DNA of 64,000 nt from Kribbella capetownensis (lineage in GTDB: Bacteria; Actinomycetota; Actinomycetes; Propionibacteriales; Kribbellaceae), in contig NZ_SJKD01000007.1 of NCBI RefSeq assembly GCF_004331485.1, positions 372,001 to 436,000 on the forward strand, written 5' to 3'. The notes beneath the pieces were generated by a model. It was given only the letters and a program-made list of their open reading frames with translations, ran no database searches and was not told where the DNA came from. This document shows, in pieces, positions 1 through 64,000 of this stretch (position 1 is the stretch's first letter; every line of letters starts with the position of its first letter). The position numbers and the translations under genes were made by a program.

Positions 1-822
1 CCGTGTCTCACCCCGGCCGACGGTCCCGCGGCCCGTGGTGGGTTCGGTGCCGACCACCGCGACCTGTCCGCGGCCGAGCAGCAGTCGATCGAGGCCAAGA
101 CCGCGCAGATCCTGAAGGCCAAGGCCGCCCGCGGCCTGACGCCGAAGGCCGGCACCCTGGCCGCGGCGAGCGTTCCGGTCTACTTCCACGTGATGCGCAG
201 CAGCACCGGCGCCGGCGACGTCACCGCGACCCAGATCAACCAGCAGATTGCCGAACTGAACCAGGACTTCGCCGGTGGCGAGTCGTCGCAGGCCGCGAAC
301 ACCGGCTTCACGTTCTACCTGGCCGGCACCGACCGGTTCAACAACAACACCTGGCATCGCGACGGCCAGAGCACGACGTACCGGTCACAAACGCGCAAGG
401 GTGGCAAGAACGCCCTGAACATCTGGCTGGTCGACTTCTCCTACCTCGGCATCGCGACGTTCCCGTGGGACTACCAGAGCAGCCCGTCGATCGACGGCAT
501 CCGGGTGCAGTACAGCTCGCTGCCGGGTGGTTCGGCGACGAACTTCAACCTCGGCAAGACCGCGTCGCACGAGGCGGGCCACTGGTTCGGGCTGTACCAC
601 ACCTTCCAGGGCGGCTGCACGAGCACGAACGACTCGGTGTCCGACACGCCGGCCCAGAGCAGCGCCAGCAGCGGCTGCCCGACCGGCCGGAACTCGTGTT
701 CGCTGCCCGGTCTCGACCCGATCCACAACTACATGGATTACTCCTACGACTCCTGCTACAACCAGTTCACTCCCGGCCAGAGCAGCCGCATCAGCACCAT
801 GTGGACGGCCTACCGGGCGTGA
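1..822 (+). CDS. Secreted zinc metalloprotease, M43 (pappalysin-like), 5' truncated
   Basis: The frame is open from the first base, so the N-terminus (expected to hold a signal peptide) lies outside the window and 273 codons remain. The zinc site HEAGHWFGLYHTF begins at base 568 and matches the metzincin pattern HExxHxxGxxH. The Met-turn NYMDYSYDSC follows about 50 residues later. Paired cysteines after the zinc site (QGGC, SGC, NSC) and the VSDTP segment are typical of actinobacterial M43 proteases. It should hydrolyse extracellular proteins. An ATG at 190 lies inside the prodomain region and is unlikely to be the real start, because the same frame is coding-like upstream of it. Family assignment is firm; the substrate is unknown. 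Confidence 0.88.
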   Translation, partial: PCLTPADGPAARGGFGADHRDLSAAEQQSIEAKTAQILKAKAARGLTPKAGTLAAASVPVYFHVMRSSTGAGDVTATQINQQIAELNQDFAGGESSQAANTGFTFYLAGTDRFNNNTWHRDGQSTTYRSQTRKGGKNALNIWLVDFSYLGIATFPWDYQSSPSIDGIRVQYSSLPGGSATNFNLGKTASHEAGHWFGLYHTFQGGCTSTNDSVSDTPAQSSASSGCPTGRNSCSLPGLDPIHNYMDYSYDSCYNQFTPGQSSRISTMWTAYRA

Positions 823-846
823 CGCAGGGACCCCAAGCCGTCTAGA

Positions 847-1992
847 GTGCCGCCGATGCGTTTGCTTCTGTCGGCCTGCGCAACCACCGCACTGGTGGTC
901 GCCGGACCTCTGACAGCGACCGCCGCCGGCCAGGGCCCACAAGCCCCGGTCGGCGGCGACCTGCTGACCGCGAAGCCGACGGTCGTCGCCGACGGGGCGG
1001 CACCGCCGGCTGTCCAGGCATCGGCGTACGTGGTGGCCGACATCGATACCGGCGACGTACTGGTCGCGAAGGCGCCGCACGCGAAGCTGCGGCCCGCGAG
1101 CACGCTGAAGACCCTCACCGCCCTGGTTCTGCTGCCGCGGCTGAAGAAGACCGATCCGGTCGTCGGCACGGATGCCGACGCGGGCATCATCGGCAGCAAG
1201 GTCGGCGTCTATCCCGGACTGCGCTACACGGTCGACCTGCTGTTCCAGGGCATGTTCCTGGCCTCCGGGAACGACGCCGTGCACGCGCTGGCCGCCCATG
1301 ACCAGGGCGGCATCCCGGCGACGATCCAGCGGATGAACCAGAAGGCCAAGGAGATCGGCGCGGACGACACCCACGTGACCGACCCGACCGGTCTGGACGC
1401 GGACGGTCAGTTCTCCAGCGCGTACGACCTGGCCCTGTTCGCCCAGGCGGGCCTGGCCCGGCCGGACTTCGCCAAGTACGCCTCGACCAAGTACACGGCC
1501 TTCCCGAACGCCGGGAAGGGCGGCACATACCAGGTCGCGAACCAGAACAAACTGCTGTTCAGCTACGACGGCGCCCTGGGCGTCAAGACCGGCTACACGA
1601 CGCTGGCCCGCAACACGTTCATCGGCGCGGCCCGCCGCAACGGCCACACGCTGGTGGTGACGCTGATGAACGCACCGCACGGCGTCACCGAGGACGCGAG
1701 CAACCTGCTCACCTGGACCTTCAGGAACTACACCAAGCTCAACCCGGTCGGCACGCTGGTCAAACCGGCCGCGGCGGTGCCTCCGAAGGCCGAGACCGGC
1801 ACCACCGAGGGCAAGATCACCACAGGGACCAGTACGGCGCACCCGCCGCGCAGCCGGACCGTGCTCAACCCCGGCCAGGCGGTCCAGTCGATCGCCTTCC
1901 GCGTCCCGGCCTGGGTGTACGCCGCCCCGCCCGTTCTCCTGCTCGGCCTGTTCCTCAGACGCCCCAAAGCACTCCGCAGACGCCGACATTAG
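847..1992 (+). CDS. D-alanyl-D-alanine carboxypeptidase (S11, PBP5/DacA type)
   Basis: A 381-aa exported penicillin-binding protein that trims the terminal D-Ala of peptidoglycan pentapeptides. All three catalytic motifs are visible: SxxK as STLK (Ser85, Lys88), SxN as SGN (Ser140) and KTG as KTGY (Lys247). The N-terminus is a signal sequence, and a C-terminal hydrophobic helix followed by an arginine-rich tail (about residues 354-381) anchors the protein in the membrane with a short cytoplasmic end. Start is GTG 847; ATG 856 is an equally possible start. The gene ends head to head with the YihY gene at 1992/1993. Proximity to trpS and yihY is a familiar actinomycete arrangement. Confidence 0.9.
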   Translation: MPPMRLLLSACATTALVVAGPLTATAAGQGPQAPVGGDLLTAKPTVVADGAAPPAVQASAYVVADIDTGDVLVAKAPHAKLRPASTLKTLTALVLLPRLKKTDPVVGTDADAGIIGSKVGVYPGLRYTVDLLFQGMFLASGNDAVHALAAHDQGGIPATIQRMNQKAKEIGADDTHVTDPTGLDADGQFSSAYDLALFAQAGLARPDFAKYASTKYTAFPNAGKGGTYQVANQNKLLFSYDGALGVKTGYTTLARNTFIGAARRNGHTLVVTLMNAPHGVTEDASNLLTWTFRNYTKLNPVGTLVKPAAAVPPKAETGTTEGKITTGTSTAHPPRSRTVLNPGQAVQSIAFRVPAWVYAAPPVLLLGLFLRRPKALRRRRH

Positions 1993-3066
1993 CTAGCGGC
2001 GAAGCGTACGGGCCGCCTTGGCGAGCTGACTCACCAGAGTCACCGCGGTAATGCCCAGCACGGCCCCTGCGGCGACAGAGACCGTGTCCGCCTTCTTCTG
2101 AGGCACTGGCACTACCTTGTAGCGCTTCCCAGGCGGTCCGGGCAGGAGAGGCTCCTGCACGGACACCTCAGGCGGCAGTGGCTCCTCGGCGATCCTGAGG
2201 CGGCCCTCCTCGGACACCTCCCTGGCAGCGATGTCGAGGGTGGCTTCCTTCGCCCACGCCGCGACGACCATCAGGGCCCGGGTCATCAGGTAGATCCACA
2301 CCAACAGCGCCAGCGGCAACGCCAGAGCGCCGTACGCCGCGTTGGTGCCGATGACATGGGTGACGTAGAGGTTGCCGAGCTTCTGGGCGAGGTAGTACAG
2401 GATGCCGCCGGCCAGCGCCGCGATCAGAGCGACCTTGCGCGGCAGCAGGATGCGCGGCAGCGCGGTCTGCAGATAGAGGAACAGGACCGCGCCGGCTCCG
2501 ATGCCGACCACGATGCTGACCCCGTCGATGCCCCAGCTCGCCAGCCAGGACCCCTCCAGACCGGCGGCGTCCACGATGCGCGCCGACAGTCCGGTCAGGA
2601 TCGAGGACGCGCTGGTGCTGATCAGGCCGATCACGCCGAGGCCGACGAGCGCGCCGACGTCCGCGAGCTTCAGCTTGACGAAGTTGCCGGGCTGGTCGTC
2701 CAACTCGTGCATGGACCGGATCGAGGCGCGCAGCGAGTCGATCCAGCCGAGCCCGGTGAACAGCAGACCGACGGCCGAGATGAGACCGATGGTGCCGGCG
2801 TGCGAGATCAGGGCCTCGACGTCGATCCGGTCGGCGATCCCGGGCAGGCTGTGCTCGAGGGTGTTCTTCAGCGCCTCGATCGCCTTCGGGCCGAGGAACG
2901 AGCCGACGATCGCCCCGGCCAGCACGATCAGTGGGAACAGCGACAGGAACGCGAAGAAACTCGTTGCCCCCGCCAACCGGTTGCCCCGGCGGTCGCCGTA
3001 CCGCTGCCAGGCCCGCCAGACCTGCGTCCGGCTGAACCAGCGCCAGGCCTTCTTGATGCCGCCCAT
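1993..3066 (-). CDS. YihY/BrkB family inner membrane protein
   Basis: A 357-aa protein with about six hydrophobic helices and the YihY/BrkB layout: a basic N-terminus (MGGIKKAWRW), an early segment ending in GATSFFAFLSLFPL, and a charged, proline-containing cytoplasmic tail. The family was once called ribonuclease BN but is now treated as membrane proteins of unclear transport role. The frame is open further upstream, but ATG 3066 has AGGAG six bases before it and gives the family N-terminus. It is the last gene of a leftward operon trpS - 2H phosphoesterase - yihY, 28 bp after the preceding gene. Function in this organism cannot be read from sequence. Confidence 0.85.
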   Translation of the reverse strand: MGGIKKAWRWFSRTQVWRAWQRYGDRRGNRLAGATSFFAFLSLFPLIVLAGAIVGSFLGPKAIEALKNTLEHSLPGIADRIDVEALISHAGTIGLISAVGLLFTGLGWIDSLRASIRSMHELDDQPGNFVKLKLADVGALVGLGVIGLISTSASSILTGLSARIVDAAGLEGSWLASWGIDGVSIVVGIGAGAVLFLYLQTALPRILLPRKVALIAALAGGILYYLAQKLGNLYVTHVIGTNAAYGALALPLALLVWIYLMTRALMVVAAWAKEATLDIAAREVSEEGRLRIAEEPLPPEVSVQEPLLPGPPGKRYKVVPVPQKKADTVSVAAGAVLGITAVTLVSQLAKAARTLRR

Positions 3067-3094
3067 ACTTCTCCTGTACCCCGGTAACGGAGTC

Positions 3095-3607
3095 TCAGCC
3101 TGCCAGGGGGAACGACCGTTGCGGGCGCCACACGCCGTCCGCGCCGTGTTCATACCGGCTGAAGGCGTCCACGTCGAACGCACAGTCGTACTCCGCCAGA
3201 GCGTCGTACGCGCGGTCCAGTGCGTCCTTGTCCAGGTCATGCGCCACCGTGACGTGCGGGTGGTACGGGAACCGCAGGTCCACCTGCAACGGCCCGGACC
3301 GGACCTGCGACTGCAGCACCTCGCAGGACGAGATGCCCTCGGCCAGTGGGACGAACACGACCGGGGAGATCGGCCGGAACGTCGCCGTACCGCGGAGCCG
3401 GATCCGGAAGCTCGGGAACCGGGCCGCGACCTCGAGCAGGTGGTCGTCGATGAGGGCGAGATCGGCCGCTTCCACCTCGGTCGGCGGCAGCAGGGTCACA
3501 TGGGTGGGGATCGACGCGGCCATCGGATCACCGAACTCGGCGCGGAACTTCTGCAGCTCCGTGCCGTACGGCTCCGCGATCGGGATCGCGACACCGATCG
3601 TCGCCAT
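3095..3607 (-). CDS. 2'-5' RNA ligase / 2H phosphoesterase family protein
   Basis: 170 aa with two HxT motifs, H36-V-T38 (PTHVTLLPP) and H118-V-T120 (YHPHVTVAHD), the signature of the two-histidine phosphoesterase (LigT) superfamily. Such proteins act on 2',3'-cyclic or 2'-5' phosphodiester ends of RNA or nucleotides; the substrate here is not known. It starts 8 bp after the trpS stop codon and is followed by yihY, so the three genes are very probably co-transcribed. Cytoplasmic, no signal peptide. Confidence 0.85.
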   Translation of the reverse strand: MATIGVAIPIAEPYGTELQKFRAEFGDPMAASIPTHVTLLPPTEVEAADLALIDDHLLEVAARFPSFRIRLRGTATFRPISPVVFVPLAEGISSCEVLQSQVRSGPLQVDLRFPYHPHVTVAHDLDKDALDRAYDALAEYDCAFDVDAFSRYEHGADGVWRPQRSFPLAG

Positions 3608-3615
3608 CCGTGGCC

Positions 3616-5298
<1,683 letters not shown>

Positions 5299-5529
5299 CC
5301 GTACCCGGCCAGGAGGTTGGTGCGAACTATTCCGTGCCAGACCTGCATCACTGACCCGTCACCGCCGTAGACCCACGACGTTGTGCACCGGCCGGCCACC
5401 GGCCACCAGTTGTAGCGGTCGAGTCGCCCGCCACCGTGTTGTTGTGGTCGGTCCGTGCCCGAGGTCGCGGCGGCATGGTGGCTACCTGGCGTCGGGGGGT
5501 CGGGGCGTCGGGGGCGGGGCGTTGGGGCG

Positions 5530-5594
5530 GTGAACAGGATCTGGGGGCCGTGAACAGGGCACGACCTGTTCACTGTCACGACAAGCTGTTCACG
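5530..5594. repeat. Four GTGAACAG half-sites, two direct and two inverted
   Basis: GTGAACAGG occurs at 5530-5538 and 5550-5558 (20 bp apart). The reverse complement CCTGTTCAC is at 5565-5573, and CTGTTCACG is at 5586-5594 (21 bp apart). The array is therefore symmetric: two forward sites spaced by about two helical turns, then two reversed sites at nearly the same spacing. This looks like an operator for a multimeric regulator or a small hairpin cluster. No adjacent gene start is within 200 bp, so its target is unclear. Confidence 0.6.
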
Positions 5595-5653
5595 GGCCCG
5601 CCCCGAACACGCAAACCCCGACCGCAGCCCGTCGCGTCACGGGCGGACCCGCA

Positions 5654-5735
5654 GCACTCACCAACCACCCGCGAGCCAAGATCGCCACACTCACCCGGGA
5701 CATGGAGATCGCCCGACAGGCAGGTTGGTGAGTGC
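5654..5735. repeat. 82-bp inverted-repeat element
   Basis: GCACTCACCAACC at 5654-5666 is repeated exactly in inverse orientation at 5723-5735, with 56 bp between the arms. The flanks outside the arms also resemble each other (gggcggac on the left, gtccgcaccc on the right), so the symmetry extends imperfectly outwards. No transposase is nearby. It could be a miniature element or a stem-loop. Confidence 0.55.
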
Positions 5736-5841
5736 GCCACGTCCGCACCCCGGCGAGTTCGCGCACCTCCCCAACCAGACCATCCCCGCATCGACCTGGC
5801 GGTCCCTGCTACCAACCTCATAATCGAGTACAGCCAGCGCG

Positions 5842-6246
5842 TCACCAGGACCAGCCGCGCGAGGCCAGCTCCCGCTCCTCGAGCCAGCGCTTCTCCTCGC
5901 TGCGCTCCAGCTCTGCCTCCCCCTGCACGCCGGCCAGCCGGCAGGCCTCGTCGAGCAGGTCGTCGTACGCCGCTTCCGCGGCCTTCAACCGGTGGGCTCG
6001 CGCGTAGATCCGGGGCGCGGTCTCGATCCGCCTGATCTCGCCGGCCAGATGGCCGAGCCGGGTCTGCAACCACAAGGTGTCGAACGGGTCGGCCTCAACA
6101 CACGGGGGACGGCGAAGACGCCCGATCAAGCGCTCGATCGACAGCTGCAGCCACCGCCGCAGGCGCGACGGCCGTGGGTGCGGCAGCAAGGCGTCGAGCA
6201 GCGCACACAGAAACAAGAACAAGAACAGAACAGCCAACCACTCCAT
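5842..6246 (-). CDS. Small membrane-anchored coiled-coil-like protein, unknown
   Basis: 134 aa from ATG 6246, with a weak GAGG ribosome site upstream. It has one N-terminal hydrophobic helix (MEWLAVLFLFLFLCALLDAL), then a basic stretch, then a long charged alpha-helical region rich in Glu, Arg and Leu (about residues 50-134). The likely topology is a single-pass protein with a cytoplasmic helical domain. No family was recognised. The gene stands alone between the ngc operon and the gene-free stretch. The frame continues upstream of the chosen start, but that extension has low-complexity, shadow-like composition. Confidence 0.6.
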   Translation of the reverse strand: MEWLAVLFLFLFLCALLDALLPHPRPSRLRRWLQLSIERLIGRLRRPPCVEADPFDTLWLQTRLGHLAGEIRRIETAPRIYARAHRLKAAEAAYDDLLDEACRLAGVQGEAELERSEEKRWLEERELASRGWSW

Positions 6247-6330
6247 CACCCTCACTCCCTCTTCGAGGCTACGGCGAGCCACCGACAAGGGCGAGAGCTT
6301 TTTTGGTAGCCATCCCGGCTTCTTCGGGCG

Positions 6331-6356
6331 GGCGCTCCTCGTCTTCGAGGAGCGCC
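6331..6356. terminator. Hairpin downstream of ngcG
   Basis: GGCGCTCCTCG (6331-6341) pairs perfectly with CGAGGAGCGCC (6346-6356) around a four-base loop. It lies 25 bp beyond the end of the leftward ngc operon, so it probably ends that transcript. No U-run follows on the minus strand, which is common for high-GC actinobacteria. Confidence 0.6.
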
Positions 6357-6380
6357 GCCCGGTCAGCACCAGGGCTGTGA

Positions 6381-7274
6381 CTACTTCACGCCTCCGGCGG
6401 TGACGGAGACCTGCAGTTGGCGCTGGAAGATGATGTAGACCACCAGAACCGGCGCCACCGTGATGACCACGGCCGCGAACAGGGCGCCGAAGTCCACCGC
6501 GTAACCGGCTTGCGATGCGAACGAGGCCATGCCCTGCGAGAGCACGTAGTTCTTCGAGTCGGTGTTCAGGGCCACGGGGAGCAGGAACTGGTTCCACAAC
6601 CCCAGGAAGTTGAAGATGGCGACCGACGCCATCCCCGGCCGCGCCATCGGCAACATCACCGAGAAGAACGAGCGCCACTCACCTGCCCCGTCGATCTGCG
6701 CCGCCTCGTAGACCTCGCCCGGCAGCGCCTTGAAGAAGCTGTGCAGGAAGAAGACGGTGAACGGCAGCGCGAACGCGACGTAGGTGATGATCAACCCGGG
6801 CAGGGTGTTGAGCAGCGCGAAGTTCTTCAGCACGAAGAACAGCGGCACGATCGCCAGGAAGACCGGGAACGTCAGCCCGGCCAGCATGGAGTAGTAGATC
6901 AGCCGGTTGCCGGGGAACGAGAACCTGGCCAGCACGTACGCACACATGGCACCGAGGATCATCACCAGCACCAGCGCGCAGCCGACGACGACCACCGTGT
7001 TCAGGAAGTACCGACCGATGCCGGCCGTCGTCCAGGCGCTGGCGTAGTTGCCGAAGCGCAGCTTGCCCGGCAGCGACAGTGGGTTGCCCAGGATCTCCTG
7101 TGTCGACTTGAACGAGGACAGCAGCGTCCACAGCAGCGGCAGGATCACCAGCAGCGACCACAGGATCAGCGCGATGTGGGCGGTCGTGGCCACGCCCTTG
7201 CCCTCCCGCGACCGCTTGCCGGGCGCGCGGGACGCGGCGACGAACTCGGCGCGATCGGCGGTTGTGGTTGTCAT
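6381..7274 (-). CDS. ngcG: ABC transporter permease, MalG type (NgcG-like)
   Basis: 297-aa inner-membrane permease of a carbohydrate ABC importer, with six predicted helices after a hydrophilic N-terminal tail. The EAA loop that docks the ATPase is clear (EVYEAAQIDGAGEWRSF). Its ATG overlaps the TGA of the upstream permease (ATGA, 7271-7274), so translation is coupled. The symbol rests on the clear NgcE-type binding protein in the same operon. Substrates should be GlcNAc and/or N,N'-diacetylchitobiose. No ATPase gene is present locally, so a shared MsiK-type ATPase is implied. Confidence 0.82.
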   Translation of the reverse strand: MTTTTADRAEFVAASRAPGKRSREGKGVATTAHIALILWSLLVILPLLWTLLSSFKSTQEILGNPLSLPGKLRFGNYASAWTTAGIGRYFLNTVVVVGCALVLVMILGAMCAYVLARFSFPGNRLIYYSMLAGLTFPVFLAIVPLFFVLKNFALLNTLPGLIITYVAFALPFTVFFLHSFFKALPGEVYEAAQIDGAGEWRSFFSVMLPMARPGMASVAIFNFLGLWNQFLLPVALNTDSKNYVLSQGMASFASQAGYAVDFGALFAAVVITVAPVLVVYIIFQRQLQVSVTAGGVK

Positions 7275-8266
7275 CGGCGTACCTTCCGCTCACGTCCGCC
7301 GGTCAGGGTGTTCACCAGGAAGACCAGGAACGCGAAGAGCATCGTCACCACGGCCAGGATCACGCCCATCGCCGTCGAGTAACCGAACTGCCCCTTGGTG
7401 AAGGCTGTGGTGAACAGTTGCTGGGGCATGACCAGGGTCGAGTTCTGCGGGCCGCCGCCGGGGTTCAGCGCCTGCATGTAGACGAAGGCGTCGAGGGCGG
7501 CGATGCCGAGATAGATGTACGCCGTCTGCACGTTGTCCCGGATCAGCGGCAGGATCAGCGACACCGCCGTACGGAACCGGCCGGCGCCGTCGATCCGGGC
7601 CGCCTCGAACACCTCGGGGTCGATCCCCCGGATGGCGGCGATGAACAGCACCATGTAGAAACCGACGAAGCCCCAGATCATCACGAACATCGACGCCGGC
7701 ATCGCTGTCCGCGCGTCACCGAGCCACGCGTAGTTCTCGAACTGGTGCAGCCCGATCTTCGACAGTACGGCGTCCAGGATGCCGGAGCCCGGCGTGAAGA
7801 CCTGGGCCCAGATCAGGCCGATCACGATCGCGGGGATCACGTACGGGAAGAACGAGACGATCCGGTAGAAGCCGGAGTTGCGCAGGCCGCGGACGGTCCC
7901 GGTGCCGGCGCCGCCGACCGTCACCAGCGTGGCCAGCGTCAGCGCCAGCACAATCGTCACCAGCGGCACGACGATCGCGAGCTCGACGTTGTTGCGGACG
8001 GCCTTCAGGAAGATGTCGTCGTGAAACAGCTTGACGTAGTTGTCGAAGCCCACGAAGTTCATCCCCGAGGTGAACCCGGACCAGTCGGTCAGCGAGTACC
8101 ACAGCGCCTGCACGAACGGGGAGACCACGAAGATCACGAAGACCGCCAGCGGCAGGCCGAGGAACACGACCATGAAGCTGACCCGGTCGAAGGTCAGCGG
8201 CCGGCGCCGCCGGGGGGCGGGCCGTTTGGGCCCGCCCTCCGTCACGACATCTTGTGTCACGGTCAC
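7271..8266 (-). CDS. ngcF: ABC transporter permease, MalF/UgpA type (NgcF-like)
   Basis: 331 aa, about six to seven membrane helices. It has the permease EAA motif EVFEAARIDGAGRFRTA and a long periplasmic-side loop after the first helix, as in MalF-type subunits. Start is GTG 8266, overlapping the ngcE stop codon by four bases (GTGA). The gene forms the heterodimeric channel with the following NgcG-like permease. It is the middle gene of the leftward operon SIS - ngcE - ngcF - ngcG. Confidence 0.82.
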   Translation of the reverse strand: MTVTQDVVTEGGPKRPAPRRRRPLTFDRVSFMVVFLGLPLAVFVIFVVSPFVQALWYSLTDWSGFTSGMNFVGFDNYVKLFHDDIFLKAVRNNVELAIVVPLVTIVLALTLATLVTVGGAGTGTVRGLRNSGFYRIVSFFPYVIPAIVIGLIWAQVFTPGSGILDAVLSKIGLHQFENYAWLGDARTAMPASMFVMIWGFVGFYMVLFIAAIRGIDPEVFEAARIDGAGRFRTAVSLILPLIRDNVQTAYIYLGIAALDAFVYMQALNPGGGPQNSTLVMPQQLFTTAFTKGQFGYSTAMGVILAVVTMLFAFLVFLVNTLTGGRERKVRR

Positions 8267-9681
8267 TTCGTGACCGGGATCTTCTTGACGGAGCTGTCGT
8301 TGCGCACCTTGTCGGTGATCTGCTGCAGGGCCTTCGTCAGTCCGGCCGCGTCGAGCTTGCCGGACAGGAACGAGTTCCAGACGACCAGCTGGTCGGGGTT
8401 CGTGCCGTACAGGGTGATGAACTGGTAGTCGAAGACGTTGGTGCCGGCCGCGTCCAGCATTGCGGTCTGCGACTGCAGGGCGGTGGAACCGAAGCCGTCC
8501 GCGGGCACCAGGCCCTTGACGATCGTCGGCGCCAGCCGCGTCTTGGCGAAGTTGGTCGCCGCCTCCTTGGACAGCATGGCCCGCAGGAGCTCCTTGCCGC
8601 CCGCGACGTTCTTGCCCTTCGCCGGGACGATGAACGGCTCGCCGGCCGCGCTGCGCAGCGCCTCGTACGGCAGCTTCGAGTCGGCGCTCAGCGTGGGCTC
8701 CGGGATGCCCTTCATGTCAAAACCCGCCTTGGTGGCCTTCTTCATCTCGTTCTCGATCCACGAGCCCGACGGGTAGAGGACGGCCTGCTGGTCGTTGCTC
8801 CACTTCGCCTGCGCCGCGGTGAACTGGGTGCCGGCGCCGCCGGGGACGAAGTACCCGTTCTTCACCATGGTCTCCATGGCCTTGAAGACGCCCTGGACCT
8901 GCGGCTTCGACCAGCAGTCGCCCTCGAGGTTGCCCAGCGACAGCCGGACGTCGTCGCCACCTTCCTTGATCGCCGAGTCGATGGCCAGCGTCTGGTAGTA
9001 GGTCGCGGCCTCCTTGCCCCAGACGAACAGGTACTTGCCCTTCGCCTTGGCCTTGGCGCCGAGGTCGAGCAGCTCGTCGTACGTCTTCGGCGGCGTCCAC
9101 CCGTTCGCCTTGAACAGGCTGTCGGAGTACCACAGGCCGTAGAGGGTGAGCACGTAGTTGATCGCGAGGAACTTGTCGCCGTAGGTGCCGGGGGTCTTGA
9201 CGCCCGCGTACAGCGTGTCGGCGATCTTCGTGCCCTCGTAGTTGTTGGCCTCGAAGACGTCGTCCAGCGGCGCCAGCTGGTCCAGGATCGTGTTGAAGCC
9301 GATCTGGTTCGCGCCGGAGTTGTCGATCAGGTCCGGCGGGTTGCCACCGACGAAGCGCGGCTGCAGCTGCTGGGCGATCTGGGTGGACGGGGCGACCTTG
9401 ACCGTCGAACCCGCGTGCTTCTGCTGCACGATGTTGGCCGCGAACGTCACATAGTCGTAGCCGTACCCACCGTTGAAGATCACCGCGTCAACGGTGGACT
9501 TGTCCGTCATACCGAACGGGTTGTCCGCGGTCTTGTCGGCGCTCCCACTGCCGGAACCGCTGTCGTCGCTGCCGCCGGTGGCACAGGCGGCCAGCAGCGT
9601 GCTGCCGCCGGTCGCCAGCAAGGTGCCCACCGCTGCGCGCTGCAGGAACAGTCGCCGCGACAGGTTGTTGGGAGTAGTCAT
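8263..9681 (-). CDS. ngcE: GlcNAc/diacetylchitobiose-binding lipoprotein (NgcE-like)
   Basis: 472-aa extracellular solute-binding protein. The N-terminus has a twin-arginine pair (SRRLFLQ, Arg9-Arg10) and a lipobox LLAAC with the lipidated Cys33, so it is probably a Tat-exported lipoprotein. The mature part begins with a Gly/Ser-rich linker. FNGGYGYDY and QPRFVGGNPPDLIDNSG match the NgcE family of Streptomyces as I recall it, which binds N-acetylglucosamine and chitobiose. ATG 9681 is chosen over an upstream ATG because it starts the Tat signal directly. Located 23 bp after the SIS gene and overlapping ngcF. Confidence 0.85.
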   Translation of the reverse strand: MTTPNNLSRRLFLQRAAVGTLLATGGSTLLAACATGGSDDSGSGSGSADKTADNPFGMTDKSTVDAVIFNGGYGYDYVTFAANIVQQKHAGSTVKVAPSTQIAQQLQPRFVGGNPPDLIDNSGANQIGFNTILDQLAPLDDVFEANNYEGTKIADTLYAGVKTPGTYGDKFLAINYVLTLYGLWYSDSLFKANGWTPPKTYDELLDLGAKAKAKGKYLFVWGKEAATYYQTLAIDSAIKEGGDDVRLSLGNLEGDCWSKPQVQGVFKAMETMVKNGYFVPGGAGTQFTAAQAKWSNDQQAVLYPSGSWIENEMKKATKAGFDMKGIPEPTLSADSKLPYEALRSAAGEPFIVPAKGKNVAGGKELLRAMLSKEAATNFAKTRLAPTIVKGLVPADGFGSTALQSQTAMLDAAGTNVFDYQFITLYGTNPDQLVVWNSFLSGKLDAAGLTKALQQITDKVRNDSSVKKIPVTK

Positions 9682-9704
9682 TGTCCCGCCTTCCAAGGAG
9701 TGTT

Positions 9705-10487
9705 TCACGCAGTACGCCGGATACGACCGGCGTACCTTGCTTCAAGGGCGTGGTTGTGTTCGTCGCCGCCCGGGATGTTCGCCGACAGGTACACCGGTGG
9801 AGTCTCACCGGCGTCGGTGAGCCTACGGAGCACCTCGGCCACCAGCATCTGCGCAATCAGGGCGGCTGTGATGGAGGACACGGCGCAGACCTTGCCCCCA
9901 CCGCCGGGAAGGTCGAGCACGGAGTCGCCGAACGGCGCGTGGTTGTCGAGCACCACGTCCGCGCAGTCGATCAGCTTCTGGCCGGACGGATGGCGCGAGT
10001 CCATCCCACCGGTGTGCTGCAGCGAGGTGATCGCGATCAGCGGGTGGCCCTTCTCCTTCACCACGGTGGCGAACTCGACGATCGAGCCGTTCACCCCCGA
10101 GTTGGAGGCGATCACGAACAGGTCGTCTGGGTGCGGCTCGGCCAGGTCGTAGAGGCGGCGCGCGATCGACGGATCGCGCTCCAGTTCGCCGCCGCGCAGG
10201 ACCTCGATCGATTCGCCGCCGAGCAGGACCAGATCGCGCAGCGCGATCCGGTTGGTCGCGATCAGGCCACCGGCGCGGCCGGCGATCTCCATCGCGAGCG
10301 CTTCGGAGTGGCCGGAGCCGAAGGCCTGGATCACCCCGTTCGCGCGTAATGCCTTGGTCATCAGGTCCGCGGCCTGCTGGATCGGGCCGTCGATCTGCTC
10401 GGTGACCGCGGTCATGATCGGCGTCAGCGCGCGAACATAGTCCTGCGCGCTCACTCCGCCGGTCTCCCCCGGGTTACTGCTGGCCAT
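9705..10487 (-). CDS. SIS-domain sugar isomerase/etherase-like protein
   Basis: 260-aa cytoplasmic protein of the SIS phosphosugar-binding superfamily (UPF0309 / PRK02947 type). The phosphosugar-binding loop is FGSGHSEALAMEIAGRAGG, and a second SIS segment is VIASNSGVNGSIVEFA. It is the first gene of the ngc operon, so it most likely acts on an amino-sugar phosphate made from imported GlcNAc or MurNAc derivatives; isomerase versus etherase activity cannot be decided here. Start ATG 10487 has GGAGGGG at a longish distance. A GTG a few codons later (GVSAQDY) has GGGGGAG about nine bases upstream and is a serious alternative. Confidence 0.8.
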   Translation of the reverse strand: MASSNPGETGGVSAQDYVRALTPIMTAVTEQIDGPIQQAADLMTKALRANGVIQAFGSGHSEALAMEIAGRAGGLIATNRIALRDLVLLGGESIEVLRGGELERDPSIARRLYDLAEPHPDDLFVIASNSGVNGSIVEFATVVKEKGHPLIAITSLQHTGGMDSRHPSGQKLIDCADVVLDNHAPFGDSVLDLPGGGGKVCAVSSITAALIAQMLVAEVLRRLTDAGETPPVYLSANIPGGDEHNHALEARYAGRIRRTA

Positions 10488-10696
10488 CAGCGGCCCCACC
10501 CCTCCACTAATGTGTTCGCTGCGACACTCCGGATGCCGACAAGTGCGCAAGTTTGCGGTTTGCTGGACAGAACTTTTCTCAACTGGCAGCTAAAGTCAAG
10601 GCTCATCTCCGTCTTCTCCTCAGATCGGGACCGTTGCGTGACCTTGTTCTCTTGTGCTTGCTAAAGGGCTCTTTTGAGCAGTTTGGAGCATTGCGT
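10488..10696. promoter_or_regulatory. Divergent promoter region of the ngc operon and the kinase gene
   Basis: 209 bp separating the leftward SIS-ngcEFG operon from the rightward kinase gene. It is richer in A+T than its surroundings between about 10545 and 10700. TTGACT-like sequence occurs on the minus strand near 10590. I did not find a convincing DasR box (TGGTCTAGACCA type) in it. Confidence 0.45.
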
Positions 10697-11734
10697 ATGT
10701 CGGTCGAACGCCCGCTGCCAGAACCTGCGGACTCGGTGGTCCTGATGCCAGCTTCGGCACTGGTCCTGGGCGGCGACCTCGGCGGCACCTCCACCCGCAT
10801 CGTCATCGCTGACCATGATGGCAACGTAGTGGGAAGAGGGGCCGCGGCCGGCGGGAATCCGACCAGCCACCCCGCAAGTGCGGCGGCCAACTTCGGCCAG
10901 GCACTTCACGCGGCACTGTCCGGCCTGGATCCGACCGCGGTCAAGGCCGCAGTGGTCGGCGCGGCGGGCGGATCGGCGCTGGGACGCCCGGATGTGAAGG
11001 CGCAGTTCGACGCCGCCTGGTCCGGCGTGGGGCTGGTCGTGGAGCCGGACTTCATCGGCGACCTGGAGGTCGCGTTCGCCTCCGGTACGGCTGAGCCTGA
11101 CGGCACCGTGCTGATCGTCGGCACCGGCAGCAACGCCGGTCTGGTCCGCGATCACCAACTGGTCCGCACCGCGGGCGGCCATGGCTGGCTGCTGGGTGAT
11201 GAGGGGTCCGGATTCTGGCTGGGCCGGGAGGCTGTGCGCAGTGTGCTGCTCGCTCTCGATCTCGGCGAGCCGATCGGGCTGCTCGGCGAGGCTGTGGTCC
11301 GGGCGATCCTGCCGGACCGCGACGAACAAACGATCACCTTGCGTGAGGGGTACGACGTACTGCGTGACGACCTGATCAGGACGGTGAACAGCAGGCCACC
11401 CGTCCTGCTCGCTGAGTTGGCGCGGACCGTGGTGACGGCGTACGAACGCAATGACGACACCGCACGGGCTCTGGTGAAACGCGCAGCCGAATTGCTCATT
11501 GAAACAGTGAGCCGGCTCACGACAACGTCGGACAAAGGCCCGATGGTCCTCGCGGGAAGTGTGGCCGGAGAAACATCACCGGTCGGCAAATTGATCCGGG
11601 AAAACATCCATCGGCAGTTCTCGGGTGAGGTCCTGACCGCTCGGGACGGGGTCGGCGGCGCCACCTGGCTGGCCCTCGGCGCCCTCGACCCCGCTCTCGC
11701 GACCCGGGAGAACCACACCCGGCTGGTCAGCTAG
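10697..11734 (+). CDS. N-acetylglucosamine kinase-like, BadF/BcrA ATPase family
   Basis: 345-aa sugar kinase of the ASKHA fold. The phosphate-1 loop is GGDLGGTSTR (25-34), the second phosphate/adenosine motifs are GTGSNAG and GGHGWLLGDEGSGFWLG, and a Gly-rich adenosine segment lies near the C-terminus (LAGSVAGE). It is expected to make GlcNAc-6-phosphate from GlcNAc and ATP in the cytoplasm. It is divergent from the ngc importer, which supports that substrate. ATG 10697 was chosen; ATG 10745 (MPASALVLGG) would also keep the fold intact. The longer upstream frame lacks a ribosome site and is rejected. The stop codon lies inside a long hairpin. Confidence 0.82.
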   Translation: MSVERPLPEPADSVVLMPASALVLGGDLGGTSTRIVIADHDGNVVGRGAAAGGNPTSHPASAAANFGQALHAALSGLDPTAVKAAVVGAAGGSALGRPDVKAQFDAAWSGVGLVVEPDFIGDLEVAFASGTAEPDGTVLIVGTGSNAGLVRDHQLVRTAGGHGWLLGDEGSGFWLGREAVRSVLLALDLGEPIGLLGEAVVRAILPDRDEQTITLREGYDVLRDDLIRTVNSRPPVLLAELARTVVTAYERNDDTARALVKRAAELLIETVSRLTTTSDKGPMVLAGSVAGETSPVGKLIRENIHRQFSGEVLTARDGVGGATWLALGALDPALATRENHTRLVS

Positions 11735-11797
11735 GGCGTGTCTGATGGTCCCGCGCCGAGTGCCGCACAGTAGGCGGGGGACCATCAGACACGCCCT
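11733..11797. terminator. Bidirectional hairpin with perfect 20-bp arms
   Basis: AGGGCGTGTCTGATGGTCCC (11733-11752) and its exact reverse complement (11778-11797) flank a 25-bp loop that can pair further (GCC/GGC). The element fills the whole gap between the stop codons of two convergent genes and even contains the kinase stop. It is well placed as a two-way terminator, but the arm length is unusual and a miniature insertion element is an alternative. Confidence 0.7.
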
Positions 11798-12181
11798 TTA
11801 GTCGAAGACCGACACCGGGCGGACCTCGACCGCGCAGAACTCGGCCTCCGGGATGGTGGCGGCGATCTCCTCGGCGCGTTCCGGCGTGGCCACGTCGACG
11901 AGGAAGACGCCGGCGAGCTGTTCCTTGGCCTCGGAGTAGGGCCCGTCGGTGGTGGCGCGGACGCCCTTGCGGACCCGGACCACCTTGGTGGTGGCCGGTG
12001 GGTCGAGCGGGACGGCGTTGACCAGCTCGCCGGACTTGCCGAGCTCCTCGAGGAGGTTCTCGAGCTGCGCGGCCAGCGCGTCGCGGGCCTTCTTCGGCAG
12101 CGCCCGGCCTTCCTCGGTGTGCAGGAAGGACGGGTGCCCCCAGGTGATCGGGTTGCTGTGAATCAGCAGCAGGTACTTCAT
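11798..12181 (-). CDS. YCII/DGPF-domain protein
   Basis: 127 aa with the YCII-related fold: N-terminal strand MKYLLLIHS, central DGPYSEAKEQLAGVFLVDV (DGPF-type motif) and C-terminal VEVRPVSVFD. Proteins of this family are small cytoplasmic dimers often found beside ECF sigma factors; here none is adjacent. ATG 12181 is preceded by AAAGGAA. The long upstream continuation of the frame crosses an intergenic palindrome and is not coding. Function is unknown beyond the fold. Confidence 0.82.
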   Translation of the reverse strand: MKYLLLIHSNPITWGHPSFLHTEEGRALPKKARDALAAQLENLLEELGKSGELVNAVPLDPPATTKVVRVRKGVRATTDGPYSEAKEQLAGVFLVDVATPERAEEIAATIPEAEFCAVEVRPVSVFD

Positions 12182-12240
12182 GACGGTTCCTTTCGGAGTC
12201 TGGGTGGATCTTCGCAGCAGAGGTCGGAGGCGGCCCGGAA

Positions 12241-12291
12241 GACTCGACATTTCGCGTTCGGGGCAGAGTTGCTGCCCCGAAATGTCGAGTC
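12241..12291. repeat. Nested hairpin between divergent genes
   Basis: GACTCGACATTTCG (12241-12254) pairs perfectly with CGAAATGTCGAGTC (12278-12291). Inside it, GGGGCA (12260-12265) pairs with TGCCCC (12273-12278). Flanking CGGAGG and CCTCCG sequences extend the symmetry to about 12224-12308. It lies between the leftward YCII gene and the rightward hydrolase gene, so it may be an operator, a leader structure or a miniature element. Confidence 0.6.
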
Positions 12292-12349
12292 CTCCCGCGG
12301 CCCTCCGACGTACCGCTCGCCAAACCTCCACGGATCTAAGGTGAGCGAC

Positions 12350-13192
12350 ATGGACGAGATGGACTTCCGGCTGGCCGACGGGCGCACGCTGCATGTGTAT
12401 GACAGCGCGCCTGGCGACGACGCCCGGCTGGCGGTGTTCTGGCACCACGGCACGCCGAACCTCGGTGTCCCGCCGGCGCCGCTGGCCGAAGCGGGCGAGT
12501 GGCTCGGGATCCGGTGGATCTCGTTCGACCGGCCCGGGTACGGCGGTTCGACCGCTGCGCCAGGGCGGACGATGGCGTCGGTCACCGCCGACCTGACCGC
12601 GGTAGCGGACTCCCTCGGCATCGGGACTTTCGCGCTGATGGGCTACTCGGGCGGCGGTTCGTACGCCCTCGGTGCCGCCGCGATCCTCGGCGACCGGGTA
12701 GAGGCAGTCACCACATTCGCCGCCATCGCGCCGTACGACGCCGCCGGGCTCGACTGGTACGACGGGATGATCCCGTCCGGTCTGGCGTCACTCCATGCCG
12801 CGGCGGCCGGCCGGGACGCAAAGGTGCGGCACGAGGCTTCCGGAGTCGAGTACGACCCGGAGTTCACCGCCAAGGACCTCGCGATGTTCGAGGGACCGTG
12901 GGGCTGGCTGGGCTCGGTGGCCGGCGACAAGTCGATGCCCAACGGTCCCGACGGCCTGATCGACGATGACTGCTCTTATGTAGTGCCCTGGGGGTGCGAC
13001 CCGACCACCATCAGCGCGCCCACGCTGCTCTTCCACGGCCAGACCGACGGCATCATCCCCAGCTCACACGGTGCCTGGCTGGCCCGGCACATCCGCCCGG
13101 CCGCCCTCCGTCTCCTCCCCGGCGACGGCCACGTCTCTGTCCTGGCCCAGGCTGAGACCGGCCTGGAGTGGATCCGCGAACAGACCGGCTGA
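12350..13192 (+). CDS. Alpha/beta hydrolase
   Basis: 280 aa with a full hydrolase layout: HG oxyanion segment WHHGTP (31-36), nucleophile elbow GYSGG (98-102, Ser100), acid in the FHGQTDGIIP region and catalytic His in GDGHVSV near the C-terminus. No signal peptide, so cytoplasmic. ATG 12350 has AAGGTGAG upstream; an in-frame GTG at 12341 overlaps that site. Substrate not predictable. It is followed at 58 bp by the ArsR gene, which has its own promoter. Confidence 0.85.
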   Translation: MDEMDFRLADGRTLHVYDSAPGDDARLAVFWHHGTPNLGVPPAPLAEAGEWLGIRWISFDRPGYGGSTAAPGRTMASVTADLTAVADSLGIGTFALMGYSGGGSYALGAAAILGDRVEAVTTFAAIAPYDAAGLDWYDGMIPSGLASLHAAAAGRDAKVRHEASGVEYDPEFTAKDLAMFEGPWGWLGSVAGDKSMPNGPDGLIDDDCSYVVPWGCDPTTISAPTLLFHGQTDGIIPSSHGAWLARHIRPAALRLLPGDGHVSVLAQAETGLEWIREQTG

Positions 13193-13198
13193 CCCAGC

Positions 13199-13250
13199 TA
13201 TTCCAAGCAATGGCTTGACATCTCATTCAGCTCGGCGCATATTCCAAGCA
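13199..13250 (+). promoter_or_regulatory. ArsR promoter with overlapping operator, leaderless start
   Basis: TTGACA (13215-13220) and CATATT (13238-13243) are separated by exactly 17 bp, placing the transcription start at or next to the ATG at 13250. The inverted repeat CAAGC-AATG-GCTTG (13204-13217) overlaps the -35 box. ATTCCAAGCA occurs twice, at 13200-13209 and 13241-13250, the second covering the start codon. This fits self-repression by the ArsR protein and a leaderless mRNA. Confidence 0.65.
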
Positions 13251-13858
13251 TGTCTTTGGAGAATGAGCCGCGGCGGACGCGGCTGCTCGACGATCCGCTG
13301 GCGATCCGGGCGATGGCGCACCCGGTGCGGCTGGATCTGCAGGGGTTGCTGGGCCGGGAGGGGCCGATGACCGCGGCCGACGCGGCCCGGCGGCTCGGAA
13401 TCAGCCAGGCACTGGCCTCACACCACCTGCGGCAACTGGCGAAGTACGACTTCGTCGAGCCCGCTCCCGGCAAGGACAACCGGGAGCGGCCGTGGCGGCT
13501 GGTGTCGACGTCACAGTCATGGCGCGAGGCAGCCCAGACTCCGGAAGGCGCTGCGGCGGCCGACGTACTCGAGCAACTGCTGGCCGAGCGTGCGCTGGAG
13601 TCACTCAGCAGGTGGCAGCAGCAGCGGCCGGTCGAGGACCCGATCTGGCGCGACCACTCCGGCATCGGGCAGAGCGGTGTCTACCTGACCGGCGAGGAGT
13701 TGGCCGAGCTCGTCGAGCAGATCAACGCCCTCGTGCAGCGGTACATCGACGAGCGGCCGATCGACGACAAGTCCACCCGTCCGGCCGGGAGCCGGCACGT
13801 CGCCATCACCCAGATCGTCACGATCACCCCCGAACCGACCGGTTCCGAAGAGGAGTAG
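13250..13858 (+). CDS. ArsR-family transcriptional regulator
   Basis: 202 aa. The winged helix-turn-helix lies at about residues 15-95: AIRAMAHPVRLDLQGLLG, then the recognition helix in ISQALASHHLRQLAKYDFV, then a wing with PWRL. A helical C-terminal half probably dimerises or binds a ligand. No metal-binding Cys cluster of the classical ArsR type is present, so the signal is probably not arsenite. The MFS gene follows after 2 bp, so repressor and exporter form one operon under the promoter just upstream. Confidence 0.85.
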   Translation: MSLENEPRRTRLLDDPLAIRAMAHPVRLDLQGLLGREGPMTAADAARRLGISQALASHHLRQLAKYDFVEPAPGKDNRERPWRLVSTSQSWREAAQTPEGAAAADVLEQLLAERALESLSRWQQQRPVEDPIWRDHSGIGQSGVYLTGEELAELVEQINALVQRYIDERPIDDKSTRPAGSRHVAITQIVTITPEPTGSEEE

Positions 13859-13860
13859 CG

Positions 13861-15132
13861 ATGAAGGACCTGTGGGGCGTCCTCGCGCGGCAACGCGACT
13901 ATCGGCTGATGCTGAGCGCCGGGCTGATCTCTCTCACCGGCGACTGGCTGCTCCGCACCGGCCTGTCGTTCCAGGTGTACGTGCTGACCGGATCCACGCT
14001 CGCATCCGGCGGCCTGCTGCTGGCGTCGTTCGTACCACCGGTCCTGCTCGGCTCGCTGGCCGGCGTCTTCGTCGACCGCTGGGACCGGCGTACGACGATG
14101 ATCGTGACGAACATCCTGAACGCCGTGGTCCTGCTTCCGCTCCTCGCGGTCCGCGACGAGGGCGCGATCTGGATCGTGTACTGCGTCGTGCTCGCACAGA
14201 GTTGCCTGCAACAGTTCTTCACCCCGGCCGAGCAGTCCCTCGTCCCGGCCCTGGTCGAGTCAGAGCAACTCGTGACCGCGAATGCCCTGAACAATCAGAT
14301 CCGTGACATCGCCCGGCTCGTCGGCGCCGCACTCGGCGGTGTGCTCGCGGCCGTCGGCGGCCTGCCCCTGCTGGCGATCGCGGACGCGGTGACCTTCCTG
14401 GTCGCGGTCGCTCTCGTCGCCGGCATTCGCCACCGCACCACACGCCATCAAGAAGAACAGTCCGCGGAGGAAGCCGCCGAAGGAGCGATCAAGCGGCTGA
14501 AAGCGGAATGGACCGAAGGGCTCCGGCTGTGCGTCGGCAGTGCGGGGATGCGGCTGCTGTTCGGCTTCTGCGTCGTCACCGGTGTCGGCGAAGGCGTGAT
14601 GAGCACACTGTTCGCGCCGTTCGTCAGTGCCGAGCTGGGCGGCGACGGGAAGGCGTACGGCCTGATCGTCTCGTCGCAGGCGATCGGCGGCATCATCGGC
14701 GGCCTGGTCGCCGCATCGGTCGGCTCACGGTTGCCTGCAGCAACAATGCTCGGGATCGGATCGCTGCTGTTCGGCCTGATCGACCTGATCCTGTTCTGCT
14801 ACCCGCTCGTCTCGGACAGCCTGATCCCGGCGTTCGTCTGCATGATCGTCGTCGGCGTACCTGGTGCGTTCGCGATCGCCGGCCTGATGACGGTGCTGCA
14901 ACGCCTCACCGAGGACCGCATCCGCGGCCGGGTCTTCGGCGCGATCGCCGCCGCCGAAGGCGTCGCCGTACTGGTCGGCATCGTGGCCGCCGGTGTCCTC
15001 GGTGACGCGGTCGGCATCATCCCGGTCCTCGTCTTCCAGGGACTCGGGTACGTCGTCGGCGGTCTGGTGATCGTCAGTCGGCGGCGGACGCTGGCTCCGC
15101 ATCCGGAACCGGCTCACCGTCTGTCGGCTTGA
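13861..15132 (+). CDS. MFS transporter, probable drug exporter
   Basis: 423 aa with about 12 hydrophobic helices. The MFS motif A region between helices 2 and 3 is GVFVDRWDRRTTMI. Overall layout resembles the enterobactin exporter/macrolide efflux (EntS/MefA-like) group. ATG 13861 has GAGGAG at good spacing and starts 2 bp after the ArsR stop, so export is likely to be induced when ArsR releases its operator. The last 59 bp overlap the end of the opposing CorC-family gene. Confidence 0.85.
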   Translation: MKDLWGVLARQRDYRLMLSAGLISLTGDWLLRTGLSFQVYVLTGSTLASGGLLLASFVPPVLLGSLAGVFVDRWDRRTTMIVTNILNAVVLLPLLAVRDEGAIWIVYCVVLAQSCLQQFFTPAEQSLVPALVESEQLVTANALNNQIRDIARLVGAALGGVLAAVGGLPLLAIADAVTFLVAVALVAGIRHRTTRHQEEQSAEEAAEGAIKRLKAEWTEGLRLCVGSAGMRLLFGFCVVTGVGEGVMSTLFAPFVSAELGGDGKAYGLIVSSQAIGGIIGGLVAASVGSRLPAATMLGIGSLLFGLIDLILFCYPLVSDSLIPAFVCMIVVGVPGAFAIAGLMTVLQRLTEDRIRGRVFGAIAAAEGVAVLVGIVAAGVLGDAVGIIPVLVFQGLGYVVGGLVIVSRRRTLAPHPEPAHRLSA

Positions 15133-16402
15133 TCAGGTGCACCCGGACCCGGGCGACCCGGCGTCCGTCCATCGCCATCACGATCAGGTTGTGGTCGCCA
15201 ACCTGGACCTCCTCGCCCGCGGCCGGCACCTTGCCGAGCCGCGCGGCGAGGAAGCCACCGACCGTCTCGTACGGGCCGTCCGGGAGCTCGAGGCCGGTCT
15301 CGTCGGCGAAGTCGTCCAGGTTGAGCAGGCCGTCGACCTCGATGTCGCCGCTGCGCAACCGGGTCGTCTCGACGGACTCCTCGTCGTACTCGTCCCGGAT
15401 GTCGCCGATCAGCTCCTCGACCAGGTCCTCCAGCGTGACGATGCCCGCCGTACCGCCGTACTCGTCCAGCACGATCGCCAGGTGAGTACTGCGGCGGCGC
15501 ATCTCCGTCAGCGTGGGCAGCAGTTTCGCGGTGTCCGGCAGCATCAGCACCTCACGCGCCAGGTCGCCGACCCGGACCGAGCGGGACGCGACCGCGGGGT
15601 CGAACAGGTCCCGGACGTGGACGAACCCGACGATGTCGTCGGCGGACCCGTTCATCACCGGGTACCGCGAGTGCGGCCGCTCGGCCGCGAACTTCACCGC
15701 CTTGTACGCCGGCATCTCCGCGTCCACGAAGTCCACCTCGGTGCGCGGGAGCATCAGCTCGCGCAACTGCCGGCCGCCGGCCTCGAACACGTCGTCGACG
15801 ATCCGGCGTTCCTCCTCGCCGAGTGACTCGTGCCCGGAGACCAGGTCGCGCAACTCCTCGTCGGACATCACCTCACGGTTCGCGTTCGGGTCGCCGCCGA
15901 GCGCGCGGACCACCAGGTCGGTGGACTTGGACAGCAGCCAGATCACCGGGCGGGCGATCGAGGCGATCCGGTCGACCAGCGGGGCGAGGCCGAGGGCGAA
16001 CGTCTCCGCCCGCTGGAGCGCGAGCCGCTTGGCCGCGAGCTCGCCGAGCACGATCGAGACGTAGGAGATGGCGATGGTGATCAGCACCAGGGCGGCCGTG
16101 TTCGCGACCGACTCGGGCAGGCCCAGCTTCTGCAGGTGCGGGGAGAGTGAGTCGGCCAGCGTCGCGCCACCGAAGGCGGCGGACAGGAAGCCCATCAGGG
16201 TCACGCCGATCTGGACCGCGGACAGGAACCGGTTCGGATTGGCGGCCACCTTGGCCACGATCTCGCCGCGCCGGCCGCGGTGCGACAGCGACTTGAGCTG
16301 ACTCTCGCGCAGGGAGACCAGGGCCATCTCGGCTGCGGCGAAGACCCCACCGATCAGCACGAAGACAAGAATCAGGACGATATTGAGCAGCGTGTCGTTC
16401 AT
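15074..16402 (-). CDS. CorC/HlyC (CNNM-type) membrane transporter
   Basis: 442 aa. Order of parts: DUF21/CNNM membrane domain (about 1-190, beginning MNDTLLNIVLILVFVL), a CBS pair (about 205-335; LMLPRTEVDFVD and THLAIVLDEYGGTAGIVTLEDL are the family signatures), and a C-terminal CorC/HlyC transporter-associated domain. Homologues transport Mg2+/Co2+ or affect ion homeostasis; 'hemolysin' is a historic name. ATG 16402 has a weak AGGAA site. Its upstream leader holds two strong hairpins, suggesting RNA-level control. Confidence 0.88.
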   Translation of the reverse strand: MNDTLLNIVLILVFVLIGGVFAAAEMALVSLRESQLKSLSHRGRRGEIVAKVAANPNRFLSAVQIGVTLMGFLSAAFGGATLADSLSPHLQKLGLPESVANTAALVLITIAISYVSIVLGELAAKRLALQRAETFALGLAPLVDRIASIARPVIWLLSKSTDLVVRALGGDPNANREVMSDEELRDLVSGHESLGEEERRIVDDVFEAGGRQLRELMLPRTEVDFVDAEMPAYKAVKFAAERPHSRYPVMNGSADDIVGFVHVRDLFDPAVASRSVRVGDLAREVLMLPDTAKLLPTLTEMRRRSTHLAIVLDEYGGTAGIVTLEDLVEELIGDIRDEYDEESVETTRLRSGDIEVDGLLNLDDFADETGLELPDGPYETVGGFLAARLGKVPAAGEEVQVGDHNLIVMAMDGRRVARVRVHLIKPTDGEPVPDAEPASAAD

Positions 16403-16418
16403 GGGTGGGAGTTCCTAG

Positions 16419-16446
16419 CGCCCTCTCGTCAGCTGCCGAGAGGGCG
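16419..16446 (-). promoter_or_regulatory. Hairpin beside the ribosome site of the CorC-family gene
   Basis: CGCCCTCTCG (16419-16428) pairs perfectly with CGAGAGGGCG (16437-16446) around an eight-base loop. In the minus-strand transcript it ends 16 bases before the start codon at 16402 and directly before the ribosome-binding region, so its folding state could control translation. Confidence 0.55.
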
Positions 16447-16480
16447 TTCGTTGGGCGTAGTCGTCCATTTACCTACCCTA

Positions 16481-16644
16481 GGGCATAACCCTCCACCCCC
16501 TGCGTGCTGCGCGGCACCCGGTGGCGCACCTCGCTGCACTGGAGCAACGGCCATGATGGCACCACATCAACGCCTTCGCTCCAGCACACCGAGCTACACC
16601 ACCGGGCACCTGCTCGCGACTGCAGGGAATGGAGGGTTATGCCC
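16481..16644 (-). repeat. 164-bp near-palindrome, possible structured leader RNA
   Basis: GGGCATAACCCTCCA (16481-16495) is repeated exactly in inverse orientation at 16630-16644. The symmetry continues inwards through CCCTGC, CCGGTGG, CTGGAGC and GATG blocks to a centre near 16562, so almost the whole element can fold into one hairpin. Most arm mismatches are C/T or A/G changes that become G-U pairs in the minus-strand RNA, the sense strand of the downstream CorC-family gene. No target-site duplication was seen. It is either a structured leader or a miniature inverted-repeat element. Confidence 0.65.
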
Positions 16645-16736
16645 ACCGGTGGCAGGTCCAACGATGCATGTTCGAGTTTGTTGGTTTACGATGATTCCTG
16701 GCTGACCAGTGTCGGGGCGGCCGGGAGGGTCAATCG

Positions 16737-17783
16737 ATGAACACACCGCGTGGCGCGCGCCGGACGGACACCAAGCTGTCCGACGGACGCGAGCTCATCT
16801 ACTACGACCCGGCCGATGCGCCGGTGCGGGTTCCGCTGGCGGACACCCGCGGGCTGCCGGCACCACAGCCCCAGGTCGAGATGCGGACCGACCCGTTGAC
16901 CGGCGACGTGATCACGTACGCGACCCACCGCAACACCCGGACCTACCTGCCGCCGGCCGACCAGTGCCCGCTGTGCGCGAGCAAGCCGGGCAACCCGACC
17001 GAGATCCCGGACCACGACTACAACGTCGCGGTGTTCGAGAACCGGTTCCCGTCCTTCGCCGGCCCGGGCCGCACCGAGGTGGTCTGCTTCACCAGCGACC
17101 ACAACCAGTCCTTCACCAACCTGTCCCAGGGCCAGGCCCGGCTGGTCGTCGACACCTGGGCCGACCGGACCGCCGAGCTCGGCGCCCGCGACGACGTCGA
17201 ACTGGTCTTCCCGTTCGAGAACCGCGGCCGCGAGATCGGCGTGACGCTGAGCCACCCGCACGGCCAGATCTACGCCTACCCGTTCCTGCCGCCGCGGATG
17301 CGCACCCTGATGACGCAGGCCCGCCGCCACCAGGAAGTTGCCGGCAGCAACCTGTTCGCCGACGTCCTGGCGGCCGAGCGCAAGGAGGGCACCCGGGTCA
17401 TCGCCGAGAACGGCAACTGGACCGCGTTCGTGCCCGAGGCGGCCCGCTGGCCGGTCGAGGTGCACCTGTACCCGCACCGCCAGGTGGCCGGGATCGACGA
17501 GCTGTCGGTCGGCGAGCGCGACGACTTCGCCGAGCTGTACCTCGACGTACTGAGCCGCCTCGACGGTCTGTACGGCGACCCGCTGCCCTACATCGCCGCG
17601 TGGCACCAGGCCCCGGTCCGGATCGACCGCGAGCTCGGCTACCTTCACCTCGAGCTGTTGTCGATCCGCCGGGCCGCGGACAAGATCAAGTACCTGGCCG
17701 GCTCGGAGTCCGGGATGGGCGCGTTCATCAGCGACACCCGGCCCGAGGACGTGGCCGAGACCCTGCGGAAGGTTGGTTCGTGA
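16737..17783 (+). CDS. galT: Galactose-1-phosphate uridylyltransferase
   Basis: 348-aa Leloir-pathway enzyme exchanging UDP between UDP-glucose and galactose-1-phosphate. The HIT-type active site is HPHGQ (173-177) with the nucleophile His175, and a zinc-type pair CPLC is at 77-80. Further family segments are FENRFPSF and LHLELLSI near the C-terminus. Its TGA overlaps the GTG of galK (17780-17783), so the two are translationally coupled. galE is not adjacent. Confidence 0.95.
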   Translation: MNTPRGARRTDTKLSDGRELIYYDPADAPVRVPLADTRGLPAPQPQVEMRTDPLTGDVITYATHRNTRTYLPPADQCPLCASKPGNPTEIPDHDYNVAVFENRFPSFAGPGRTEVVCFTSDHNQSFTNLSQGQARLVVDTWADRTAELGARDDVELVFPFENRGREIGVTLSHPHGQIYAYPFLPPRMRTLMTQARRHQEVAGSNLFADVLAAERKEGTRVIAENGNWTAFVPEAARWPVEVHLYPHRQVAGIDELSVGERDDFAELYLDVLSRLDGLYGDPLPYIAAWHQAPVRIDRELGYLHLELLSIRRAADKIKYLAGSESGMGAFISDTRPEDVAETLRKVGS

Positions 17784-18910
17784 GCTCGTTCGAGGACGTC
17801 TTCGGCACCACGCCGGACGGAAGCTGGCGCGCGCCGGGCCGGGTCAACCTGATCGGCGAACACACCGACTACAACGACGGTCTGGTGCTGCCGATCGCCC
17901 TGCCGAACCGGATCCTGGTGACCGCGTCGAAACGCGACGACGGCCGGATCCGGGTCGCCTCCACCGGGCATCGCGGCGTGATCCAGTTCGCCGTCGACGA
18001 GCTGGGACCGGGCTCGGTCGGCGACTGGGCGGCGTACCCGGCGGGTGCTGCTTGGATCCTGCGGGAGTCCGGTTACGCGATCGGCGGCGCGAACCTGCTG
18101 GTCGACTCCGACCTCCCTTCGGGCGCCGGTCTCTCCTCCTCCGCGGCACTGCTGTGTGCGACATCCGTCGCGCTCCTCGGCTTGCGCGACATCGACGTCG
18201 ACCCCGGCGAGGTCGCGCGGCTGGCACAACGCGCCGAGAACCAGTACGTCGGTGCGCCGGTCGGACTGATGGACCAAATGGCGTCGATGTGCTGCACGGC
18301 CGGTCATGCCCTGTACTTCGACATCCGCGCGATGTCGACCGAGCAGATCCCGTTCGACCCGGCCGCCGACGACCTCGCCCTGCTGGTCGTGGATGTGAAG
18401 GCACCGCATCGGCACGTCGACGGTGAGTACGCCGCCCGCCGGAAGAGCTGCGAGCAGGCCGCGGCAGAACTCGGCGTACCGGCGTTGCGATCGATCGCGT
18501 TCGAGGAGCTCGCTGCGGCACTCGATCGTTTGCCCGACGACGTCGTACGGCGCCGCGTACGCCACGTGGTCACGGAGATCCGCCGCGTCGAGGACGCGGT
18601 CGCGCTGATGCACGCCGGCCGGTTGCGCGACGTCGGACCGTTGTTCACCGCATCGCACGCGTCACTGCGGGACGACTTCGAGATCACCGTGCCTGAGTTG
18701 GACGTCGCGGTCGACACTGCTCTCGCGGCCGGTGCGCTCGGTGCGCGGATGACCGGCGGCGGTTTCGGCGGCTGCATCATCGCGCTGACCGAGGCCGGTA
18801 CGGCCGACTCGGTCCTGGCCGCGATCGAGAAAGCCTTTGCGGAGCACGGTTTCAACACCCCCAACGCCCTCGCCGCGACACCGTCGGCGGGAGCCTCGCG
18901 GGTCGGCTGA
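17780..18910 (+). CDS. galK: Galactokinase
   Basis: 376 aa, GHMP kinase fold, phosphorylating galactose at C1. The galactokinase signature APGRVNLIGEHTDYNDG is near the N-terminus, the ATP loop is LPSGAGLSSSAAL, and the third GHMP motif is MTGGGFGGCIIAL near the C-terminus. GTG 17780 overlaps the galT stop. It is cytoplasmic and acts before GalT. A short hairpin (TGCCCG-TT-CGGGCA, 18913-18926) follows the stop codon and may end the transcript. Confidence 0.95.
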   Translation: MSSFEDVFGTTPDGSWRAPGRVNLIGEHTDYNDGLVLPIALPNRILVTASKRDDGRIRVASTGHRGVIQFAVDELGPGSVGDWAAYPAGAAWILRESGYAIGGANLLVDSDLPSGAGLSSSAALLCATSVALLGLRDIDVDPGEVARLAQRAENQYVGAPVGLMDQMASMCCTAGHALYFDIRAMSTEQIPFDPAADDLALLVVDVKAPHRHVDGEYAARRKSCEQAAAELGVPALRSIAFEELAAALDRLPDDVVRRRVRHVVTEIRRVEDAVALMHAGRLRDVGPLFTASHASLRDDFEITVPELDVAVDTALAAGALGARMTGGGFGGCIIALTEAGTADSVLAAIEKAFAEHGFNTPNALAATPSAGASRVG

Positions 18911-19004
18911 GGTGCCCGTTCGGGCATAAGGGCTGGGCAGCCGCCGCCCCCAGGCGTACGTTCTCGATAAGGGGAAATACACAGGGGGAAGTGAGGTGGG
19001 GGCA

Positions 19005-19787
19005 ATGGCTCAGCCTTTGCCTGCGGGGAAGCTCAAGGTGGGGACCGGATGGCGTTACTCCAAAGGCGGTAAGCACGCCGCGTTCGACTACCCGGTCCCG
19101 ACCGGTACGTCGGTCACCGCGGTGGCCGACGGCGTCGTACTGGCCTGTCACGACGGCGCGTCGAACGTGCCGAGCAGCAAGGTCGGCGCGGAATCCAACT
19201 GGGTGCTGCTCGGGATCGTCCACGGCGGCCGGAAGGCGTCGGTGCTGTTCCAGCACCTGTCTCCGGGGATCAACGTGAAGAAAGGCCAGAAGATCAAGGC
19301 CGGCGACCTGCTCGGCAAGTCGGGCAGCTCGGGCCATGCGACCGGTCCGCATCTGCACGTGGCGGCGATGTGGGGTCACCGGACCGCCGCCACCAGATAC
19401 GACTATCTCCAAGACATCGGCGCCAGGGAGAAGGAGCCGAAGGGTACGGCGGCCAACGGGATCTGCATCTACCCGCCGTCACAGGTCTACACAGCGAGTA
19501 AGGAGGGGCCGCTGGCCTCGGGCGAAGTGTTCGTGAGCAAGCTGCACTTCGGTACGACGAACTCCGACAGCGTCAAGCGGCTCCAGTTCGTGCTGAACAA
19601 CATCAAGCTCAAGGACGGCAAGAACCTCGGGCTGTCCGGGAACTACGACCTGGCCACGAAGAACGAGGCGACCAAGTGGCAGATCCAGAAGGACGGATGC
19701 CTGCCCGGCAGCGCGGCCGCCGACGGGAACATCGGTCCGAAGCAGGCCGGCAAGCTGTTCGGCCCGAAGTACACCATCAAGGCGTAG
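19005..19787 (+). CDS. M23-type peptidase domain plus peptidoglycan-binding-like domain, no signal peptide
   Basis: 260 aa. The N-terminal half is a lysostaphin-type (LytM/M23) domain: HxxxD zinc ligands His24-Asp28 (GKHAAFDYPVPTGT) and the HxH pair His116/His118 (ATGPHLHVA). The C-terminal half (about 180-250) resembles a peptidoglycan_binding_1-like repeat (SVKRLQFVLNN, LSGNYDLATKNEATKWQ). Such enzymes cut peptidoglycan cross-bridges, but no signal peptide or membrane helix is present, which is unusual for a cell-wall enzyme. ATG 19005 has AGGTGGGGG directly upstream; GTG 18996 is in frame too. Confidence 0.8.
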   Translation: MAQPLPAGKLKVGTGWRYSKGGKHAAFDYPVPTGTSVTAVADGVVLACHDGASNVPSSKVGAESNWVLLGIVHGGRKASVLFQHLSPGINVKKGQKIKAGDLLGKSGSSGHATGPHLHVAAMWGHRTAATRYDYLQDIGAREKEPKGTAANGICIYPPSQVYTASKEGPLASGEVFVSKLHFGTTNSDSVKRLQFVLNNIKLKDGKNLGLSGNYDLATKNEATKWQIQKDGCLPGSAAADGNIGPKQAGKLFGPKYTIKA

Positions 19788-21000
19788 CCGTCGCCGCTCG
19801 CACCTCGCGCCGGATCAACGGCGCGGAGACGGCAGTGGCCGCCAGTTGGATCAGACCCATCACCAGGTAAGGAGTGCGCAGGTCGGTGCGGTGGGCGAGG
19901 AACCCCGCACCGACCGCACCCAGCGGTGCCGCGCAGAACGCGACCATCCGATAGACCGCGGTCACCCGGCCGAGCAGTTCCGCCGGTACGATGCGCTGCC
20001 GCACAGTGATCGAGACGACGTTCCACCAACTGCTGCCGAAGCCGAGGGCGACCGCGGCCACGGCGACCGGGGCCAGGCCGGACAGGACGCCGAAGCACAC
20101 GATCGCCACGCCGCTGAGGAACAACGCCCCGATCAGGCTGGCGGAGGTCGAGAGCCGGCGGGACAACCGCGGCGCGACGAACGCACCGAGCACACCGCCG
20201 ATCGCGTAGATGGCGACCAGCCAGCCGAAGCCGGCCTGCGGCAGGTGCAGTACTTCCAGGACGTACAGCACCAGGATCGCGACGATGCCGGCGCCGACCG
20301 CGTTCACGATCGTGAGCACCAGGCACAGTGTTCGCAGCAACTTGTGCTGCCAGAGATAGACGAGTCCTTCCTTCAGTTCGCGGCCGAGGTGGCGGTCGGC
20401 GTCGATGACGCGAGCCGGCGCGGACTTCCGGATGATCCAGACGAGTACCGCCGCGCCGGCGAACGAGACGGCGTTCAGCAGGATCGGCAGCCCGCGGCTG
20501 AGCACGAACAACGCCGCGCCCAGCGGCGGACCGATCAGGCTCGAAAGCAGCACGAGCGAGGCCTGGCTGTAGCCGTTCGCCCGTTCGAGTGAGGCCGGTA
20601 CGACGACGTCGGTCACCACCACCGACGCGGCGTTGTCGAAGAACGGTGCGAGCAGACCGAGCAGGAACGCGGTCAGCAGCAGGAGCGGGATCGTCCCGAG
20701 GTCGAGCAGTACCACGACCGCGAACGCGCCGGCGACCACCGCCCGGATCGCGTCGACGATCCACATCGTCGTTGTCCGCCGCCAGCGGTCCACCATCACG
20801 CCGGAGATCAGGCCGAGCAGCAGCCAGCCGACGTTCGTGACCGCCTCGGTGAGCGAGACGATGCGGGGATCGCGGGTGATCGATGCGGCCAGCAACGGCA
20901 GCGCGCCGAACATGATCCCGTCACCGGCGAACGAGACGGCGCCAGCGGTCCAGAGAACCCAGTACGGCCTACCGAGCGGAGCCTCTCGGCTCCTTCTCAT
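19777..21000 (-). CDS. MFS transporter
   Basis: 407 aa, about 12 hydrophobic helices, with the loop 2-3 motif GVMVDRWRRTTTMW. It resembles the same EntS/MefA-like exporter group as the protein at 13861 but is clearly divergent. It follows the DeoR-family gene by 4 bp on the same strand, so both form one operon. Its 3' end overlaps the convergent M23 gene by 11 bp. Substrate unknown. Confidence 0.82.
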   Translation of the reverse strand: MRRSREAPLGRPYWVLWTAGAVSFAGDGIMFGALPLLAASITRDPRIVSLTEAVTNVGWLLLGLISGVMVDRWRRTTTMWIVDAIRAVVAGAFAVVVLLDLGTIPLLLLTAFLLGLLAPFFDNAASVVVTDVVVPASLERANGYSQASLVLLSSLIGPPLGAALFVLSRGLPILLNAVSFAGAAVLVWIIRKSAPARVIDADRHLGRELKEGLVYLWQHKLLRTLCLVLTIVNAVGAGIVAILVLYVLEVLHLPQAGFGWLVAIYAIGGVLGAFVAPRLSRRLSTSASLIGALFLSGVAIVCFGVLSGLAPVAVAAVALGFGSSWWNVVSITVRQRIVPAELLGRVTAVYRMVAFCAAPLGAVGAGFLAHRTDLRTPYLVMGLIQLAATAVSAPLIRREVRAATATP

Positions 21001-21004
21001 GACC

Positions 21005-21823
21005 TCACGAGGCGATGACCAGATCGCAGCCTGTGTCGCGCATGGCTTTGCGGGCTGCGGTGGACAGGCCGGAGTCGGTGACGATGACGTCCAGGTCCGA
21101 CCAGGTGGCGAACGTACTCAGGCCGACGGTCCCCCACTTGGTGTGGTCCGCGACCACGACCACCTCGCGGCTCGCGCCGATGAAGGAGCGGTTGGTCTCG
21201 GCCTCCATCAGGTTCGGCGTACTCAGACCGTGCTCCGCGTCGACGCCGTGCGCGCCGAGGAACAGCAGGTCGAGATGCAACGACGCCAGCGCCGCCGTCG
21301 CGATCGGTCCGACCAGCGCATCGGACGGCGTACGAATGCCGCCGATCAGTACGACGGTGCGGTCGGAGCGGCTGTTGCCATGGAACACATCCGCGATCCG
21401 CGCCGAGTTCGTCACGACTGTGAGGTTCTCCACCCGGAGCAACTGACGGGCCAGCGCGTACGTCGTCGTACCAGCACCGATGCCGATCGCACTGTCCGGC
21501 TGCACCCGGCCGGCTGCCTCGGCCGCGATCGCCTGCTTGGCCGCGGACTCCTGCGTCAGCTTGGCGTCGAACCCGGGCTCGTGTGCACTCCGCAGCCCCA
21601 CCGAGGTGGCGCCGCCGTGCACCTTGTGCAGCAGACCGCTCGAGTCGAGTGCGTCCAGATCGCGCCGGATCGTCATGTCGGACACGCCGAACCGGTCCAC
21701 CAGCTCGGCCACGGTGATCGCGCCACGACTGTTGACCTCGGCAACGATCGTGGCCTGTCGCTGGGCGGCCAGCTGCCCTCCCCGGCCCTTCGGAGCCTCT
21801 GTTCCAGCTGCGTTCACCCCCAC
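21005..21823 (-). CDS. DeoR/GlpR-family transcriptional regulator
   Basis: 272 aa. DeoR-type helix-turn-helix at about 18-75 (ITVAELVDRFGVSDMTIRRDLDAL), followed by the DeoR C-terminal sensor domain, an isomerase-like fold that binds phosphorylated sugars (GIGAGTTTYALARQL; LGAHGVDAEHGL). Start is GTG 21823 or GTG 21817. Family members usually repress sugar operons. The galTK genes 2 kb away are possible targets, but the direct partner in the operon is an MFS exporter. Confidence 0.85.
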   Translation of the reverse strand: MGVNAAGTEAPKGRGGQLAAQRQATIVAEVNSRGAITVAELVDRFGVSDMTIRRDLDALDSSGLLHKVHGGATSVGLRSAHEPGFDAKLTQESAAKQAIAAEAAGRVQPDSAIGIGAGTTTYALARQLLRVENLTVVTNSARIADVFHGNSRSDRTVVLIGGIRTPSDALVGPIATAALASLHLDLLFLGAHGVDAEHGLSTPNLMEAETNRSFIGASREVVVVADHTKWGTVGLSTFATWSDLDVIVTDSGLSTAARKAMRDTGCDLVIAS

Positions 21824-21896
21824 AGACTAGACGGAGAACGTGCCGCTGTCAGGGAAATGGCATTGCCGCGGCGATGCCACCTTGTCACCCTGAAGT

Positions 21897-23027
21897 ATGC
21901 GATTTCCCGAGGATGTTCCGGTCCTGACCGATGGCGTGGTGACCCTGCGCGCGCACACGGCCGACGACATCGACTCCGTCTATCAGATGTGCCAGGACCC
22001 GGTGATGCAGCGGTGGACCACGATCCCGGTCCCCTACCTGCGCGAGCACGCGGTCAACTTCCTGACCGAACTCATCCCGGACGGCTGGCGTGAGGGCACC
22101 ATGTGGGCCTGGGCGATCGAGTACGACGGCCGGTACGCCGGGACGATCGACCTGCGCGACGGTGAGGGCGGGGTCGGCGAGGTCGGGTTCGGTGTGACAC
22201 CGGAGGTCCGCGGCGCCGGGGTGATGACCCGGGCACTGAAGCTGACCGTCCGGCACGCGTTCGACGTGCTCGGCTGGGACCGGGTGATCTGGCGGGCGTT
22301 CACCGGCAACTGGGCCTCGCGCCGGGTCGCCTGGAAGGCCGGCTTCCACGGCGTGGTCGTCGTACCAGGCGGTGGGAGGTCGCGTGGTGTCCGCGAGAAC
22401 GAGTGGATCGCCTCGGTCGGGCGCGACGACGCGCTGGAGCCGCACGGCACCTGGTGGGATGTCGCCGTACTCGAAGGCAACGGTCTGCGGTTGCGCCCGT
22501 TCCAGCCGACGGACGCCGAGCGGATCGTCGAGGCGTGCAGCGACGAGCGGACGCAGTACTGGCTGGCCGACCTGCCGTCGCCGTACACGCTCGGGGACGC
22601 CCACGGATTCATGCGGAACCGGCGGGACAACCTGGCGTCCGGCGACGGGATCTCGTGGGCGATCGCCGACCAGGAGACCGACGAACTGCTGGGTTGCGTC
22701 AGCATGTTCGGGATGAGCACCCGGATGGACAAGACCGTGGGCGAGATCGGGTACTGGATGCATCCGTCCGCGCGCGGACGGAAGGTGATGTCGACCGCGG
22801 TCGGATTGCTGATCGACCACGCCTTCAAGCCCGTGGCCGAAGGCGGTCTGGGCCGGCGACGGCTGGTCCTGTTGGCTGCCGAGGGCAACAGCGCGTCGGC
22901 GCACGTTGCCGAGGTCAACGGCTTCACCCAGTTCGGCCGGATGCGGGAGGCAGCGGCACGCCGGGACGGGACGTACGTCGACCACCTCGGCTTCGACCTG
23001 CTGGCGTCCGAGCGGCTGCCGGACTGA
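21897..23027 (+). CDS. Tandem GNAT acetyltransferase (RimJ/RimL type)
   Basis: 376 aa made of two GNAT domains. The first (about 10-170) has GEVGFGVTPEVRGAGVMTRAL as its acetyl-CoA region, and the second (about 195-372) has GEIGYWMHPSARGRKVM. Both belong to the RimJ/RimL-like branch that acetylates protein N-termini or small amines. A fused pair is less common than single-domain enzymes and could act as an internal pseudodimer. The ATG at 21897 is the only sensible start. Divergent from the DeoR gene, 73 bp apart. Confidence 0.85.
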   Translation: MRFPEDVPVLTDGVVTLRAHTADDIDSVYQMCQDPVMQRWTTIPVPYLREHAVNFLTELIPDGWREGTMWAWAIEYDGRYAGTIDLRDGEGGVGEVGFGVTPEVRGAGVMTRALKLTVRHAFDVLGWDRVIWRAFTGNWASRRVAWKAGFHGVVVVPGGGRSRGVRENEWIASVGRDDALEPHGTWWDVAVLEGNGLRLRPFQPTDAERIVEACSDERTQYWLADLPSPYTLGDAHGFMRNRRDNLASGDGISWAIADQETDELLGCVSMFGMSTRMDKTVGEIGYWMHPSARGRKVMSTAVGLLIDHAFKPVAEGGLGRRRLVLLAAEGNSASAHVAEVNGFTQFGRMREAAARRDGTYVDHLGFDLLASERLPD

Positions 23028-23183
23028 CCGCCGTACGGCCGGAATCGGACGGACCCAGGACTTGCGGACTCACCAGTCCGGACGGTAGTGGTCACCGCCC
23101 GAAATCGGCGGAGTACGGCCAGTTGGTGCCAGACCACACCGTTTCCCCTCGCCGTCTCGGCATCTGGCTGGTTGAATCGACGG

Positions 23184-23846
23184 GTGAGAGATCGTGAGGA
23201 GCTGGTCCGCCGCTGGCAGGCCGGGTGGTCCGTCTCGCGGGGCTGGACCACAGTGGAGGACGACAACGACGGCATTTTGACCGTCCGTGCGGGTGAGGAG
23301 AACCGCGCGATGGAGTACGTCGTCCTGGATGCCGACGACAAACCGGAACGCGTCGAACGCGCGGCCGAGCTGGCTCTGGCCGAGGGCGGTGGTCGCGGGG
23401 CCGGCTGGATCACGCTGGCCACCGACGACAAAGAGGCCCGGATCGAGCAGCTGGAGGATCTCGGGCTCGAGGTCCAGCAGGACCAGGACTGGCTGATGAC
23501 GATCCAGTTGTCGGAGCAGCCGGCGCTGAAGCTGCACGAACGCTATGCCCTGCACACCGAGCTCGAGTCCGACCTGATCATCACCCGCGCCACGCTGCAC
23601 GGCGGCGTGGTGTCGAGCGGGCGGATGGCAGTGGTCGGCGAGGACGCGGTCGCGGACCGGATCGAGACGGATCCGGCGCATCGGCGGCGTGGTCTCGGCA
23701 GTGCGGTGATGGCGTCGCTGGTCGAGACGGCCGCGGCCCAGGGAGCCAAACGCGGCATCCTGATCGCGTCCATCGACGGTCTGCGGCTGTACCGCAGCCT
23801 GGGCTGGAAGGTCGTGGCGGACATCATCATCGCCCGCTCTCGCTGA
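23184..23846 (+). CDS. GNAT family N-acetyltransferase
   Basis: 220 aa. The N-terminal half is poorly conserved (possibly a degenerate GNAT fold), while the C-terminal half has the acetyl-CoA loop DPAHRRRGLGSAVM, followed by the usual SIDGLRLYRSLGWKVV end segment. GTG 23184 was chosen because upstream codons have no protein-like character. No clear ribosome site is seen, so translation may be leaderless. Substrate unknown. Confidence 0.78.
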   Translation: MRDREELVRRWQAGWSVSRGWTTVEDDNDGILTVRAGEENRAMEYVVLDADDKPERVERAAELALAEGGGRGAGWITLATDDKEARIEQLEDLGLEVQQDQDWLMTIQLSEQPALKLHERYALHTELESDLIITRATLHGGVVSSGRMAVVGEDAVADRIETDPAHRRRGLGSAVMASLVETAAAQGAKRGILIASIDGLRLYRSLGWKVVADIIIARSR

Positions 23847-23939
23847 CGTCGCGTTCAAACGCATGAGTTTGTCAAAGCTTCGTGAAGTGCGGCTCGGGCG
23901 AGGAGTCATGCCGTCGTGCCGTGGGCAAGGCTGCACACC

Positions 23940-24728
23940 ATGACGAACCACAAACGGTCACTCGGTAGCGGAGTGGTCGGTCCCGTCCTCGCGTCTCTGT
24001 CCGCCCTGGTCCTGCTGATGGGTATCGGGTGGTTCGTGCTGCGGGACACCGGTTCGGGCAGGCCGACCAGCCAGGAGCAGCCGATCACCTCGGTCACCGA
24101 CGACGCCTCGTCGACGCCGATCAGCCCGAGCACTCCGGCGTACACCCCGAGTCCGACGCCGACACCGCCGAAAGCGACACCGACGCGGCCGAAGACCAAG
24201 AGCCCGACGCCGACGCCGACCCGGAAGAGTACGGCGCCCAGCCGCGACGCCACCCGGAAGCCGTCGCCGAAACCGAGCCACACCTCTACTCCGAGGCCGA
24301 CCAAGACGACGACGAAGCCGCCGTCCGGTGGGTCGGGCACCGCCGAGGCACAGGTGCTGTCGCTCACGAACAACGAGCGGGCGAAGGCCGGCTGCGGACC
24401 GCTGCGGATGAACAGCGCGCTGACGAAGGCCGCCGAGGCACACGCGTCCGACATGGTCGACAAGCACTACTTCGCGCATGACAGCCTGGACGGCCGCAGC
24501 CCGTTCGACCGGATGAAGGCGGCCGGCTACAGCGGTGGCGCGATGGCCGAGAACATTGCCGTCGGCTACTCCAGCGCCTCGGCCGTGGTGGAGGGCTGGA
24601 TGAACAGCCCCGGCCACCGGCAGAACATCCTCAACTGCACCTACAAGTGGCTCGGCGTCGGGTATGACTCCGGGCAGGTCAAACCGGACTGGTCCAACGG
24701 CTCCTGGGTACAGGATTTCGGCGGCTGA
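23940..24728 (+). CDS. Membrane-anchored CAP (SCP/PR-1) domain protein 1
   Basis: 262 aa: short basic cytoplasmic tail, one membrane helix (about 15-37), a Pro/Thr/Ser/Lys stalk (about 45-135), then an extracellular CAP domain. The conserved CAP cavity residues are present: His in AEAHASDM, Glu in AENIAVGY and His in SPGHRQNI, plus two cysteines (AGCGPL, LNCTY). CAP proteins of bacteria are extracellular and of mostly unknown activity; some bind lipids or act as peptidases. First of three tandem paralogues. Confidence 0.85.
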   Translation: MTNHKRSLGSGVVGPVLASLSALVLLMGIGWFVLRDTGSGRPTSQEQPITSVTDDASSTPISPSTPAYTPSPTPTPPKATPTRPKTKSPTPTPTRKSTAPSRDATRKPSPKPSHTSTPRPTKTTTKPPSGGSGTAEAQVLSLTNNERAKAGCGPLRMNSALTKAAEAHASDMVDKHYFAHDSLDGRSPFDRMKAAGYSGGAMAENIAVGYSSASAVVEGWMNSPGHRQNILNCTYKWLGVGYDSGQVKPDWSNGSWVQDFGG

Positions 24729-24749
24729 TCCGCGCTGTTCACATCGTTG

Positions 24750-24775
24750 CCACCGGCCCGTGGGCGAGCCGGTGG
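24750..24775. terminator. Hairpin after CAP gene 1
   Basis: CCACCGGC (24750-24757) pairs with GCCGGTGG (24768-24775) around a 10-base loop, 22 bp after the stop codon and followed by TAAATCGGTTT. This suggests that the three CAP genes are separately transcribed. Confidence 0.55.
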
Positions 24776-24947
24776 TAAATCGGTTTCCGTCAACCTTCAG
24801 GAATCGTTAAGAGGGATCGCGGATCTGTAACGGTGACCTATCCCATCGGTTAAGGTCACTGCCTGACACCAGGGGGGACCTGGCTGGACCCGAGGGGAAC
24901 GACGAAGTACTCGGTACGACGGAAAAACGAAGAGGACTCGCCCACCC

Positions 24948-25883
24948 ATGACGGATTCGCCTCCCCCCCGGCGACACCGCGGAACCCGACGCGCGCCCCG
25001 GCGTAGTCGCGGCCTGATCGGCCCGATCGTCAGCGCCCTGTCGGTTCTGCTCGCGATCGGCCCGGTGGTCTGGCTGATGTCTCGCGACAACTCCACGGTC
25101 CAGGACGCGACGAAGGTTCTGAACGTCTCCGAGGACACCCGGCAGGACTCCACCGGCGACGACGCCCGGCCGAAGACGCCGGGTCCTACCGTGACGAAGA
25201 CCCTGCCGAACGGCGCCACCACCATCGTCACCCCGACTCTCGGTGCGGCCGCGTCGACCACGACGTCGTCGGACACGCCGCAGACCAGCGGCACCCCGAG
25301 CACTACCCCCACGGACGGCCTCACCACGCCGGCCGACCCGGTCACGACGGTGACGGTGACCCCGGCACCACCGCGGACCACGGGCCGACCGAAGCCGCGG
25401 CCGAGCCGCAGTATTCCGACCAGGACAGTCACCAAGGACCCGACGCCGAGCGACCCGTCGCGGCCGCCGTCCGGAGGTGGCGGCACCAACTCGCAGGAGC
25501 GTGATGTGCTCGACCTGACCAACCAGATCCGGCAGCAGCAGGGCTGCGGTCCGCTCCGGCTGGACAGTGCACTGGTCGAGGCGGCCGGTCGGCACGCATC
25601 CGACATGGTTCGCCGGCACTACATGGACCACACCACCCCCGACGGCCAGGATCCGGGCGACCGGATGGCGGCCGCCGGGTACCGCGGTTCCAGCTGGGGC
25701 GAGAACATCGCGGCCGGCTACTCCACCGCACAGAAGGTCGTCGCTGCGTGGATGCAGAGCGACGGGCACCGCAAGAACATCCTGAACTGCCGGTTCACCT
25801 CGATCGGCATCGGCTACGACTCGGGTCAGGTCCGGTCCGACTGGGGCCCGGGCAGCTGGGTCCAGGACTTCGGCCGGAGCTGA
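24948..25883 (+). CDS. Membrane-anchored CAP (SCP/PR-1) domain protein 2
   Basis: 311 aa with the same plan as its upstream neighbour: Arg/Pro-rich cytoplasmic start, one membrane helix (about 24-45), a longer Thr/Pro-rich stalk (about 50-180) and a C-terminal CAP domain. The CAP residues are intact (GRHASDM, GENIAAGY, SDGHRKNI), as is the Cys pair (QGCGPL, LNCRF). The protein ends in SWVQDFGRS, as does paralogue 1 (SWVQDFGG), indicating tandem duplication. The 219-bp gap upstream has a terminator-like hairpin, so it likely has its own promoter. Confidence 0.85.
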   Translation: MTDSPPPRRHRGTRRAPRRSRGLIGPIVSALSVLLAIGPVVWLMSRDNSTVQDATKVLNVSEDTRQDSTGDDARPKTPGPTVTKTLPNGATTIVTPTLGAAASTTTSSDTPQTSGTPSTTPTDGLTTPADPVTTVTVTPAPPRTTGRPKPRPSRSIPTRTVTKDPTPSDPSRPPSGGGGTNSQERDVLDLTNQIRQQQGCGPLRLDSALVEAAGRHASDMVRRHYMDHTTPDGQDPGDRMAAAGYRGSSWGENIAAGYSTAQKVVAAWMQSDGHRKNILNCRFTSIGIGYDSGQVRSDWGPGSWVQDFGRS

Positions 25884-26076
25884 GGATTGTCATTGTGTGG
25901 AAAACACCGAGTGTGACGGAGATGTTGTCTCACAGTCACAATGTCCGGCCGGTTCACGGCCGGTCACTGCGGGTAGGTCCGTCCTTGTCATATCGCCGGT
26001 CCGTCCTGGGGGGATCCGGTGAGACGACTGACGAGGCACGTCTTGGGGACGAGACAGTGAAGGGAACAACGACATA

Positions 26077-28029
26077 ATGTCCGAGTCCGGCGACAGCGGC
26101 CGGTACAAGCCACGCAGGAAGGCGACCCGCGCCTCCTCGCGAGCAGCCCGGTCCAACCGGTCCACCCCGGCGGAGAACACCACCCCGCCGGCCCCTCCCG
26201 AACCACCGCGCTACGCACCACGCCCGACCGACGACGCACCACTGTGGTCGGGCCCCGACACCACCCCGCAGTACGCCCCGCGCTCCTCCGGCTTCAACTC
26301 GCCCGAGTCGGGTTTCGGCGGGTCGTCACAGTCGGGGTTCGGCGGGTCGGGTACGCGCGCGGCCGGCGGCTCGCCTTCGTGGGTCACCCAGTCGACGGCC
26401 GGTGCGCCGGAGGACGAGGCGGCCGAGAGTGGAGCGCGACGTGCGGCCCGGCGGCCGGCGTCCTCGGACTCCCCGCAGTACAACGCGCGCCGGGTGGCAG
26501 CCCCCAGGGCCTCGTCCGAATCCAGCGGACGCACGGCCGGGACCGCCGCATCCGCCTGGGACTTCACCGCACCGGCGGAGTCCCGCGACCGCGGACAAGC
26601 CTCGGGTACTCCGGCCTCGGCGTGGGACTTCGCGTCGCAGGCCGAAGCGCGCGCCTCCGAACCGCCCGCGAGCACGGCCGCGTCCGCCTGGGACTTCACC
26701 AACCCCCACGAAGACCGGTCCGGAGGAACCCCCGCATCTGCCTGGGACTTCACGTCCCTAGCGGACTCGGCCAGCCCGAAGCCCACCGGTTCCAACGACA
26801 CGACTGGCACGGACCCCAACGCGTGGCCCAGCACGACCGGGACGGAGTACAGCTCCCGCACGGCCGAACCCGGGACGGAGTACGGCTCTCGTACTGCGGG
26901 TCCTACCGGGATCGGGAACGAGTTCGGGACGCTGACCGCGACCGGGACCGCTCACCTCGGCACCAGCCCGCGGACCGGCTCCACCGCACTCGGCGGGTCG
27001 CGGACCGGGGCGACCGGACTTGGCGGTGCTACTGGGACTGCGGACACCACGAGCCGGCTGGGAGCCGGCGAGTCTGCGGGCCTTGGTACGACGGGAGCTG
27101 AGCTCGGCGCTCAGAGTGCGGCGGGGAGCAAGCGGACCGCCGACCGGGACGCGAGTCGTTCCGGCAGCGGGCGTCGTCTCGGCGGCGCCGCTTCCGGTGG
27201 TTCCGGTGGCGGGCGCGGCGGATCGCGGAGTGCGGCTCGTGCGGCGGCGGCCGGAAAGGCTTCGCGAGGACGGCGTTCGTTGATCGCGGTCGCGTCCGTG
27301 ATCCTGGTGATCACCCCGATCTCCTGGATCCTGCTGCACCAGCCGCAGAACGACCAGGCCGACGCCTCGATCCCGATCGTCACCCGGACCGACGACACCT
27401 ACATCACACCGACAACCAAACCGGTCGTCGCACCACCCACCCCATCGGCCAAGCCAACGGTCCCGCCCTCCGCGACCCCCACTCCGACGGATTCGACGAC
27501 CCCCAGCACCACGCCGTCGACTACCAAGCCCACCGACCGGCCGACCGCGAGCCCGACCGAGGGCCGTACAACCACGGACCCCACCGCCACCCCCGACGAT
27601 CGCCCCACCACGACGTCCCCGTCCAGCCCGCCCACGTCGACCCCGCCGCCACCGCCGGCGGATGACGGCAGCATGACCTCGGACGAGCTGGCGCTGTTCA
27701 CGATGATCGACAACGCCCGCCAGAACAACGGTTGTGCGCCGCTCAAGCGCGACAGCAACATCACCAGCGGCGCTCGGAACGACGCGGAGAACAACGCCGA
27801 CTCGGGTTCGGTCAACGACAGCAGCGGCTCGAAGAGCGAGGCAGGCGGCGATCGGTGGAGCGTCCAGGACGCCTATAACCAGATGATGTCGCAGAGCTCG
27901 AACACGGTCCTGAACTGCGGTCACAAGACGCTGGGTGTCGGCTACGGCTCGTCGCCGCACTGCACCAGCTTGCTGTGCGCCATCACCGGCAAGACCCCCC
28001 GGAACGCCTGGGTGGCTGACTTCTCGTAA
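26077..28029 (+). CDS. Large CAP-like membrane protein with degenerate CAP domain and ASAWDF repeats
   Basis: 650 aa and the third member of the tandem set. Residues 1-398 are predicted disordered and cytoplasmic: basic at first, then Gly/Ser/Thr-rich, with four ASAWDF repeats whose tryptophans are at 161, 183, 205 and 223. One membrane helix follows at about 401-421, then a Thr/Pro stalk (about 425-530) and a C-terminal CAP-like domain (about 533-650). That domain keeps the flanking pattern (NNGCAPLKRDS, VLNCGHKTLGVGYGS, AWVADFS) but lacks the two CAP histidines and the GEN motif, and the central segment is shortened. Enzyme activity is unlikely; a structural, sensing or scaffolding role is an inference. 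Confidence 0.78.
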   Translation: MSESGDSGRYKPRRKATRASSRAARSNRSTPAENTTPPAPPEPPRYAPRPTDDAPLWSGPDTTPQYAPRSSGFNSPESGFGGSSQSGFGGSGTRAAGGSPSWVTQSTAGAPEDEAAESGARRAARRPASSDSPQYNARRVAAPRASSESSGRTAGTAASAWDFTAPAESRDRGQASGTPASAWDFASQAEARASEPPASTAASAWDFTNPHEDRSGGTPASAWDFTSLADSASPKPTGSNDTTGTDPNAWPSTTGTEYSSRTAEPGTEYGSRTAGPTGIGNEFGTLTATGTAHLGTSPRTGSTALGGSRTGATGLGGATGTADTTSRLGAGESAGLGTTGAELGAQSAAGSKRTADRDASRSGSGRRLGGAASGGSGGGRGGSRSAARAAAAGKASRGRRSLIAVASVILVITPISWILLHQPQNDQADASIPIVTRTDDTYITPTTKPVVAPPTPSAKPTVPPSATPTPTDSTTPSTTPSTTKPTDRPTASPTEGRTTTDPTATPDDRPTTTSPSSPPTSTPPPPPADDGSMTSDELALFTMIDNARQNNGCAPLKRDSNITSGARNDAENNADSGSVNDSSGSKSEAGGDRWSVQDAYNQMMSQSSNTVLNCGHKTLGVGYGSSPHCTSLLCAITGKTPRNAWVADFS

Positions 28030-28107
28030 GACGTACGCGTGCTTCCTGGGTGGTTGGTGCGACCATGTAAGAACGACTCATGGTCCACCAACCCTGCGGG
28101 AGGCCGG

Positions 28108-28368
28108 ATGTACGGGGAACGTGATGATCTGGACCCAGCCCGGCCCGCGCACTTCGGAATCCCGCCGGATGCGCTCGCGGACGAGCGCCCGGATCCGCGG
28201 CCCGAGGAGGCACGGCGGATGGGCCTGAGCCGGCACACCGAGGAAGGCGCCGTCCTCTACTTCGCCTCGTCGCTGGACCGTGACAAGCCCCGGCACCGGA
28301 TGATCGCCTGGATCCTCCTCATCACCTTCGCCGCCCCCGCCCTCTACATGCTCCTCCTCATCCTCTAG
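28108..28368 (+). CDS. Small membrane protein, unknown
   Basis: 86 aa. ATG 28108 has GGGAGG six bases upstream. The first 60 residues are hydrophilic and charged, with many Asp, Glu, Arg and Pro, and the C-terminus is a single hydrophobic helix (MIAWILLITFAAPALYMLLL). This is a tail-anchored layout with a cytoplasmic domain. No family was recognised. It follows the third CAP gene by 78 bp on the same strand and could be its partner, but a separate promoter is equally possible. Confidence 0.65.
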   Translation: MYGERDDLDPARPAHFGIPPDALADERPDPRPEEARRMGLSRHTEEGAVLYFASSLDRDKPRHRMIAWILLITFAAPALYMLLLIL

Positions 28369-28427
28369 CCCGTCCGTCCGCTCGCCGACAACACGACCGA
28401 GGCGCTCGCCCGCGGCGGCGACCCCCT

Positions 28428-28522
28428 GAACATTTGAGGGGATATCCACCGATGTTGCCCCTTCTCCAGCCGTAATACGACGGGAGAAGGGGCAACTACA
28501 GGGGTTGTCCGTTCAAATGATC
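28428..28522. terminator. 95-bp long-arm palindrome between convergent genes
   Basis: The core is a perfect 14-bp stem, GTTGCCCCTTCTCC (28454-28467) with GGAGAAGGGGCAAC (28483-28496). Imperfect pairing continues outwards to CATTTGA (28431-28437) and TCAAATG (28513-28519), about 30 of 40 positions pairing. It lies between the convergent ends of the 28108 gene and the GlxA-family gene at 28608, where a two-way terminator is expected, but the stem is longer than needed for that. Confidence 0.6.
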
Positions 28523-28607
28523 GGCGCGCGGGCAGGGCGGTGGTGCGTGCGGGGCAGGCGGGACAAGGCGGGGCAAGGCCGCGGGAAGGCGGGGCGGGAG
28601 CGTGGTG

Positions 28608-29546
28608 TCAGGCGGCGAAGTCCTGGCGGTGACGTTGGGGGGTTGTGCCGAGGATGGTGTGGAAGTGGTGGCGGAGGGCCGCGCTGCTGCCGAAGCCGCT
28701 CTCGGTGGCGATTCGTTCGACCGGGTGATCCGTGGTCTCAAGCAACAACCTGGCCCGGTCCAGCCGCTGCCTCAGTAGCCACGCCTGCCCGGAGCTACCG
28801 GTCCGCGCCCGGAACTGCCTGGTGAAGGTACGCCGCGACAGCGCAACCGCACCGGCCCATTCATCCAGCGACACCGGCTGATCCAGCCGCGCGCGAGCCC
28901 ACAGCATCGCCTTCTCGATCACGTCGTCGCTCGGATCCGGCGGCACCGGGACCGGGATGTACTGCGCCTGTGAACCACTCCGATGCGGCGCGACCACAAT
29001 GCTCCGCGCCAACTGCTCGGCCAACTCGACACCGTGGTGGCTGCGCACGAGATGCAGGCAGCAGTCGAGCGACGCGGCCGTCCCCGCCGACGTCAGCAGA
29101 TCCCCCAGATCCGACCACAACACATCCGCGCGCACCCTGATCCCCGGGTACCGCTCCTGCAGCCGATCCGCCCACCCCCAGTGCGTCACGATCTCCCGCC
29201 CGTCCGCGATCCCACTGGCCGCAACCAGGAACGCACCGATGCACAGCCCGACCACAGTCGCCCCCCGCGCGTGCGCCCGCCGGATGGAGTCGAGCAGTAC
29301 GGCGGAAGGTTCGCGATCCGGATCCCAGCTCGGCAGGATCACTACATCCGCCCGATCCATCACCTCGAGCCCGCGATCGACGGTGACCCCGAAGCCCGCG
29401 TTGGTCCGCAGCGGCCCCGGCTCCTCAGCACAGACCAGTACGTCGTACTGACCCTTCGCACCGTGGCGATCGCCGAGGACCAGGCAGGGCACGGACAGGT
29501 GGAACGGGCTCATCCCGTCGTACGCGAGGACGGCGACTGTACGCAT
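28608..29546 (-). CDS. GlxA-family regulator (DJ-1/PfpI + AraC)
   Basis: 312 aa. The N-terminal half is a DJ-1/PfpI (class I glutamine amidotransferase-like) domain with the nucleophile-elbow segment VVGLCIGAFLVAASG. The C-terminal half is an AraC-type double helix-turn-helix (LSRRTFTRQFRARTG; RLLLETTDHPVERIATESGFG). Such regulators sense small metabolites, often in amino-acid or quaternary amine catabolism. It lies divergent from the metallo-hydrolase gene at 29628, which is its most likely target. Confidence 0.85.
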   Translation of the reverse strand: MRTVAVLAYDGMSPFHLSVPCLVLGDRHGAKGQYDVLVCAEEPGPLRTNAGFGVTVDRGLEVMDRADVVILPSWDPDREPSAVLLDSIRRAHARGATVVGLCIGAFLVAASGIADGREIVTHWGWADRLQERYPGIRVRADVLWSDLGDLLTSAGTAASLDCCLHLVRSHHGVELAEQLARSIVVAPHRSGSQAQYIPVPVPPDPSDDVIEKAMLWARARLDQPVSLDEWAGAVALSRRTFTRQFRARTGSSGQAWLLRQRLDRARLLLETTDHPVERIATESGFGSSAALRHHFHTILGTTPQRHRQDFAA

Positions 29547-29627
29547 GGAACCAGTATGGCCCGATCTTCAGGAACTGTGGCTCTCGGGCCAATGGTGGAC
29601 CAGGCCGCCCCGCCGGAAAATCGAGGT

Positions 29628-30401
29628 ATGAAGATCACGCACGTCGGCGGCCCGACCGCCCTGATCAGCCTCGGCGGGCTGAACCTGCTGACCGATCCCG
29701 CCTTCGACGAGCCGCAGGACTACGAGCTGCCAGGCGGGCGAGTGATGACCAAGCTGACCGGTCCGGCGGTGCCGGCCGCGGAGCTCGGGACGATCGATGC
29801 GGTCCTGTTGTCGCACGACCAGCACAAGGACAACCTGGACGACGCCGGCCGCGCGTTGCTGCCGTCGATCCCCACGGTCCTGTCGACTCCGGGCGCGGCC
29901 ACCCGGATCCCCGGTGTCCACGGTCTCGCGAACTGGGAGCCGTTCGACCTGCAGCGACCGGACGGCGGCGTGCTGACGGTGACCGGCGTACCCGCGTTGC
30001 ACGGTCCCGAGGGCGCGGAAGCGGTCACGGGAGTCGTCACCGGCTTCGTGCTCAGCGGCGAGGGTCTGCCGACCGCCTACGTGTCCGGCGACAACGCCTC
30101 GGTGGACTTGGTGAAGCAGATCGCCGATCGCTTCGGCCCGTTCGACGTCGCCGTCCTCTTCGCCGGCGGAGCGCGTACGACGCTCCTGGATGGAGCACCC
30201 CTGACGCTGACGACGGAGGCCGCGGTCGAGGCCGCGCACCTCCTCGACCCTGCGGTCATCGTGCCGGTCCACACCGAGGGCTGGGCACACTTCTCCGAAG
30301 GCCCCGACACGGTGATCGCGGCGTTCGCGGCCGCGGGACTGACCGATCGTCTGCGCGTCCTGGACCACGGCGTCGCGACAGCACTAACCGACGGCGTGTG
30401 A
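29628..30401 (+). CDS. Metallo-beta-lactamase-fold hydrolase
   Basis: 257 aa. The metal motif appears as SHDQHKDNLDD, a variant of HxHxDH with Asn in the last position, as in UlaG-like and related MBL proteins that use one or two metals. A second conserved region is VSGDNASV and the last metal ligand is in IVPVHTEGW. Cytoplasmic. ATG 29628 is preceded by GAGG at short spacing. Divergent from the GlxA-family gene, with which it may form a regulated pair. The last 18 bp overlap the convergent M1 gene. Confidence 0.82.
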   Translation: MKITHVGGPTALISLGGLNLLTDPAFDEPQDYELPGGRVMTKLTGPAVPAAELGTIDAVLLSHDQHKDNLDDAGRALLPSIPTVLSTPGAATRIPGVHGLANWEPFDLQRPDGGVLTVTGVPALHGPEGAEAVTGVVTGFVLSGEGLPTAYVSGDNASVDLVKQIADRFGPFDVAVLFAGGARTTLLDGAPLTLTTEAAVEAAHLLDPAVIVPVHTEGWAHFSEGPDTVIAAFAAAGLTDRLRVLDHGVATALTDGV

Positions 30402-31637
30402 TCTCCAGAACGACGTCAGGTCGGTCGAACTGACGGCCTGCGCCGCAGCCTTGAACTCGGCCGGGGTCGACACTCCGAACCAATGGTCGCGCGCGTAGGT
30501 CGTCAGCAGCCGCGCCATCGCCGGCGCCCCGACCAGCCGCTCCAGCTCATGCAACATGCACGAGCCGTAGGTGTAGACATAGGTCGCGTACGACGACCGA
30601 TGCGCTCCCCAATAGGCCATCGAGCTACTGATTGCCACCGGCAACGGTCCGGGCCAGCACCCGGCCTGCTGATCGCCCGCGTGCAGATCAGTCGCGTACG
30701 TCGCGAAAGCCTCGTCCAGCCAGGGATCCGCGTACTCGTTGTTGCCGACGATCCCGTACCACCACTGGTGCGCCACCTCATGCACCGCCGGACTCGCGGG
30801 CGAGATCAGGAACACGAACCCGGGGTACTCCATCCCGCTGAAGCTCGTCCAGTGGTCGTTCAGCACCAGGTCGATCTCGCCGTACGGATACTCGCCGAAC
30901 CGGCGCCCGAAGTCGTCGATCGCCGCGACTGCTTCGGTCCGGGTCTCCGCCACCGCCTCAGGACTGAGCAAGTCCGTCGCCCACGTGCGCACCTTGATGC
31001 CGCCGGGCGAGGTGGCCTCAGCGGTCCGGAACGGCCCGGCCGCCCAGGCGAAATCCCTGACCTGCTTGGCGATCGCGACACCGTCAATCAGCTCGCCGGT
31101 CGACGGTACGCCCAGCTGCCCCGGGTGCAGCAGCCGGACCTCGAAGTCCGCCGCCACCGTGTAGAAGCTCTCACCGATCCCGACATCCGGATCGAGATGC
31201 CAGCCGTCAGCGTCGCGCACGGCAAGCACCGGCAGCGCGTTGCCGAAGAAGCTGTACGCGCCCGACCGGCCGAACCGATCCTCGCGGTCCGGCGCAGTCA
31301 TGGTGACGTCGAATCCGATCGTCGTCCGCTTCCCCGGCGCCAACGGCTCGGCCGGAACCACCTTGACCACAGTGCAGTCGGTCGTCGCCGTACCGCCGGA
31401 GAAGTTGCTCACGACAACCGAAGAGCATCCCCCGGCATTGCCCCACAGCCGCAGGTAGATCTCGGCCATCGGATCCGCCGACGTGTTCGTGAAGGTGACG
31501 CTCTCCCGCCCGGACCACGTCCTGCCCTCGGCGTTGCTGGTCAGCTCCACCTGGTACGACGGCGTCCGCGGAACCTCGGCATTCGCCGGGACCAGCAACG
31601 AAGCAGGGGCCAACAGCAACAACAGGATCCGGTACAC
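30384..31637 (-). CDS. Secreted M1-family metallopeptidase
   Basis: 417 aa with an N-terminal signal peptide (MYRILLLLLAPASLLVPANA). The gluzincin zinc site is H286-E287-x-x-H290 (AVHEVAHQWW) with the third ligand Glu309 in PWLDEAFATY. The exopeptidase motif appears as GMEYPG (268-273), a GxMEN variant. It lacks the large C-terminal domain of full aminopeptidase N, so it is a short secreted member of the family. Two cysteine pairs could form disulfides. It is expected to act on extracellular peptides. Confidence 0.85.
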   Translation of the reverse strand: MYRILLLLLAPASLLVPANAEVPRTPSYQVELTSNAEGRTWSGRESVTFTNTSADPMAEIYLRLWGNAGGCSSVVVSNFSGGTATTDCTVVKVVPAEPLAPGKRTTIGFDVTMTAPDREDRFGRSGAYSFFGNALPVLAVRDADGWHLDPDVGIGESFYTVAADFEVRLLHPGQLGVPSTGELIDGVAIAKQVRDFAWAAGPFRTAEATSPGGIKVRTWATDLLSPEAVAETRTEAVAAIDDFGRRFGEYPYGEIDLVLNDHWTSFSGMEYPGFVFLISPASPAVHEVAHQWWYGIVGNNEYADPWLDEAFATYATDLHAGDQQAGCWPGPLPVAISSSMAYWGAHRSSYATYVYTYGSCMLHELERLVGAPAMARLLTTYARDHWFGVSTPAEFKAAAQAVSSTDLTSFWRSHAVG

Positions 31638-31670
31638 GACTCCCCCTCGGGTCGGGTGGAGTCTCGGACG

Positions 31671-32534
31671 CTACCGCTCGGTCTGCGCCGGGTCCGTGCC
31701 TGCCGGGATCCATTCGTGTACCAAGATCTCATCACCCACGTGAAGGGTGCCCTCGGCAAGCACCGCGGCCTTCATGCCGAAGCTGACGCCGCCACCGTAG
31801 TCGGGCTGCCGCCGGTACGACGCCAGCGTCCGGGTCGGCTCCGGCCCGCGCTTCTCGCCGGTCGCCTGGTCCACGGTCGGAACCGCGCACCGGATCGAGC
31901 GGGCCGAGTACCCGATCTCGACCGAGCCCGCCGACATCCGCAGCACCTTGTCCTCGGTGTGCGGTTCGGACCAGCCGGCCACCACGACGTTCGGGCGGAA
32001 GCGGTTCATCGGGATCGCGTCGCCACCGCGCTCGACGACCCGCGCGTTCAGGCCGTCGAGTGACGACAGCGAGGTGATCATCAGCGCGTGCGCATCGCCG
32101 AACCCGGTCTGCCCCTGATGCACACCCCAGCCCGGCCGCTCGTGTTCGGGCGTGACCCGGACCAGCGCCGCCGGCTTGCCGAGCCGTTCGGTGAACCACT
32201 TGTCCGCGGCCGGGTCCTGGACGACGCCCTGGCCGAACCACTTCCCGAACAGGCTGACGTCACGCCGCTTGCCGTCGTACCGGACCCGGATCTCGAGGTC
32301 CGGTACGCCCGGGCCGGACAACCGGAGCGCGTCACCGTCGCTCAGGATCTCGGCCCGCAGCGATGCCATCGCGGGCAGGCTGCGCTGACTCAGGAAGGTG
32401 CCATCCGGCTCGACCAGCATGAAGTTCCGGTCGTGCCGGAGCCCGGTCGGCCCCACCTCGGCGTGCTCCACCGGCACACCGGACAGACCCTTCACCGGGT
32501 AGTACGCCAGAGCGGCGACCTTCGCAACGGACAT
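31671..32534 (-). CDS. MOSC-domain protein
   Basis: 287 aa. An N-terminal MOSC_N beta-barrel (ALAYYPVKGLSGVPVEHAEV) is followed by the catalytic MOSC domain, with FRPNVVVAGW and the IRCAVPTVDQATG segment holding the conserved Cys of the family. MOSC proteins bind the molybdenum cofactor as in mARC/YcbX and reduce N-hydroxylated compounds or deliver sulfur; which applies here is not known. Cytoplasmic. Start ATG 32534, divergent from the HTH gene, with a 77-bp shared promoter region. Confidence 0.86.
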   Translation of the reverse strand: MSVAKVAALAYYPVKGLSGVPVEHAEVGPTGLRHDRNFMLVEPDGTFLSQRSLPAMASLRAEILSDGDALRLSGPGVPDLEIRVRYDGKRRDVSLFGKWFGQGVVQDPAADKWFTERLGKPAALVRVTPEHERPGWGVHQGQTGFGDAHALMITSLSSLDGLNARVVERGGDAIPMNRFRPNVVVAGWSEPHTEDKVLRMSAGSVEIGYSARSIRCAVPTVDQATGEKRGPEPTRTLASYRRQPDYGGGVSFGMKAAVLAEGTLHVGDEILVHEWIPAGTDPAQTER

Positions 32535-32611
32535 TGGCCAAGCCTACCTTGACCCCTGTCACTTGCTCTGTTTGTTCATGTTGGATTATGTTTGATCGCG
32601 AGGAGGTCGCA

Positions 32612-33130
32612 ATGCAGGATGTGGAAGCCTTCGCCGCGGCACTGCAGCGGGTACGACGACATGCCGGGCTGACGTACCGCGAACTGGCCGAGCGAGCACA
32701 CTACTCACACGCGCACCTGGTCCGCGCGTCCGGCGGCAAGCAGCTGCCGACCTGGGAGGTGACGGCCGCCTTCCTGACCGGCTGTGGCGTACCGCCCGAC
32801 CTGATGCCCGTCTGGCGGCGTCACTGGGAGACCGCGTGCCGCGATCCGCAAGACGTCCTCGGTCTGCTGCAGCTCGCCACCACACTCGAGGAGTTGGGCA
32901 GCGCTCTGGCCACGCTGGCTCGGCCACGATCGCTGCGGACTCTGGCCCGACTGACCGGTATCCCGCGCACCACTATCCAGGGTTGGCTGCAAGGCACCCG
33001 CCTGGCCGGCCGCGATCGACTCGACCACCTGGTGCGCGTGATCGGCGCGACGCCCGCCGAGCGCGCGGCGGTCGCGCAGGCCCTCGACCGGATCAGCTCC
33101 GGAAGGTCCCCGGCGGTGCCGGCGGCGTGA
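32612..33130 (+). CDS. Helix-turn-helix (XRE-like) protein
   Basis: 172 aa. An N-terminal HTH_31/XRE-type domain (FAAALQRVRRHAGLTYRELA, then HYSHAHLVRASGGKQLPTW) is followed by a second HTH-like segment (ARLTGIPRTTIQGWLQG). Similar N-termini occur in actinobacterial Lsr2-independent XRE and NTPase regulators. ATG 32612 with GGAGG six bases upstream is preferred to ATG 32588. Its final 38 bp overlap the convergent methyltransferase-fold gene. DNA target unknown. Confidence 0.75.
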   Translation: MQDVEAFAAALQRVRRHAGLTYRELAERAHYSHAHLVRASGGKQLPTWEVTAAFLTGCGVPPDLMPVWRRHWETACRDPQDVLGLLQLATTLEELGSALATLARPRSLRTLARLTGIPRTTIQGWLQGTRLAGRDRLDHLVRVIGATPAERAAVAQALDRISSGRSPAVPAA

Positions 33131-33899
33131 CGAACCCCTCGGCGTCGACGAGTAGCGCCGCCTTCCCGGCCAGCTCGCTCAGCGGCATCACGTCGTACGG
33201 CGGCTGAGCCTTCCGGCCGGCCGCGGTCAGATCGGGCACGGACTGCGGTGACGCGACCAGAATGACGTTGCCGAACCCCTTGCCCCGCAGGACTTTCCGC
33301 TCGGCGAGCACGACGCCGTCGCCGAGGACCCCGCGGACGGTCGCGACGACCCGGCGGATGAACGGCAGGCCGGCCGACCCGTCGATCAAGTTCGCGACCA
33401 GTACGCCGGTCGGCCGCAGCACGCGCGCACATTCGGTGAAGAACTCGCTGGTGACCAGGTTCGCCGGGACCGCTTCGCGTTCGAACGCGTCCAGGATCAG
33501 CAGGTCCATCGAATCGTCGTACAACTGGGTGATCCCGGCCCGGCCGGTGACGGCGCGCACCTTGATACCGGAGCGCTTGGGCAGCGGCAGCGCCTCCCGG
33601 ACGAACTCGGTCAGATCCTCGTCGGGTTCGAGGACGATCTGCCGCGACCGCGCCCGGGTGCCGGCGACGTACCTCGGCAGGCTCAGCGCCGCCCCACCGA
33701 TATGGACGACCGCGACCGGCTGGCGCCGTGGCGCGACGGCGTCGACCACGTCGCCGATCCGGCGCATGTACTCGAACGACAGGTTGGTGGGGTCCGCAAG
33801 GTCGACCTGCGACTGCAGCGACCCGTCGACCCGCAGCACGAACGTCCCATCGGCGTCCGCCTCGACGGTCGCAATCCCGGATCCAACCTTGCGCTCCAC
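33093..33899 (-). CDS. Spermidine-synthase-like (SAM/aminopropyltransferase fold) protein
   Basis: 268 aa with a Rossmann fold of the spermidine synthase/methyltransferase class: nucleotide loop [15 protein letters not shown], acidic strand end VLEPDEDL, and [11 protein letters not shown] as the catalytic-region aspartate strand. The polyamine-binding residues of true SpeE are not clearly conserved, and SpeD is not nearby, so the substrate is open. Start is GTG 33899 with AAAGGTGG in front. Divergent from mdh. Confidence 0.75.
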
Positions 33900-33947
33900 C
33901 CACCCACCTTTTCACCCGAATGTGAGGAAGTCGGTCCCGCCCCAGCG

Positions 33948-33976
33948 TTGGTACCGAGCGCGTGGCTTGCTAGCGT
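33948..33976 (+). promoter_or_regulatory. Probable mdh promoter
   Basis: TTGGTA (33948-33953), a 17-bp spacer, and TAGCGT (33971-33976), which fits the actinobacterial TANNNT -10 pattern. Transcription would begin near 33983, giving a leader of about 30 bases containing GAGGAG before the GTG at 34014. Confidence 0.45.
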
Positions 33977-34013
33977 CCGAAGCACACAGTCAAATCAGTT
34001 CGAGGAGCGTGTC

Positions 34014-35006
34014 GTGAGCACTACACCGGTGAAGGTGGCCGTTACCGGAGCCGCCGGGAATATCGGCTACAGCCTGCTGTTCCGGATCGCGAGCGGCGCG
34101 CTGCTCGGGCCGGACACTCCGGTCGAGCTGCGGCTGCTGGAGATCACCCCGGCCCTGAAGGCGCTCGAGGGTGTGGTGATGGAGCTCGACGACTCGGCGT
34201 TCCCGACCCTGGCCGGCATCGAGATCGGCGACGACCCGAACGCCGTCTTCGACGGCGTCAACGTCGCGCTGCTGGTGGGCGCGCGACCGCGCACCAAGGG
34301 GATGGAGCGCGGTGACCTGCTGGAGGCCAACGGCGCGATCTTCACCGTCCAGGGCAAGGCCCTGAACGACCACGCCGCGGACGACATCCGGATCACCGTG
34401 ACCGGCAACCCGGCCAACACCAACGCGCTGATCGCGAAGAGCAACGCGCCGGACATCCCGGCCGAGCGGTTCTCGGCGCTGACCCGGCTGGACCACAACC
34501 GCGCGCTGGCGCAGCTGGCGAAGAAGACCGGTGCGCACACCACCGACATCAAGAAGCTGACGATCTGGGGCAACCACTCCGCGACGCAGTACCCGGACAT
34601 CTTCCACGCCGAGGTGAGCGGCAAGAACGCGGTCGAGGTCGTCAACGACCAGGCGTGGCTGGAGAACGACTTCATCCCGACCACGCAGAAGCGCGGTGCG
34701 GCGATCATCGAGGCCCGCGGCGCGTCCTCGGCGGCGTCAGCGGCGGCCGCCACCATCGATCACACCCGCGACTGGCTGCGCGGCTCGGCCGACGGCGACT
34801 GGCTGTCGATGGCGGTCGTGTCCGACGGCTCGTACGGCGTCCCCGAGGGCCTGATCTCGTCGTTCCCCGTGACCACCAAGGACGGCAACTGGGAGATCGT
34901 CCAGGGCCTGGAGATCAACGACTTCTCCCGCGCCCGGATCGACGCCAGCACCACCGAGCTGGCCGAAGAGCGCGACGCGGTCCAGGCGCTCAACCTGCTC
35001 GGCTGA
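34014..35006 (+). CDS. mdh: Malate dehydrogenase
   Basis: 330-aa NAD-dependent enzyme of the citric acid cycle, oxidising malate to oxaloacetate. The dinucleotide loop is [13 protein letters not shown] near the N-terminus, substrate arginines lie in [19 protein letters not shown], and the catalytic His is in [12 protein letters not shown]. This is the GAAGxIG, cytosolic-type MDH branch typical of actinobacteria. GTG 34014 follows GAGGAG at correct spacing. A strong bidirectional hairpin follows the gene. Confidence 0.95.
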
Positions 35007-35020
35007 CCCCCAGCACACAG

Positions 35021-35055
35021 AAGGCCCCCGGGAGCACGCATCTCCCGGGGGCCTT
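35021..35055. terminator. Bidirectional terminator after mdh
   Basis: AAGGCCCCCGGGAG (35021-35034) pairs exactly with CTCCCGGGGGCCTT (35042-35055) around a seven-base loop, between the convergent stop codons of mdh and the subtilase gene. Confidence 0.8.
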
Positions 35056-35064
35056 CCGCTGTCG

Positions 35065-38000
35065 TCAGCGCAGCGGGTACGCGCCGATCACGGTCTGGTC
35101 CGTAACGTTGCCTCCGGCATCGACCACGTGTGCCTTCAGCGACACGGACTTCGCACCGGCCGGCGTCGCGAAGATCGCCTTGTAGGTGCCCTTCCCGGTC
35201 GGTACGACGCCGGTCTGCTGCCAGGTCTTGCCGTCGTCACCGGACACCTGCAGCTCCAGCCTGCGGATCCCCGGCAGGTTCGCGCCGGCCTGTGCGTCGA
35301 CGACCACCGGCAGCACCGTCACCGGCCTGCGCTCGGCCACGTTGTGACTGTCGACCGTCGGCTGGTACCGCACTCCGATCAGCGGCAGCAGCGTCTCCTT
35401 GGTCGTCGCGGCCGAGGAGAACGTCCAGCTGAAGTCCATCCGGGTCGTGAAGGTGGACCACGTCTGCCGCGTCAGCGACGACTCCAGCGTGTACGTCGCC
35501 TTGCCCGCGGGCAATCCGGTCACCTCGGCCGAGCCGAAGTACTGCGACTCGGCAACGACCTGACCGTCCCGGGTCAGCTTGCTGGACTCGGTGTCCGTCC
35601 GGGTGGCGCCGTTGTTGCCGTCGGCATCGGCCAGCGAGTACGCCGCGACCACCAGGTCGTTCTCGAACCGGCCGGCGTACGACGGACTGGTCGAGAAGGC
35701 CGCCGAGTTCAACCGCTGCTGGTACGACTTGCCGGCCTTGTACTCCTTGGCCGGCGACGTCAGCCGGGTGACCGTGACCGGGAACGGGTCCTCCGGATCC
35801 GTGCTCGGCACGACCTCGCTGATCTCCGAGCTCCAACTGGAAGGCTTGTCGTCGAGCAGGAGCTTCGTCGTCGCCGGGCTGTCGTACGGCAGCACGACCG
35901 CCCAGCCCCCGCTCGAGTGCGGCGCCGTACCGAACACGGCCCGGTCGACTTCGCGATCACTGGTGGCGTTGAAGGACTGGTTGACCACGGCCAGGTCCTT
36001 CGCCTCGACCTTGCGATCCAGCCCGGTCGGGTATCCGCCCGGCGTCGTGTCCATCACGCCGTACATGTACGGCGACTTGGCGAACGACCCGTCCGCGGAC
36101 GGCTTCGCCCATTGCGAGGACACGTGGCCCGTCATCTGCTCCGGCGGCAGCGATTCACCCACCTGCGCGGTGTGCACTCCGTTGAAGTCCAGCAGCAGCA
36201 CCGACGAGAGGAGGCTGCGCACCCCGTCAGCAGCCGTCCGGTCGTACCCGATGTCGGCTACCGCAACGGCCGCATCCGCTTGCGGGACAGTGACCTTGAT
36301 GTCCCTGGTCGTCCGGGCATCCAGCACAACCGTGGTGGCCTTGGTCAGCTGAACGCTCGGCTGGACGAGGGCGTAGTAGTCACCGGTGTCACCACCCGGC
36401 TTCGGGACGAACTGGTCGCCCTGCACCGCGTACTCGCCCTTCTGCAACCGGATCTTCGCCGTACCGCTCGCGTCGTCGAGGAAGGTGAAGACATCGGTCT
36501 CGAGCCCGAACACCAGTCCGCTGACCGGCGCCGGCTTGCCGTCCGGACCGATCGCGTTGACCGTCAGGTCGTAGCTCTCCTTCTCCTTGTTGACACCGAT
36601 CGCGGACACGACCGAGCTGTCGCCGGCGGTCGCGGTGACCCGGCCGGAGTAGCCGCCGTCGGGGCCGCTGTGGTTCGTGTTCGAGGTGGCCTGGACCGAC
36701 GCGGTGCCGCCGGCGGCCACGGTGACGCTGTCCGCGCTGAGCTCGAGCGCACTCGCCGGGGCCGGGCTCCCGTCCGGACCGACCAGGGTCGAGGTCAGGG
36801 CGAGGGTCACCGGCTTGTCACCGAGGTTGCGGTAGGTCAGCGTCTTGGTGACCGGGGAGTCGTCGTTGTGCGGCCAGACCGCCGTACCGAACGAGAGGCT
36901 GCCAGGCTCGGAGATCACGCTCTGCTTGATGCCCTTGGCAACATCGATCCGGCCCGCGCCCTGCTCGAACGCGGTCTGGTCGGCGGCCGGCTTCGCGGAC
37001 GCCATCAGCGCGCCCTTGAGCTCGGCGGCCTTCCAGTCCGGGTGTTGCTGCGCCAGCAGTGCGGCCGCGCCCGCGGTGTGCGGGGTGGCCATCGACGTAC
37101 CGTCGAGCATCAGGTACTGGTCGCCGACCGGCGTACCGATGATCGCCTTCTTCGCCTTCGCCGCGACGATCGCGACACCGGGCGCGGTGACGTCGGGCTT
37201 GACCGCGCCGTCTCCGACCCGCGGACCGCGGCTGGAGAACTCGGCCAACTTGTCCTGCTTGTCGACCGCTCCGACGGTCAGCGCGGCGTCCGCACTGCCC
37301 GGCGAACCGACCGTGCTCTCAGTGGGGCCTTCGTTGCCTGCGGCAATGACGAACAGACTGCCGGTCTGCGCGGTCAGCCGGTTCACGGCCTCCTCGAGCG
37401 GATCGATCTCCGGGGTGTCGGTGCCACCGAGGCTGAGGTTGACGATCTTCGCCTTCACCTCGGTCGCGGCCCACTCCATCCCGCCGATGATCGCGGACTC
37501 GGTACAGCCGCCCTGCTCGCAGACCTTGCCGTCGTACAGCTTGGCGTCCGGCGCGACGCCCTTGTACTTGCCCGCCGACGCGGCCGCCGTACCGGCGATC
37601 GTCGAGGCGACGTGGGTGCCGTGGCCGACCAGGTCCTCGGCGGGTTCCTCGGTGAAGTTCTTCGCGCCCGCGACCTGGGTGGCCAGGTCCGGGTGGGAGG
37701 TGTCGATGCCGGTGTCGAGGACGGCGACCGAGATGCCCTTGCCGGTGTAGCCGGCCTGCCATGCGGCCGGTGCGCCGATCTGCGGCACCGACTGGTCCAG
37801 GCTGATCTCGCGCTTGCCGTCCAGCCAGATCTTGTCGACGCCGGCCGTCGAGCGGGTCGAGGTGACACCGGCCAGGAACGCACCGGCCTTCGCCTTGTCC
37901 ACCTTCAGCGCCGCGCCGTTGACGACCGGCAGCTGGCGGGTCACCGTCGCACCGGGTGCGGTCGATCGCGTCTTCGCCTCACCGGCGTACGTCACGACCA

Positions 38001-38415
38001 GCGGGATCGCGCCGGTGGACTTGTCGTCGTACCCAGCCTTGATCAGGCCGGTGACGTCGAACAGCCGGCGGTCCAGGTGCCCCTGGGCGATCCGCTCGCG
38101 GACGTCCGACGGTACGACGTACAGGTGGTCCTTCACGCGCTGTGTGGAGAAGACTATGCCGCGACGGCCGGCGCCCGGCTCGACCGAGGCGCGACCCGGA
38201 TCGCCGCCGTGCAAGGTGATCCGGTCACCGGTGACCAGCGTGACGCGCTGATCCGGTGTGGTGCCCTTCGCATGGCCCTTCGCCTTGGCGACCAGGGGAT
38301 GTGGTGGTGCTGGAGTGGCTGATGCTTGTGCTGGGCCGGACAGCCCGAGACCCAAGGCAGCGATCGAGGCGACGGCGGCAACGCCGATCCGCCTCGATCG
38401 TGGTGTGGATACCAC
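35065..38415 (-). CDS. Large secreted subtilisin-like serine protease (S8)
   Basis: 1116 aa. Signal peptide (about 1-33), propeptide region (about 50-200), then the S8 catalytic domain with Asp234 (VLDTGIDTSHPD), His268 (GHGTHVAS), oxyanion Asn361 (AAGNEGP) and Ser441 (GTSMATPHTAG). About 600 residues of beta-rich C-terminal domains follow (Ser/Thr/Gly-rich, immunoglobulin-like in character). The PA-domain insert common in longer subtilases is not evident. It should degrade extracellular protein. Long open frames antisense to it are shadows of its codon bias. ATG precedes a typical basic signal start. Confidence 0.93.
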   Translation of the reverse strand: MVSTPRSRRIGVAAVASIAALGLGLSGPAQASATPAPPHPLVAKAKGHAKGTTPDQRVTLVTGDRITLHGGDPGRASVEPGAGRRGIVFSTQRVKDHLYVVPSDVRERIAQGHLDRRLFDVTGLIKAGYDDKSTGAIPLVVTYAGEAKTRSTAPGATVTRQLPVVNGAALKVDKAKAGAFLAGVTSTRSTAGVDKIWLDGKREISLDQSVPQIGAPAAWQAGYTGKGISVAVLDTGIDTSHPDLATQVAGAKNFTEEPAEDLVGHGTHVASTIAGTAAASAGKYKGVAPDAKLYDGKVCEQGGCTESAIIGGMEWAATEVKAKIVNLSLGGTDTPEIDPLEEAVNRLTAQTGSLFVIAAGNEGPTESTVGSPGSADAALTVGAVDKQDKLAEFSSRGPRVGDGAVKPDVTAPGVAIVAAKAKKAIIGTPVGDQYLMLDGTSMATPHTAGAAALLAQQHPDWKAAELKGALMASAKPAADQTAFEQGAGRIDVAKGIKQSVISEPGSLSFGTAVWPHNDDSPVTKTLTYRNLGDKPVTLALTSTLVGPDGSPAPASALELSADSVTVAAGGTASVQATSNTNHSGPDGGYSGRVTATAGDSSVVSAIGVNKEKESYDLTVNAIGPDGKPAPVSGLVFGLETDVFTFLDDASGTAKIRLQKGEYAVQGDQFVPKPGGDTGDYYALVQPSVQLTKATTVVLDARTTRDIKVTVPQADAAVAVADIGYDRTAADGVRSLLSSVLLLDFNGVHTAQVGESLPPEQMTGHVSSQWAKPSADGSFAKSPYMYGVMDTTPGGYPTGLDRKVEAKDLAVVNQSFNATSDREVDRAVFGTAPHSSGGWAVVLPYDSPATTKLLLDDKPSSWSSEISEVVPSTDPEDPFPVTVTRLTSPAKEYKAGKSYQQRLNSAAFSTSPSYAGRFENDLVVAAYSLADADGNNGATRTDTESSKLTRDGQVVAESQYFGSAEVTGLPAGKATYTLESSLTRQTWSTFTTRMDFSWTFSSAATTKETLLPLIGVRYQPTVDSHNVAERRPVTVLPVVVDAQAGANLPGIRRLELQVSGDDGKTWQQTGVVPTGKGTYKAIFATPAGAKSVSLKAHVVDAGGNVTDQTVIGAYPLR

Positions 38416-38586
38416 GATGGAGACCCTCCCGTTCGGTTGTCCTCACGACGGACCGATCAACCACGCCTCACGAAGCGGAGCCGATCAGCCACACACCGTT
38501 AGATGTCCGGACCGTACCGGATGGTTTCGCGAATCGGCTGCCGTGGCATCAACCTGCACGGCCGGTGCCCGATCGGGCACCGAGCG

Positions 38587-39297
38587 TCAGGCGGGCGGAG
38601 CAACCGAGGCGTCGGGCTGTCCGGACCGAAGCAGGGAGTCGGTAACGAATCCGTTCGCCTTGAGGTCCTCGACCAGCTCGTGGAGGAAGGCAACGGTCTC
38701 CGGCCGGCGGTCCTTCCTGGTGCCGACGGCCTGCCGGATCTCCATGAATCGTTGGTCGATCAGCCGCACCTCGGGGTGGCCGGCAACGAACCGCGCGATC
38801 GGCTGCCGGATCCCGGCCGCGGCCTCCAGACCTTCGGCGAGGAACACGTCGACACCTTCGTTGCCGCGGACGACAGTTGCGTTCCGCAACTCCCGGGTCA
38901 GGTAGAGGTCGTACGCCGACCCCCGCTTAACCCCGATGCGGACGCCCGGACTGTCCACCTCGTCGACGGTCGTCAGGGCCGACTCCCGCGGTACGGCGAA
39001 CACTCCCTCGATGACGACGTACGGCGCGGTGAACGCGACCTCCGTGGCCCGCGCCGGATCGACGGCGAGGAAGCAGATGTCCGCCTGGCCGGTCGCCATC
39101 GCCTCGAACGACTTCCGCGCGGCGTCGAAACAGACCAGCTCCACCGGCACCTCGAGCCGCCGCCCGATCTCGCGGGCGATGTCCACCGTGACCCCGCCCG
39201 GCTGCTCGGGAGTCCCCTGCGCCAGCACCGGGTTCCCCAGGTTGATCGAGGCCCGCAACGCACCCGTAGGCGCCAGCTCCGCACGCACATCCGTCAT
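38587..39297 (-). CDS. Family 3 solute-binding-like protein without a signal peptide
   Basis: 236 aa with the amino-acid-type periplasmic binding fold (family 3): GGVTVDIAREIGRRLEVPVE, the FEAMATGQADICF segment and YVVIEGVFAVP are the family landmarks. There is no signal peptide or lipobox, so the protein appears cytoplasmic, unlike transport partners. No ABC permease or ATPase is adjacent. It follows the GNAT gene by 10 bp on the same strand and is probably co-transcribed with it. It may bind a metabolite for regulation, but this is an inference. Confidence 0.78.
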   Translation of the reverse strand: MTDVRAELAPTGALRASINLGNPVLAQGTPEQPGGVTVDIAREIGRRLEVPVELVCFDAARKSFEAMATGQADICFLAVDPARATEVAFTAPYVVIEGVFAVPRESALTTVDEVDSPGVRIGVKRGSAYDLYLTRELRNATVVRGNEGVDVFLAEGLEAAAGIRQPIARFVAGHPEVRLIDQRFMEIRQAVGTRKDRRPETVAFLHELVEDLKANGFVTDSLLRSGQPDASVAPPA

Positions 39298-39307
39298 GCC
39301 CGCGACC

Positions 39308-39745
39308 CTACGTGAGGTCCTTGCGGAAGAAGACGCGGTGCCGGTCCTCGACGGTCTCCCGGCCGGTTTCGACGTACCCGTGGCGCGGGTAGTAGGCGAT
39401 GTTCTCGGTCATCGCGGCGTTGGTGTAGAGGGTGATCCGGTCGAAGCCGCGAGCCCTCGCCTCGGCTTCGGTGAAGGCCAGCAGAGCGGCGCCGATGCCG
39501 CGGCCCTGGGCGTCCGGCGAAACGGCGAGCACGTCCAGCAGCAGCGAGTCCGGTTCGTCCTCCAGCAACACGAGACCGGCGATGGGGTCTCCGGCCACCC
39601 AGACCTTGCCGGCCGCGATGGCCGCGCGGTAGTCCATCACCATCGGGATCGGGGCCACGCCCATCCGCGGGATGTAGCCCTCGAACGCGGTCTTCACGAT
39701 CGTCGTGACCGCGTCCGCGTCGTCGTCCGTCGCGGGTCTGATCAT
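39308..39745 (-). CDS. GNAT family N-acetyltransferase
   Basis: 145 aa, single GNAT domain. The acetyl-CoA loop is SPDAQGRGIGAALLAF, followed by the typical ITLYTNAAMTENIAYYPRHGYVE end region. ATG 39745. It is the first gene of a probable two-gene operon with the solute-binding-like protein, and is divergent from the chitinase gene. Substrate unknown. Confidence 0.85.
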   Translation of the reverse strand: MIRPATDDDADAVTTIVKTAFEGYIPRMGVAPIPMVMDYRAAIAAGKVWVAGDPIAGLVLLEDEPDSLLLDVLAVSPDAQGRGIGAALLAFTEAEARARGFDRITLYTNAAMTENIAYYPRHGYVETGRETVEDRHRVFFRKDLT

Positions 39746-39771
39746 CGGGGAATTCTAGGTCAGAGATTTTT

Positions 39772-39812
39772 TGGTAGAGACATTGTGTAAATCGTCGGAA
39801 CAGTCCTACTGT
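39772..39812 (+). promoter_or_regulatory. Chitinase promoter with weak DasR-like box
   Basis: TTGTGT (39783-39788), an 18-bp spacer, then TACTGT (39807-39812, TANNNT type). Directly upstream, TGGTAGAGACAT (39772-39783) matches 8 of 12 positions of the DasR consensus core TGGTCTAGACCA known from Streptomyces chitinase genes. The match is suggestive only. Confidence 0.35.
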
Positions 39813-39852
39813 GAGCGCACTTTGTCCCTTGAACCGCCAGGTGGGGAGTCGA

Positions 39853-41124
39853 ATGAGACGTCGGAGTGTGGCGTTGCTGGTGGCGGCCGGGGTCGGGATG
39901 GCGGGCGTTGCCGCCGTACCGGCCGAGGCGCACGACAGCAAGCGGGTAGTGGGGTACTACACCAACTGGAGCGGGTACGACCGGAACTTCCTGGTCAGCG
40001 ATCTGGTCAAGAACGGGTCGGCCGCGCGGCTGACCCAGATCAACTACGCCTTCGGCTTCGTCGACGCTGCCGGGAACTGCCTGAGCAGCGACGCGTGGGC
40101 CGACTACCAACGGCCGTTCAGCGCCGAGCAGAGCGTCGACGGCAAGGCCGACGAACCGGAGCAGGTGCTCAACGGCAACCTCAACCAGTTCAAGAAGCTC
40201 AAGAAGAAGTACCCGAAGCTGCGGATCAGCATCTCGCTCGGTGGCTGGACCGGCTCGAAGTACTTCTCCGACGCCGCACTCACGCCGGCCTCGCGGGCCG
40301 CGCACGTGAAGTCCTGTGTGGACATGTGGCTCAAGGGCAACCTGCCCGGCCTGCCCGCGGGTGCCGCCAAGGGTGTCTTCGACGGGATCGACCTCGACTG
40401 GGAGTGGCCCGGCAGCGAAGGCAACCCGGGCAACGTGATCCGGCCCGAGGACAAGCAGAACTTCACCGCGCTGGTGCACGAGTACCGCACGCAACTCGAT
40501 CGGTTGTCCTGGCCGTTCAAGGGCCGCTACAACCTGACCGCGTTCCTGCCGGCGAACCCGACCATGATCGACAACGGGTTCGAGGTTCGCAAGCTGTTCA
40601 AGGATCTGACCTTCGGTACGACGCAGGGGTACGACTACCACGGCCCGTGGGAGCAACTGACGAACCAGCAGTCCGCGATCGACGGACCGAAGGGTGACCC
40701 GACCACACCGGAGTTCAGCTCGCAGGTGACGATCGACTCCTACCTGGCGCGGGGCGCACCGCGGAGCCAGCTGGTCATGGGCGTGCCGTTCTACTCTCAC
40801 GGCTGGACCGGCGTGACGGATGCGAACCACGGTCTGTTCCAGCCGTCGACAGGTGCCGCACCGGGCACGTTCGAGCCCGGCACGGACGACTACCGCTATC
40901 TCAAGGCGCAACTGTCCAACTACACCGTCTACCGCGACAACAAGGCCGGCTTCGCCTGGATCTTCGACGGGACGACGTTCTGGACCTGGGACGACCCGGT
41001 CGAGATGAAGCGCAAGGCGCAGTACATCTCGAAGCGCGATCTGGGTGGCGCGATGATCTGGTCGCTCGACGGTGACACCGGAAATGGGGAGCTGATCTCG
41101 ACGTTGCATCGTAATCTGCACTAG
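39853..41124 (+). CDS. Secreted chitinase, GH18
   Basis: 423 aa. Signal peptide (about 1-26, ending PAEA-H), then a single GH18 catalytic barrel. The signature DGIDLDWE spans 177-184, with Glu184 as the catalytic acid and Asp180/Asp182 assisting. Other landmarks are SLGGWTGSKYFSD, YDYHGPWE and the late WSLDGDTGNGELI. No carbohydrate-binding module is present. It hydrolyses extracellular chitin to chito-oligosaccharides, matching the NgcEFG importer elsewhere in the window. ATG 39853 follows GGGGAG. The phosphotransferase gene begins at the next base after its stop. Confidence 0.93.
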   Translation: MRRRSVALLVAAGVGMAGVAAVPAEAHDSKRVVGYYTNWSGYDRNFLVSDLVKNGSAARLTQINYAFGFVDAAGNCLSSDAWADYQRPFSAEQSVDGKADEPEQVLNGNLNQFKKLKKKYPKLRISISLGGWTGSKYFSDAALTPASRAAHVKSCVDMWLKGNLPGLPAGAAKGVFDGIDLDWEWPGSEGNPGNVIRPEDKQNFTALVHEYRTQLDRLSWPFKGRYNLTAFLPANPTMIDNGFEVRKLFKDLTFGTTQGYDYHGPWEQLTNQQSAIDGPKGDPTTPEFSSQVTIDSYLARGAPRSQLVMGVPFYSHGWTGVTDANHGLFQPSTGAAPGTFEPGTDDYRYLKAQLSNYTVYRDNKAGFAWIFDGTTFWTWDDPVEMKRKAQYISKRDLGGAMIWSLDGDTGNGELISTLHRNLH

Positions 41125-41760
41125 GTGGATCTGAACGCTCTCGTGGATCGGTTCGGTGCCGTCGGCGCCGAACCGATCCACCTCGGCAACTCCGAGGCGG
41201 TCGTCGTCCGGCTCGACCGCGGCCGGGAACACCTGTTCTACAAGGCCGGCCCGGGCGTCGACGACGAGGCCGACCGGCTCGCCTGGCTCGGCACGACCGG
41301 CTTCCCTTGCCCGAAGGTCGTTGACCGGGGCAACAACTGGCTGCTGACCAGCGAACTCCCCGGTCGGGATGCGTCCCAGCCGTGGCGCGGCCGCGACCGG
41401 CCCGCCGTGCTCACTGCGATCGCCGACGGCATCCGGCAGTTGCATGAGCTGACCGACTGCCCGTTCCTGTCGCCGTTCCCGGGTGAGCGGGAGGTGGTCA
41501 CGCATGGCGACTGCGCGGCGCCGAACGTGTTCATCGACCCCGAGACCCTGCGCTTCACCGGCATCCTCGACCTCGACGGGCTGGGCCTCGGCGACCGCTA
41601 CGTCGACCTCGCCTTGATGTACAAGAGCCTGTCCGGCGAGCTCAATCCGCAGTACGGCGGTCCTCCCGCGGCCCGGCGTTTCGTCGAGGCGTACGGCGGC
41701 GACCCGGACGACCCACGCATCCGCTACTACATCGACCTCGACAACTCCGGGGACTTCTGA
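41125..41760 (+). CDS. APH-family phosphotransferase
   Basis: 211 aa, aminoglycoside phosphotransferase/kinase fold. Catalytic loop THGDCAAPN (126-134, Asp129, Asn134) and metal-binding Asp149 in GILDLDGLG are intact. It is shorter than the about 260-aa resistance enzymes because the N-lobe is trimmed. GTG 41125 abuts the chitinase TAG with no gap, so it is almost certainly co-transcribed and translationally coupled. The family phosphorylates many small hydroxyl compounds; resistance or sugar phosphorylation cannot be distinguished here. The end overlaps the convergent GlxA gene by 34 bp. Confidence 0.82.
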   Translation: MDLNALVDRFGAVGAEPIHLGNSEAVVVRLDRGREHLFYKAGPGVDDEADRLAWLGTTGFPCPKVVDRGNNWLLTSELPGRDASQPWRGRDRPAVLTAIADGIRQLHELTDCPFLSPFPGEREVVTHGDCAAPNVFIDPETLRFTGILDLDGLGLGDRYVDLALMYKSLSGELNPQYGGPPAARRFVEAYGGDPDDPRIRYYIDLDNSGDF

Positions 41761-42683
41761 GCCCGAAAGGCCCGCCGGTAGGCACTGGGCGTCGTCCGGA
41801 CGGCGGTGTGGAAGCGGCGGCGCAGGTTGGTGGCCGACGAGAGGCCGACGCGGGTCGCGATCGTCTCGATCGGGAGGTCGGTTTCCTCCAGCAGGGCACG
41901 GGTCCGGGCGATCCGTTGCGCCAGCAGCCACTGCCCCGGAGCCACTCCGAGCTCGATCGCGAAGCGACGGGCGAGTGTCCGCGGTGACACGTTGAGCTGC
42001 GCGGCCAGATCGTCCACGGTGATCGGCTCGGCGAGTCGCTCGCCGACCCAGTCCAGCAACGCGCCCAGAGCATCGGGTGACTGTGGCCGGTCGTCGGTCC
42101 GGTACTGGACCTGGCCGCCCTCGCGATGCGGCGGCATCACCATCGTCCGCGCGATCTGAGCGGCGTACGCGGCACCGTGGTCGTTGCGGACGAGGTGGAG
42201 ACACAGGTCGATCCCCGTGCCGGAGCCGGCGCTCGTCGCGATGTCGCCGTGGTCGATGTACAGGACGTCCGGATCGACCTGGACCGCGGGGAACTGCTGC
42301 TGCAGTACGTCGCATTGCCGCCAATGCGTGGTGATGCGGCGACCGTCGAGCAGACCGGTCGCGGCCAGCGCGAACGCGCCCGAGCAGATGCTCACCAGCC
42401 GGGCCCCACGCCGGTGTGCCCGACGCAGTGCGCGCAGTACCGCGTCGGACGGCATCCGGCCGACCGGCAGCCACCCCGGCACGACGATCGTGTCGGCCCG
42501 ATCGAGTGCCAGCAGCCCGGACGTCACCAGCAGGTCGAACCCTCCGAGCGTCCGGACCGCGCCCGGCTGCTCGGTACACACGCCGAACCGGTACCGGTCG
42601 TTGCCGAACACCACGGCCGCGCAGCCCAGCTCGAAGCTCCCCTGCGGTGCCGACACCAGCGCGACGACCCGATGCGGACTCAT
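41727..42683 (-). CDS. GlxA-family regulator (DJ-1/PfpI + AraC)
   Basis: 318 aa, same architecture as the protein at 28608 but clearly divergent. DJ-1/PfpI-like domain with the elbow LVSICSGAFALAATG, then AraC-type helices (LAAQLNVSPRTLARRFAIELG; ETDLPIETIATRVGLSSATN). Start ATG 42683. Divergent from the small cupin gene at 42755. The shared region contains GGGATATCCC and GGATATC, a plausible operator. Confidence 0.86.
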   Translation of the reverse strand: MSPHRVVALVSAPQGSFELGCAAVVFGNDRYRFGVCTEQPGAVRTLGGFDLLVTSGLLALDRADTIVVPGWLPVGRMPSDAVLRALRRAHRRGARLVSICSGAFALAATGLLDGRRITTHWRQCDVLQQQFPAVQVDPDVLYIDHGDIATSAGSGTGIDLCLHLVRNDHGAAYAAQIARTMVMPPHREGGQVQYRTDDRPQSPDALGALLDWVGERLAEPITVDDLAAQLNVSPRTLARRFAIELGVAPGQWLLAQRIARTRALLEETDLPIETIATRVGLSSATNLRRRFHTAVRTTPSAYRRAFRAQKSPELSRSM

Positions 42684-42720
42684 GACAGAAAAGTACCTGA
42701 ACGAGACTATCCAGACACTG

Positions 42721-42740
42721 GGGATATCCCTGTGGATATC
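42721..42740. promoter_or_regulatory. GATATC repeat between divergent GlxA and cupin genes
   Basis: GGGATATCCC (42721-42730) is itself palindromic and GGATATC follows at 42734-42740, one helical turn away. It lies in the 71-bp divergent promoter region, so it may bind the GlxA-type regulator. Confidence 0.35.
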
Positions 42741-42754
42741 TCAGGATCGATGAC

Positions 42755-43066
42755 ATGCAGAACTACGAATGGGCGTCGGTCGACGACGCACCCGCGCGTG
42801 AAGTGTTCGCCGGCATCACGTTGCGATCGCTCTGGACCAACGGAACGGCAGCGGCGTACGTGCTCCAGATGGAGCCCGGGTCGCACTGGGAAGGCATCGA
42901 CGTCCACGACCCAGGACCGGAGGAGGTCTTCGTCGTCGACGGTGTGTTCAACGACGGGATCCGCGACTACCCGGCCGGTTCGTTCATCCACGCCCCGGCC
43001 GGGTCGTCCCATGTGCCGCAGTCGGAAAAGGGCTGCACCCTGTTCCTCTTCTACCCGGAGGGCTGA
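42755..43066 (+). CDS. Small cupin-domain protein
   Basis: 103 aa, one cupin barrel of the ChrR-like (cupin_7) type: GSHWEGIDVHDPGPEEVFVV forms the first metal motif (His and Glu ligands) and YPAGSFIHAPAGSSH the second. No enzymatic activity can be assigned. ATG 42755; no strong ribosome site. Its divergent neighbour is a GlxA regulator that may control it. Confidence 0.8.
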   Translation: MQNYEWASVDDAPAREVFAGITLRSLWTNGTAAAYVLQMEPGSHWEGIDVHDPGPEEVFVVDGVFNDGIRDYPAGSFIHAPAGSSHVPQSEKGCTLFLFYPEG

Positions 43067-43147
43067 CCTCAGGGCTTCTTGATCTGCTGCCCCGGAAGAT
43101 GTCACCCGTGCTGAGCGATCCGGCGTAGAACGTTGCCTAGGGCAATG

Positions 43148-44134
43148 CTATTCGGTACTGCGCAGCTCGGTCGGGGCGCCGTGCACGGCGGGAATGCTGC
43201 CGAGCTTGCCGGACTGGAAGTCCTCGAAGGCCTGGACGACCTCGGCGCGGGTGTTCATCACGAACGGGCCGGCCATCGCGATCGGTTCGCGGATCGGGCG
43301 GCCGCCGATGATCAGGACGTCCAGGTTCGGCTCCGCCTGCGGTTGCGTCGTACTCGCCGCGGTCCGGATGGTGTCGCCCGGGCCGAAGACCGCCAGCTGG
43401 CCCTTGCGGAACGGGCGGTGCTCGGCGCCGACCGTGCCCTGACCGGCCAGGACGTAGACGAGTGCGTTGTAGTCCGGCTGCCACGGCAGCACCAGTTCGG
43501 CGCCCGGGCTCACGGTCGCGTGCACCAGCGTGATCGGCGTGTGGGTGGAGCCGGGGCCGTCATGGCCGTCGACCGAGCCCGCGATCACGCGGATCAGCGC
43601 GCCGCCGTCCTCCGTGGACAGCAGAGCGGCGTCACCGCCGCGGATGTCCTGGTAGCGCGGCGGCGCCCACTTCTGCACCTTCGGCAGGTTCACCCACAGC
43701 TGGATGCCGTGGAACAGGCCGCCGCTCAGCACCAAGTGCTCCGGCGGGGTCTCGATGTGCAGCAGCCCGCTGCCGGCGGTCATCCACTGGGTGTCGCCGT
43801 TCGAGATGACACCGCCACCACCGTTGGAGTCCTGGTGCTCCATGATCCCGTCGAGCATGTAGGTGACGGTCTCGAAGCCTCGGTGCGGGTGCCACGGCGT
43901 ACCCTTCGGCTCACCCGGCGCGTACTCGACCTCGCCCATCTGGTCCATGTGGATGAAGGGGTCCAGGTCGCGGAGGTCCACGCCGGCGAACGCACGCCGT
44001 ACCGGGAATCCCTCACCCTCGAAGCCGCTCGGCGCGGACGTCACCGACTTCACCGCGCGCTCATGCGCGACGGCCGGATCCGGCTGGTGAACGCGGGGCA
44101 GCACAGTGATGTCGTTGACGGTCACGGCGGGCAT
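43148..44134 (-). CDS. Pirin family protein
   Basis: 328 aa, bicupin fold. The pirin N-terminal metal motif is present (WHPHRGFETVTYML, with later HIETP and the conserved Glu), and a pirin C-terminal domain follows (LVYVLAGQG; GDTIRTAAS). Pirins are Fe-binding cupins; some have quercetinase activity. ATG 44134, with a short inverted repeat 22-39 bases upstream. Divergent from folD. Physiological role unknown. Confidence 0.88.
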   Translation of the reverse strand: MPAVTVNDITVLPRVHQPDPAVAHERAVKSVTSAPSGFEGEGFPVRRAFAGVDLRDLDPFIHMDQMGEVEYAPGEPKGTPWHPHRGFETVTYMLDGIMEHQDSNGGGGVISNGDTQWMTAGSGLLHIETPPEHLVLSGGLFHGIQLWVNLPKVQKWAPPRYQDIRGGDAALLSTEDGGALIRVIAGSVDGHDGPGSTHTPITLVHATVSPGAELVLPWQPDYNALVYVLAGQGTVGAEHRPFRKGQLAVFGPGDTIRTAASTTQPQAEPNLDVLIIGGRPIREPIAMAGPFVMNTRAEVVQAFEDFQSGKLGSIPAVHGAPTELRSTE

Positions 44135-44155
44135 GGTGGTCTCCTCGCTGCTCAG

Positions 44156-44173
44156 TAGTTCAAGACTAAACTA
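44156..44173. promoter_or_regulatory. Inverted repeat upstream of the pirin gene
   Basis: TAGTTCAAGACTAAACTA: arms TAGTT and AACTA separated by eight bases, 22-39 bases before the pirin ATG. The size and A+T-rich character resemble MarR-type operators that often control pirin genes. No MarR gene is in the window. Confidence 0.35.
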
Positions 44174-44236
44174 TCTTGCTGAACACGGGCAAGGGGGTAA
44201 GTGTTCCCGGTCATCCGCATGGCAGACTCGTGCCTT

Positions 44237-45094
44237 GTGACGGCGCAGATTCTGGACGGTAAGGCCACCGCGGCGGCGATCAAGGACGAGCTGAAGGTCC
44301 GGGTCGCGAAGCTGGCCGAGCAGGGCGTGGTGCCCGGGCTCGGCACGATCCTGGTCGGGGACGACCCGGGCAGCCGCGCGTACGTGGCCGGCAAGCACCG
44401 CGACTGCGCGGCGGTCGGGATCGCGTCGATCCAGGTCGAACTGCCGGACACCGCGACCCAGGACGAGATCACCGCGAAGGTCCGCGAGCTGAACGAGAAC
44501 CCCGACTGCACCGGCTTCATCGTCCAGCTCCCGCTGCCCAAGCACGTCGACACGAACACGATCCTCGGCCTCATCGACCCGGCCAAGGACGCCGATGGCC
44601 TGCACCCGGTCAGCCTCGGCAAGCTCGTCCTCGGCCAGGACGGCCCGCTGCCGTGCACCCCGAAGGGCTGCGTCGAACTCCTCCGCCGGTACGACGTTCC
44701 GATCGCGGGCGCACACGTGGTCGTGATCGGCCGGGGTGTGACCGCCGGCCGGCCGATGGGGCTGCTGTTCACCCGCCGGAGCGAGAACGCCACCGTGACC
44801 CAGTGCCATACCGGGACCACCGACCTGGCGTCCGTCGTACGCACCGGCGACATCGTGATCGCGGCGGCCGGGTCGGCCGGGCTGATCACGGCCGACATGG
44901 TGAAGCCGGGCGCCGTACTGCTGGACGTCGGCACCAGCCGGAGCGCCGAGGGCAAGATCGTCGGCGACATCGAGGCCGCGGCCCGCGAGCAGGCTTCCTG
45001 GATCGCGCCGATGCCGGGCGGGATCGGCCCGATGACCCGGGCGATGCTGCTGACCAACGTGGTCGAGGCCGCCGAAGCGAGCCTGGCGCAGTGA
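44237..45094 (+). CDS. folD: Bifunctional methylenetetrahydrofolate dehydrogenase/cyclohydrolase
   Basis: 285 aa. It converts 5,10-methylene-THF to 10-formyl-THF, the formyl donor used by PurN and PurH nearby. Family segments: [23 protein letters not shown] with the catalytic Lys (YxxxK), [18 protein letters not shown], and the NADP region [13 protein letters not shown]. The ending [17 protein letters not shown] is diagnostic. GTG 44237 gives the usual start (VTAQILDGK); ATG 44219 is also possible. The DUF3017 gene follows, as in other actinobacteria. Confidence 0.95.
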
Positions 45095-45131
45095 TCCGGA
45101 CGGGACGGAACGAGAAGAGCGTGACGTGCTG

Positions 45132-45401
45132 ATGGCGGGCGAGGCTCAGCGCAGCAGCGAATGGCCGTTGGTGCTCTCGCTCCTGGTCGCCCTGACCGGC
45201 CTGGTCGTCCTCACCTTCTACGACTGGCGCAACGGCGTACTGATCTTCGCCGGCGCCGTCATCCTGGCCGGCCTGCTCCGCGCCACCCTCTCCGACACCG
45301 CCGCCGGCCTCCTCCACGTCCGCGGCCGCATGTTCGACACCACCTTCCTCATAGCCGTCGGCGCCGCCATAACCGCCCTAGGCCTGATCGTCCCCAACTA
45401 A
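45132..45401 (+). CDS. DUF3017 small membrane protein
   Basis: 89 aa with three hydrophobic helices (LVLSLLVALTGLVVLTFY, LIFAGAVILAGLLRATL, FLIAVGAAITALGLIVPN). Matches the DUF3017 family, which is conserved directly after folD in actinobacteria. Start ATG 45132; GTG 45126 is an alternative two codons upstream. Function unknown. The gap to folD is 37 bp, so co-transcription is likely. Confidence 0.82.
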   Translation: MAGEAQRSSEWPLVLSLLVALTGLVVLTFYDWRNGVLIFAGAVILAGLLRATLSDTAAGLLHVRGRMFDTTFLIAVGAAITALGLIVPN

Positions 45402-45424
45402 CAGACCCGATTAGGGTGGTCTGG

Positions 45425-45907
45425 GTGAGCATGCTGGTCCGGCCTGCGACCCCCGCGGACGCACCGCGGGTCGTCGAGATCTATGTCGACTCCTGGAATG
45501 CGGGATTCACCGGTCTGATGGCGCCCATCGAAGCCGATGCGGGCCGGATCCAACGCTGGGCCGCCGACCTGGCCAGCGACCGCACCAACTGGTGGGTCGC
45601 CGAAGCCGACGGCACGGTCGCGGGCCTGGTCGGCATCGGCCCCAGCCGCGATCCGCTAGACCCACGCTTGGGCGAACTCGACACGATTGCTATCGATCCG
45701 GCGTACTGGCGAACCGGCGTCGGCACCACCCTCATGCACACCGCTCTGGACGCACTACGCGCTGCCTACCCCCAAGCGATCCTCTGGACACTCGCCAACT
45801 ACCCCCAGGGCCAACGCTTCTACGAATCAACAGGTTGGTACGCCGACGGCACCACCCGCGACAACGGCCACCAGGTGATGTTCCGCCACGACCTCGACGG
45901 TGGTTAG
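45425..45907 (+). CDS. GNAT family N-acetyltransferase
   Basis: 160 aa, single GNAT domain: N-terminal LVRPATPADAPRVVEIYVDSW, acetyl-CoA loop DPAYWRTGVGTTLM, and C-terminal WTLANYPQGQRFYESTGWYA, which resembles the phosphinothricin/PAT-like branch. GTG 45425 has AGGG about nine bases upstream; ATG 45431 is an alternative. Follows the DUF3017 gene by 23 bp and may share its transcript. Confidence 0.85.
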   Translation: MSMLVRPATPADAPRVVEIYVDSWNAGFTGLMAPIEADAGRIQRWAADLASDRTNWWVAEADGTVAGLVGIGPSRDPLDPRLGELDTIAIDPAYWRTGVGTTLMHTALDALRAAYPQAILWTLANYPQGQRFYESTGWYADGTTRDNGHQVMFRHDLDGG

Positions 45908-45943
45908 TGCGATAAGCCCTGCAACTCAAGGAAAGGCGGGCGG

Positions 45944-45968
45944 GAGCACGCGTGGGGGGACCGTGCTC
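45944..45968. terminator. Hairpin between GNAT and purH ends
   Basis: GAGCACG (45944-45950) pairs with CGTGCTC (45962-45968). It lies between convergent stop codons and reaches into the purH stop, fitting a two-way terminator. Confidence 0.5.
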
Positions 45969-47526
45969 AGTGGAAGAAGTGGCGGGTGCCGGTGAAGTAC
46001 ATGGTGATGCCGGCTTTTTCTGCGGCTTCGATGGCGGCTTCGTCGCGGATGGAGCCGCCGGGCTGGACTACTGCTTTGACGCCACCCTCGATCAGCACCT
46101 CGAGCCCGTCCGGGAACGGGAAGAACGCGTCGGAGGCAGCCACGGAGCCGGTGGCGCGCTCACCTGCGCGGGAGACGGCGAGCCGGCAGGAGTCGACGCG
46201 GTTGACCTGGCCCATGCCGACGCCGACCGAGGCGCCGTCGGCTGCGAGCAGGATCGCGTTGGACTTGACCGCGCGGCACGCCTTCCACGCGAACGCGAGG
46301 TCGGCCAGCACCTCAGGCGACGCCGCGGAACCAGCCGCCAGCGTCCACGCCGACGGGTCGTCACCAGCAGCCTGGAACCGATCGACGTGCTGCATCAGCA
46401 ACCCACCGCTGACCGCGCGCATCTCGACTGCATCGCCATCAGTCGGTGCGTCCGCGACCAGCAGCCGGATGTTCTTCTTGCCCTGAAGGATCTCGACAGC
46501 GCCATCCTCGAACGCCGGCGCGACGAGCACCTCGGTGAAGATCTCCGCGACCTGCTTGGCCAGGTCCACCGAGACCGGCCGGTTGGTCGCGATCACACCG
46601 CCGTACGCCGAGACCGGGTCGCACTCGTGGGCGCGCCGGTGAGCCTCGGCGATGTCCTTGCCGACCGCGATGCCGCACGGGTTCGCGTGCTTGATGATCG
46701 CGACAGCCGGCTCGCCGAAGTCATACGCCGTACGCCGGGCCGCGTCAGCGTCGACGTAGTTGTTGTACGACATCTCCTTGCCGTGCAACTGCTCCGCGGA
46801 CGCGAGACCGCCACGACCGTTGGTGTACAGCGCCGCCGGCTGATGCGGGTTCTCGCCGTACCGCAGTACGGCGGCCTTCTCCCAGGTCGCACCGGCCCAG
46901 GCCGGGAACCCACTGCCGTCCGACGTGTCGGTGAGCACGCTGCCCATCCACGACGCGACCGCGACGTCGTACGACGCCGTGTGCACAAATGCGTCGACGG
47001 CGAGCCGCTGCCGCTCCTCCAGGCTGAACCCTCCGGCAGCCAGCGCCGCAACGATCTCCGGGTAGCGGGACGGCGAGACCACGACGGCAACGTTGGCGTG
47101 GTTCTTGGCCGCGCCACGGACCATCGACGGCCCACCGATGTCGATCTGCTCGATGCACTCGTCCGTCGACGCACCGGACGCAACGGTCTCGGTGAACGGG
47201 TAGAGGTTGCTCACCAGCAGGTCGAACGGCTCGACCCGCATCTCGGCCAACTGCTCGACGTGATCGGTCTTGCGTACGTCGGCCAGCAGCCCCGCGTGCA
47301 CCATCGGGTGCAGTGTCTTGACCCGCCCGTCCAGGCACTCCGGGAATCCGGTCAGCTCCTCGACCTTCGTCACCGGTACGCCGGCCGCCGCGATCCGGGC
47401 CGCGGTGGAACCGGTCGACACCAGCTGGACGCCGGCCGCGGACAGTGCTGTCGCGAGCTCCTCCAGACCGGTCTTGTCGTAGACGCTGATCAGCGCCCGG
47501 CGGATCGGCCTGCGGTCGGTGCTCAC
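45967..47526 (-). CDS. purH: Bifunctional AICAR formyltransferase/IMP cyclohydrolase
   Basis: 519 aa, last two steps of de novo IMP synthesis. The N-terminal IMP cyclohydrolase (MGS-like) domain has [17 protein letters not shown] and [17 protein letters not shown]. The C-terminal AICAR transformylase has the catalytic [12 protein letters not shown] and ends [17 protein letters not shown]...[12 protein letters not shown] 47526 overlaps the purN stop by four bases, so the two are coupled. The open frame upstream of this start is purN in another frame, not an extension. Confidence 0.96.
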
Positions 47527-48155
47527 TTCAGTCGAACCTTTCGTCCGGTGATGGTCCAACCGTCGCGCACCAGCCGGCCGACCCACTCCACCAGCTGGCG
47601 GCGTTCGACCTCCTTGATCCGCTCGGTCAGGGTTTCTTCGGTGTCGTCGTCCTCGACGGCTACGACGACCTGCGCGATGATCGGCCCGGTGTCGACGCCG
47701 CCGTCCACGAAGAACAGGGTCGCGCCGGCCACTTTCACGCCGTACTCGAGCGCGTCCCGCGGCCCGTGGATGCCGGGGAACGCGGGCAGCAGCGCGTTGT
47801 GGGTGTTGATGTACCGGTCGCCGAACGCGGCCAAGAAGTCGTCGCCGACGAGCTTCAGGAAGCCGGCCGACACGACCAGGTCGGGTTTGTGCTCGGACAC
47901 CGACGCGGTCAGCGCACGGTCCCACTCGACCCGCTCGGCGTAGTCCTTCACCTTGTGCACGAAGGTCGGCACCCCGGCGGACGCGGCCCGGTCCAGCCCG
48001 GCGATCCCGTCCCGGTCGGCACCGACGCCGACGACGCGGGCGCCGTACGCCGGGTCGGCGCAGGCGTCCAGCAGGGCCTGCAGATTCGATCCCGATCCGG
48101 ACACCAGCACGACAAGGCGTGCAGGGTCAGGGGTAGGCGCAACCGGGTCTGTCAC
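47523..48155 (-). CDS. purN: Phosphoribosylglycinamide formyltransferase
   Basis: 210 aa, transfers formyl from 10-formyl-THF to GAR in purine synthesis. Substrate loop [12 protein letters not shown], catalytic Asn/His in [20 protein letters not shown], and catalytic Asp in [15 protein letters not shown] 48155. It follows the PerM-like gene by 10 bp and overlaps purH, giving perM-like - purN - purH, an order also known from mycobacteria. Confidence 0.95.
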
Positions 48156-48165
48156 GCCGCAAACC

Positions 48166-49425
48166 TTATCCCGCGGCGTCCACCTCGACGTCAGCCGGTC
48201 GGCGGGAGGCGATGACCGCGGCGGTGATCGACGCCCCGATCGCCATCCCTGCGGCCAGTACGCCGGCCGCCGGCAACGCGGCCGGGATCCCCACGGCCGA
48301 CATCCGCCCAGGGCCGGCCGAGCCGCCCGACAGCGCCATCAGCAGGTAGAGCATCACGCCCGCGATCAGCGCCGCGATACCACCGCGGAGCGCAAAGGCG
48401 TCCCAGCCGAGCGCCTGCGCCTCCTCGTCCACCAGACCGCGCCGCACCACGACCAGTCCGGCCACCACACCAGCGATCAGCGGGACCACAGCGGTCAGTG
48501 CGAGCAGGTACGTCGGTGTCGCGCCATCCTCAGGTACGGCGGCCAGCAGCGGGAGCGCAGGCAGATTGCCGACGTCCACTCCGGTCGGGGCGATCGTCGT
48601 CCCCACGCCCAGCTGGAATCCGGGTCCGGCCAGGAACGAGACGACGTACAAGATCATGTTCGGCACCAGCATCAGGCAGATGGCGAACAGCACCACCGAC
48701 CCGATCACACCGGCATCCAGCAGCTCGAGCATCCCGGTGATGCGAGAGAAGTGGATCGCGAGCAGTACGCCGTACAGCACCGAAGCGATCGCGATCACGG
48801 TCAGGACCGCGGCCGCCGCGGCCGGCACGGTGTCGCGGAGACCGATCGGTGTCGCGTCGGCGATGTCCGAGGCCGCACCGGACTCGACCAGTACGCCGAG
48901 GGTCCCGGCGACGAAGGCGATCGTCGCGGCACCGAGGAACGCCGCCAGCGGGTGCACCTTCAGCGACCCGTCCGCTGTGAGCAGCGCCACGATGAGCCCA
49001 CCGAGGCCGTAGACGACGGCGAACACTCCGGACAGCAGGATCAGGTCCCCGGTCCGGTCGGCCGCGCTGTTCCTGGCCGCTGACTTGCCACCGCGGTAGA
49101 GACACCAGGCGAAGAACAACGTCAGACCGAGCGGTGCGATCGTGAGAGACCCGCCGCCGAGCGTCACACCGGCCTTGTGGGCAACCAGCCAGGCGGATGC
49201 GCCGGCGCGGAGTGCGCCGGAGGCGCCGCCGAACGTCGCGGCCAGCCAGCCGATCACGGCCACCGCAGCACACGTGAGCAGACCAGTCAGCAGGCAGGCT
49301 CCGGCCGAGAGCATCGCCGACAGGATTACCGGCTTGGTCGGGGCGACGACGTCGGACGGGGCGGGCCCGGGCGTCTGGTGTGGTCCGCCGTCACGGGCGC
49401 CCGGGCGGCTCAGCATGTCGGTCAT
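48166..49425 (-). CDS. DUF6350 polytopic membrane protein (PerM-like)
   Basis: 419 aa with about ten hydrophobic helices between residues 25 and 405 and no other recognisable domain. Position directly before purN-purH and close to sucCD matches the mycobacterial locus holding PerM (Rv0955), a membrane protein implicated in cell division under stress; the assignment relies on this synteny and the DUF6350 character. ATG 49425 has GGGAG at good spacing and is preferred to a start further upstream. Confidence 0.75.
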   Translation of the reverse strand: MTDMLSRPGARDGGPHQTPGPAPSDVVAPTKPVILSAMLSAGACLLTGLLTCAAVAVIGWLAATFGGASGALRAGASAWLVAHKAGVTLGGGSLTIAPLGLTLFFAWCLYRGGKSAARNSAADRTGDLILLSGVFAVVYGLGGLIVALLTADGSLKVHPLAAFLGAATIAFVAGTLGVLVESGAASDIADATPIGLRDTVPAAAAAVLTVIAIASVLYGVLLAIHFSRITGMLELLDAGVIGSVVLFAICLMLVPNMILYVVSFLAGPGFQLGVGTTIAPTGVDVGNLPALPLLAAVPEDGATPTYLLALTAVVPLIAGVVAGLVVVRRGLVDEEAQALGWDAFALRGGIAALIAGVMLYLLMALSGGSAGPGRMSAVGIPAALPAAGVLAAGMAIGASITAAVIASRRPADVEVDAAG

Positions 49426-49600
49426 CTGACTCCCATCGTCACCCTGGCGCGAGATGCCACTCGTTCTGACACGCCGGATATGGAAGACTTCGGCGCGCTT
49501 GCTCACGCTCGGTTCACCCCCGCTGGCCGGCGGGTAGCTGACTGTGGGCGACCGGGATCCACCGGGTACTGTCGGGTGGAATCAGTCAGGAGGTCGAGCT

Positions 49601-50935
49601 TTGGCCGGTTCCCACCGCGCACCGCGCGGCGGCGGTCGTGCCGCTGCCCGGGAGGCGCGCCGGCAGAAGGCGCGTAAGCGGAACCAGACGATCGCGGCCG
49701 GAATCGCGGTCGTTCTTCTGGTCGGAGGCGGCGGTGTTGCCGCTCTGAACGCGTTCGGCGGCGACAACTCACCCAGCGCGAACGCCGGCAGCGGAGCCTC
49801 CGACGACAAGTCCGCAGACTCGAAGGTGCTGACCGACGACAAGGCCCTGCTCGACGGCGCCACCGCGAAGCCGCTGGGCGCGACCGGGGCGTGGACGATC
49901 ACCAAGACCGCCGACGGCAGCAGCGCGCCGGACCGCGCGTTCGCGTGCCAGTCCCAGCGGTTCGCCGACCCGGCCGGACTGCGCACCTGGGTCCGCACGT
50001 TCCAGAACGCGGCCACCAAGCAGACCGCCGTCCAGTACGTCGAGGTCTCGAACGACGCGGCCGCGGCCGGCAAGGCGTACAACTCGATCGTCGGCTGGCT
50101 CGGCCAGTGCAACTCCGAGAAGCAGACCCGGCTGTCCGCCAGCTACCTGACCACGGGCGTCGGTGAGCGCGGCTGGATCGCCGTCTTCGGACAGCCGTCC
50201 GGGACCAAGACGAAGTACAAGACCATCGCCGTCGCGGTCGCCGGTCAGGCGACGATGGTGCTGGAGCACGACACGATCGCCGGGACGCCGCCCCCGCCGA
50301 ACGCCGTACTGACGGCCGCGGCCGCGGCCGCGAAGCGGATCTGCGCGCAGTCCGGCGGCTGCAGCAAGGCGGCACCGGTGGCGAAGCCGAGTCTGCTGCC
50401 GAGCACTGAGGCGCCGGGGTTCATGGCGCCGGTCGACCTGCCGGTGCTGGCCGAGATCGACAAGCCGTGGGTGAGTACCCCGGCGAAGACCGGCCCCGGT
50501 ACTCAATGCGAGAACTTCGACCCGAAGAAGGCGAAGGCGACCAAGTACGGCTCGCAGACGTATCTGACCCCGGACGCGAAGGTGCCGACCGAGTTCGGCC
50601 TGGACGACACGGTGGCCAAGTTCGCGACCGCGAAGGCGGCGAGCACCTTCGTCGCCCAGATCCGCAAGAACGTCGACGGCTGCGGGAAGACCGTCTCGAA
50701 CGCGAAGGTGGAATCGACCGGCGAGATCGCGACCAGCGTGATGAAGGGCGAGACCTGGGAAGCGTCGTTCGACACCGGTAGCGGGAACAAGTTCACCTAC
50801 CGGATCGGCGTCGCGGTCTCCGGTGATCGCGCGGTCTACTTGCTGTTCCCGGTGCTGAAGGGCCTCGACGTCACCGACAGCGGCTTCCGGGAGACGCTGA
50901 TCCGCGCCACCGAGCGCTCCGCCGCCTACAAGTAA
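49601..50935 (+). CDS. Membrane-anchored protein with two Cys-paired sensor-like domains
   Basis: 444 aa. The start is probably TTG 49601, because AGGAGG ends eight bases before it and upstream codons look non-coding. A basic cytoplasmic tail (KARKRNQ) precedes one membrane helix (about 30-50), then two extracellular repeats of about 150 residues, each with a Cys pair (FACQSQ...WLGQC; TQCENF...VDGCGK). They resemble the PknH-type extracellular sensor fold, without an attached kinase. The gene is divergent from the PerM-like gene and ends before sucD. Function unknown; ligand binding at the cell surface is an inference. Confidence 0.7.
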   Translation: MAGSHRAPRGGGRAAAREARRQKARKRNQTIAAGIAVVLLVGGGGVAALNAFGGDNSPSANAGSGASDDKSADSKVLTDDKALLDGATAKPLGATGAWTITKTADGSSAPDRAFACQSQRFADPAGLRTWVRTFQNAATKQTAVQYVEVSNDAAAAGKAYNSIVGWLGQCNSEKQTRLSASYLTTGVGERGWIAVFGQPSGTKTKYKTIAVAVAGQATMVLEHDTIAGTPPPPNAVLTAAAAAAKRICAQSGGCSKAAPVAKPSLLPSTEAPGFMAPVDLPVLAEIDKPWVSTPAKTGPGTQCENFDPKKAKATKYGSQTYLTPDAKVPTEFGLDDTVAKFATAKAASTFVAQIRKNVDGCGKTVSNAKVESTGEIATSVMKGETWEASFDTGSGNKFTYRIGVAVSGDRAVYLLFPVLKGLDVTDSGFRETLIRATERSAAYK

Positions 50936-50971
50936 GTCCCTGCAAACAAGTAGGGCCCCGGCAAACAGTAA

Positions 50972-51001
50972 CGGGACCCACGGCCGAGGCCGCAGGTCCC
51001 G
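50972..51001. terminator. Hairpin between the sensor-like gene and sucD
   Basis: CGGGACC (50972-50978) pairs with GGTCCCG (50995-51001), with an inner GGCC/GGCC stem. It sits between convergent stop codons. Confidence 0.6.
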
Positions 51002-51018
51002 CTCGCTACCGCTGATGC

Positions 51019-51909
51019 TTACTTGGTCAGGCCCTGCATGATCTCGCGCATCAGGTTGGCGGTCTCGGTCGGCGTCTTGCCGACCTTCACGCCGACGGCC
51101 TCGAGGGCCTCCTGCTTCGCGGCCGCCGTACCGGACGAGCCGGACACGATCGCGCCGGCGTGGCCCATCGTCTTGCCCTCCGGCGCGGTGAAGCCCGCGA
51201 CGTAACCGACGACCGGCTTGGTCACGTTCGCCTTGATGAACGCGGCCGCCCGCTCCTCGGCGTCACCACCGATCTCACCGATCATCACGATCGCATCGGT
51301 GTCGGGGTCGTTCTGGAACGCCTGCAGCGCGTCGATGTGCGTGGTCCCGATGATCGGGTCACCACCGATACCGATCGCGGTCGAGAACCCGAAGTCCCGC
51401 AGTTCGTACATCATCTGGTACGTCAGCGTGCCCGACTTCGACACCAGACCGATCCGGCCGGGACCCGCGATGTCGGCGGGAATGATGCCGGCGTTCGACT
51501 CGCCCGGGGTGATGATGCCGGGGCAGTTCGGGCCGATGATCCGGGTGGTGCCGGACGCCTGCGCGGCGGCGAAGAACGCGGCGGTGTCGTGCACCGGCAC
51601 GCCCTCGGTGATCACCACGACCAGCGGTACGGCGGCCTCGACGGCCTCCAGTACCGCATCCTTGGTGAACTTCGGCGGCACGAAGATGACCGACACGTCC
51701 GCGCCGGTCTCCTTGACGGCGTCCGCGACAGTCCCGAACACCGGCACCGACTTGCCGTCAAAGTCCTGGCTCTGCCCCGCCTTGCGCGGGTTCACGCCGC
51801 CGACGATGTTGGTGCCCGAGGCAAGCATCCGGGTGGTGTGCTTGGTGCCTTCCGAGCCGGTCATGCCCTGGACGATGACCTTGCTGTCCTTGGTCAGGAA
51901 GATAGACAT
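51019..51909 (-). CDS. sucD: Succinyl-CoA synthetase alpha subunit
   Basis: 296 aa, citric acid cycle. CoA-binding Rossmann domain ([19 protein letters not shown]), then the ligase domain with the phosphohistidine loop region [29 protein letters not shown] is the other family signature. ATG 51909 gives the standard N-terminus [15 protein letters not shown]. It follows sucC by 13 bp in the leftward sucCD operon. Confidence 0.96.
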
Positions 51910-51922
51910 GTTCAGCGATCCC

Positions 51923-53095
51923 TTACTTCGCAGCCAGCTCGGCGGCCCGCTTGGCGGCGCCGTCCATCGTGTCGACCCGCTCCAGACCGGCCAGGCCGGC
52001 CTCGTCGAGGATGCGGCGGCCCTCCTCGGCGTTGTTGCCGTCCAGCCGGACGACCAGCGGCTTGGTGACGGCCTCGCCGCGGCTCGCGAGCAGCTCGAAC
52101 GCCTGCACGATGCCGTTCGCGACCTCGTCACACGCGGTGATGCCACCGAAGACGTTGACGAACACACTCTCCACCTGCGGGTCGGAGATGATGATCTCCA
52201 GCCCGTTCGCCATCACCTCGGCGCTCGCACCGCCACCGATGTCGAGGAAGTTGGCCGGCTTCTGGCCACCGAACTCCTCACCGGCGTACGCAACGACGTC
52301 GAGCGTGGACATGACCAGACCGGCGCCGTTGCCGATGATGCCGACCGAGCCGTCCAGCTTCACGTAGTTCAGGCCCTTGGCCTTGGCCGCCGCTTCCAGC
52401 GGGTCCGCCGCCGAGACGTCCTCGAACTCGGCGTGGTCCGGGTGCCGGAAGTCCGCGTTCTCGTCCAGGGTGACCTTGCCGTCCAGCGCCTCGACGGTGC
52501 CGTCGGCGAGCTTGACCAGCGGGTTCACCTCGACCAGCGAGGCGTCCTCGGCAATGAAGACGTCGTACAACTTGACGATCTCCGGTACGACGGCGTCGAT
52601 CACGTCGGCGGGGTACTTGGCCGCCGTGGCGATCTCACGCGCCTTCGCCTCGTCCACGCCGGTGCCCGGGTCGATCGAGATCTGCGCCACCGCGTCGGGA
52701 TTGGTGTGCGCGACCTCCTCGATCTCCATGCCGCCGGCGGCCGAGGCGATGCAGAGGTAGTTGCGGTTGGCCCGGTCGACCAGGAAGGAGAAGTAGTACT
52801 CCTCGGCGATCGCCGCGGCCGGCACGATGTTCAGGATCTTGACGACGTGGCCCTTGATGTCCAGCCCGAGGATCTCGCGGGCCTTCTCCTCCGCCTCGTC
52901 CGGTGAGGAGGCGAGCTTGACGCCACCGGCCTTCCCGCGGCCACCGGTCTTGACCTGGGCCTTCACGACCACTCGGCCACCGATCTCCTCGGCCGCCGCG
53001 CGGGCTTCCTCCGGAGTGGTCACGACCGCACCCACGGTCGTCCGCACTCCGTGCTTGGCGAAGACCGTCTTCGCCTGGTATTCCATCAAGTCCAC
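51923..53095 (-). CDS. sucC: Succinyl-CoA synthetase beta subunit
   Basis: 390 aa, ATP-grasp fold. N-terminal [17 protein letters not shown], nucleotide site [21 protein letters not shown], Mg-binding EVNPLV and the C-terminal [19 protein letters not shown] are all diagnostic. GTG 53095 is the likely start; ATG 53086 is two codons further in (MEYQ). First gene of sucCD; divergent from the GH13 gene. Confidence 0.96.
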
Positions 53096-53284
53096 GACTG
53101 TGGTCCCTCTCTCGCACCTGTTCGAGTAGGCCGCGGCAGGCGGGCTGAACCCAATGGAGGGGCACGGTCGCCGGCGCGTTCCGTCGGCCTGAGACTAGCC
53201 ACCGTGCCGGGCACGGCAACAGCCGGGGTACACGCTGAGACGACCGTCACAGGATTCTTCCCGGGCCGTGCCAGGCTGGGACGC

Positions 53285-54922
53285 ATGACCGATCCAGCAA
53301 CCAGACCAGCTGACGACTGGTGGCGTAGCGCCGTCGTCTACCAGGTGTACCCGCGATCCTTCGCCGACGCCAACGGTGACGGGACGGGTGACGTCAACGG
53401 CATCCGCGCCCGGCTGCCGTACCTCGCCGATCTCGGCATCGATGCGATCTGGATCAGCCCGTGGTACCCGTCCCCGCTGCTCGACGGCGGGTACGACGTG
53501 TCCGACTACCGCGACATCAACCCCGACTTCGGCACGCTGGCGGACGCGGACGCGCTGATCGCCGAGGCGCACGCGCTCGGTCTGCGGATCCTGATCGACC
53601 TGGTGCCGAACCACTGCTCCTGGGAACACCCGTGGTTCAAGGCCGCACTCGCGGCGGGCAAGGGCTCGCCGGAGCGGGACCTGTTCTGGTTCCGCGACGG
53701 CAAGGACGGTGGTCTGCCGCCGACCAACTGGCCGGCCGCGTTCGGTGGCGGCGCCTGGCAGCAGATCGACGACGGACAGTGGTACCTGCACCTGTTCGAC
53801 ATCTCCCAGCCGGACTGGAACTGGGACAACCCGACGGTGATCGAGGAGTTCGACGCGATCCTGCGGTTCTGGTTCGACCGCGGCATCGACGGGTTCCGGA
53901 TCGACGTGGCCGACTCGATGGCCAAGGACCCCGCGCTGCCCGACGTACCGCTGCACAACGGGGAACCGACACGGGAGAAGTACGTCGGCAACCCGTTCTA
54001 CGACCAGCCCGGGGTCCACACGATCCACCAGCGCTGGCGCGCGATCGCCGACGAGTACGCCGATACGCCGCAAGGACCGCGGGTGTTCGTGGCCGAGGCA
54101 TGGCTGTCGCCGGCCGAGCGGCTGGCGCAGTACGTGCGGTCCAACGAACTGCATTCCGCGTTCAACTTCGACGTACTGCGGTGTGCGTGGGACGCGAAGG
54201 AGTTGCGGGAGGTCATCGACCACACCACGGAGAACCTGTGGGCGGTCGGCGCACCGGCGACCTGGGTACTGAGCAACCACGACACCATCCGGCATCGCAC
54301 GCGGTACGGCCGGGACCAGCGGGACGCGTTGGAAGGTGCGGGCGTCGTACCGACCGATCTGGAGCTCGGCCGCGGCCGGGCCCGTGCCGCGGCGCTGCTC
54401 GAGCTCGCGCTGCCGGGTGGCGCGTACGTCTACCAGGGCGACGAGCTCGCGCTGCCCGAGGTCGAGAATCTGCCCGAGGACGTTCTCGACGACCCGACGT
54501 GGGAACGCTCCGGCCACACGGTCCGCGGCCGCGACGGCTGCCGCGTCCCGATCCCGTGGAGCGGTTCGGGGCCACCCTTCGGCTTCGGCCCCGGCACCGA
54601 CCAGCCTTGGCTTCCCCAACCAGCCAACTGGTCAGCTCTGACTGCCGAGACGCAGGCCAACGACCCCGACAGCCACCTCAACCTCTACAAGGCCGCGTTG
54701 CGTATCCGTCGGTCACACCCAGCCCTCGGCGAAGGCCGCCTCACCTGGGACGACGAAGCCCCCGCCGGTGTCCTCTCCTTCACCCGCGATTCGTTCCGCT
54801 GCCTGGTGAACCTCAGCGACGTCCCCATCCCGCTCCCGCCGCACCAGCAACTCCTGCTGTCCAGCGAGCCTCTGACCGGCAACCGCCTACCCGTCGACGC
54901 CACTGCCTGGCTGCAGCTCTGA
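53285..54922 (+). CDS. GH13 alpha-glucosidase (oligo-1,6-glucosidase type)
   Basis: 545 aa, no signal peptide, so it acts on imported sugars. GH13 conserved regions: DLVPNH (105-110), GFRIDVAD with nucleophile Asp207, VFVAEAWL with acid/base Glu271, and LSNHD with Asp333. The N-terminal WWRSAVVYQVYPRSFADANG and the overall length fit alpha-glucosidase/oligo-1,6-glucosidase rather than trehalose synthase. It is convergent with an ABC sugar importer, making an alpha-glucoside (maltose, isomaltose or trehalose) utilisation locus. Substrate range is an inference. Confidence 0.9.
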   Translation: MTDPATRPADDWWRSAVVYQVYPRSFADANGDGTGDVNGIRARLPYLADLGIDAIWISPWYPSPLLDGGYDVSDYRDINPDFGTLADADALIAEAHALGLRILIDLVPNHCSWEHPWFKAALAAGKGSPERDLFWFRDGKDGGLPPTNWPAAFGGGAWQQIDDGQWYLHLFDISQPDWNWDNPTVIEEFDAILRFWFDRGIDGFRIDVADSMAKDPALPDVPLHNGEPTREKYVGNPFYDQPGVHTIHQRWRAIADEYADTPQGPRVFVAEAWLSPAERLAQYVRSNELHSAFNFDVLRCAWDAKELREVIDHTTENLWAVGAPATWVLSNHDTIRHRTRYGRDQRDALEGAGVVPTDLELGRGRARAAALLELALPGGAYVYQGDELALPEVENLPEDVLDDPTWERSGHTVRGRDGCRVPIPWSGSGPPFGFGPGTDQPWLPQPANWSALTAETQANDPDSHLNLYKAALRIRRSHPALGEGRLTWDDEAPAGVLSFTRDSFRCLVNLSDVPIPLPPHQQLLLSSEPLTGNRLPVDATAWLQL

Positions 54923-54935
54923 CCGCACCACCGGG

Positions 54936-54963
54936 GGCCGGAGCCGCGGGTGCGGCTCCGGCC
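54936..54963. terminator. Bidirectional terminator, 12-bp stem
   Basis: GGCCGGAGCCGC (54936-54947) pairs perfectly with GCGGCTCCGGCC (54952-54963) around GGGT, then TT. It separates the convergent GH13 and permease genes. Confidence 0.8.
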
Positions 54964-54981
54964 TTCGTGGTTGTCGTGCGC

Positions 54982-55859
<878 letters not shown>

Positions 55860-55860
<1 letters not shown>

Positions 55861-56918
55861 CACTGACCTCCTGGGATGGACATGCTGGCGGCCCCGGTGA
55901 CCTCCGACGGAGCCTCCTGGAGACGACGCCGGTTACCACGGCCGCCGCCGTTCTTCCGGGCCGCCCGCGCCTCGCCGATCACGTCCGCACCGAGCAGCCG
56001 CACGAACACGTACGCGACCACCGCGACGTAGATGAACAGCAGAGTCGCGTACGCCGCCGCAGGCCCGTAGCGGGTCTGGTTGGCTTCCAGGTACGCCAGG
56101 ATCGACAGCGTCTCGACCGACTCCTTGTTCGGGCCGACCAGGACGAACGGCAGGTCGAAGATGCGCAGCGTGTCGAGGATGCGGAACAGCACCGCGACCA
56201 GCAGCGCCGGCTTCACCAGCGGCAACGTGATCCGAGTGAACGTCTTCCAGGCGCTGGCGCCGTCCACCTTCGCCGCCTCGTAGACCTCGTCCGGAATCGT
56301 CTGCAGACCCGCCAGTACGAGTAGCCCGATGAACGGCGCCGTCTTCCAGGTGTCGGCGATGATCACCGACAGGACTGACTGCCAGCCCTCGGTGGACCAC
56401 AGGATCTGGGTGCCCAGCATGGCGTTGGCGATGCCGTCGGCCTGGAAGATCCACTTCCACAGCAGCGCCGACACGACGGTCGGGATCGCCCACGGGACCA
56501 GGATGCTGGCCCGGACGATACCGCGGCCCTTGAACGCCTTGTGCATCACCAGTGCCATCGCGACACCGATGATCGTCTCCAGGACCACACAGGTGACGGT
56601 GAAGAACGTGGTGTTGTAGAAGGCGTTCCAGAATCGGTCCGCGGTCTCGCCATGGAAGATCGCGGAGTAGTTCTTGAGCCCGACGAACTCGGACCCCTGG
56701 ACGACGAATCCGCTCTCGTCGATCCGCTGACCGCTCGTGTACAGCGACTCGCGCAGCGCCGACAGGATCGGGTAGACGACCACCAGGAGCAGCACGATCA
56801 GGGTCGGCGACAGCAGCAGTGCGGCCAGCCGCCCGGTGCCTTCGTTGAACGAGCTCCGCCGCGGCTTCTTGGTGGTCTTCTGCTTCGGTCGCTCTGCGAC
56901 CGGGGCGGATGTACTCAC
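55860..56918 (-). CDS. ABC transporter permease, MalF type
   Basis: 352 aa with a Lys-rich cytoplasmic N-terminus (ERPKQKTTKKPRRS), six helices and the EAA motif DEVYEAAKVDGASAWKTFTRI. A hydrophilic tail after the last helix (RAARKNGGGRGNRRR) is longer than usual. Start ATG 56918. Lies between the binding-protein gene (93 bp upstream) and the MalG-type permease. Confidence 0.85.
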
Positions 56919-57011
56919 CTCTGCCTCCTTCTCTCCGTCCGCCTTCCGGCGGGCGGTGACAGGCCGGGGCCGGCACGCAGCGTTGCCACTACGCGCCGGC
57001 CCCGCGATGGG

Positions 57012-58334
57012 TCATTGCGTGATGAGCGTGCTCAACTTGGTCTGCAGTCCGGTCAACGCGTCCTTCGGTGGCATCGTGCCGGTCATCGCGCCGTACGCCG
57101 CCTCCTGGATCGCGGTCGTCACGTCGCCGTACTTGACCACCTTCGGCCGCGACTTCGCGGACTCGATGGAGGCCTTCAGCGGGGCCAGGTACGGGAACTG
57201 CTTGTTCAGCGCCGCGTCGTCGTACAGCGACGCCCAGGTCGGTGCCTGCGAGGTCTTCTCGATGTTCGCCTTCTGGCGCTCCTCGCTGGACATGAACTTG
57301 ATGAAGTCCGCCGCGGTCGCCTTGTTCTTGGCGAACTCCGAGATGGCGTAGTTGTGGCCACCCAGGGTGGACACGCCCTGGCCGGACATGCCCGGCAGCG
57401 GCGCGACCGCGAACTTGCCGTTGATCTTCGACGAACCGTCGGTCTTCTCCGCCAGCGCGTACACGTACGGCCAGTTGCGGTGGAAGATCAGCGAGCCTTC
57501 CTGGAACGCCCGGCGGCCCGGCTCCTCGGTGTAGGTGATCGAGGCCTTCGGGAACTCACCCGACTTCAGGCCGTCGACGAGGAAGTTCAGGCCCTCCAGC
57601 GCCTCCGGGGTGTCGACGTTCGGCTTGCCGTCGTCACCGACAACGACACCGCCCGCACCGTTGACGGCCTCGGAGAAGTTCACCGTGAGGCCTTCGTACT
57701 TCTCGAACTGACCCGCGTAGCAGCTCATCGTCTTGGCCTCGGGCAGCGCCTTGATCTTCGTGCAGGCGTCCTTCATCTCGGCCCAGGTCTTCGGCGGCTG
57801 GACGCCGGCCTTGTCCAGCAGATCCTTGCGGTAGTACAGCAGGCCACCGTCGGACGTGACCGGTACGGCGTACAGCTTGTCGCGGTACTTCGCCGTGTCC
57901 AGCGTCGACGGGAGCAGCTTGCCCAGGTCGGGGAACTGGTCCTGCGGCAGCTCGGTCACCCAACGGTTCGCGGCGAACTCAGCGGTCCAGACCACGTCGA
58001 GGTTGAGCACGCTGAACGCGTCGGACTTGATCTGCGCGTTCTGGATCATCTGCGCGCGCTGCTGGTCCGCGGACTCGGGCAGCTCCGACACAGTGACCTT
58101 CTCGTCCGGGTGCTGCGAGTTCCACGCCGCGACCTGGTTCGTCAGGTTCCCGGAGGTGTCCTTGCCGGTGGCAAACGTGATCGGACCGCGGCCTTCGAGC
58201 GCTGCGCCCCCGGACGAGCCGCTGTCACCGCTGCTCCCGTCGTCACCGCCACCACACGCGGACGCGAGCAGCACCAGGCTGCTGGCGACGGCCACGAACG
58301 CGGCCTTGCGTGTATGTGATCGTTCAAACCTCAT
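57012..58334 (-). CDS. Sugar-binding lipoprotein (family 1)
   Basis: 440 aa. Sec-type lipoprotein signal with lipobox LASAC (Cys about 27), then a Gly/Ser/Asp linker and the family 1 binding fold. PVTSDGGLLYYRKDLLDKAGV and EGSLIFHRNWPYVYAL are typical of maltose/trehalose-type binding proteins. First gene of the importer operon; the 316-bp region upstream carries palindromes that may control it. Sugar specificity is inferred from the neighbouring GH13 gene only. Confidence 0.85.
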   Translation of the reverse strand: MRFERSHTRKAAFVAVASSLVLLASACGGGDDGSSGDSGSSGGAALEGRGPITFATGKDTSGNLTNQVAAWNSQHPDEKVTVSELPESADQQRAQMIQNAQIKSDAFSVLNLDVVWTAEFAANRWVTELPQDQFPDLGKLLPSTLDTAKYRDKLYAVPVTSDGGLLYYRKDLLDKAGVQPPKTWAEMKDACTKIKALPEAKTMSCYAGQFEKYEGLTVNFSEAVNGAGGVVVGDDGKPNVDTPEALEGLNFLVDGLKSGEFPKASITYTEEPGRRAFQEGSLIFHRNWPYVYALAEKTDGSSKINGKFAVAPLPGMSGQGVSTLGGHNYAISEFAKNKATAADFIKFMSSEERQKANIEKTSQAPTWASLYDDAALNKQFPYLAPLKASIESAKSRPKVVKYGDVTTAIQEAAYGAMTGTMPPKDALTGLQTKLSTLITQ

Positions 58335-58650
58335 CGTCTACCTGCCCTCTCCCGATGGGATATCACTTGGTCCTGCGTCGAACGGGTCATCGGCCCCCAC
58401 CGCACCGTGTCCCCGCCTGTCCGGACAGTAACCGACATCGAGGGCCCTGTGTTCTGTGCCACACAGCCCGCCGCTGAACAGTCCGGAACGGACAGCCGCA
58501 TGGCTGTATGCGACCGCGATTCGACAGCCCGCACAACCGGGTGCTTCTTAACGATTCGGTATTACCGGTTAGTAACCTGACTGAACACGCCGTGACTGTT
58601 CAGAACGACTCCGGGCAGTCGTCATCACGCTCCGGAGCGGATCGCCCGGG
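58335..58650. promoter_or_regulatory. 316-bp upstream region with palindromes
   Basis: No gene seen. GGTATTACC (58558-58566) and GGTTAGTAACC (58567-58577) are two adjacent small palindromes. CTGAACA (58581-58587) and TGTTCAG (58597-58603) form a third with a nine-base spacer. The region is upstream of the leftward sugar-importer operon, at more than 220 bp from its start. Confidence 0.45.
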
Positions 58651-59070
58651 TCAGGCCGTCGTGGCGGACGCGTCGCCGACGTTCGCACGGACCCACTCGA
58701 CGATCTCGGTGGTAGTCGCGCCGGGGGTGAAGATCTTGTGCACGCCGAGTTCGGCCAGCGGCTGCAGGTCGGCGTCCGGGATGATGCCGCCGCCGAACAC
58801 CACGATGTCGTCGGCATCCCGCTCGGTGAGCAGTTCGCGGACCCGCTTGAACAGGGTCATGTGCGCCCCGGACAGCACCGACAGGCCGATCGCGTCGGCA
58901 TCCTCCGCGATCGCGGTCTCGACGATCTGCTCCGGGGTCTGGTGCAGGCCGGTGTAGATGACCTCCATGCCGGCGTCTCGCAGCGCCCGCGCGACCACCT
59001 TCGCGCCACGGTCGTGGCCGTCCAGGCCAGGCTTGGCGACAACGACCCGGAGAGGACTCGTAGCAGGCAT
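58651..59070 (-). CDS. Cobalamin-binding domain protein (methylmalonyl-CoA mutase C-terminal type)
   Basis: 139 aa, consisting only of the B12-binding Rossmann domain. The cobalamin ligand motif is DGHDRG (17-22, His19 as the lower axial ligand), followed by the family GLSVLSGAH and [12 protein letters not shown] segments. Stand-alone versions occur as small subunits or chaperone-like partners of acyl-CoA mutases. No mutase gene is adjacent. ATG 59070. Divergent from the lipase gene. Confidence 0.88.
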
Positions 59071-59203
59071 GTTCGCAGGCTATCCGGTCCGATCATCGCG
59101 GATAAGACACGAACGTGTGTGTTCCCCGCCACGCCAGGTGGGAACCGGTTACCTTGGAAGAGATCGGACCAATCGGGGGGTCTGGTTGTGTGAGGAGTCG
59201 CCG

Positions 59204-60067
59204 ATGAGTGCCTGGCAGGACGAGGTACGTGGCGCAGTGGACGGACTGCTGTACGGCGCCCGGTCCGCACTCTCACCGCGGGTACTCCAGGGCGCCGCCG
59301 TCGAGATCGGTTGGCTCACCACCCATCTGGCGATGTACCCACTCGGCCTGGTCGGCAGCTCGGGCTCCCGCACCGAGCGACTCACCTTGACCGGCCTGAC
59401 TCCAGCCCAGCGCAGCCTGCTGGTCAGCGACGTCAGAGCCGCCGGTACGCCGATCCTGCTCGCGCACGGGATCATCGACAACCACACCATCTTCGCGCTG
59501 ATGCGCCGCCAGCTCGTGCGTCGCGGGTTCAGCAGCATCCACACGTTCTCGTACTCACCACTGACCCTGGACGTCCGTCGTACCGCGGAACGGATGGGCG
59601 AGGAGATCGAGGCGATCTGCGAGGCGTCCGGGTCGGACCAGATCCACGTGATCGGGCACAGCCTCGGCGGGCTGATCGCGCGGTACTACGTCCAGCGGCT
59701 CGGCGGGGATCAGCGGGTGCACACCTGCGTCACGCTCGGGACGCCGCATCAGGGCACCGTGGCGGCGCGACTGCTGCCGTGGCCGTTGGTGAAGCAGGTG
59801 CGGCCGGACAGCGACCTGATGGCCGAACTGGCCGAGCCGGCGCCCGGCTGCCGGACCAGGTTCGTCGCGTTCTACAGCGACGTCGACCAACTGATCGTGC
59901 CGCAGCGGCGGGCCCGGATCCGGCACACCGACCTGGTCGCGAGTAATCTGCGGATTCGCGGCGTGGGCCACCTGTCCCTGCCGTTCCACGGCGAGGTCGT
60001 GCATCGGATCACCGAGATGCTGGCCCACCTGGACGAGCAGGACGCCGACGCCGCAGGAACTGCCTGA
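59204..60067 (+). CDS. Lipase/esterase (alpha/beta hydrolase)
   Basis: 287 aa. Oxyanion HG at 88-89 (LLAHGIIDN), nucleophile elbow GHSLGG (151-156, Ser153), TLGTPHQGT after it and a catalytic His in GVGHLSLP. This layout matches the triacylglycerol lipase/LipA-like and PGAP1-like group. No cleavable signal peptide is obvious, although residues 30-50 are moderately hydrophobic. ATG 59204 follows GAGGAG. Substrate unknown. Confidence 0.85.
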   Translation: MSAWQDEVRGAVDGLLYGARSALSPRVLQGAAVEIGWLTTHLAMYPLGLVGSSGSRTERLTLTGLTPAQRSLLVSDVRAAGTPILLAHGIIDNHTIFALMRRQLVRRGFSSIHTFSYSPLTLDVRRTAERMGEEIEAICEASGSDQIHVIGHSLGGLIARYYVQRLGGDQRVHTCVTLGTPHQGTVAARLLPWPLVKQVRPDSDLMAELAEPAPGCRTRFVAFYSDVDQLIVPQRRARIRHTDLVASNLRIRGVGHLSLPFHGEVVHRITEMLAHLDEQDADAAGTA

Positions 60068-60160
60068 CAAGGCAGCTTTCCGGGCACCGACGGCGAATGC
60101 ACGTGCAGCCGCTCATGCAAAAGTTTCGTGAAGGACGGGCCCGAAAGGGGGTGGCGGGGT

Positions 60161-60189
60161 TTGTGGCCTCGTGACCCATCCGTTATGGT
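60161..60189 (+). promoter_or_regulatory. Probable promoter of the M23 gene
   Basis: TTGTGG (60161-60166), 17 bp, then TATGGT (60184-60189). This leaves a leader of about 95 bases before the GTG at 60292. The leader has a CCGGGGG...CCTCCCGG hairpin near 60200. It does not match the c-di-AMP (ydaO) riboswitch often seen before such genes. Confidence 0.4.
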
Positions 60190-60291
60190 GCATGAGCCCG
60201 CCGGGGGAATAAAACCTCCCGGAGGGTGCACAGCTTCAAGCCCCTCCTAGCCCCACCCCTAGCCCCTCCCCTGTGACCGAAAGGCCACGTT

Positions 60292-61182
60292 GTGTCCCAG
60301 CACCGTGCCGCGGGAGACCGCGTCACGCCCGGCAACGCTGCGCGCAATCCCGGCGCAGGACGTCACAGTGCCAAGCATCGCGTCGCCAGGCGTACCACCC
60401 CCAGCAGTACCCAGATCGTCGGTCTGACCGCGGCCCTGGCTGCGGCGGCAGGAGCTGTGGGATTCAGCCACAGCACCCTTGCCTCGCCGACGCAAGCCAA
60501 CTCCGCGGTGAACCTGGCCGCGCTCAGCCTGGACAACGGCTCGATGTCCGGCATCACCACGGCCCGCATCCAGGCGCGTCAGCTCGCCACCCGTGACTCC
60601 TCCCGGGTCCAGCTGGCCGGCAACGACACGAACAAGAAGCAGGCCGCGGCCGCTCAGCTGGCCAAGGCCCGGGCGGCGAAGCTCACCGCGACCCAGGCGC
60701 TGACCAGCAAGCGCGCCTCCGCCCTCGCCAAGGCCAAGGCCGCGGCCGACGCGGCGGAGAAGAAGGCCCGCGAGTCCGCCACCCGCTGCGAGATCATGAT
60801 CTCCGGGTACCACATCACCGCGACCTTCGGTCAGGGTGGCACCCGCTGGGCCCGTAACCACACCGGCACCGACTTCGCCGCCCCGATCGGCACCTCCATC
60901 CACACCGTGATGAAGGGCGTGGTGATCTTCGCCGACTGGGCCGGCGCGTACGGCCGCCAGGTCCAGGTCCGGCACGAGGACGGCACGGTCACCTGGTACA
61001 ACCACATGTCGAAGTTCAGCGTCTCGGTCGGCGAGACCTTGTACGCCGGTGACCAGGTCGGCGCGGTTGGCGTGACCGGCAACACCACCGGTCCGCACCT
61101 GCACTTCGAGGTCCACCCGCACGGCGGCGAAGCGATCGACCCGATGCCGTGGCTGCGCGACCACTGCGGCCTGAACCCGTAA
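60292..61182 (+). CDS. Secreted M23 peptidoglycan endopeptidase
   Basis: 296 aa. A long basic N-terminus leads into a signal/anchor helix (about 41-65), then an Ala/Lys-rich coiled-coil-like region (about 115-163) and a C-terminal LytM/M23 domain. Zinc and catalytic residues: His190 and Asp194 (NHTGTDFAAPIGT), His238, His269 and His271 (TGPHLHFEVHPHGG). It is expected to cut peptidoglycan stem-peptide links outside the cell, with the coiled coil acting as a regulatory or docking arm. GTG 60292 with AAAGG about ten bases upstream. Confidence 0.9.
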   Translation: MSQHRAAGDRVTPGNAARNPGAGRHSAKHRVARRTTPSSTQIVGLTAALAAAAGAVGFSHSTLASPTQANSAVNLAALSLDNGSMSGITTARIQARQLATRDSSRVQLAGNDTNKKQAAAAQLAKARAAKLTATQALTSKRASALAKAKAAADAAEKKARESATRCEIMISGYHITATFGQGGTRWARNHTGTDFAAPIGTSIHTVMKGVVIFADWAGAYGRQVQVRHEDGTVTWYNHMSKFSVSVGETLYAGDQVGAVGVTGNTTGPHLHFEVHPHGGEAIDPMPWLRDHCGLNP

Positions 61183-61223
61183 ACCCTCAGACCTGACGCG
61201 GCGATCTGACTAAGCTGCTGAGC

Positions 61224-61742
61224 ATGCGCCCGGCAGCCGGTGAGGTCCTGCACTTCTCCGAAGATCCGACCATCGAGGTCTTCCGGCCGCACGTCGCCAA
61301 GACGACGCGAGAGGCCACACCGTACGTCTGGGCCGTCGGCTATGACCGCGCCCCCGACTACTGGTTCCCCCGGCAGTGCCCCCGCGCGATGGCGTGGGTC
61401 GGGCCTGACACCACCCCTGACGACCGTGACCGCATCATCGGCGTCGGCTCCGGGACTCGCGTGCACGCGGTCGAGTACGGCTGGCTGGACGCAATGCGCT
61501 CCGTCGAGCTGTACGCCTACCGCCTGCCGGCCAAGCAGTTCGACGAGTTCGACGCGGCGTTCGTCGCGACCACGGAGGTCCGGCCGCTCGGTCCACCCGA
61601 ACGCGTCGGCGACCTCTTCGAGCTGCACGACGAGGCCGGCATCCAGCTGCGCGTGCTGCCCCGCCTGCACGACTTCTGGGCGGAGACCACCACCAGCACC
61701 CTCGAGTGGAGCGGCATCCGGCTCCGCAACGCCCGCCCATGA
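61224..61742 (+). CDS. Conserved protein, DUF6886-like
   Basis: 172 aa, no membrane helix or signal. Conserved-looking segments are LHFSEDPTIEVFRPH near the N-terminus, TPYVWAVGYDRAPDYWFPRQCPR and the C-terminal LHDFWAETTTSTLEWSGIRLRNA. It matches the DUF6886 pattern as far as I can recognise. Function unknown. ATG 61224. It ends four bases into the start of the LanC-like remnant. Confidence 0.75.
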   Translation: MRPAAGEVLHFSEDPTIEVFRPHVAKTTREATPYVWAVGYDRAPDYWFPRQCPRAMAWVGPDTTPDDRDRIIGVGSGTRVHAVEYGWLDAMRSVELYAYRLPAKQFDEFDAAFVATTEVRPLGPPERVGDLFELHDEAGIQLRVLPRLHDFWAETTTSTLEWSGIRLRNARP

Positions 61743-62431
61743 CGCCGTACGGCGAACTGGGCGAAGCGGCCTGGAATTGGGTGCTCGAGCAGGTGCAGTG
61801 GGACGACGACGGGCTTCCTGGAGGCGGAGGACAGGTACTACCCGGGCGCTGTGGCCAACGACGTCACGCTCGGAACTGGGGCGGCACTGATGGCCGCTCT
61901 GTGGGCACACCGCCGTGGTGAGAACGGCCGCCCGCTGGCCAATCGGGCCGCCGACCTCCTGCTGGGTGAGAAGGAGGAGTTGGCCACGGGGCTGAACTGG
62001 CAGTTCGTGTCGCGACGGTTCAAGACCGAGGACCCGATCGAGATGCCGAACTTCTCGCACGGACTGGCGGGCATCGCAGCGGTGCTTACAGTCGCCGGGG
62101 TCGAGCTGGAGCGGCCGGAGTTTGTCGACGCGGGACGGCGGGAGCCGGCGACGCGTTCCTGGATGCCTGGCACCGCGACGGCGATCGGCTGGACCTGGAG
62201 TTCGCCGTCCGGCTCGCGGATGCCGTCGTCGGGCGGGCGATCCATGATGGCGGGTCGGCGTACTGGCGGTTTGTGGAGCACAAGAACGAGGATCCGCTGC
62301 TACCTCCAGGGGTCGGCTGGATGCAGGGTGCGGCCGGGATCGCGGCGTACCTTTTCCGGATCGAGCGGGTGCTGGGCGGCGGTCGGGACGCTGTGGAGCG
62401 GATGGACAACTGGTGGGCGCTCAGACGGTGA
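61739..62431 (+). pseudogene. LanC-like (lanthionine synthetase C-type) gene remnant, two frameshifts
   Basis: Three consecutive reading frames give parts of one protein. Frame 1 from ATG 61739 reads MTPYGELGEAAWNWVLEQVQ. After a shift near 61810 the next frame reads FLEAEDRYYPGAVANDVTLG and later FSHGLAGIAAVL. After a shift back near 62130-62147 it reads GDAFLDAWHRDGDRLDLEF and GWMQGAAGIAAYLFRIERV to TGA 62431. The SHGLAG and GWMQGAAG motifs are those of LanC-like alpha/alpha barrels. The zinc-binding Cys/Cys-His motifs are absent and the total (about 230 codons) is roughly half normal, so it is also truncated. Confidence 0.7.
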
Positions 62432-63401
62432 TGACCACCTTGGCCCGGGCGTGGCCGGTCTCGACGTGGCGGATCGCGTCGGCCGCGGCTGCGAGCGGGT
62501 AGGTCCGGTCGACCACCGGCATGAGCTTGCCGGCCTCGGCGAAGTCGCGAAGCGTCGCCAGATTGCCCCGGCTCGGGACCGCGTTGAAGAGTGTCACTCG
62601 CTGCGACACGAAGGGTGCTGACAACTTCCCTCTGACCATCAGGCCGACCGGCCCGAAGAGGCTGCCGCCGGTGAACAGCCCGCCCCCGGACAGGAGGAGG
62701 GTGCCGCGGCGAACCAGCGCCCGGCGAAGAGCCGTCAGGGACCGATTCCCGACGAGGTCGAGCAAGACGTCGTACTGCTGACGGGTCCGGCTGAAGTCGG
62801 TCTGCCGATAGTCGACGACGTCATCGGCGCCGAGTGACCGGACCAGGTCGACGTTCCCGGTGCCGCACACGCCGGTCACCTCCGCGCCGAGGGCCTTGCC
62901 GATCTGGACCGCGAACGTCCCCACGCCGCCCGACGCGCCGTTGATCAGCAGGCGCTGGCCGGGCTGGAGCTTCGCCGTGTCGCGCAGGCCGATCAGGGCG
63001 GTGTTCGCGGCCAGCGGGATCGCCGCGGCCTGCTCGTGGGTGAGGTTCGCGGGTTTGGTCTCGAACGATTGCGCGCGGACGGCGACGTACTCCGCGAAGG
63101 CTCCGGGCGCTTCGCCGTACACCTCGTCGCCGATCTGCACCCCGGTCACCGCGGGGCCGACCGCTTCGACGGTGCCGGCGAAGTCGGTGCCGCGGATCGG
63201 GACGTTGGGCCGGCGCCAGCCGAGATCGGCGGACGGGCGGGCGACGTACGGATCGCCGCGCAGCACGTGCCAGTCGCGGGCGTTGACCGACGCCGCACAG
63301 ACCTTGACCAGCACCTCGCGATCGGCCGGGACCGGCCGGTCGACGTCGGTGAACTCCAGAACATCCGGCGATCCGTACCGGCGTTGAACGATGGCTTTCA
63401 T
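62421..63401 (-). CDS. MDR-family NAD(P)H-dependent oxidoreductase (quinone-reductase-like)
   Basis: 326 aa, zinc-free medium-chain dehydrogenase. GroES-like N-terminal domain (VLVKVCAASVNARDWHVLRG) and Rossmann NADP loop INGASGGVGTFAVQIGKALGA. FSRTRQQYDVLLDLVG and the ending HVETGHARAKVVITV are typical. It lacks the catalytic and structural zinc cysteines. ATG 63401. It is downstream of a TetR gene on the same strand with a twin palindromic operator between them, so it is probably induced by the TetR ligand. Confidence 0.88.
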   Translation of the reverse strand: MKAIVQRRYGSPDVLEFTDVDRPVPADREVLVKVCAASVNARDWHVLRGDPYVARPSADLGWRRPNVPIRGTDFAGTVEAVGPAVTGVQIGDEVYGEAPGAFAEYVAVRAQSFETKPANLTHEQAAAIPLAANTALIGLRDTAKLQPGQRLLINGASGGVGTFAVQIGKALGAEVTGVCGTGNVDLVRSLGADDVVDYRQTDFSRTRQQYDVLLDLVGNRSLTALRRALVRRGTLLLSGGGLFTGGSLFGPVGLMVRGKLSAPFVSQRVTLFNAVPSRGNLATLRDFAEAGKLMPVVDRTYPLAAAADAIRHVETGHARAKVVITV

Positions 63402-63418
63402 CGCACCCACCCCAATTT

Positions 63419-63449
63419 CTTACGTCGTAAGGCTGCCTTACGGCGTAAG
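63419..63449 (-). promoter_or_regulatory. Twin TetR operator
   Basis: CTTACGTCGTAAG (63419-63431) and CTTACGGCGTAAG (63437-63449) are two perfect palindromes of the same core CTTACG-N-CGTAAG, centred 18 bp apart. They lie between the TetR stop and the oxidoreductase start, 18 bp upstream of the latter, as expected for repression by the TetR protein. Confidence 0.7.
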
Positions 63450-63478
63450 AAAATGCAAGAGGTCGCGGCCGCGGCGAG

Positions 63479-64000
63479 CTACTTGAGCCGGTCCAGACCG
63501 TCGAGGATCAGATCGAGGGAGAACTCGAACTCGGCCTGGTCGTCACACCAGCCGAGCGTCGACTCCGGGTCGTCGTGGGCGATCTCGGACAGCATGCCGA
63601 CCAGGTTCGGCAGCTGATCCGCCAGGTCCGCGAGCATCCGGTCGGATTGGGCGACCGCGCCGGCGGACGGGTCGAACAGCTCCTGGGAGAACCCGAGCGC
63701 CCGGCTGCCGAGCGCGTGCAGGGCGTGGTGGGCAAGGTCGTACGAGAAGCCGCCGGACCGCATCAGACCGACCAGACGATCGTGGTACAGCACCACTGCC
63801 GGGCGCATCGTCGTACGACTCTCGAGGAGCCTTGGCGCCCAGGGATGCCGCAGCATGATCTGCCGGGCGGTCAGGATCCGCCGCCGCATCGCGGCCTTCC
63901 AGTCGCCCGGCTCACCGTCGGCGCGGTCGACGCTCTCGTTGAGCTCGGCCATCAGTACGTCGACGATGCCGTCGAACAGATCGTTCTTGTTCGCGACGTG
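63479..64000 (-). CDS. TetR/AcrR-family regulator, 5' end outside window
   Basis: The frame is open to the window edge; about 173 codons are present. At the edge the sequence HVANKNDLFDGIVDVL is the end of the helix-turn-helix domain (YxHxxxKxxL pattern), followed by the all-helical ligand-binding domain of the TetR_C type. The DNA-binding N-terminus is cut off. It is transcribed towards the oxidoreductase gene and most likely represses it through the operator at 63419-63449. Confidence 0.85.
   Translation of the reverse strand, partial: HVANKNDLFDGIVDVLMAELNESVDRADGEPGDWKAAMRRRILTARQIMLRHPWAPRLLESRTTMRPAVVLYHDRLVGLMRSGGFSYDLAHHALHALGSRALGFSQELFDPSAGAVAQSDRMLADLADQLPNLVGMLSEIAHDDPESTLGWCDDQAEFEFSLDLILDGLDRLK

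Follow-up and report, generated by a model that had tools for sequence, protein, structure and literature searches.

What does a 164-bp near-palindrome do between a galT-like gene and a CNNM/CorC-type transporter gene of Kribbella capetownensis, and does its fold belong to the transporter? The element lies in the window analysed here, a 64,000-nucleotide stretch of the K. capetownensis genome, where the first-pass annotation had read it as a leader RNA of the transporter gene and named a miniature inverted-repeat transposable element (MITE) as the main alternative. We find that the hairpin is one insertion of a mobile, MITE-like family. Its features and those of its surroundings are given in Table 1.

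The structure described in that annotation was confirmed as a 164-bp hairpin, far beyond chance, with perfect inverted repeats in the terminal 15 bp (GGGCATAACCCTCCA / TGGAGGGTTATGCCC) and 23-nt arms that are 91% complementary. RNA of the minus strand folds as one hairpin, as had been proposed for nearly the whole element (-133.8 kcal/mol, z -14.5, 0/200 shuffles as good), whilst the plus-strand fold reaches -101.4 kcal/mol (z -10.9). The annotated G-U bias towards the minus strand was likewise found: pairing the arms by alignment gave 10 G.T versus 1 A.C on that strand, together with 10 other mismatches (GG 5, AG 2, CC 1, TT 1, CT 1). Hereafter, the H strand denotes the minus strand of this element and its counterpart in every other copy. 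A search of window positions 15500-17500 against Rfam at the gathering score returned 0 matches, and three loci with family copies or relatives (L007, L347 and L121) gave sub-threshold matches only, to two microRNA models and, at another place in L121, to one sRNA model; we attribute these to chance.

Table 1. Coordinates of the hairpin element, its parts and its surroundings in the window
Feature	Position	Strand	Remark
Full-length mobile hairpin copy, 164 bp	16481..16644	-	minus is the best-folding H strand
Outer arm (terminal inverted repeat), low-coordinate side	16481..16502		unlike other copies in sequence, pairs with partner
Outer arm (terminal inverted repeat), high-coordinate side	16623..16644
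Conserved core with family motif and G.U pairs	16503..16621	-
Insertion site T^A	16479..16480		empty site in G015 reads CTACCCTACCGGTGG
Second family copy, tip-deleted, 65 bp	11733..11797	+	orthologous site in G015 full length
CNNM/CorC-type transporter gene	15074..16402	-	flank, outside element
galT-like gene	16737..17783	+	flank, outside element

The downstream gene had been classified correctly, its product being a CNNM + CBS + CorC_HlyC protein, and the gap from the element to its start (16402) is 78 bp rather than the 79 bp first given. In favour of a cis-acting, possibly ion-responsive leader, the H strand of the element at 16481-16644 has the same sense as CNNM. Against such a role, a full-length copy at this site was found in none of the other orthologous loci retrieved (0/29), nothing in Rfam matches the element at the gathering score, and the idea that it always precedes CorC-family genes fails, with dispersed copies adjoining other genes in all orientations. 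Furthermore, in another genome (G035, L080) a copy with other arms, belonging to another family, was independently inserted into the same gap beside the CNNM start, and there H is antisense to the transporter gene. Given the lack of full-length copies at the orthologues and this reverse-oriented insertion, we rejected the leader reading for the family, and we now regard it as extremely improbable. A different hairpin with 14-bp arms was observed at 16419-16446, 16 bp upstream of the CNNM start. Of 25 orthologous loci parsed, 24 carry it, and in the remaining one (L080) it follows an insertion; its loop is variable, and its stem shows some differences of the C-G to T-A kind. As a true leader structure of CNNM, this hairpin is a stronger candidate than the 16481-16644 element.

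Copies of the element are dispersed throughout the genus. The genome of the window contains eight further long matches to 16481-16644 (77-82% identity) plus weaker ones, and with the second copy as query we obtained matches in 38/38 Kribbella genomes at E <= 1e-6, copy numbers per genome being lower bounds (22-40 candidates scored per genome). The window locus is empty in K. pittospori NRRL B-24813 (G015; Table 1), and other empty sites were found at the L004 locus (at least 23 empty junctions), L183 and L080; all those examined fit insertion between T and A. As neither arm is present at empty sites, an origin of the outer arms as target-derived DNA was rejected. A short remnant of the same element end occupies the window's site in G035 (L080), which would fit either an older insertion since lost from other genomes or two separate hits on the site. 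The second copy in the window lost its tip in place, since its K. pittospori orthologue (L091) is full length. Additionally, short forms of ~100-117 bp without the hairpin tip were seen in several genomes (L014, L018, L110, L111, L113, L114, L115 and L116), with one site occupied by a full-length copy (L049) and by a short one (L114). A second family was noted at L121-L124, L093:5562, L095:1640, L080 and L027; its ends are different (mostly AGTG..CACT), but its tip is related and its bias towards the H strand is the same.

The search was extended beyond the genus. Across 293 genomes of the order, a model (R1) built from 30 cores of the type at 16503..16621 detected relatives in 40, namely the 38 of Kribbella and 2 of a second genus (g2). 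When named genomes were scanned with a 16-base motif and, among the matches listed, 18 loci were re-scored with R1, five matched (E <= 0.01), all from Kribbella. Phages gave no match to the hairpin family. Among plasmids, two records matched, both linear Embleya replicons (Streptomycetaceae; L463 and L464) at 73-74% identity, and these hairpins too are palindromes with the same strand bias in folding. A survey-level look at the literature on bacterial MITEs, REP orientation and Kribbella repeats yielded no earlier description of the family, which is new as far as our searches show.

The traits of a MITE are evident in this family: at 164 bp with perfect 15-bp ends, the element is short, carries terminal inverted repeats and is non-autonomous, being too small for a transposase gene, and both dispersed copies and empty orthologous sites exist. 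The MITE alternative of the first-pass annotation was thus upheld in the traits that partly define such elements (38/38 genomes with copies, and empty orthologous sites). The annotation had also said that many dispersed copies at unrelated loci, with target duplications, would speak against a leader; the copies were found, but clear target duplications were not, beyond a possible TA. Over 114 copies, pairing ends sharply at an A..T pair, with the flank consensus YT|AGG...CCT|AR. As insertion is at T^A and the element itself ends in A..T, a TA duplication is indistinguishable from none.

With regard to the mover, three insertion sequence loci with DUF4096 transposases (L223, L228 and L231) have CTAGAGCGTGTCT / CTAGGGGGTGTCT-type ends, for example CTAGAGCGTGTCTGACA and CTAGGGGGTGTCTGACA, and a CTAG/YTAR-like target, and another DUF4096 insertion sequence (L222) has the end AGTGCCTGTTCCTG. 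The ends of these four are like those of two element families. We take DUF4096 transposases to belong to the IS5 family, as IS427-type insertion sequences; judged by sequence, the ends and TA-type target of the element resemble those of this group. Since our search for DUF4096 found it in 8/38 Kribbella genomes and not in the window's own, we infer, rather than observe, that an IS5/IS427-type transposase probably acts as the mover in trans. A Y1 (HUH) transposase was found in 1/38 genomes and not in the window's own, and IS200/IS605/RAYT as the common mover was rejected on this basis.

Copies that differ in sequence nevertheless retain their pairing. Among the nine copies of the window's genome, 29/70 pairs change on both sides yet stay paired, mostly in the outer stem; the 29 covarying pairs compare with 12.2 in shuffle controls (0/500), and the 30 cores gave 13 versus 5.5 (0/500). 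In the outer stem (pairs 0-21), sequence varies among copies whilst pairing is kept within each: of 2508 cells, 2400 are Watson-Crick (WC), 54 G.T, 8 A.C and 46 other, counted in 114 of 120 full-length copies after leaving out one without a motif match and five with poor arm registration. As RNA, H folds more stably than its complement in all full-length copies (206/206) and, folded as DNA, it is stronger than anti-H in each of four cores (4/4).

The covariation check suggested by the first-pass annotation was carried out at orthologous loci, where changes postdate insertion. From 26 loci with orthologous copies we used 22, taking the most diverged pair per locus and leaving out family-2 copies, short forms and any locus at which only one full-length copy remained. 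These yielded 89 double changes, where independence predicts 10.8, and 78 of the 89 keep pairing. Single changes between WC and G.U numbered 51, as opposed to one between WC and A.C, and 25 other single changes break a WC pair. Flanks of the same loci contain 225 C/T versus 237 A/G differences, so that mutation is not strand-biased; with a flank skew of only ~1%, we rejected biased mutation as the cause of the G.U excess. On the strength of the double changes and the 51:1 ratio, the copies are, by comparison of their sequences, keeping H folded at their sites after insertion, and the earlier proposal of selection on a single-strand fold of the minus strand is supported by a bias that runs through the family. 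That the element is an ordinary MITE in neutral decay, its fold free of selection, agrees with the dispersed copies, inverted ends, empty sites and tip deletions; it is, however, very unlikely in the face of the excess of double changes, the strand bias and the unbiased flanks, unless the orthologous pairs are recurrent insertions.

Two further features of the fold are of note. Among the mismatches on H, G.G and T.T predominate over C.C and A.A. Moreover, a conserved asymmetric internal motif (CGTAGCGAGC / GCCGCGCAGTAGG) is retained as the flanking helices change, and the same holds in genus g2 (L345 and L347), which suggests a binding partner. The G.U bias is independent of the direction of neighbouring genes, the outer-arm ratios of G.T to A.C in four complete gene contexts being 16:3, 11:3, 16:1 and 6:0.

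The orientation of the copies follows the replication fork, not genes. Relative to replication, 148 of 150 copies (from 157 matches) are alike, with H on the leading-strand template, and the sign of the GC skew in the flanks agrees with this rule. The two exceptions represent one orthologous locus, L004 (L130, L106, L117 and L118), the only reversed locus in the complete-genome set and shared by four species; the two divergent genes that flank the element there are each 6-8 bp away from it. In genus g2, 14/15 matches obey the same rule, the exception lying 94 kb from dnaA (worked out by hand), and H is the stronger fold in 15/15. The full-length copy of the window breaks the rule, as synteny with 11/11 complete genomes places H on the plus strand and it was found on the minus strand; the short copy obeys it. 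Genes beside 138 copies, called by a GC3 heuristic and not by annotation, showed no such uniformity: both were antisense to H for 43 copies, convergent for 33, divergent for 24 and both sense for 10, the rest being incomplete. Within this set, the element lies directly against the 3' end of a gene in 42 copies where that gene is antisense to H and in 18 where it is sense. We also observed that, upon insertion at T^A, the element's own AG can restore a TAG stop.

The reversed locus bears on how polarity arises. Inside the L004 element, pair changes still proceed via G.U and not A.C (at this one locus), and its A.C cells lie outside the element's ends. The G.U bias is therefore not set by the replication strand but follows H. 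This matters for the possibility of DNA-level upkeep without function, whereby template switching corrects hairpins that arise at the fork and, on the lagging template, NucS eliminates copies bearing the mismatches it prefers. NucS is encoded in 38/38 genomes, and the predominance of G.G and T.T mismatches in H fits this scheme, although such mismatches are also better tolerated in RNA. NucS is reported to prefer G-T, G-G and T-T, not A-C (PMC8228993), and template switching can copy one hairpin arm onto the other and maintain hairpins (PMC8794818), both of which lend the idea support. Pure NucS surveillance is attractive as an explanation of polarity; it predicts, however, that the bias flips with orientation, and no flip was seen at L004, if at one locus only. 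We consider this account distinctly unlikely.

Alternatively, H could act as single-stranded DNA, a folded site on the leading template that is read by a recombinase, primase or restart factor in the manner of attC. An orientation set by replication rather than genes would suit this, as would the internal motif that persists between changing helices in both genera. The free exchange of G.T with WC pairs (51 changes), on the other hand, suits RNA better than DNA, the Y1 transposase is absent from 37/38 genomes, and the bias in the fold persists at the reversed locus; as such, we hold a DNA role to be unlikely, albeit less so than NucS-based upkeep.

The explanation we favour, with somewhat better than even confidence, is a MITE with a selected H-strand fold, probably RNA, whose orientation is filtered by replication. 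A non-autonomous, MITE-like element of ~165 bp would insert at T^A; its probable mover is a transposase of the IS5/IS427 type that acts in trans and recognises the outer arms. After insertion the H fold would stay under constraint, most probably as RNA because G.U swaps freely with WC pairs and A.C does not, and the interior would not be passenger DNA. Mismatches between the arms would be removed or compensated by selection, aided by template switching that copies one arm onto the other, and the outer stem would drift and yet stay paired as a result of both. Replication would then filter orientation, with H, the better-folding strand also as DNA, placed on the template of the leading strand, which is less often single-stranded; this filter may be separate from the constraint on the fold. 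The element at 16481-16644 would be one of these copies, lying in the rarer orientation. The data show mobility, dispersal, pairing kept on one strand at the sites and the orientation itself; that the fold acts as RNA and not as single-stranded DNA, that template switching takes part, and what causes the orientation are, like the transposase, matters that we infer.

Several observations count against this explanation. With flanking genes in both directions, H would often be an antisense RNA. A strong orientation filter would not predict that the "wrong" orientation is kept at L004 in four species, and the two exceptional copies of 150, together with the window's own, depart from the rule. DUF4096 occurs in only 8/38 genomes, the window's not among them, which weighs against the mover, and the 25 single WC-to-mismatch changes weigh against full constraint. 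The remnant at L080, with the doubt that it casts on the age of the window's insertion, counts on the same side. More speculatively, and at a level of confidence that we would call low, mobile hairpins in Kribbella and at least one other genus might form a genome-wide class, with the fold of one strand maintained by selection where they sit and their direction locked to replication, and the folded strand would accordingly act in a replication-linked step (e.g. re-priming, fork control or control of transcription-replication conflicts).

Correia/NEMIS, ERIC and YPAL are bacterial MITEs with RNA-level effects (PMC2229807) and share with the Kribbella element a size of <200 bp, non-autonomy, mostly terminal inverted repeats, TA ends, dispersal and an RNA fold. 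Unlike these, the Kribbella arms differ among copies yet pair, the constraint on one strand is seen at orthologous sites, and orientation follows replication. Similarity to IS5/IS427-type insertion sequences lies in the end sequence and the CTAG/YTAR-like target (L223, L228 and L231); the Kribbella element is, by contrast, geneless, and DUF4096 transposases are missing from 30/38 genomes. REP/REPIN-RAYT and IS200/IS605 elements are likewise palindromic and dispersed with one folded strand, and IS200/IS605 also shares orientation relative to replication, whereas a Y1 transposase is present in only 1/38 genomes and the Kribbella hairpin is much larger, conserved inside and variable at its ends. 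For attC sites of sedentary chromosomal integrons, the folding strand is reported to lie on the leading-strand template in 25/30 integrons (PMC5371416), a precedent for the orientation seen here, and inverting such an integron is reported to be costly (PMC11023631). Unlike those sites, no cassette array was seen with the Kribbella element.

The hairpin does not serve as a switch dedicated to the adjacent transporter gene. Mobile repeats are usually assumed to decay once inserted; here individual copies keep a strand-specific fold through species divergence, the unbiased flanks serving as an internal control, and our searches found no earlier description of such elements that combine strand-specific constraint in place with a replication-locked direction. 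The family therefore offers a natural system for studying how palindromes survive in genomes, for asking whether selection or template switching produces the compensatory changes in RNA stems, and for asking what a folded strand does when it is oriented by replication in 148/150 copies (150 of 157 matches).
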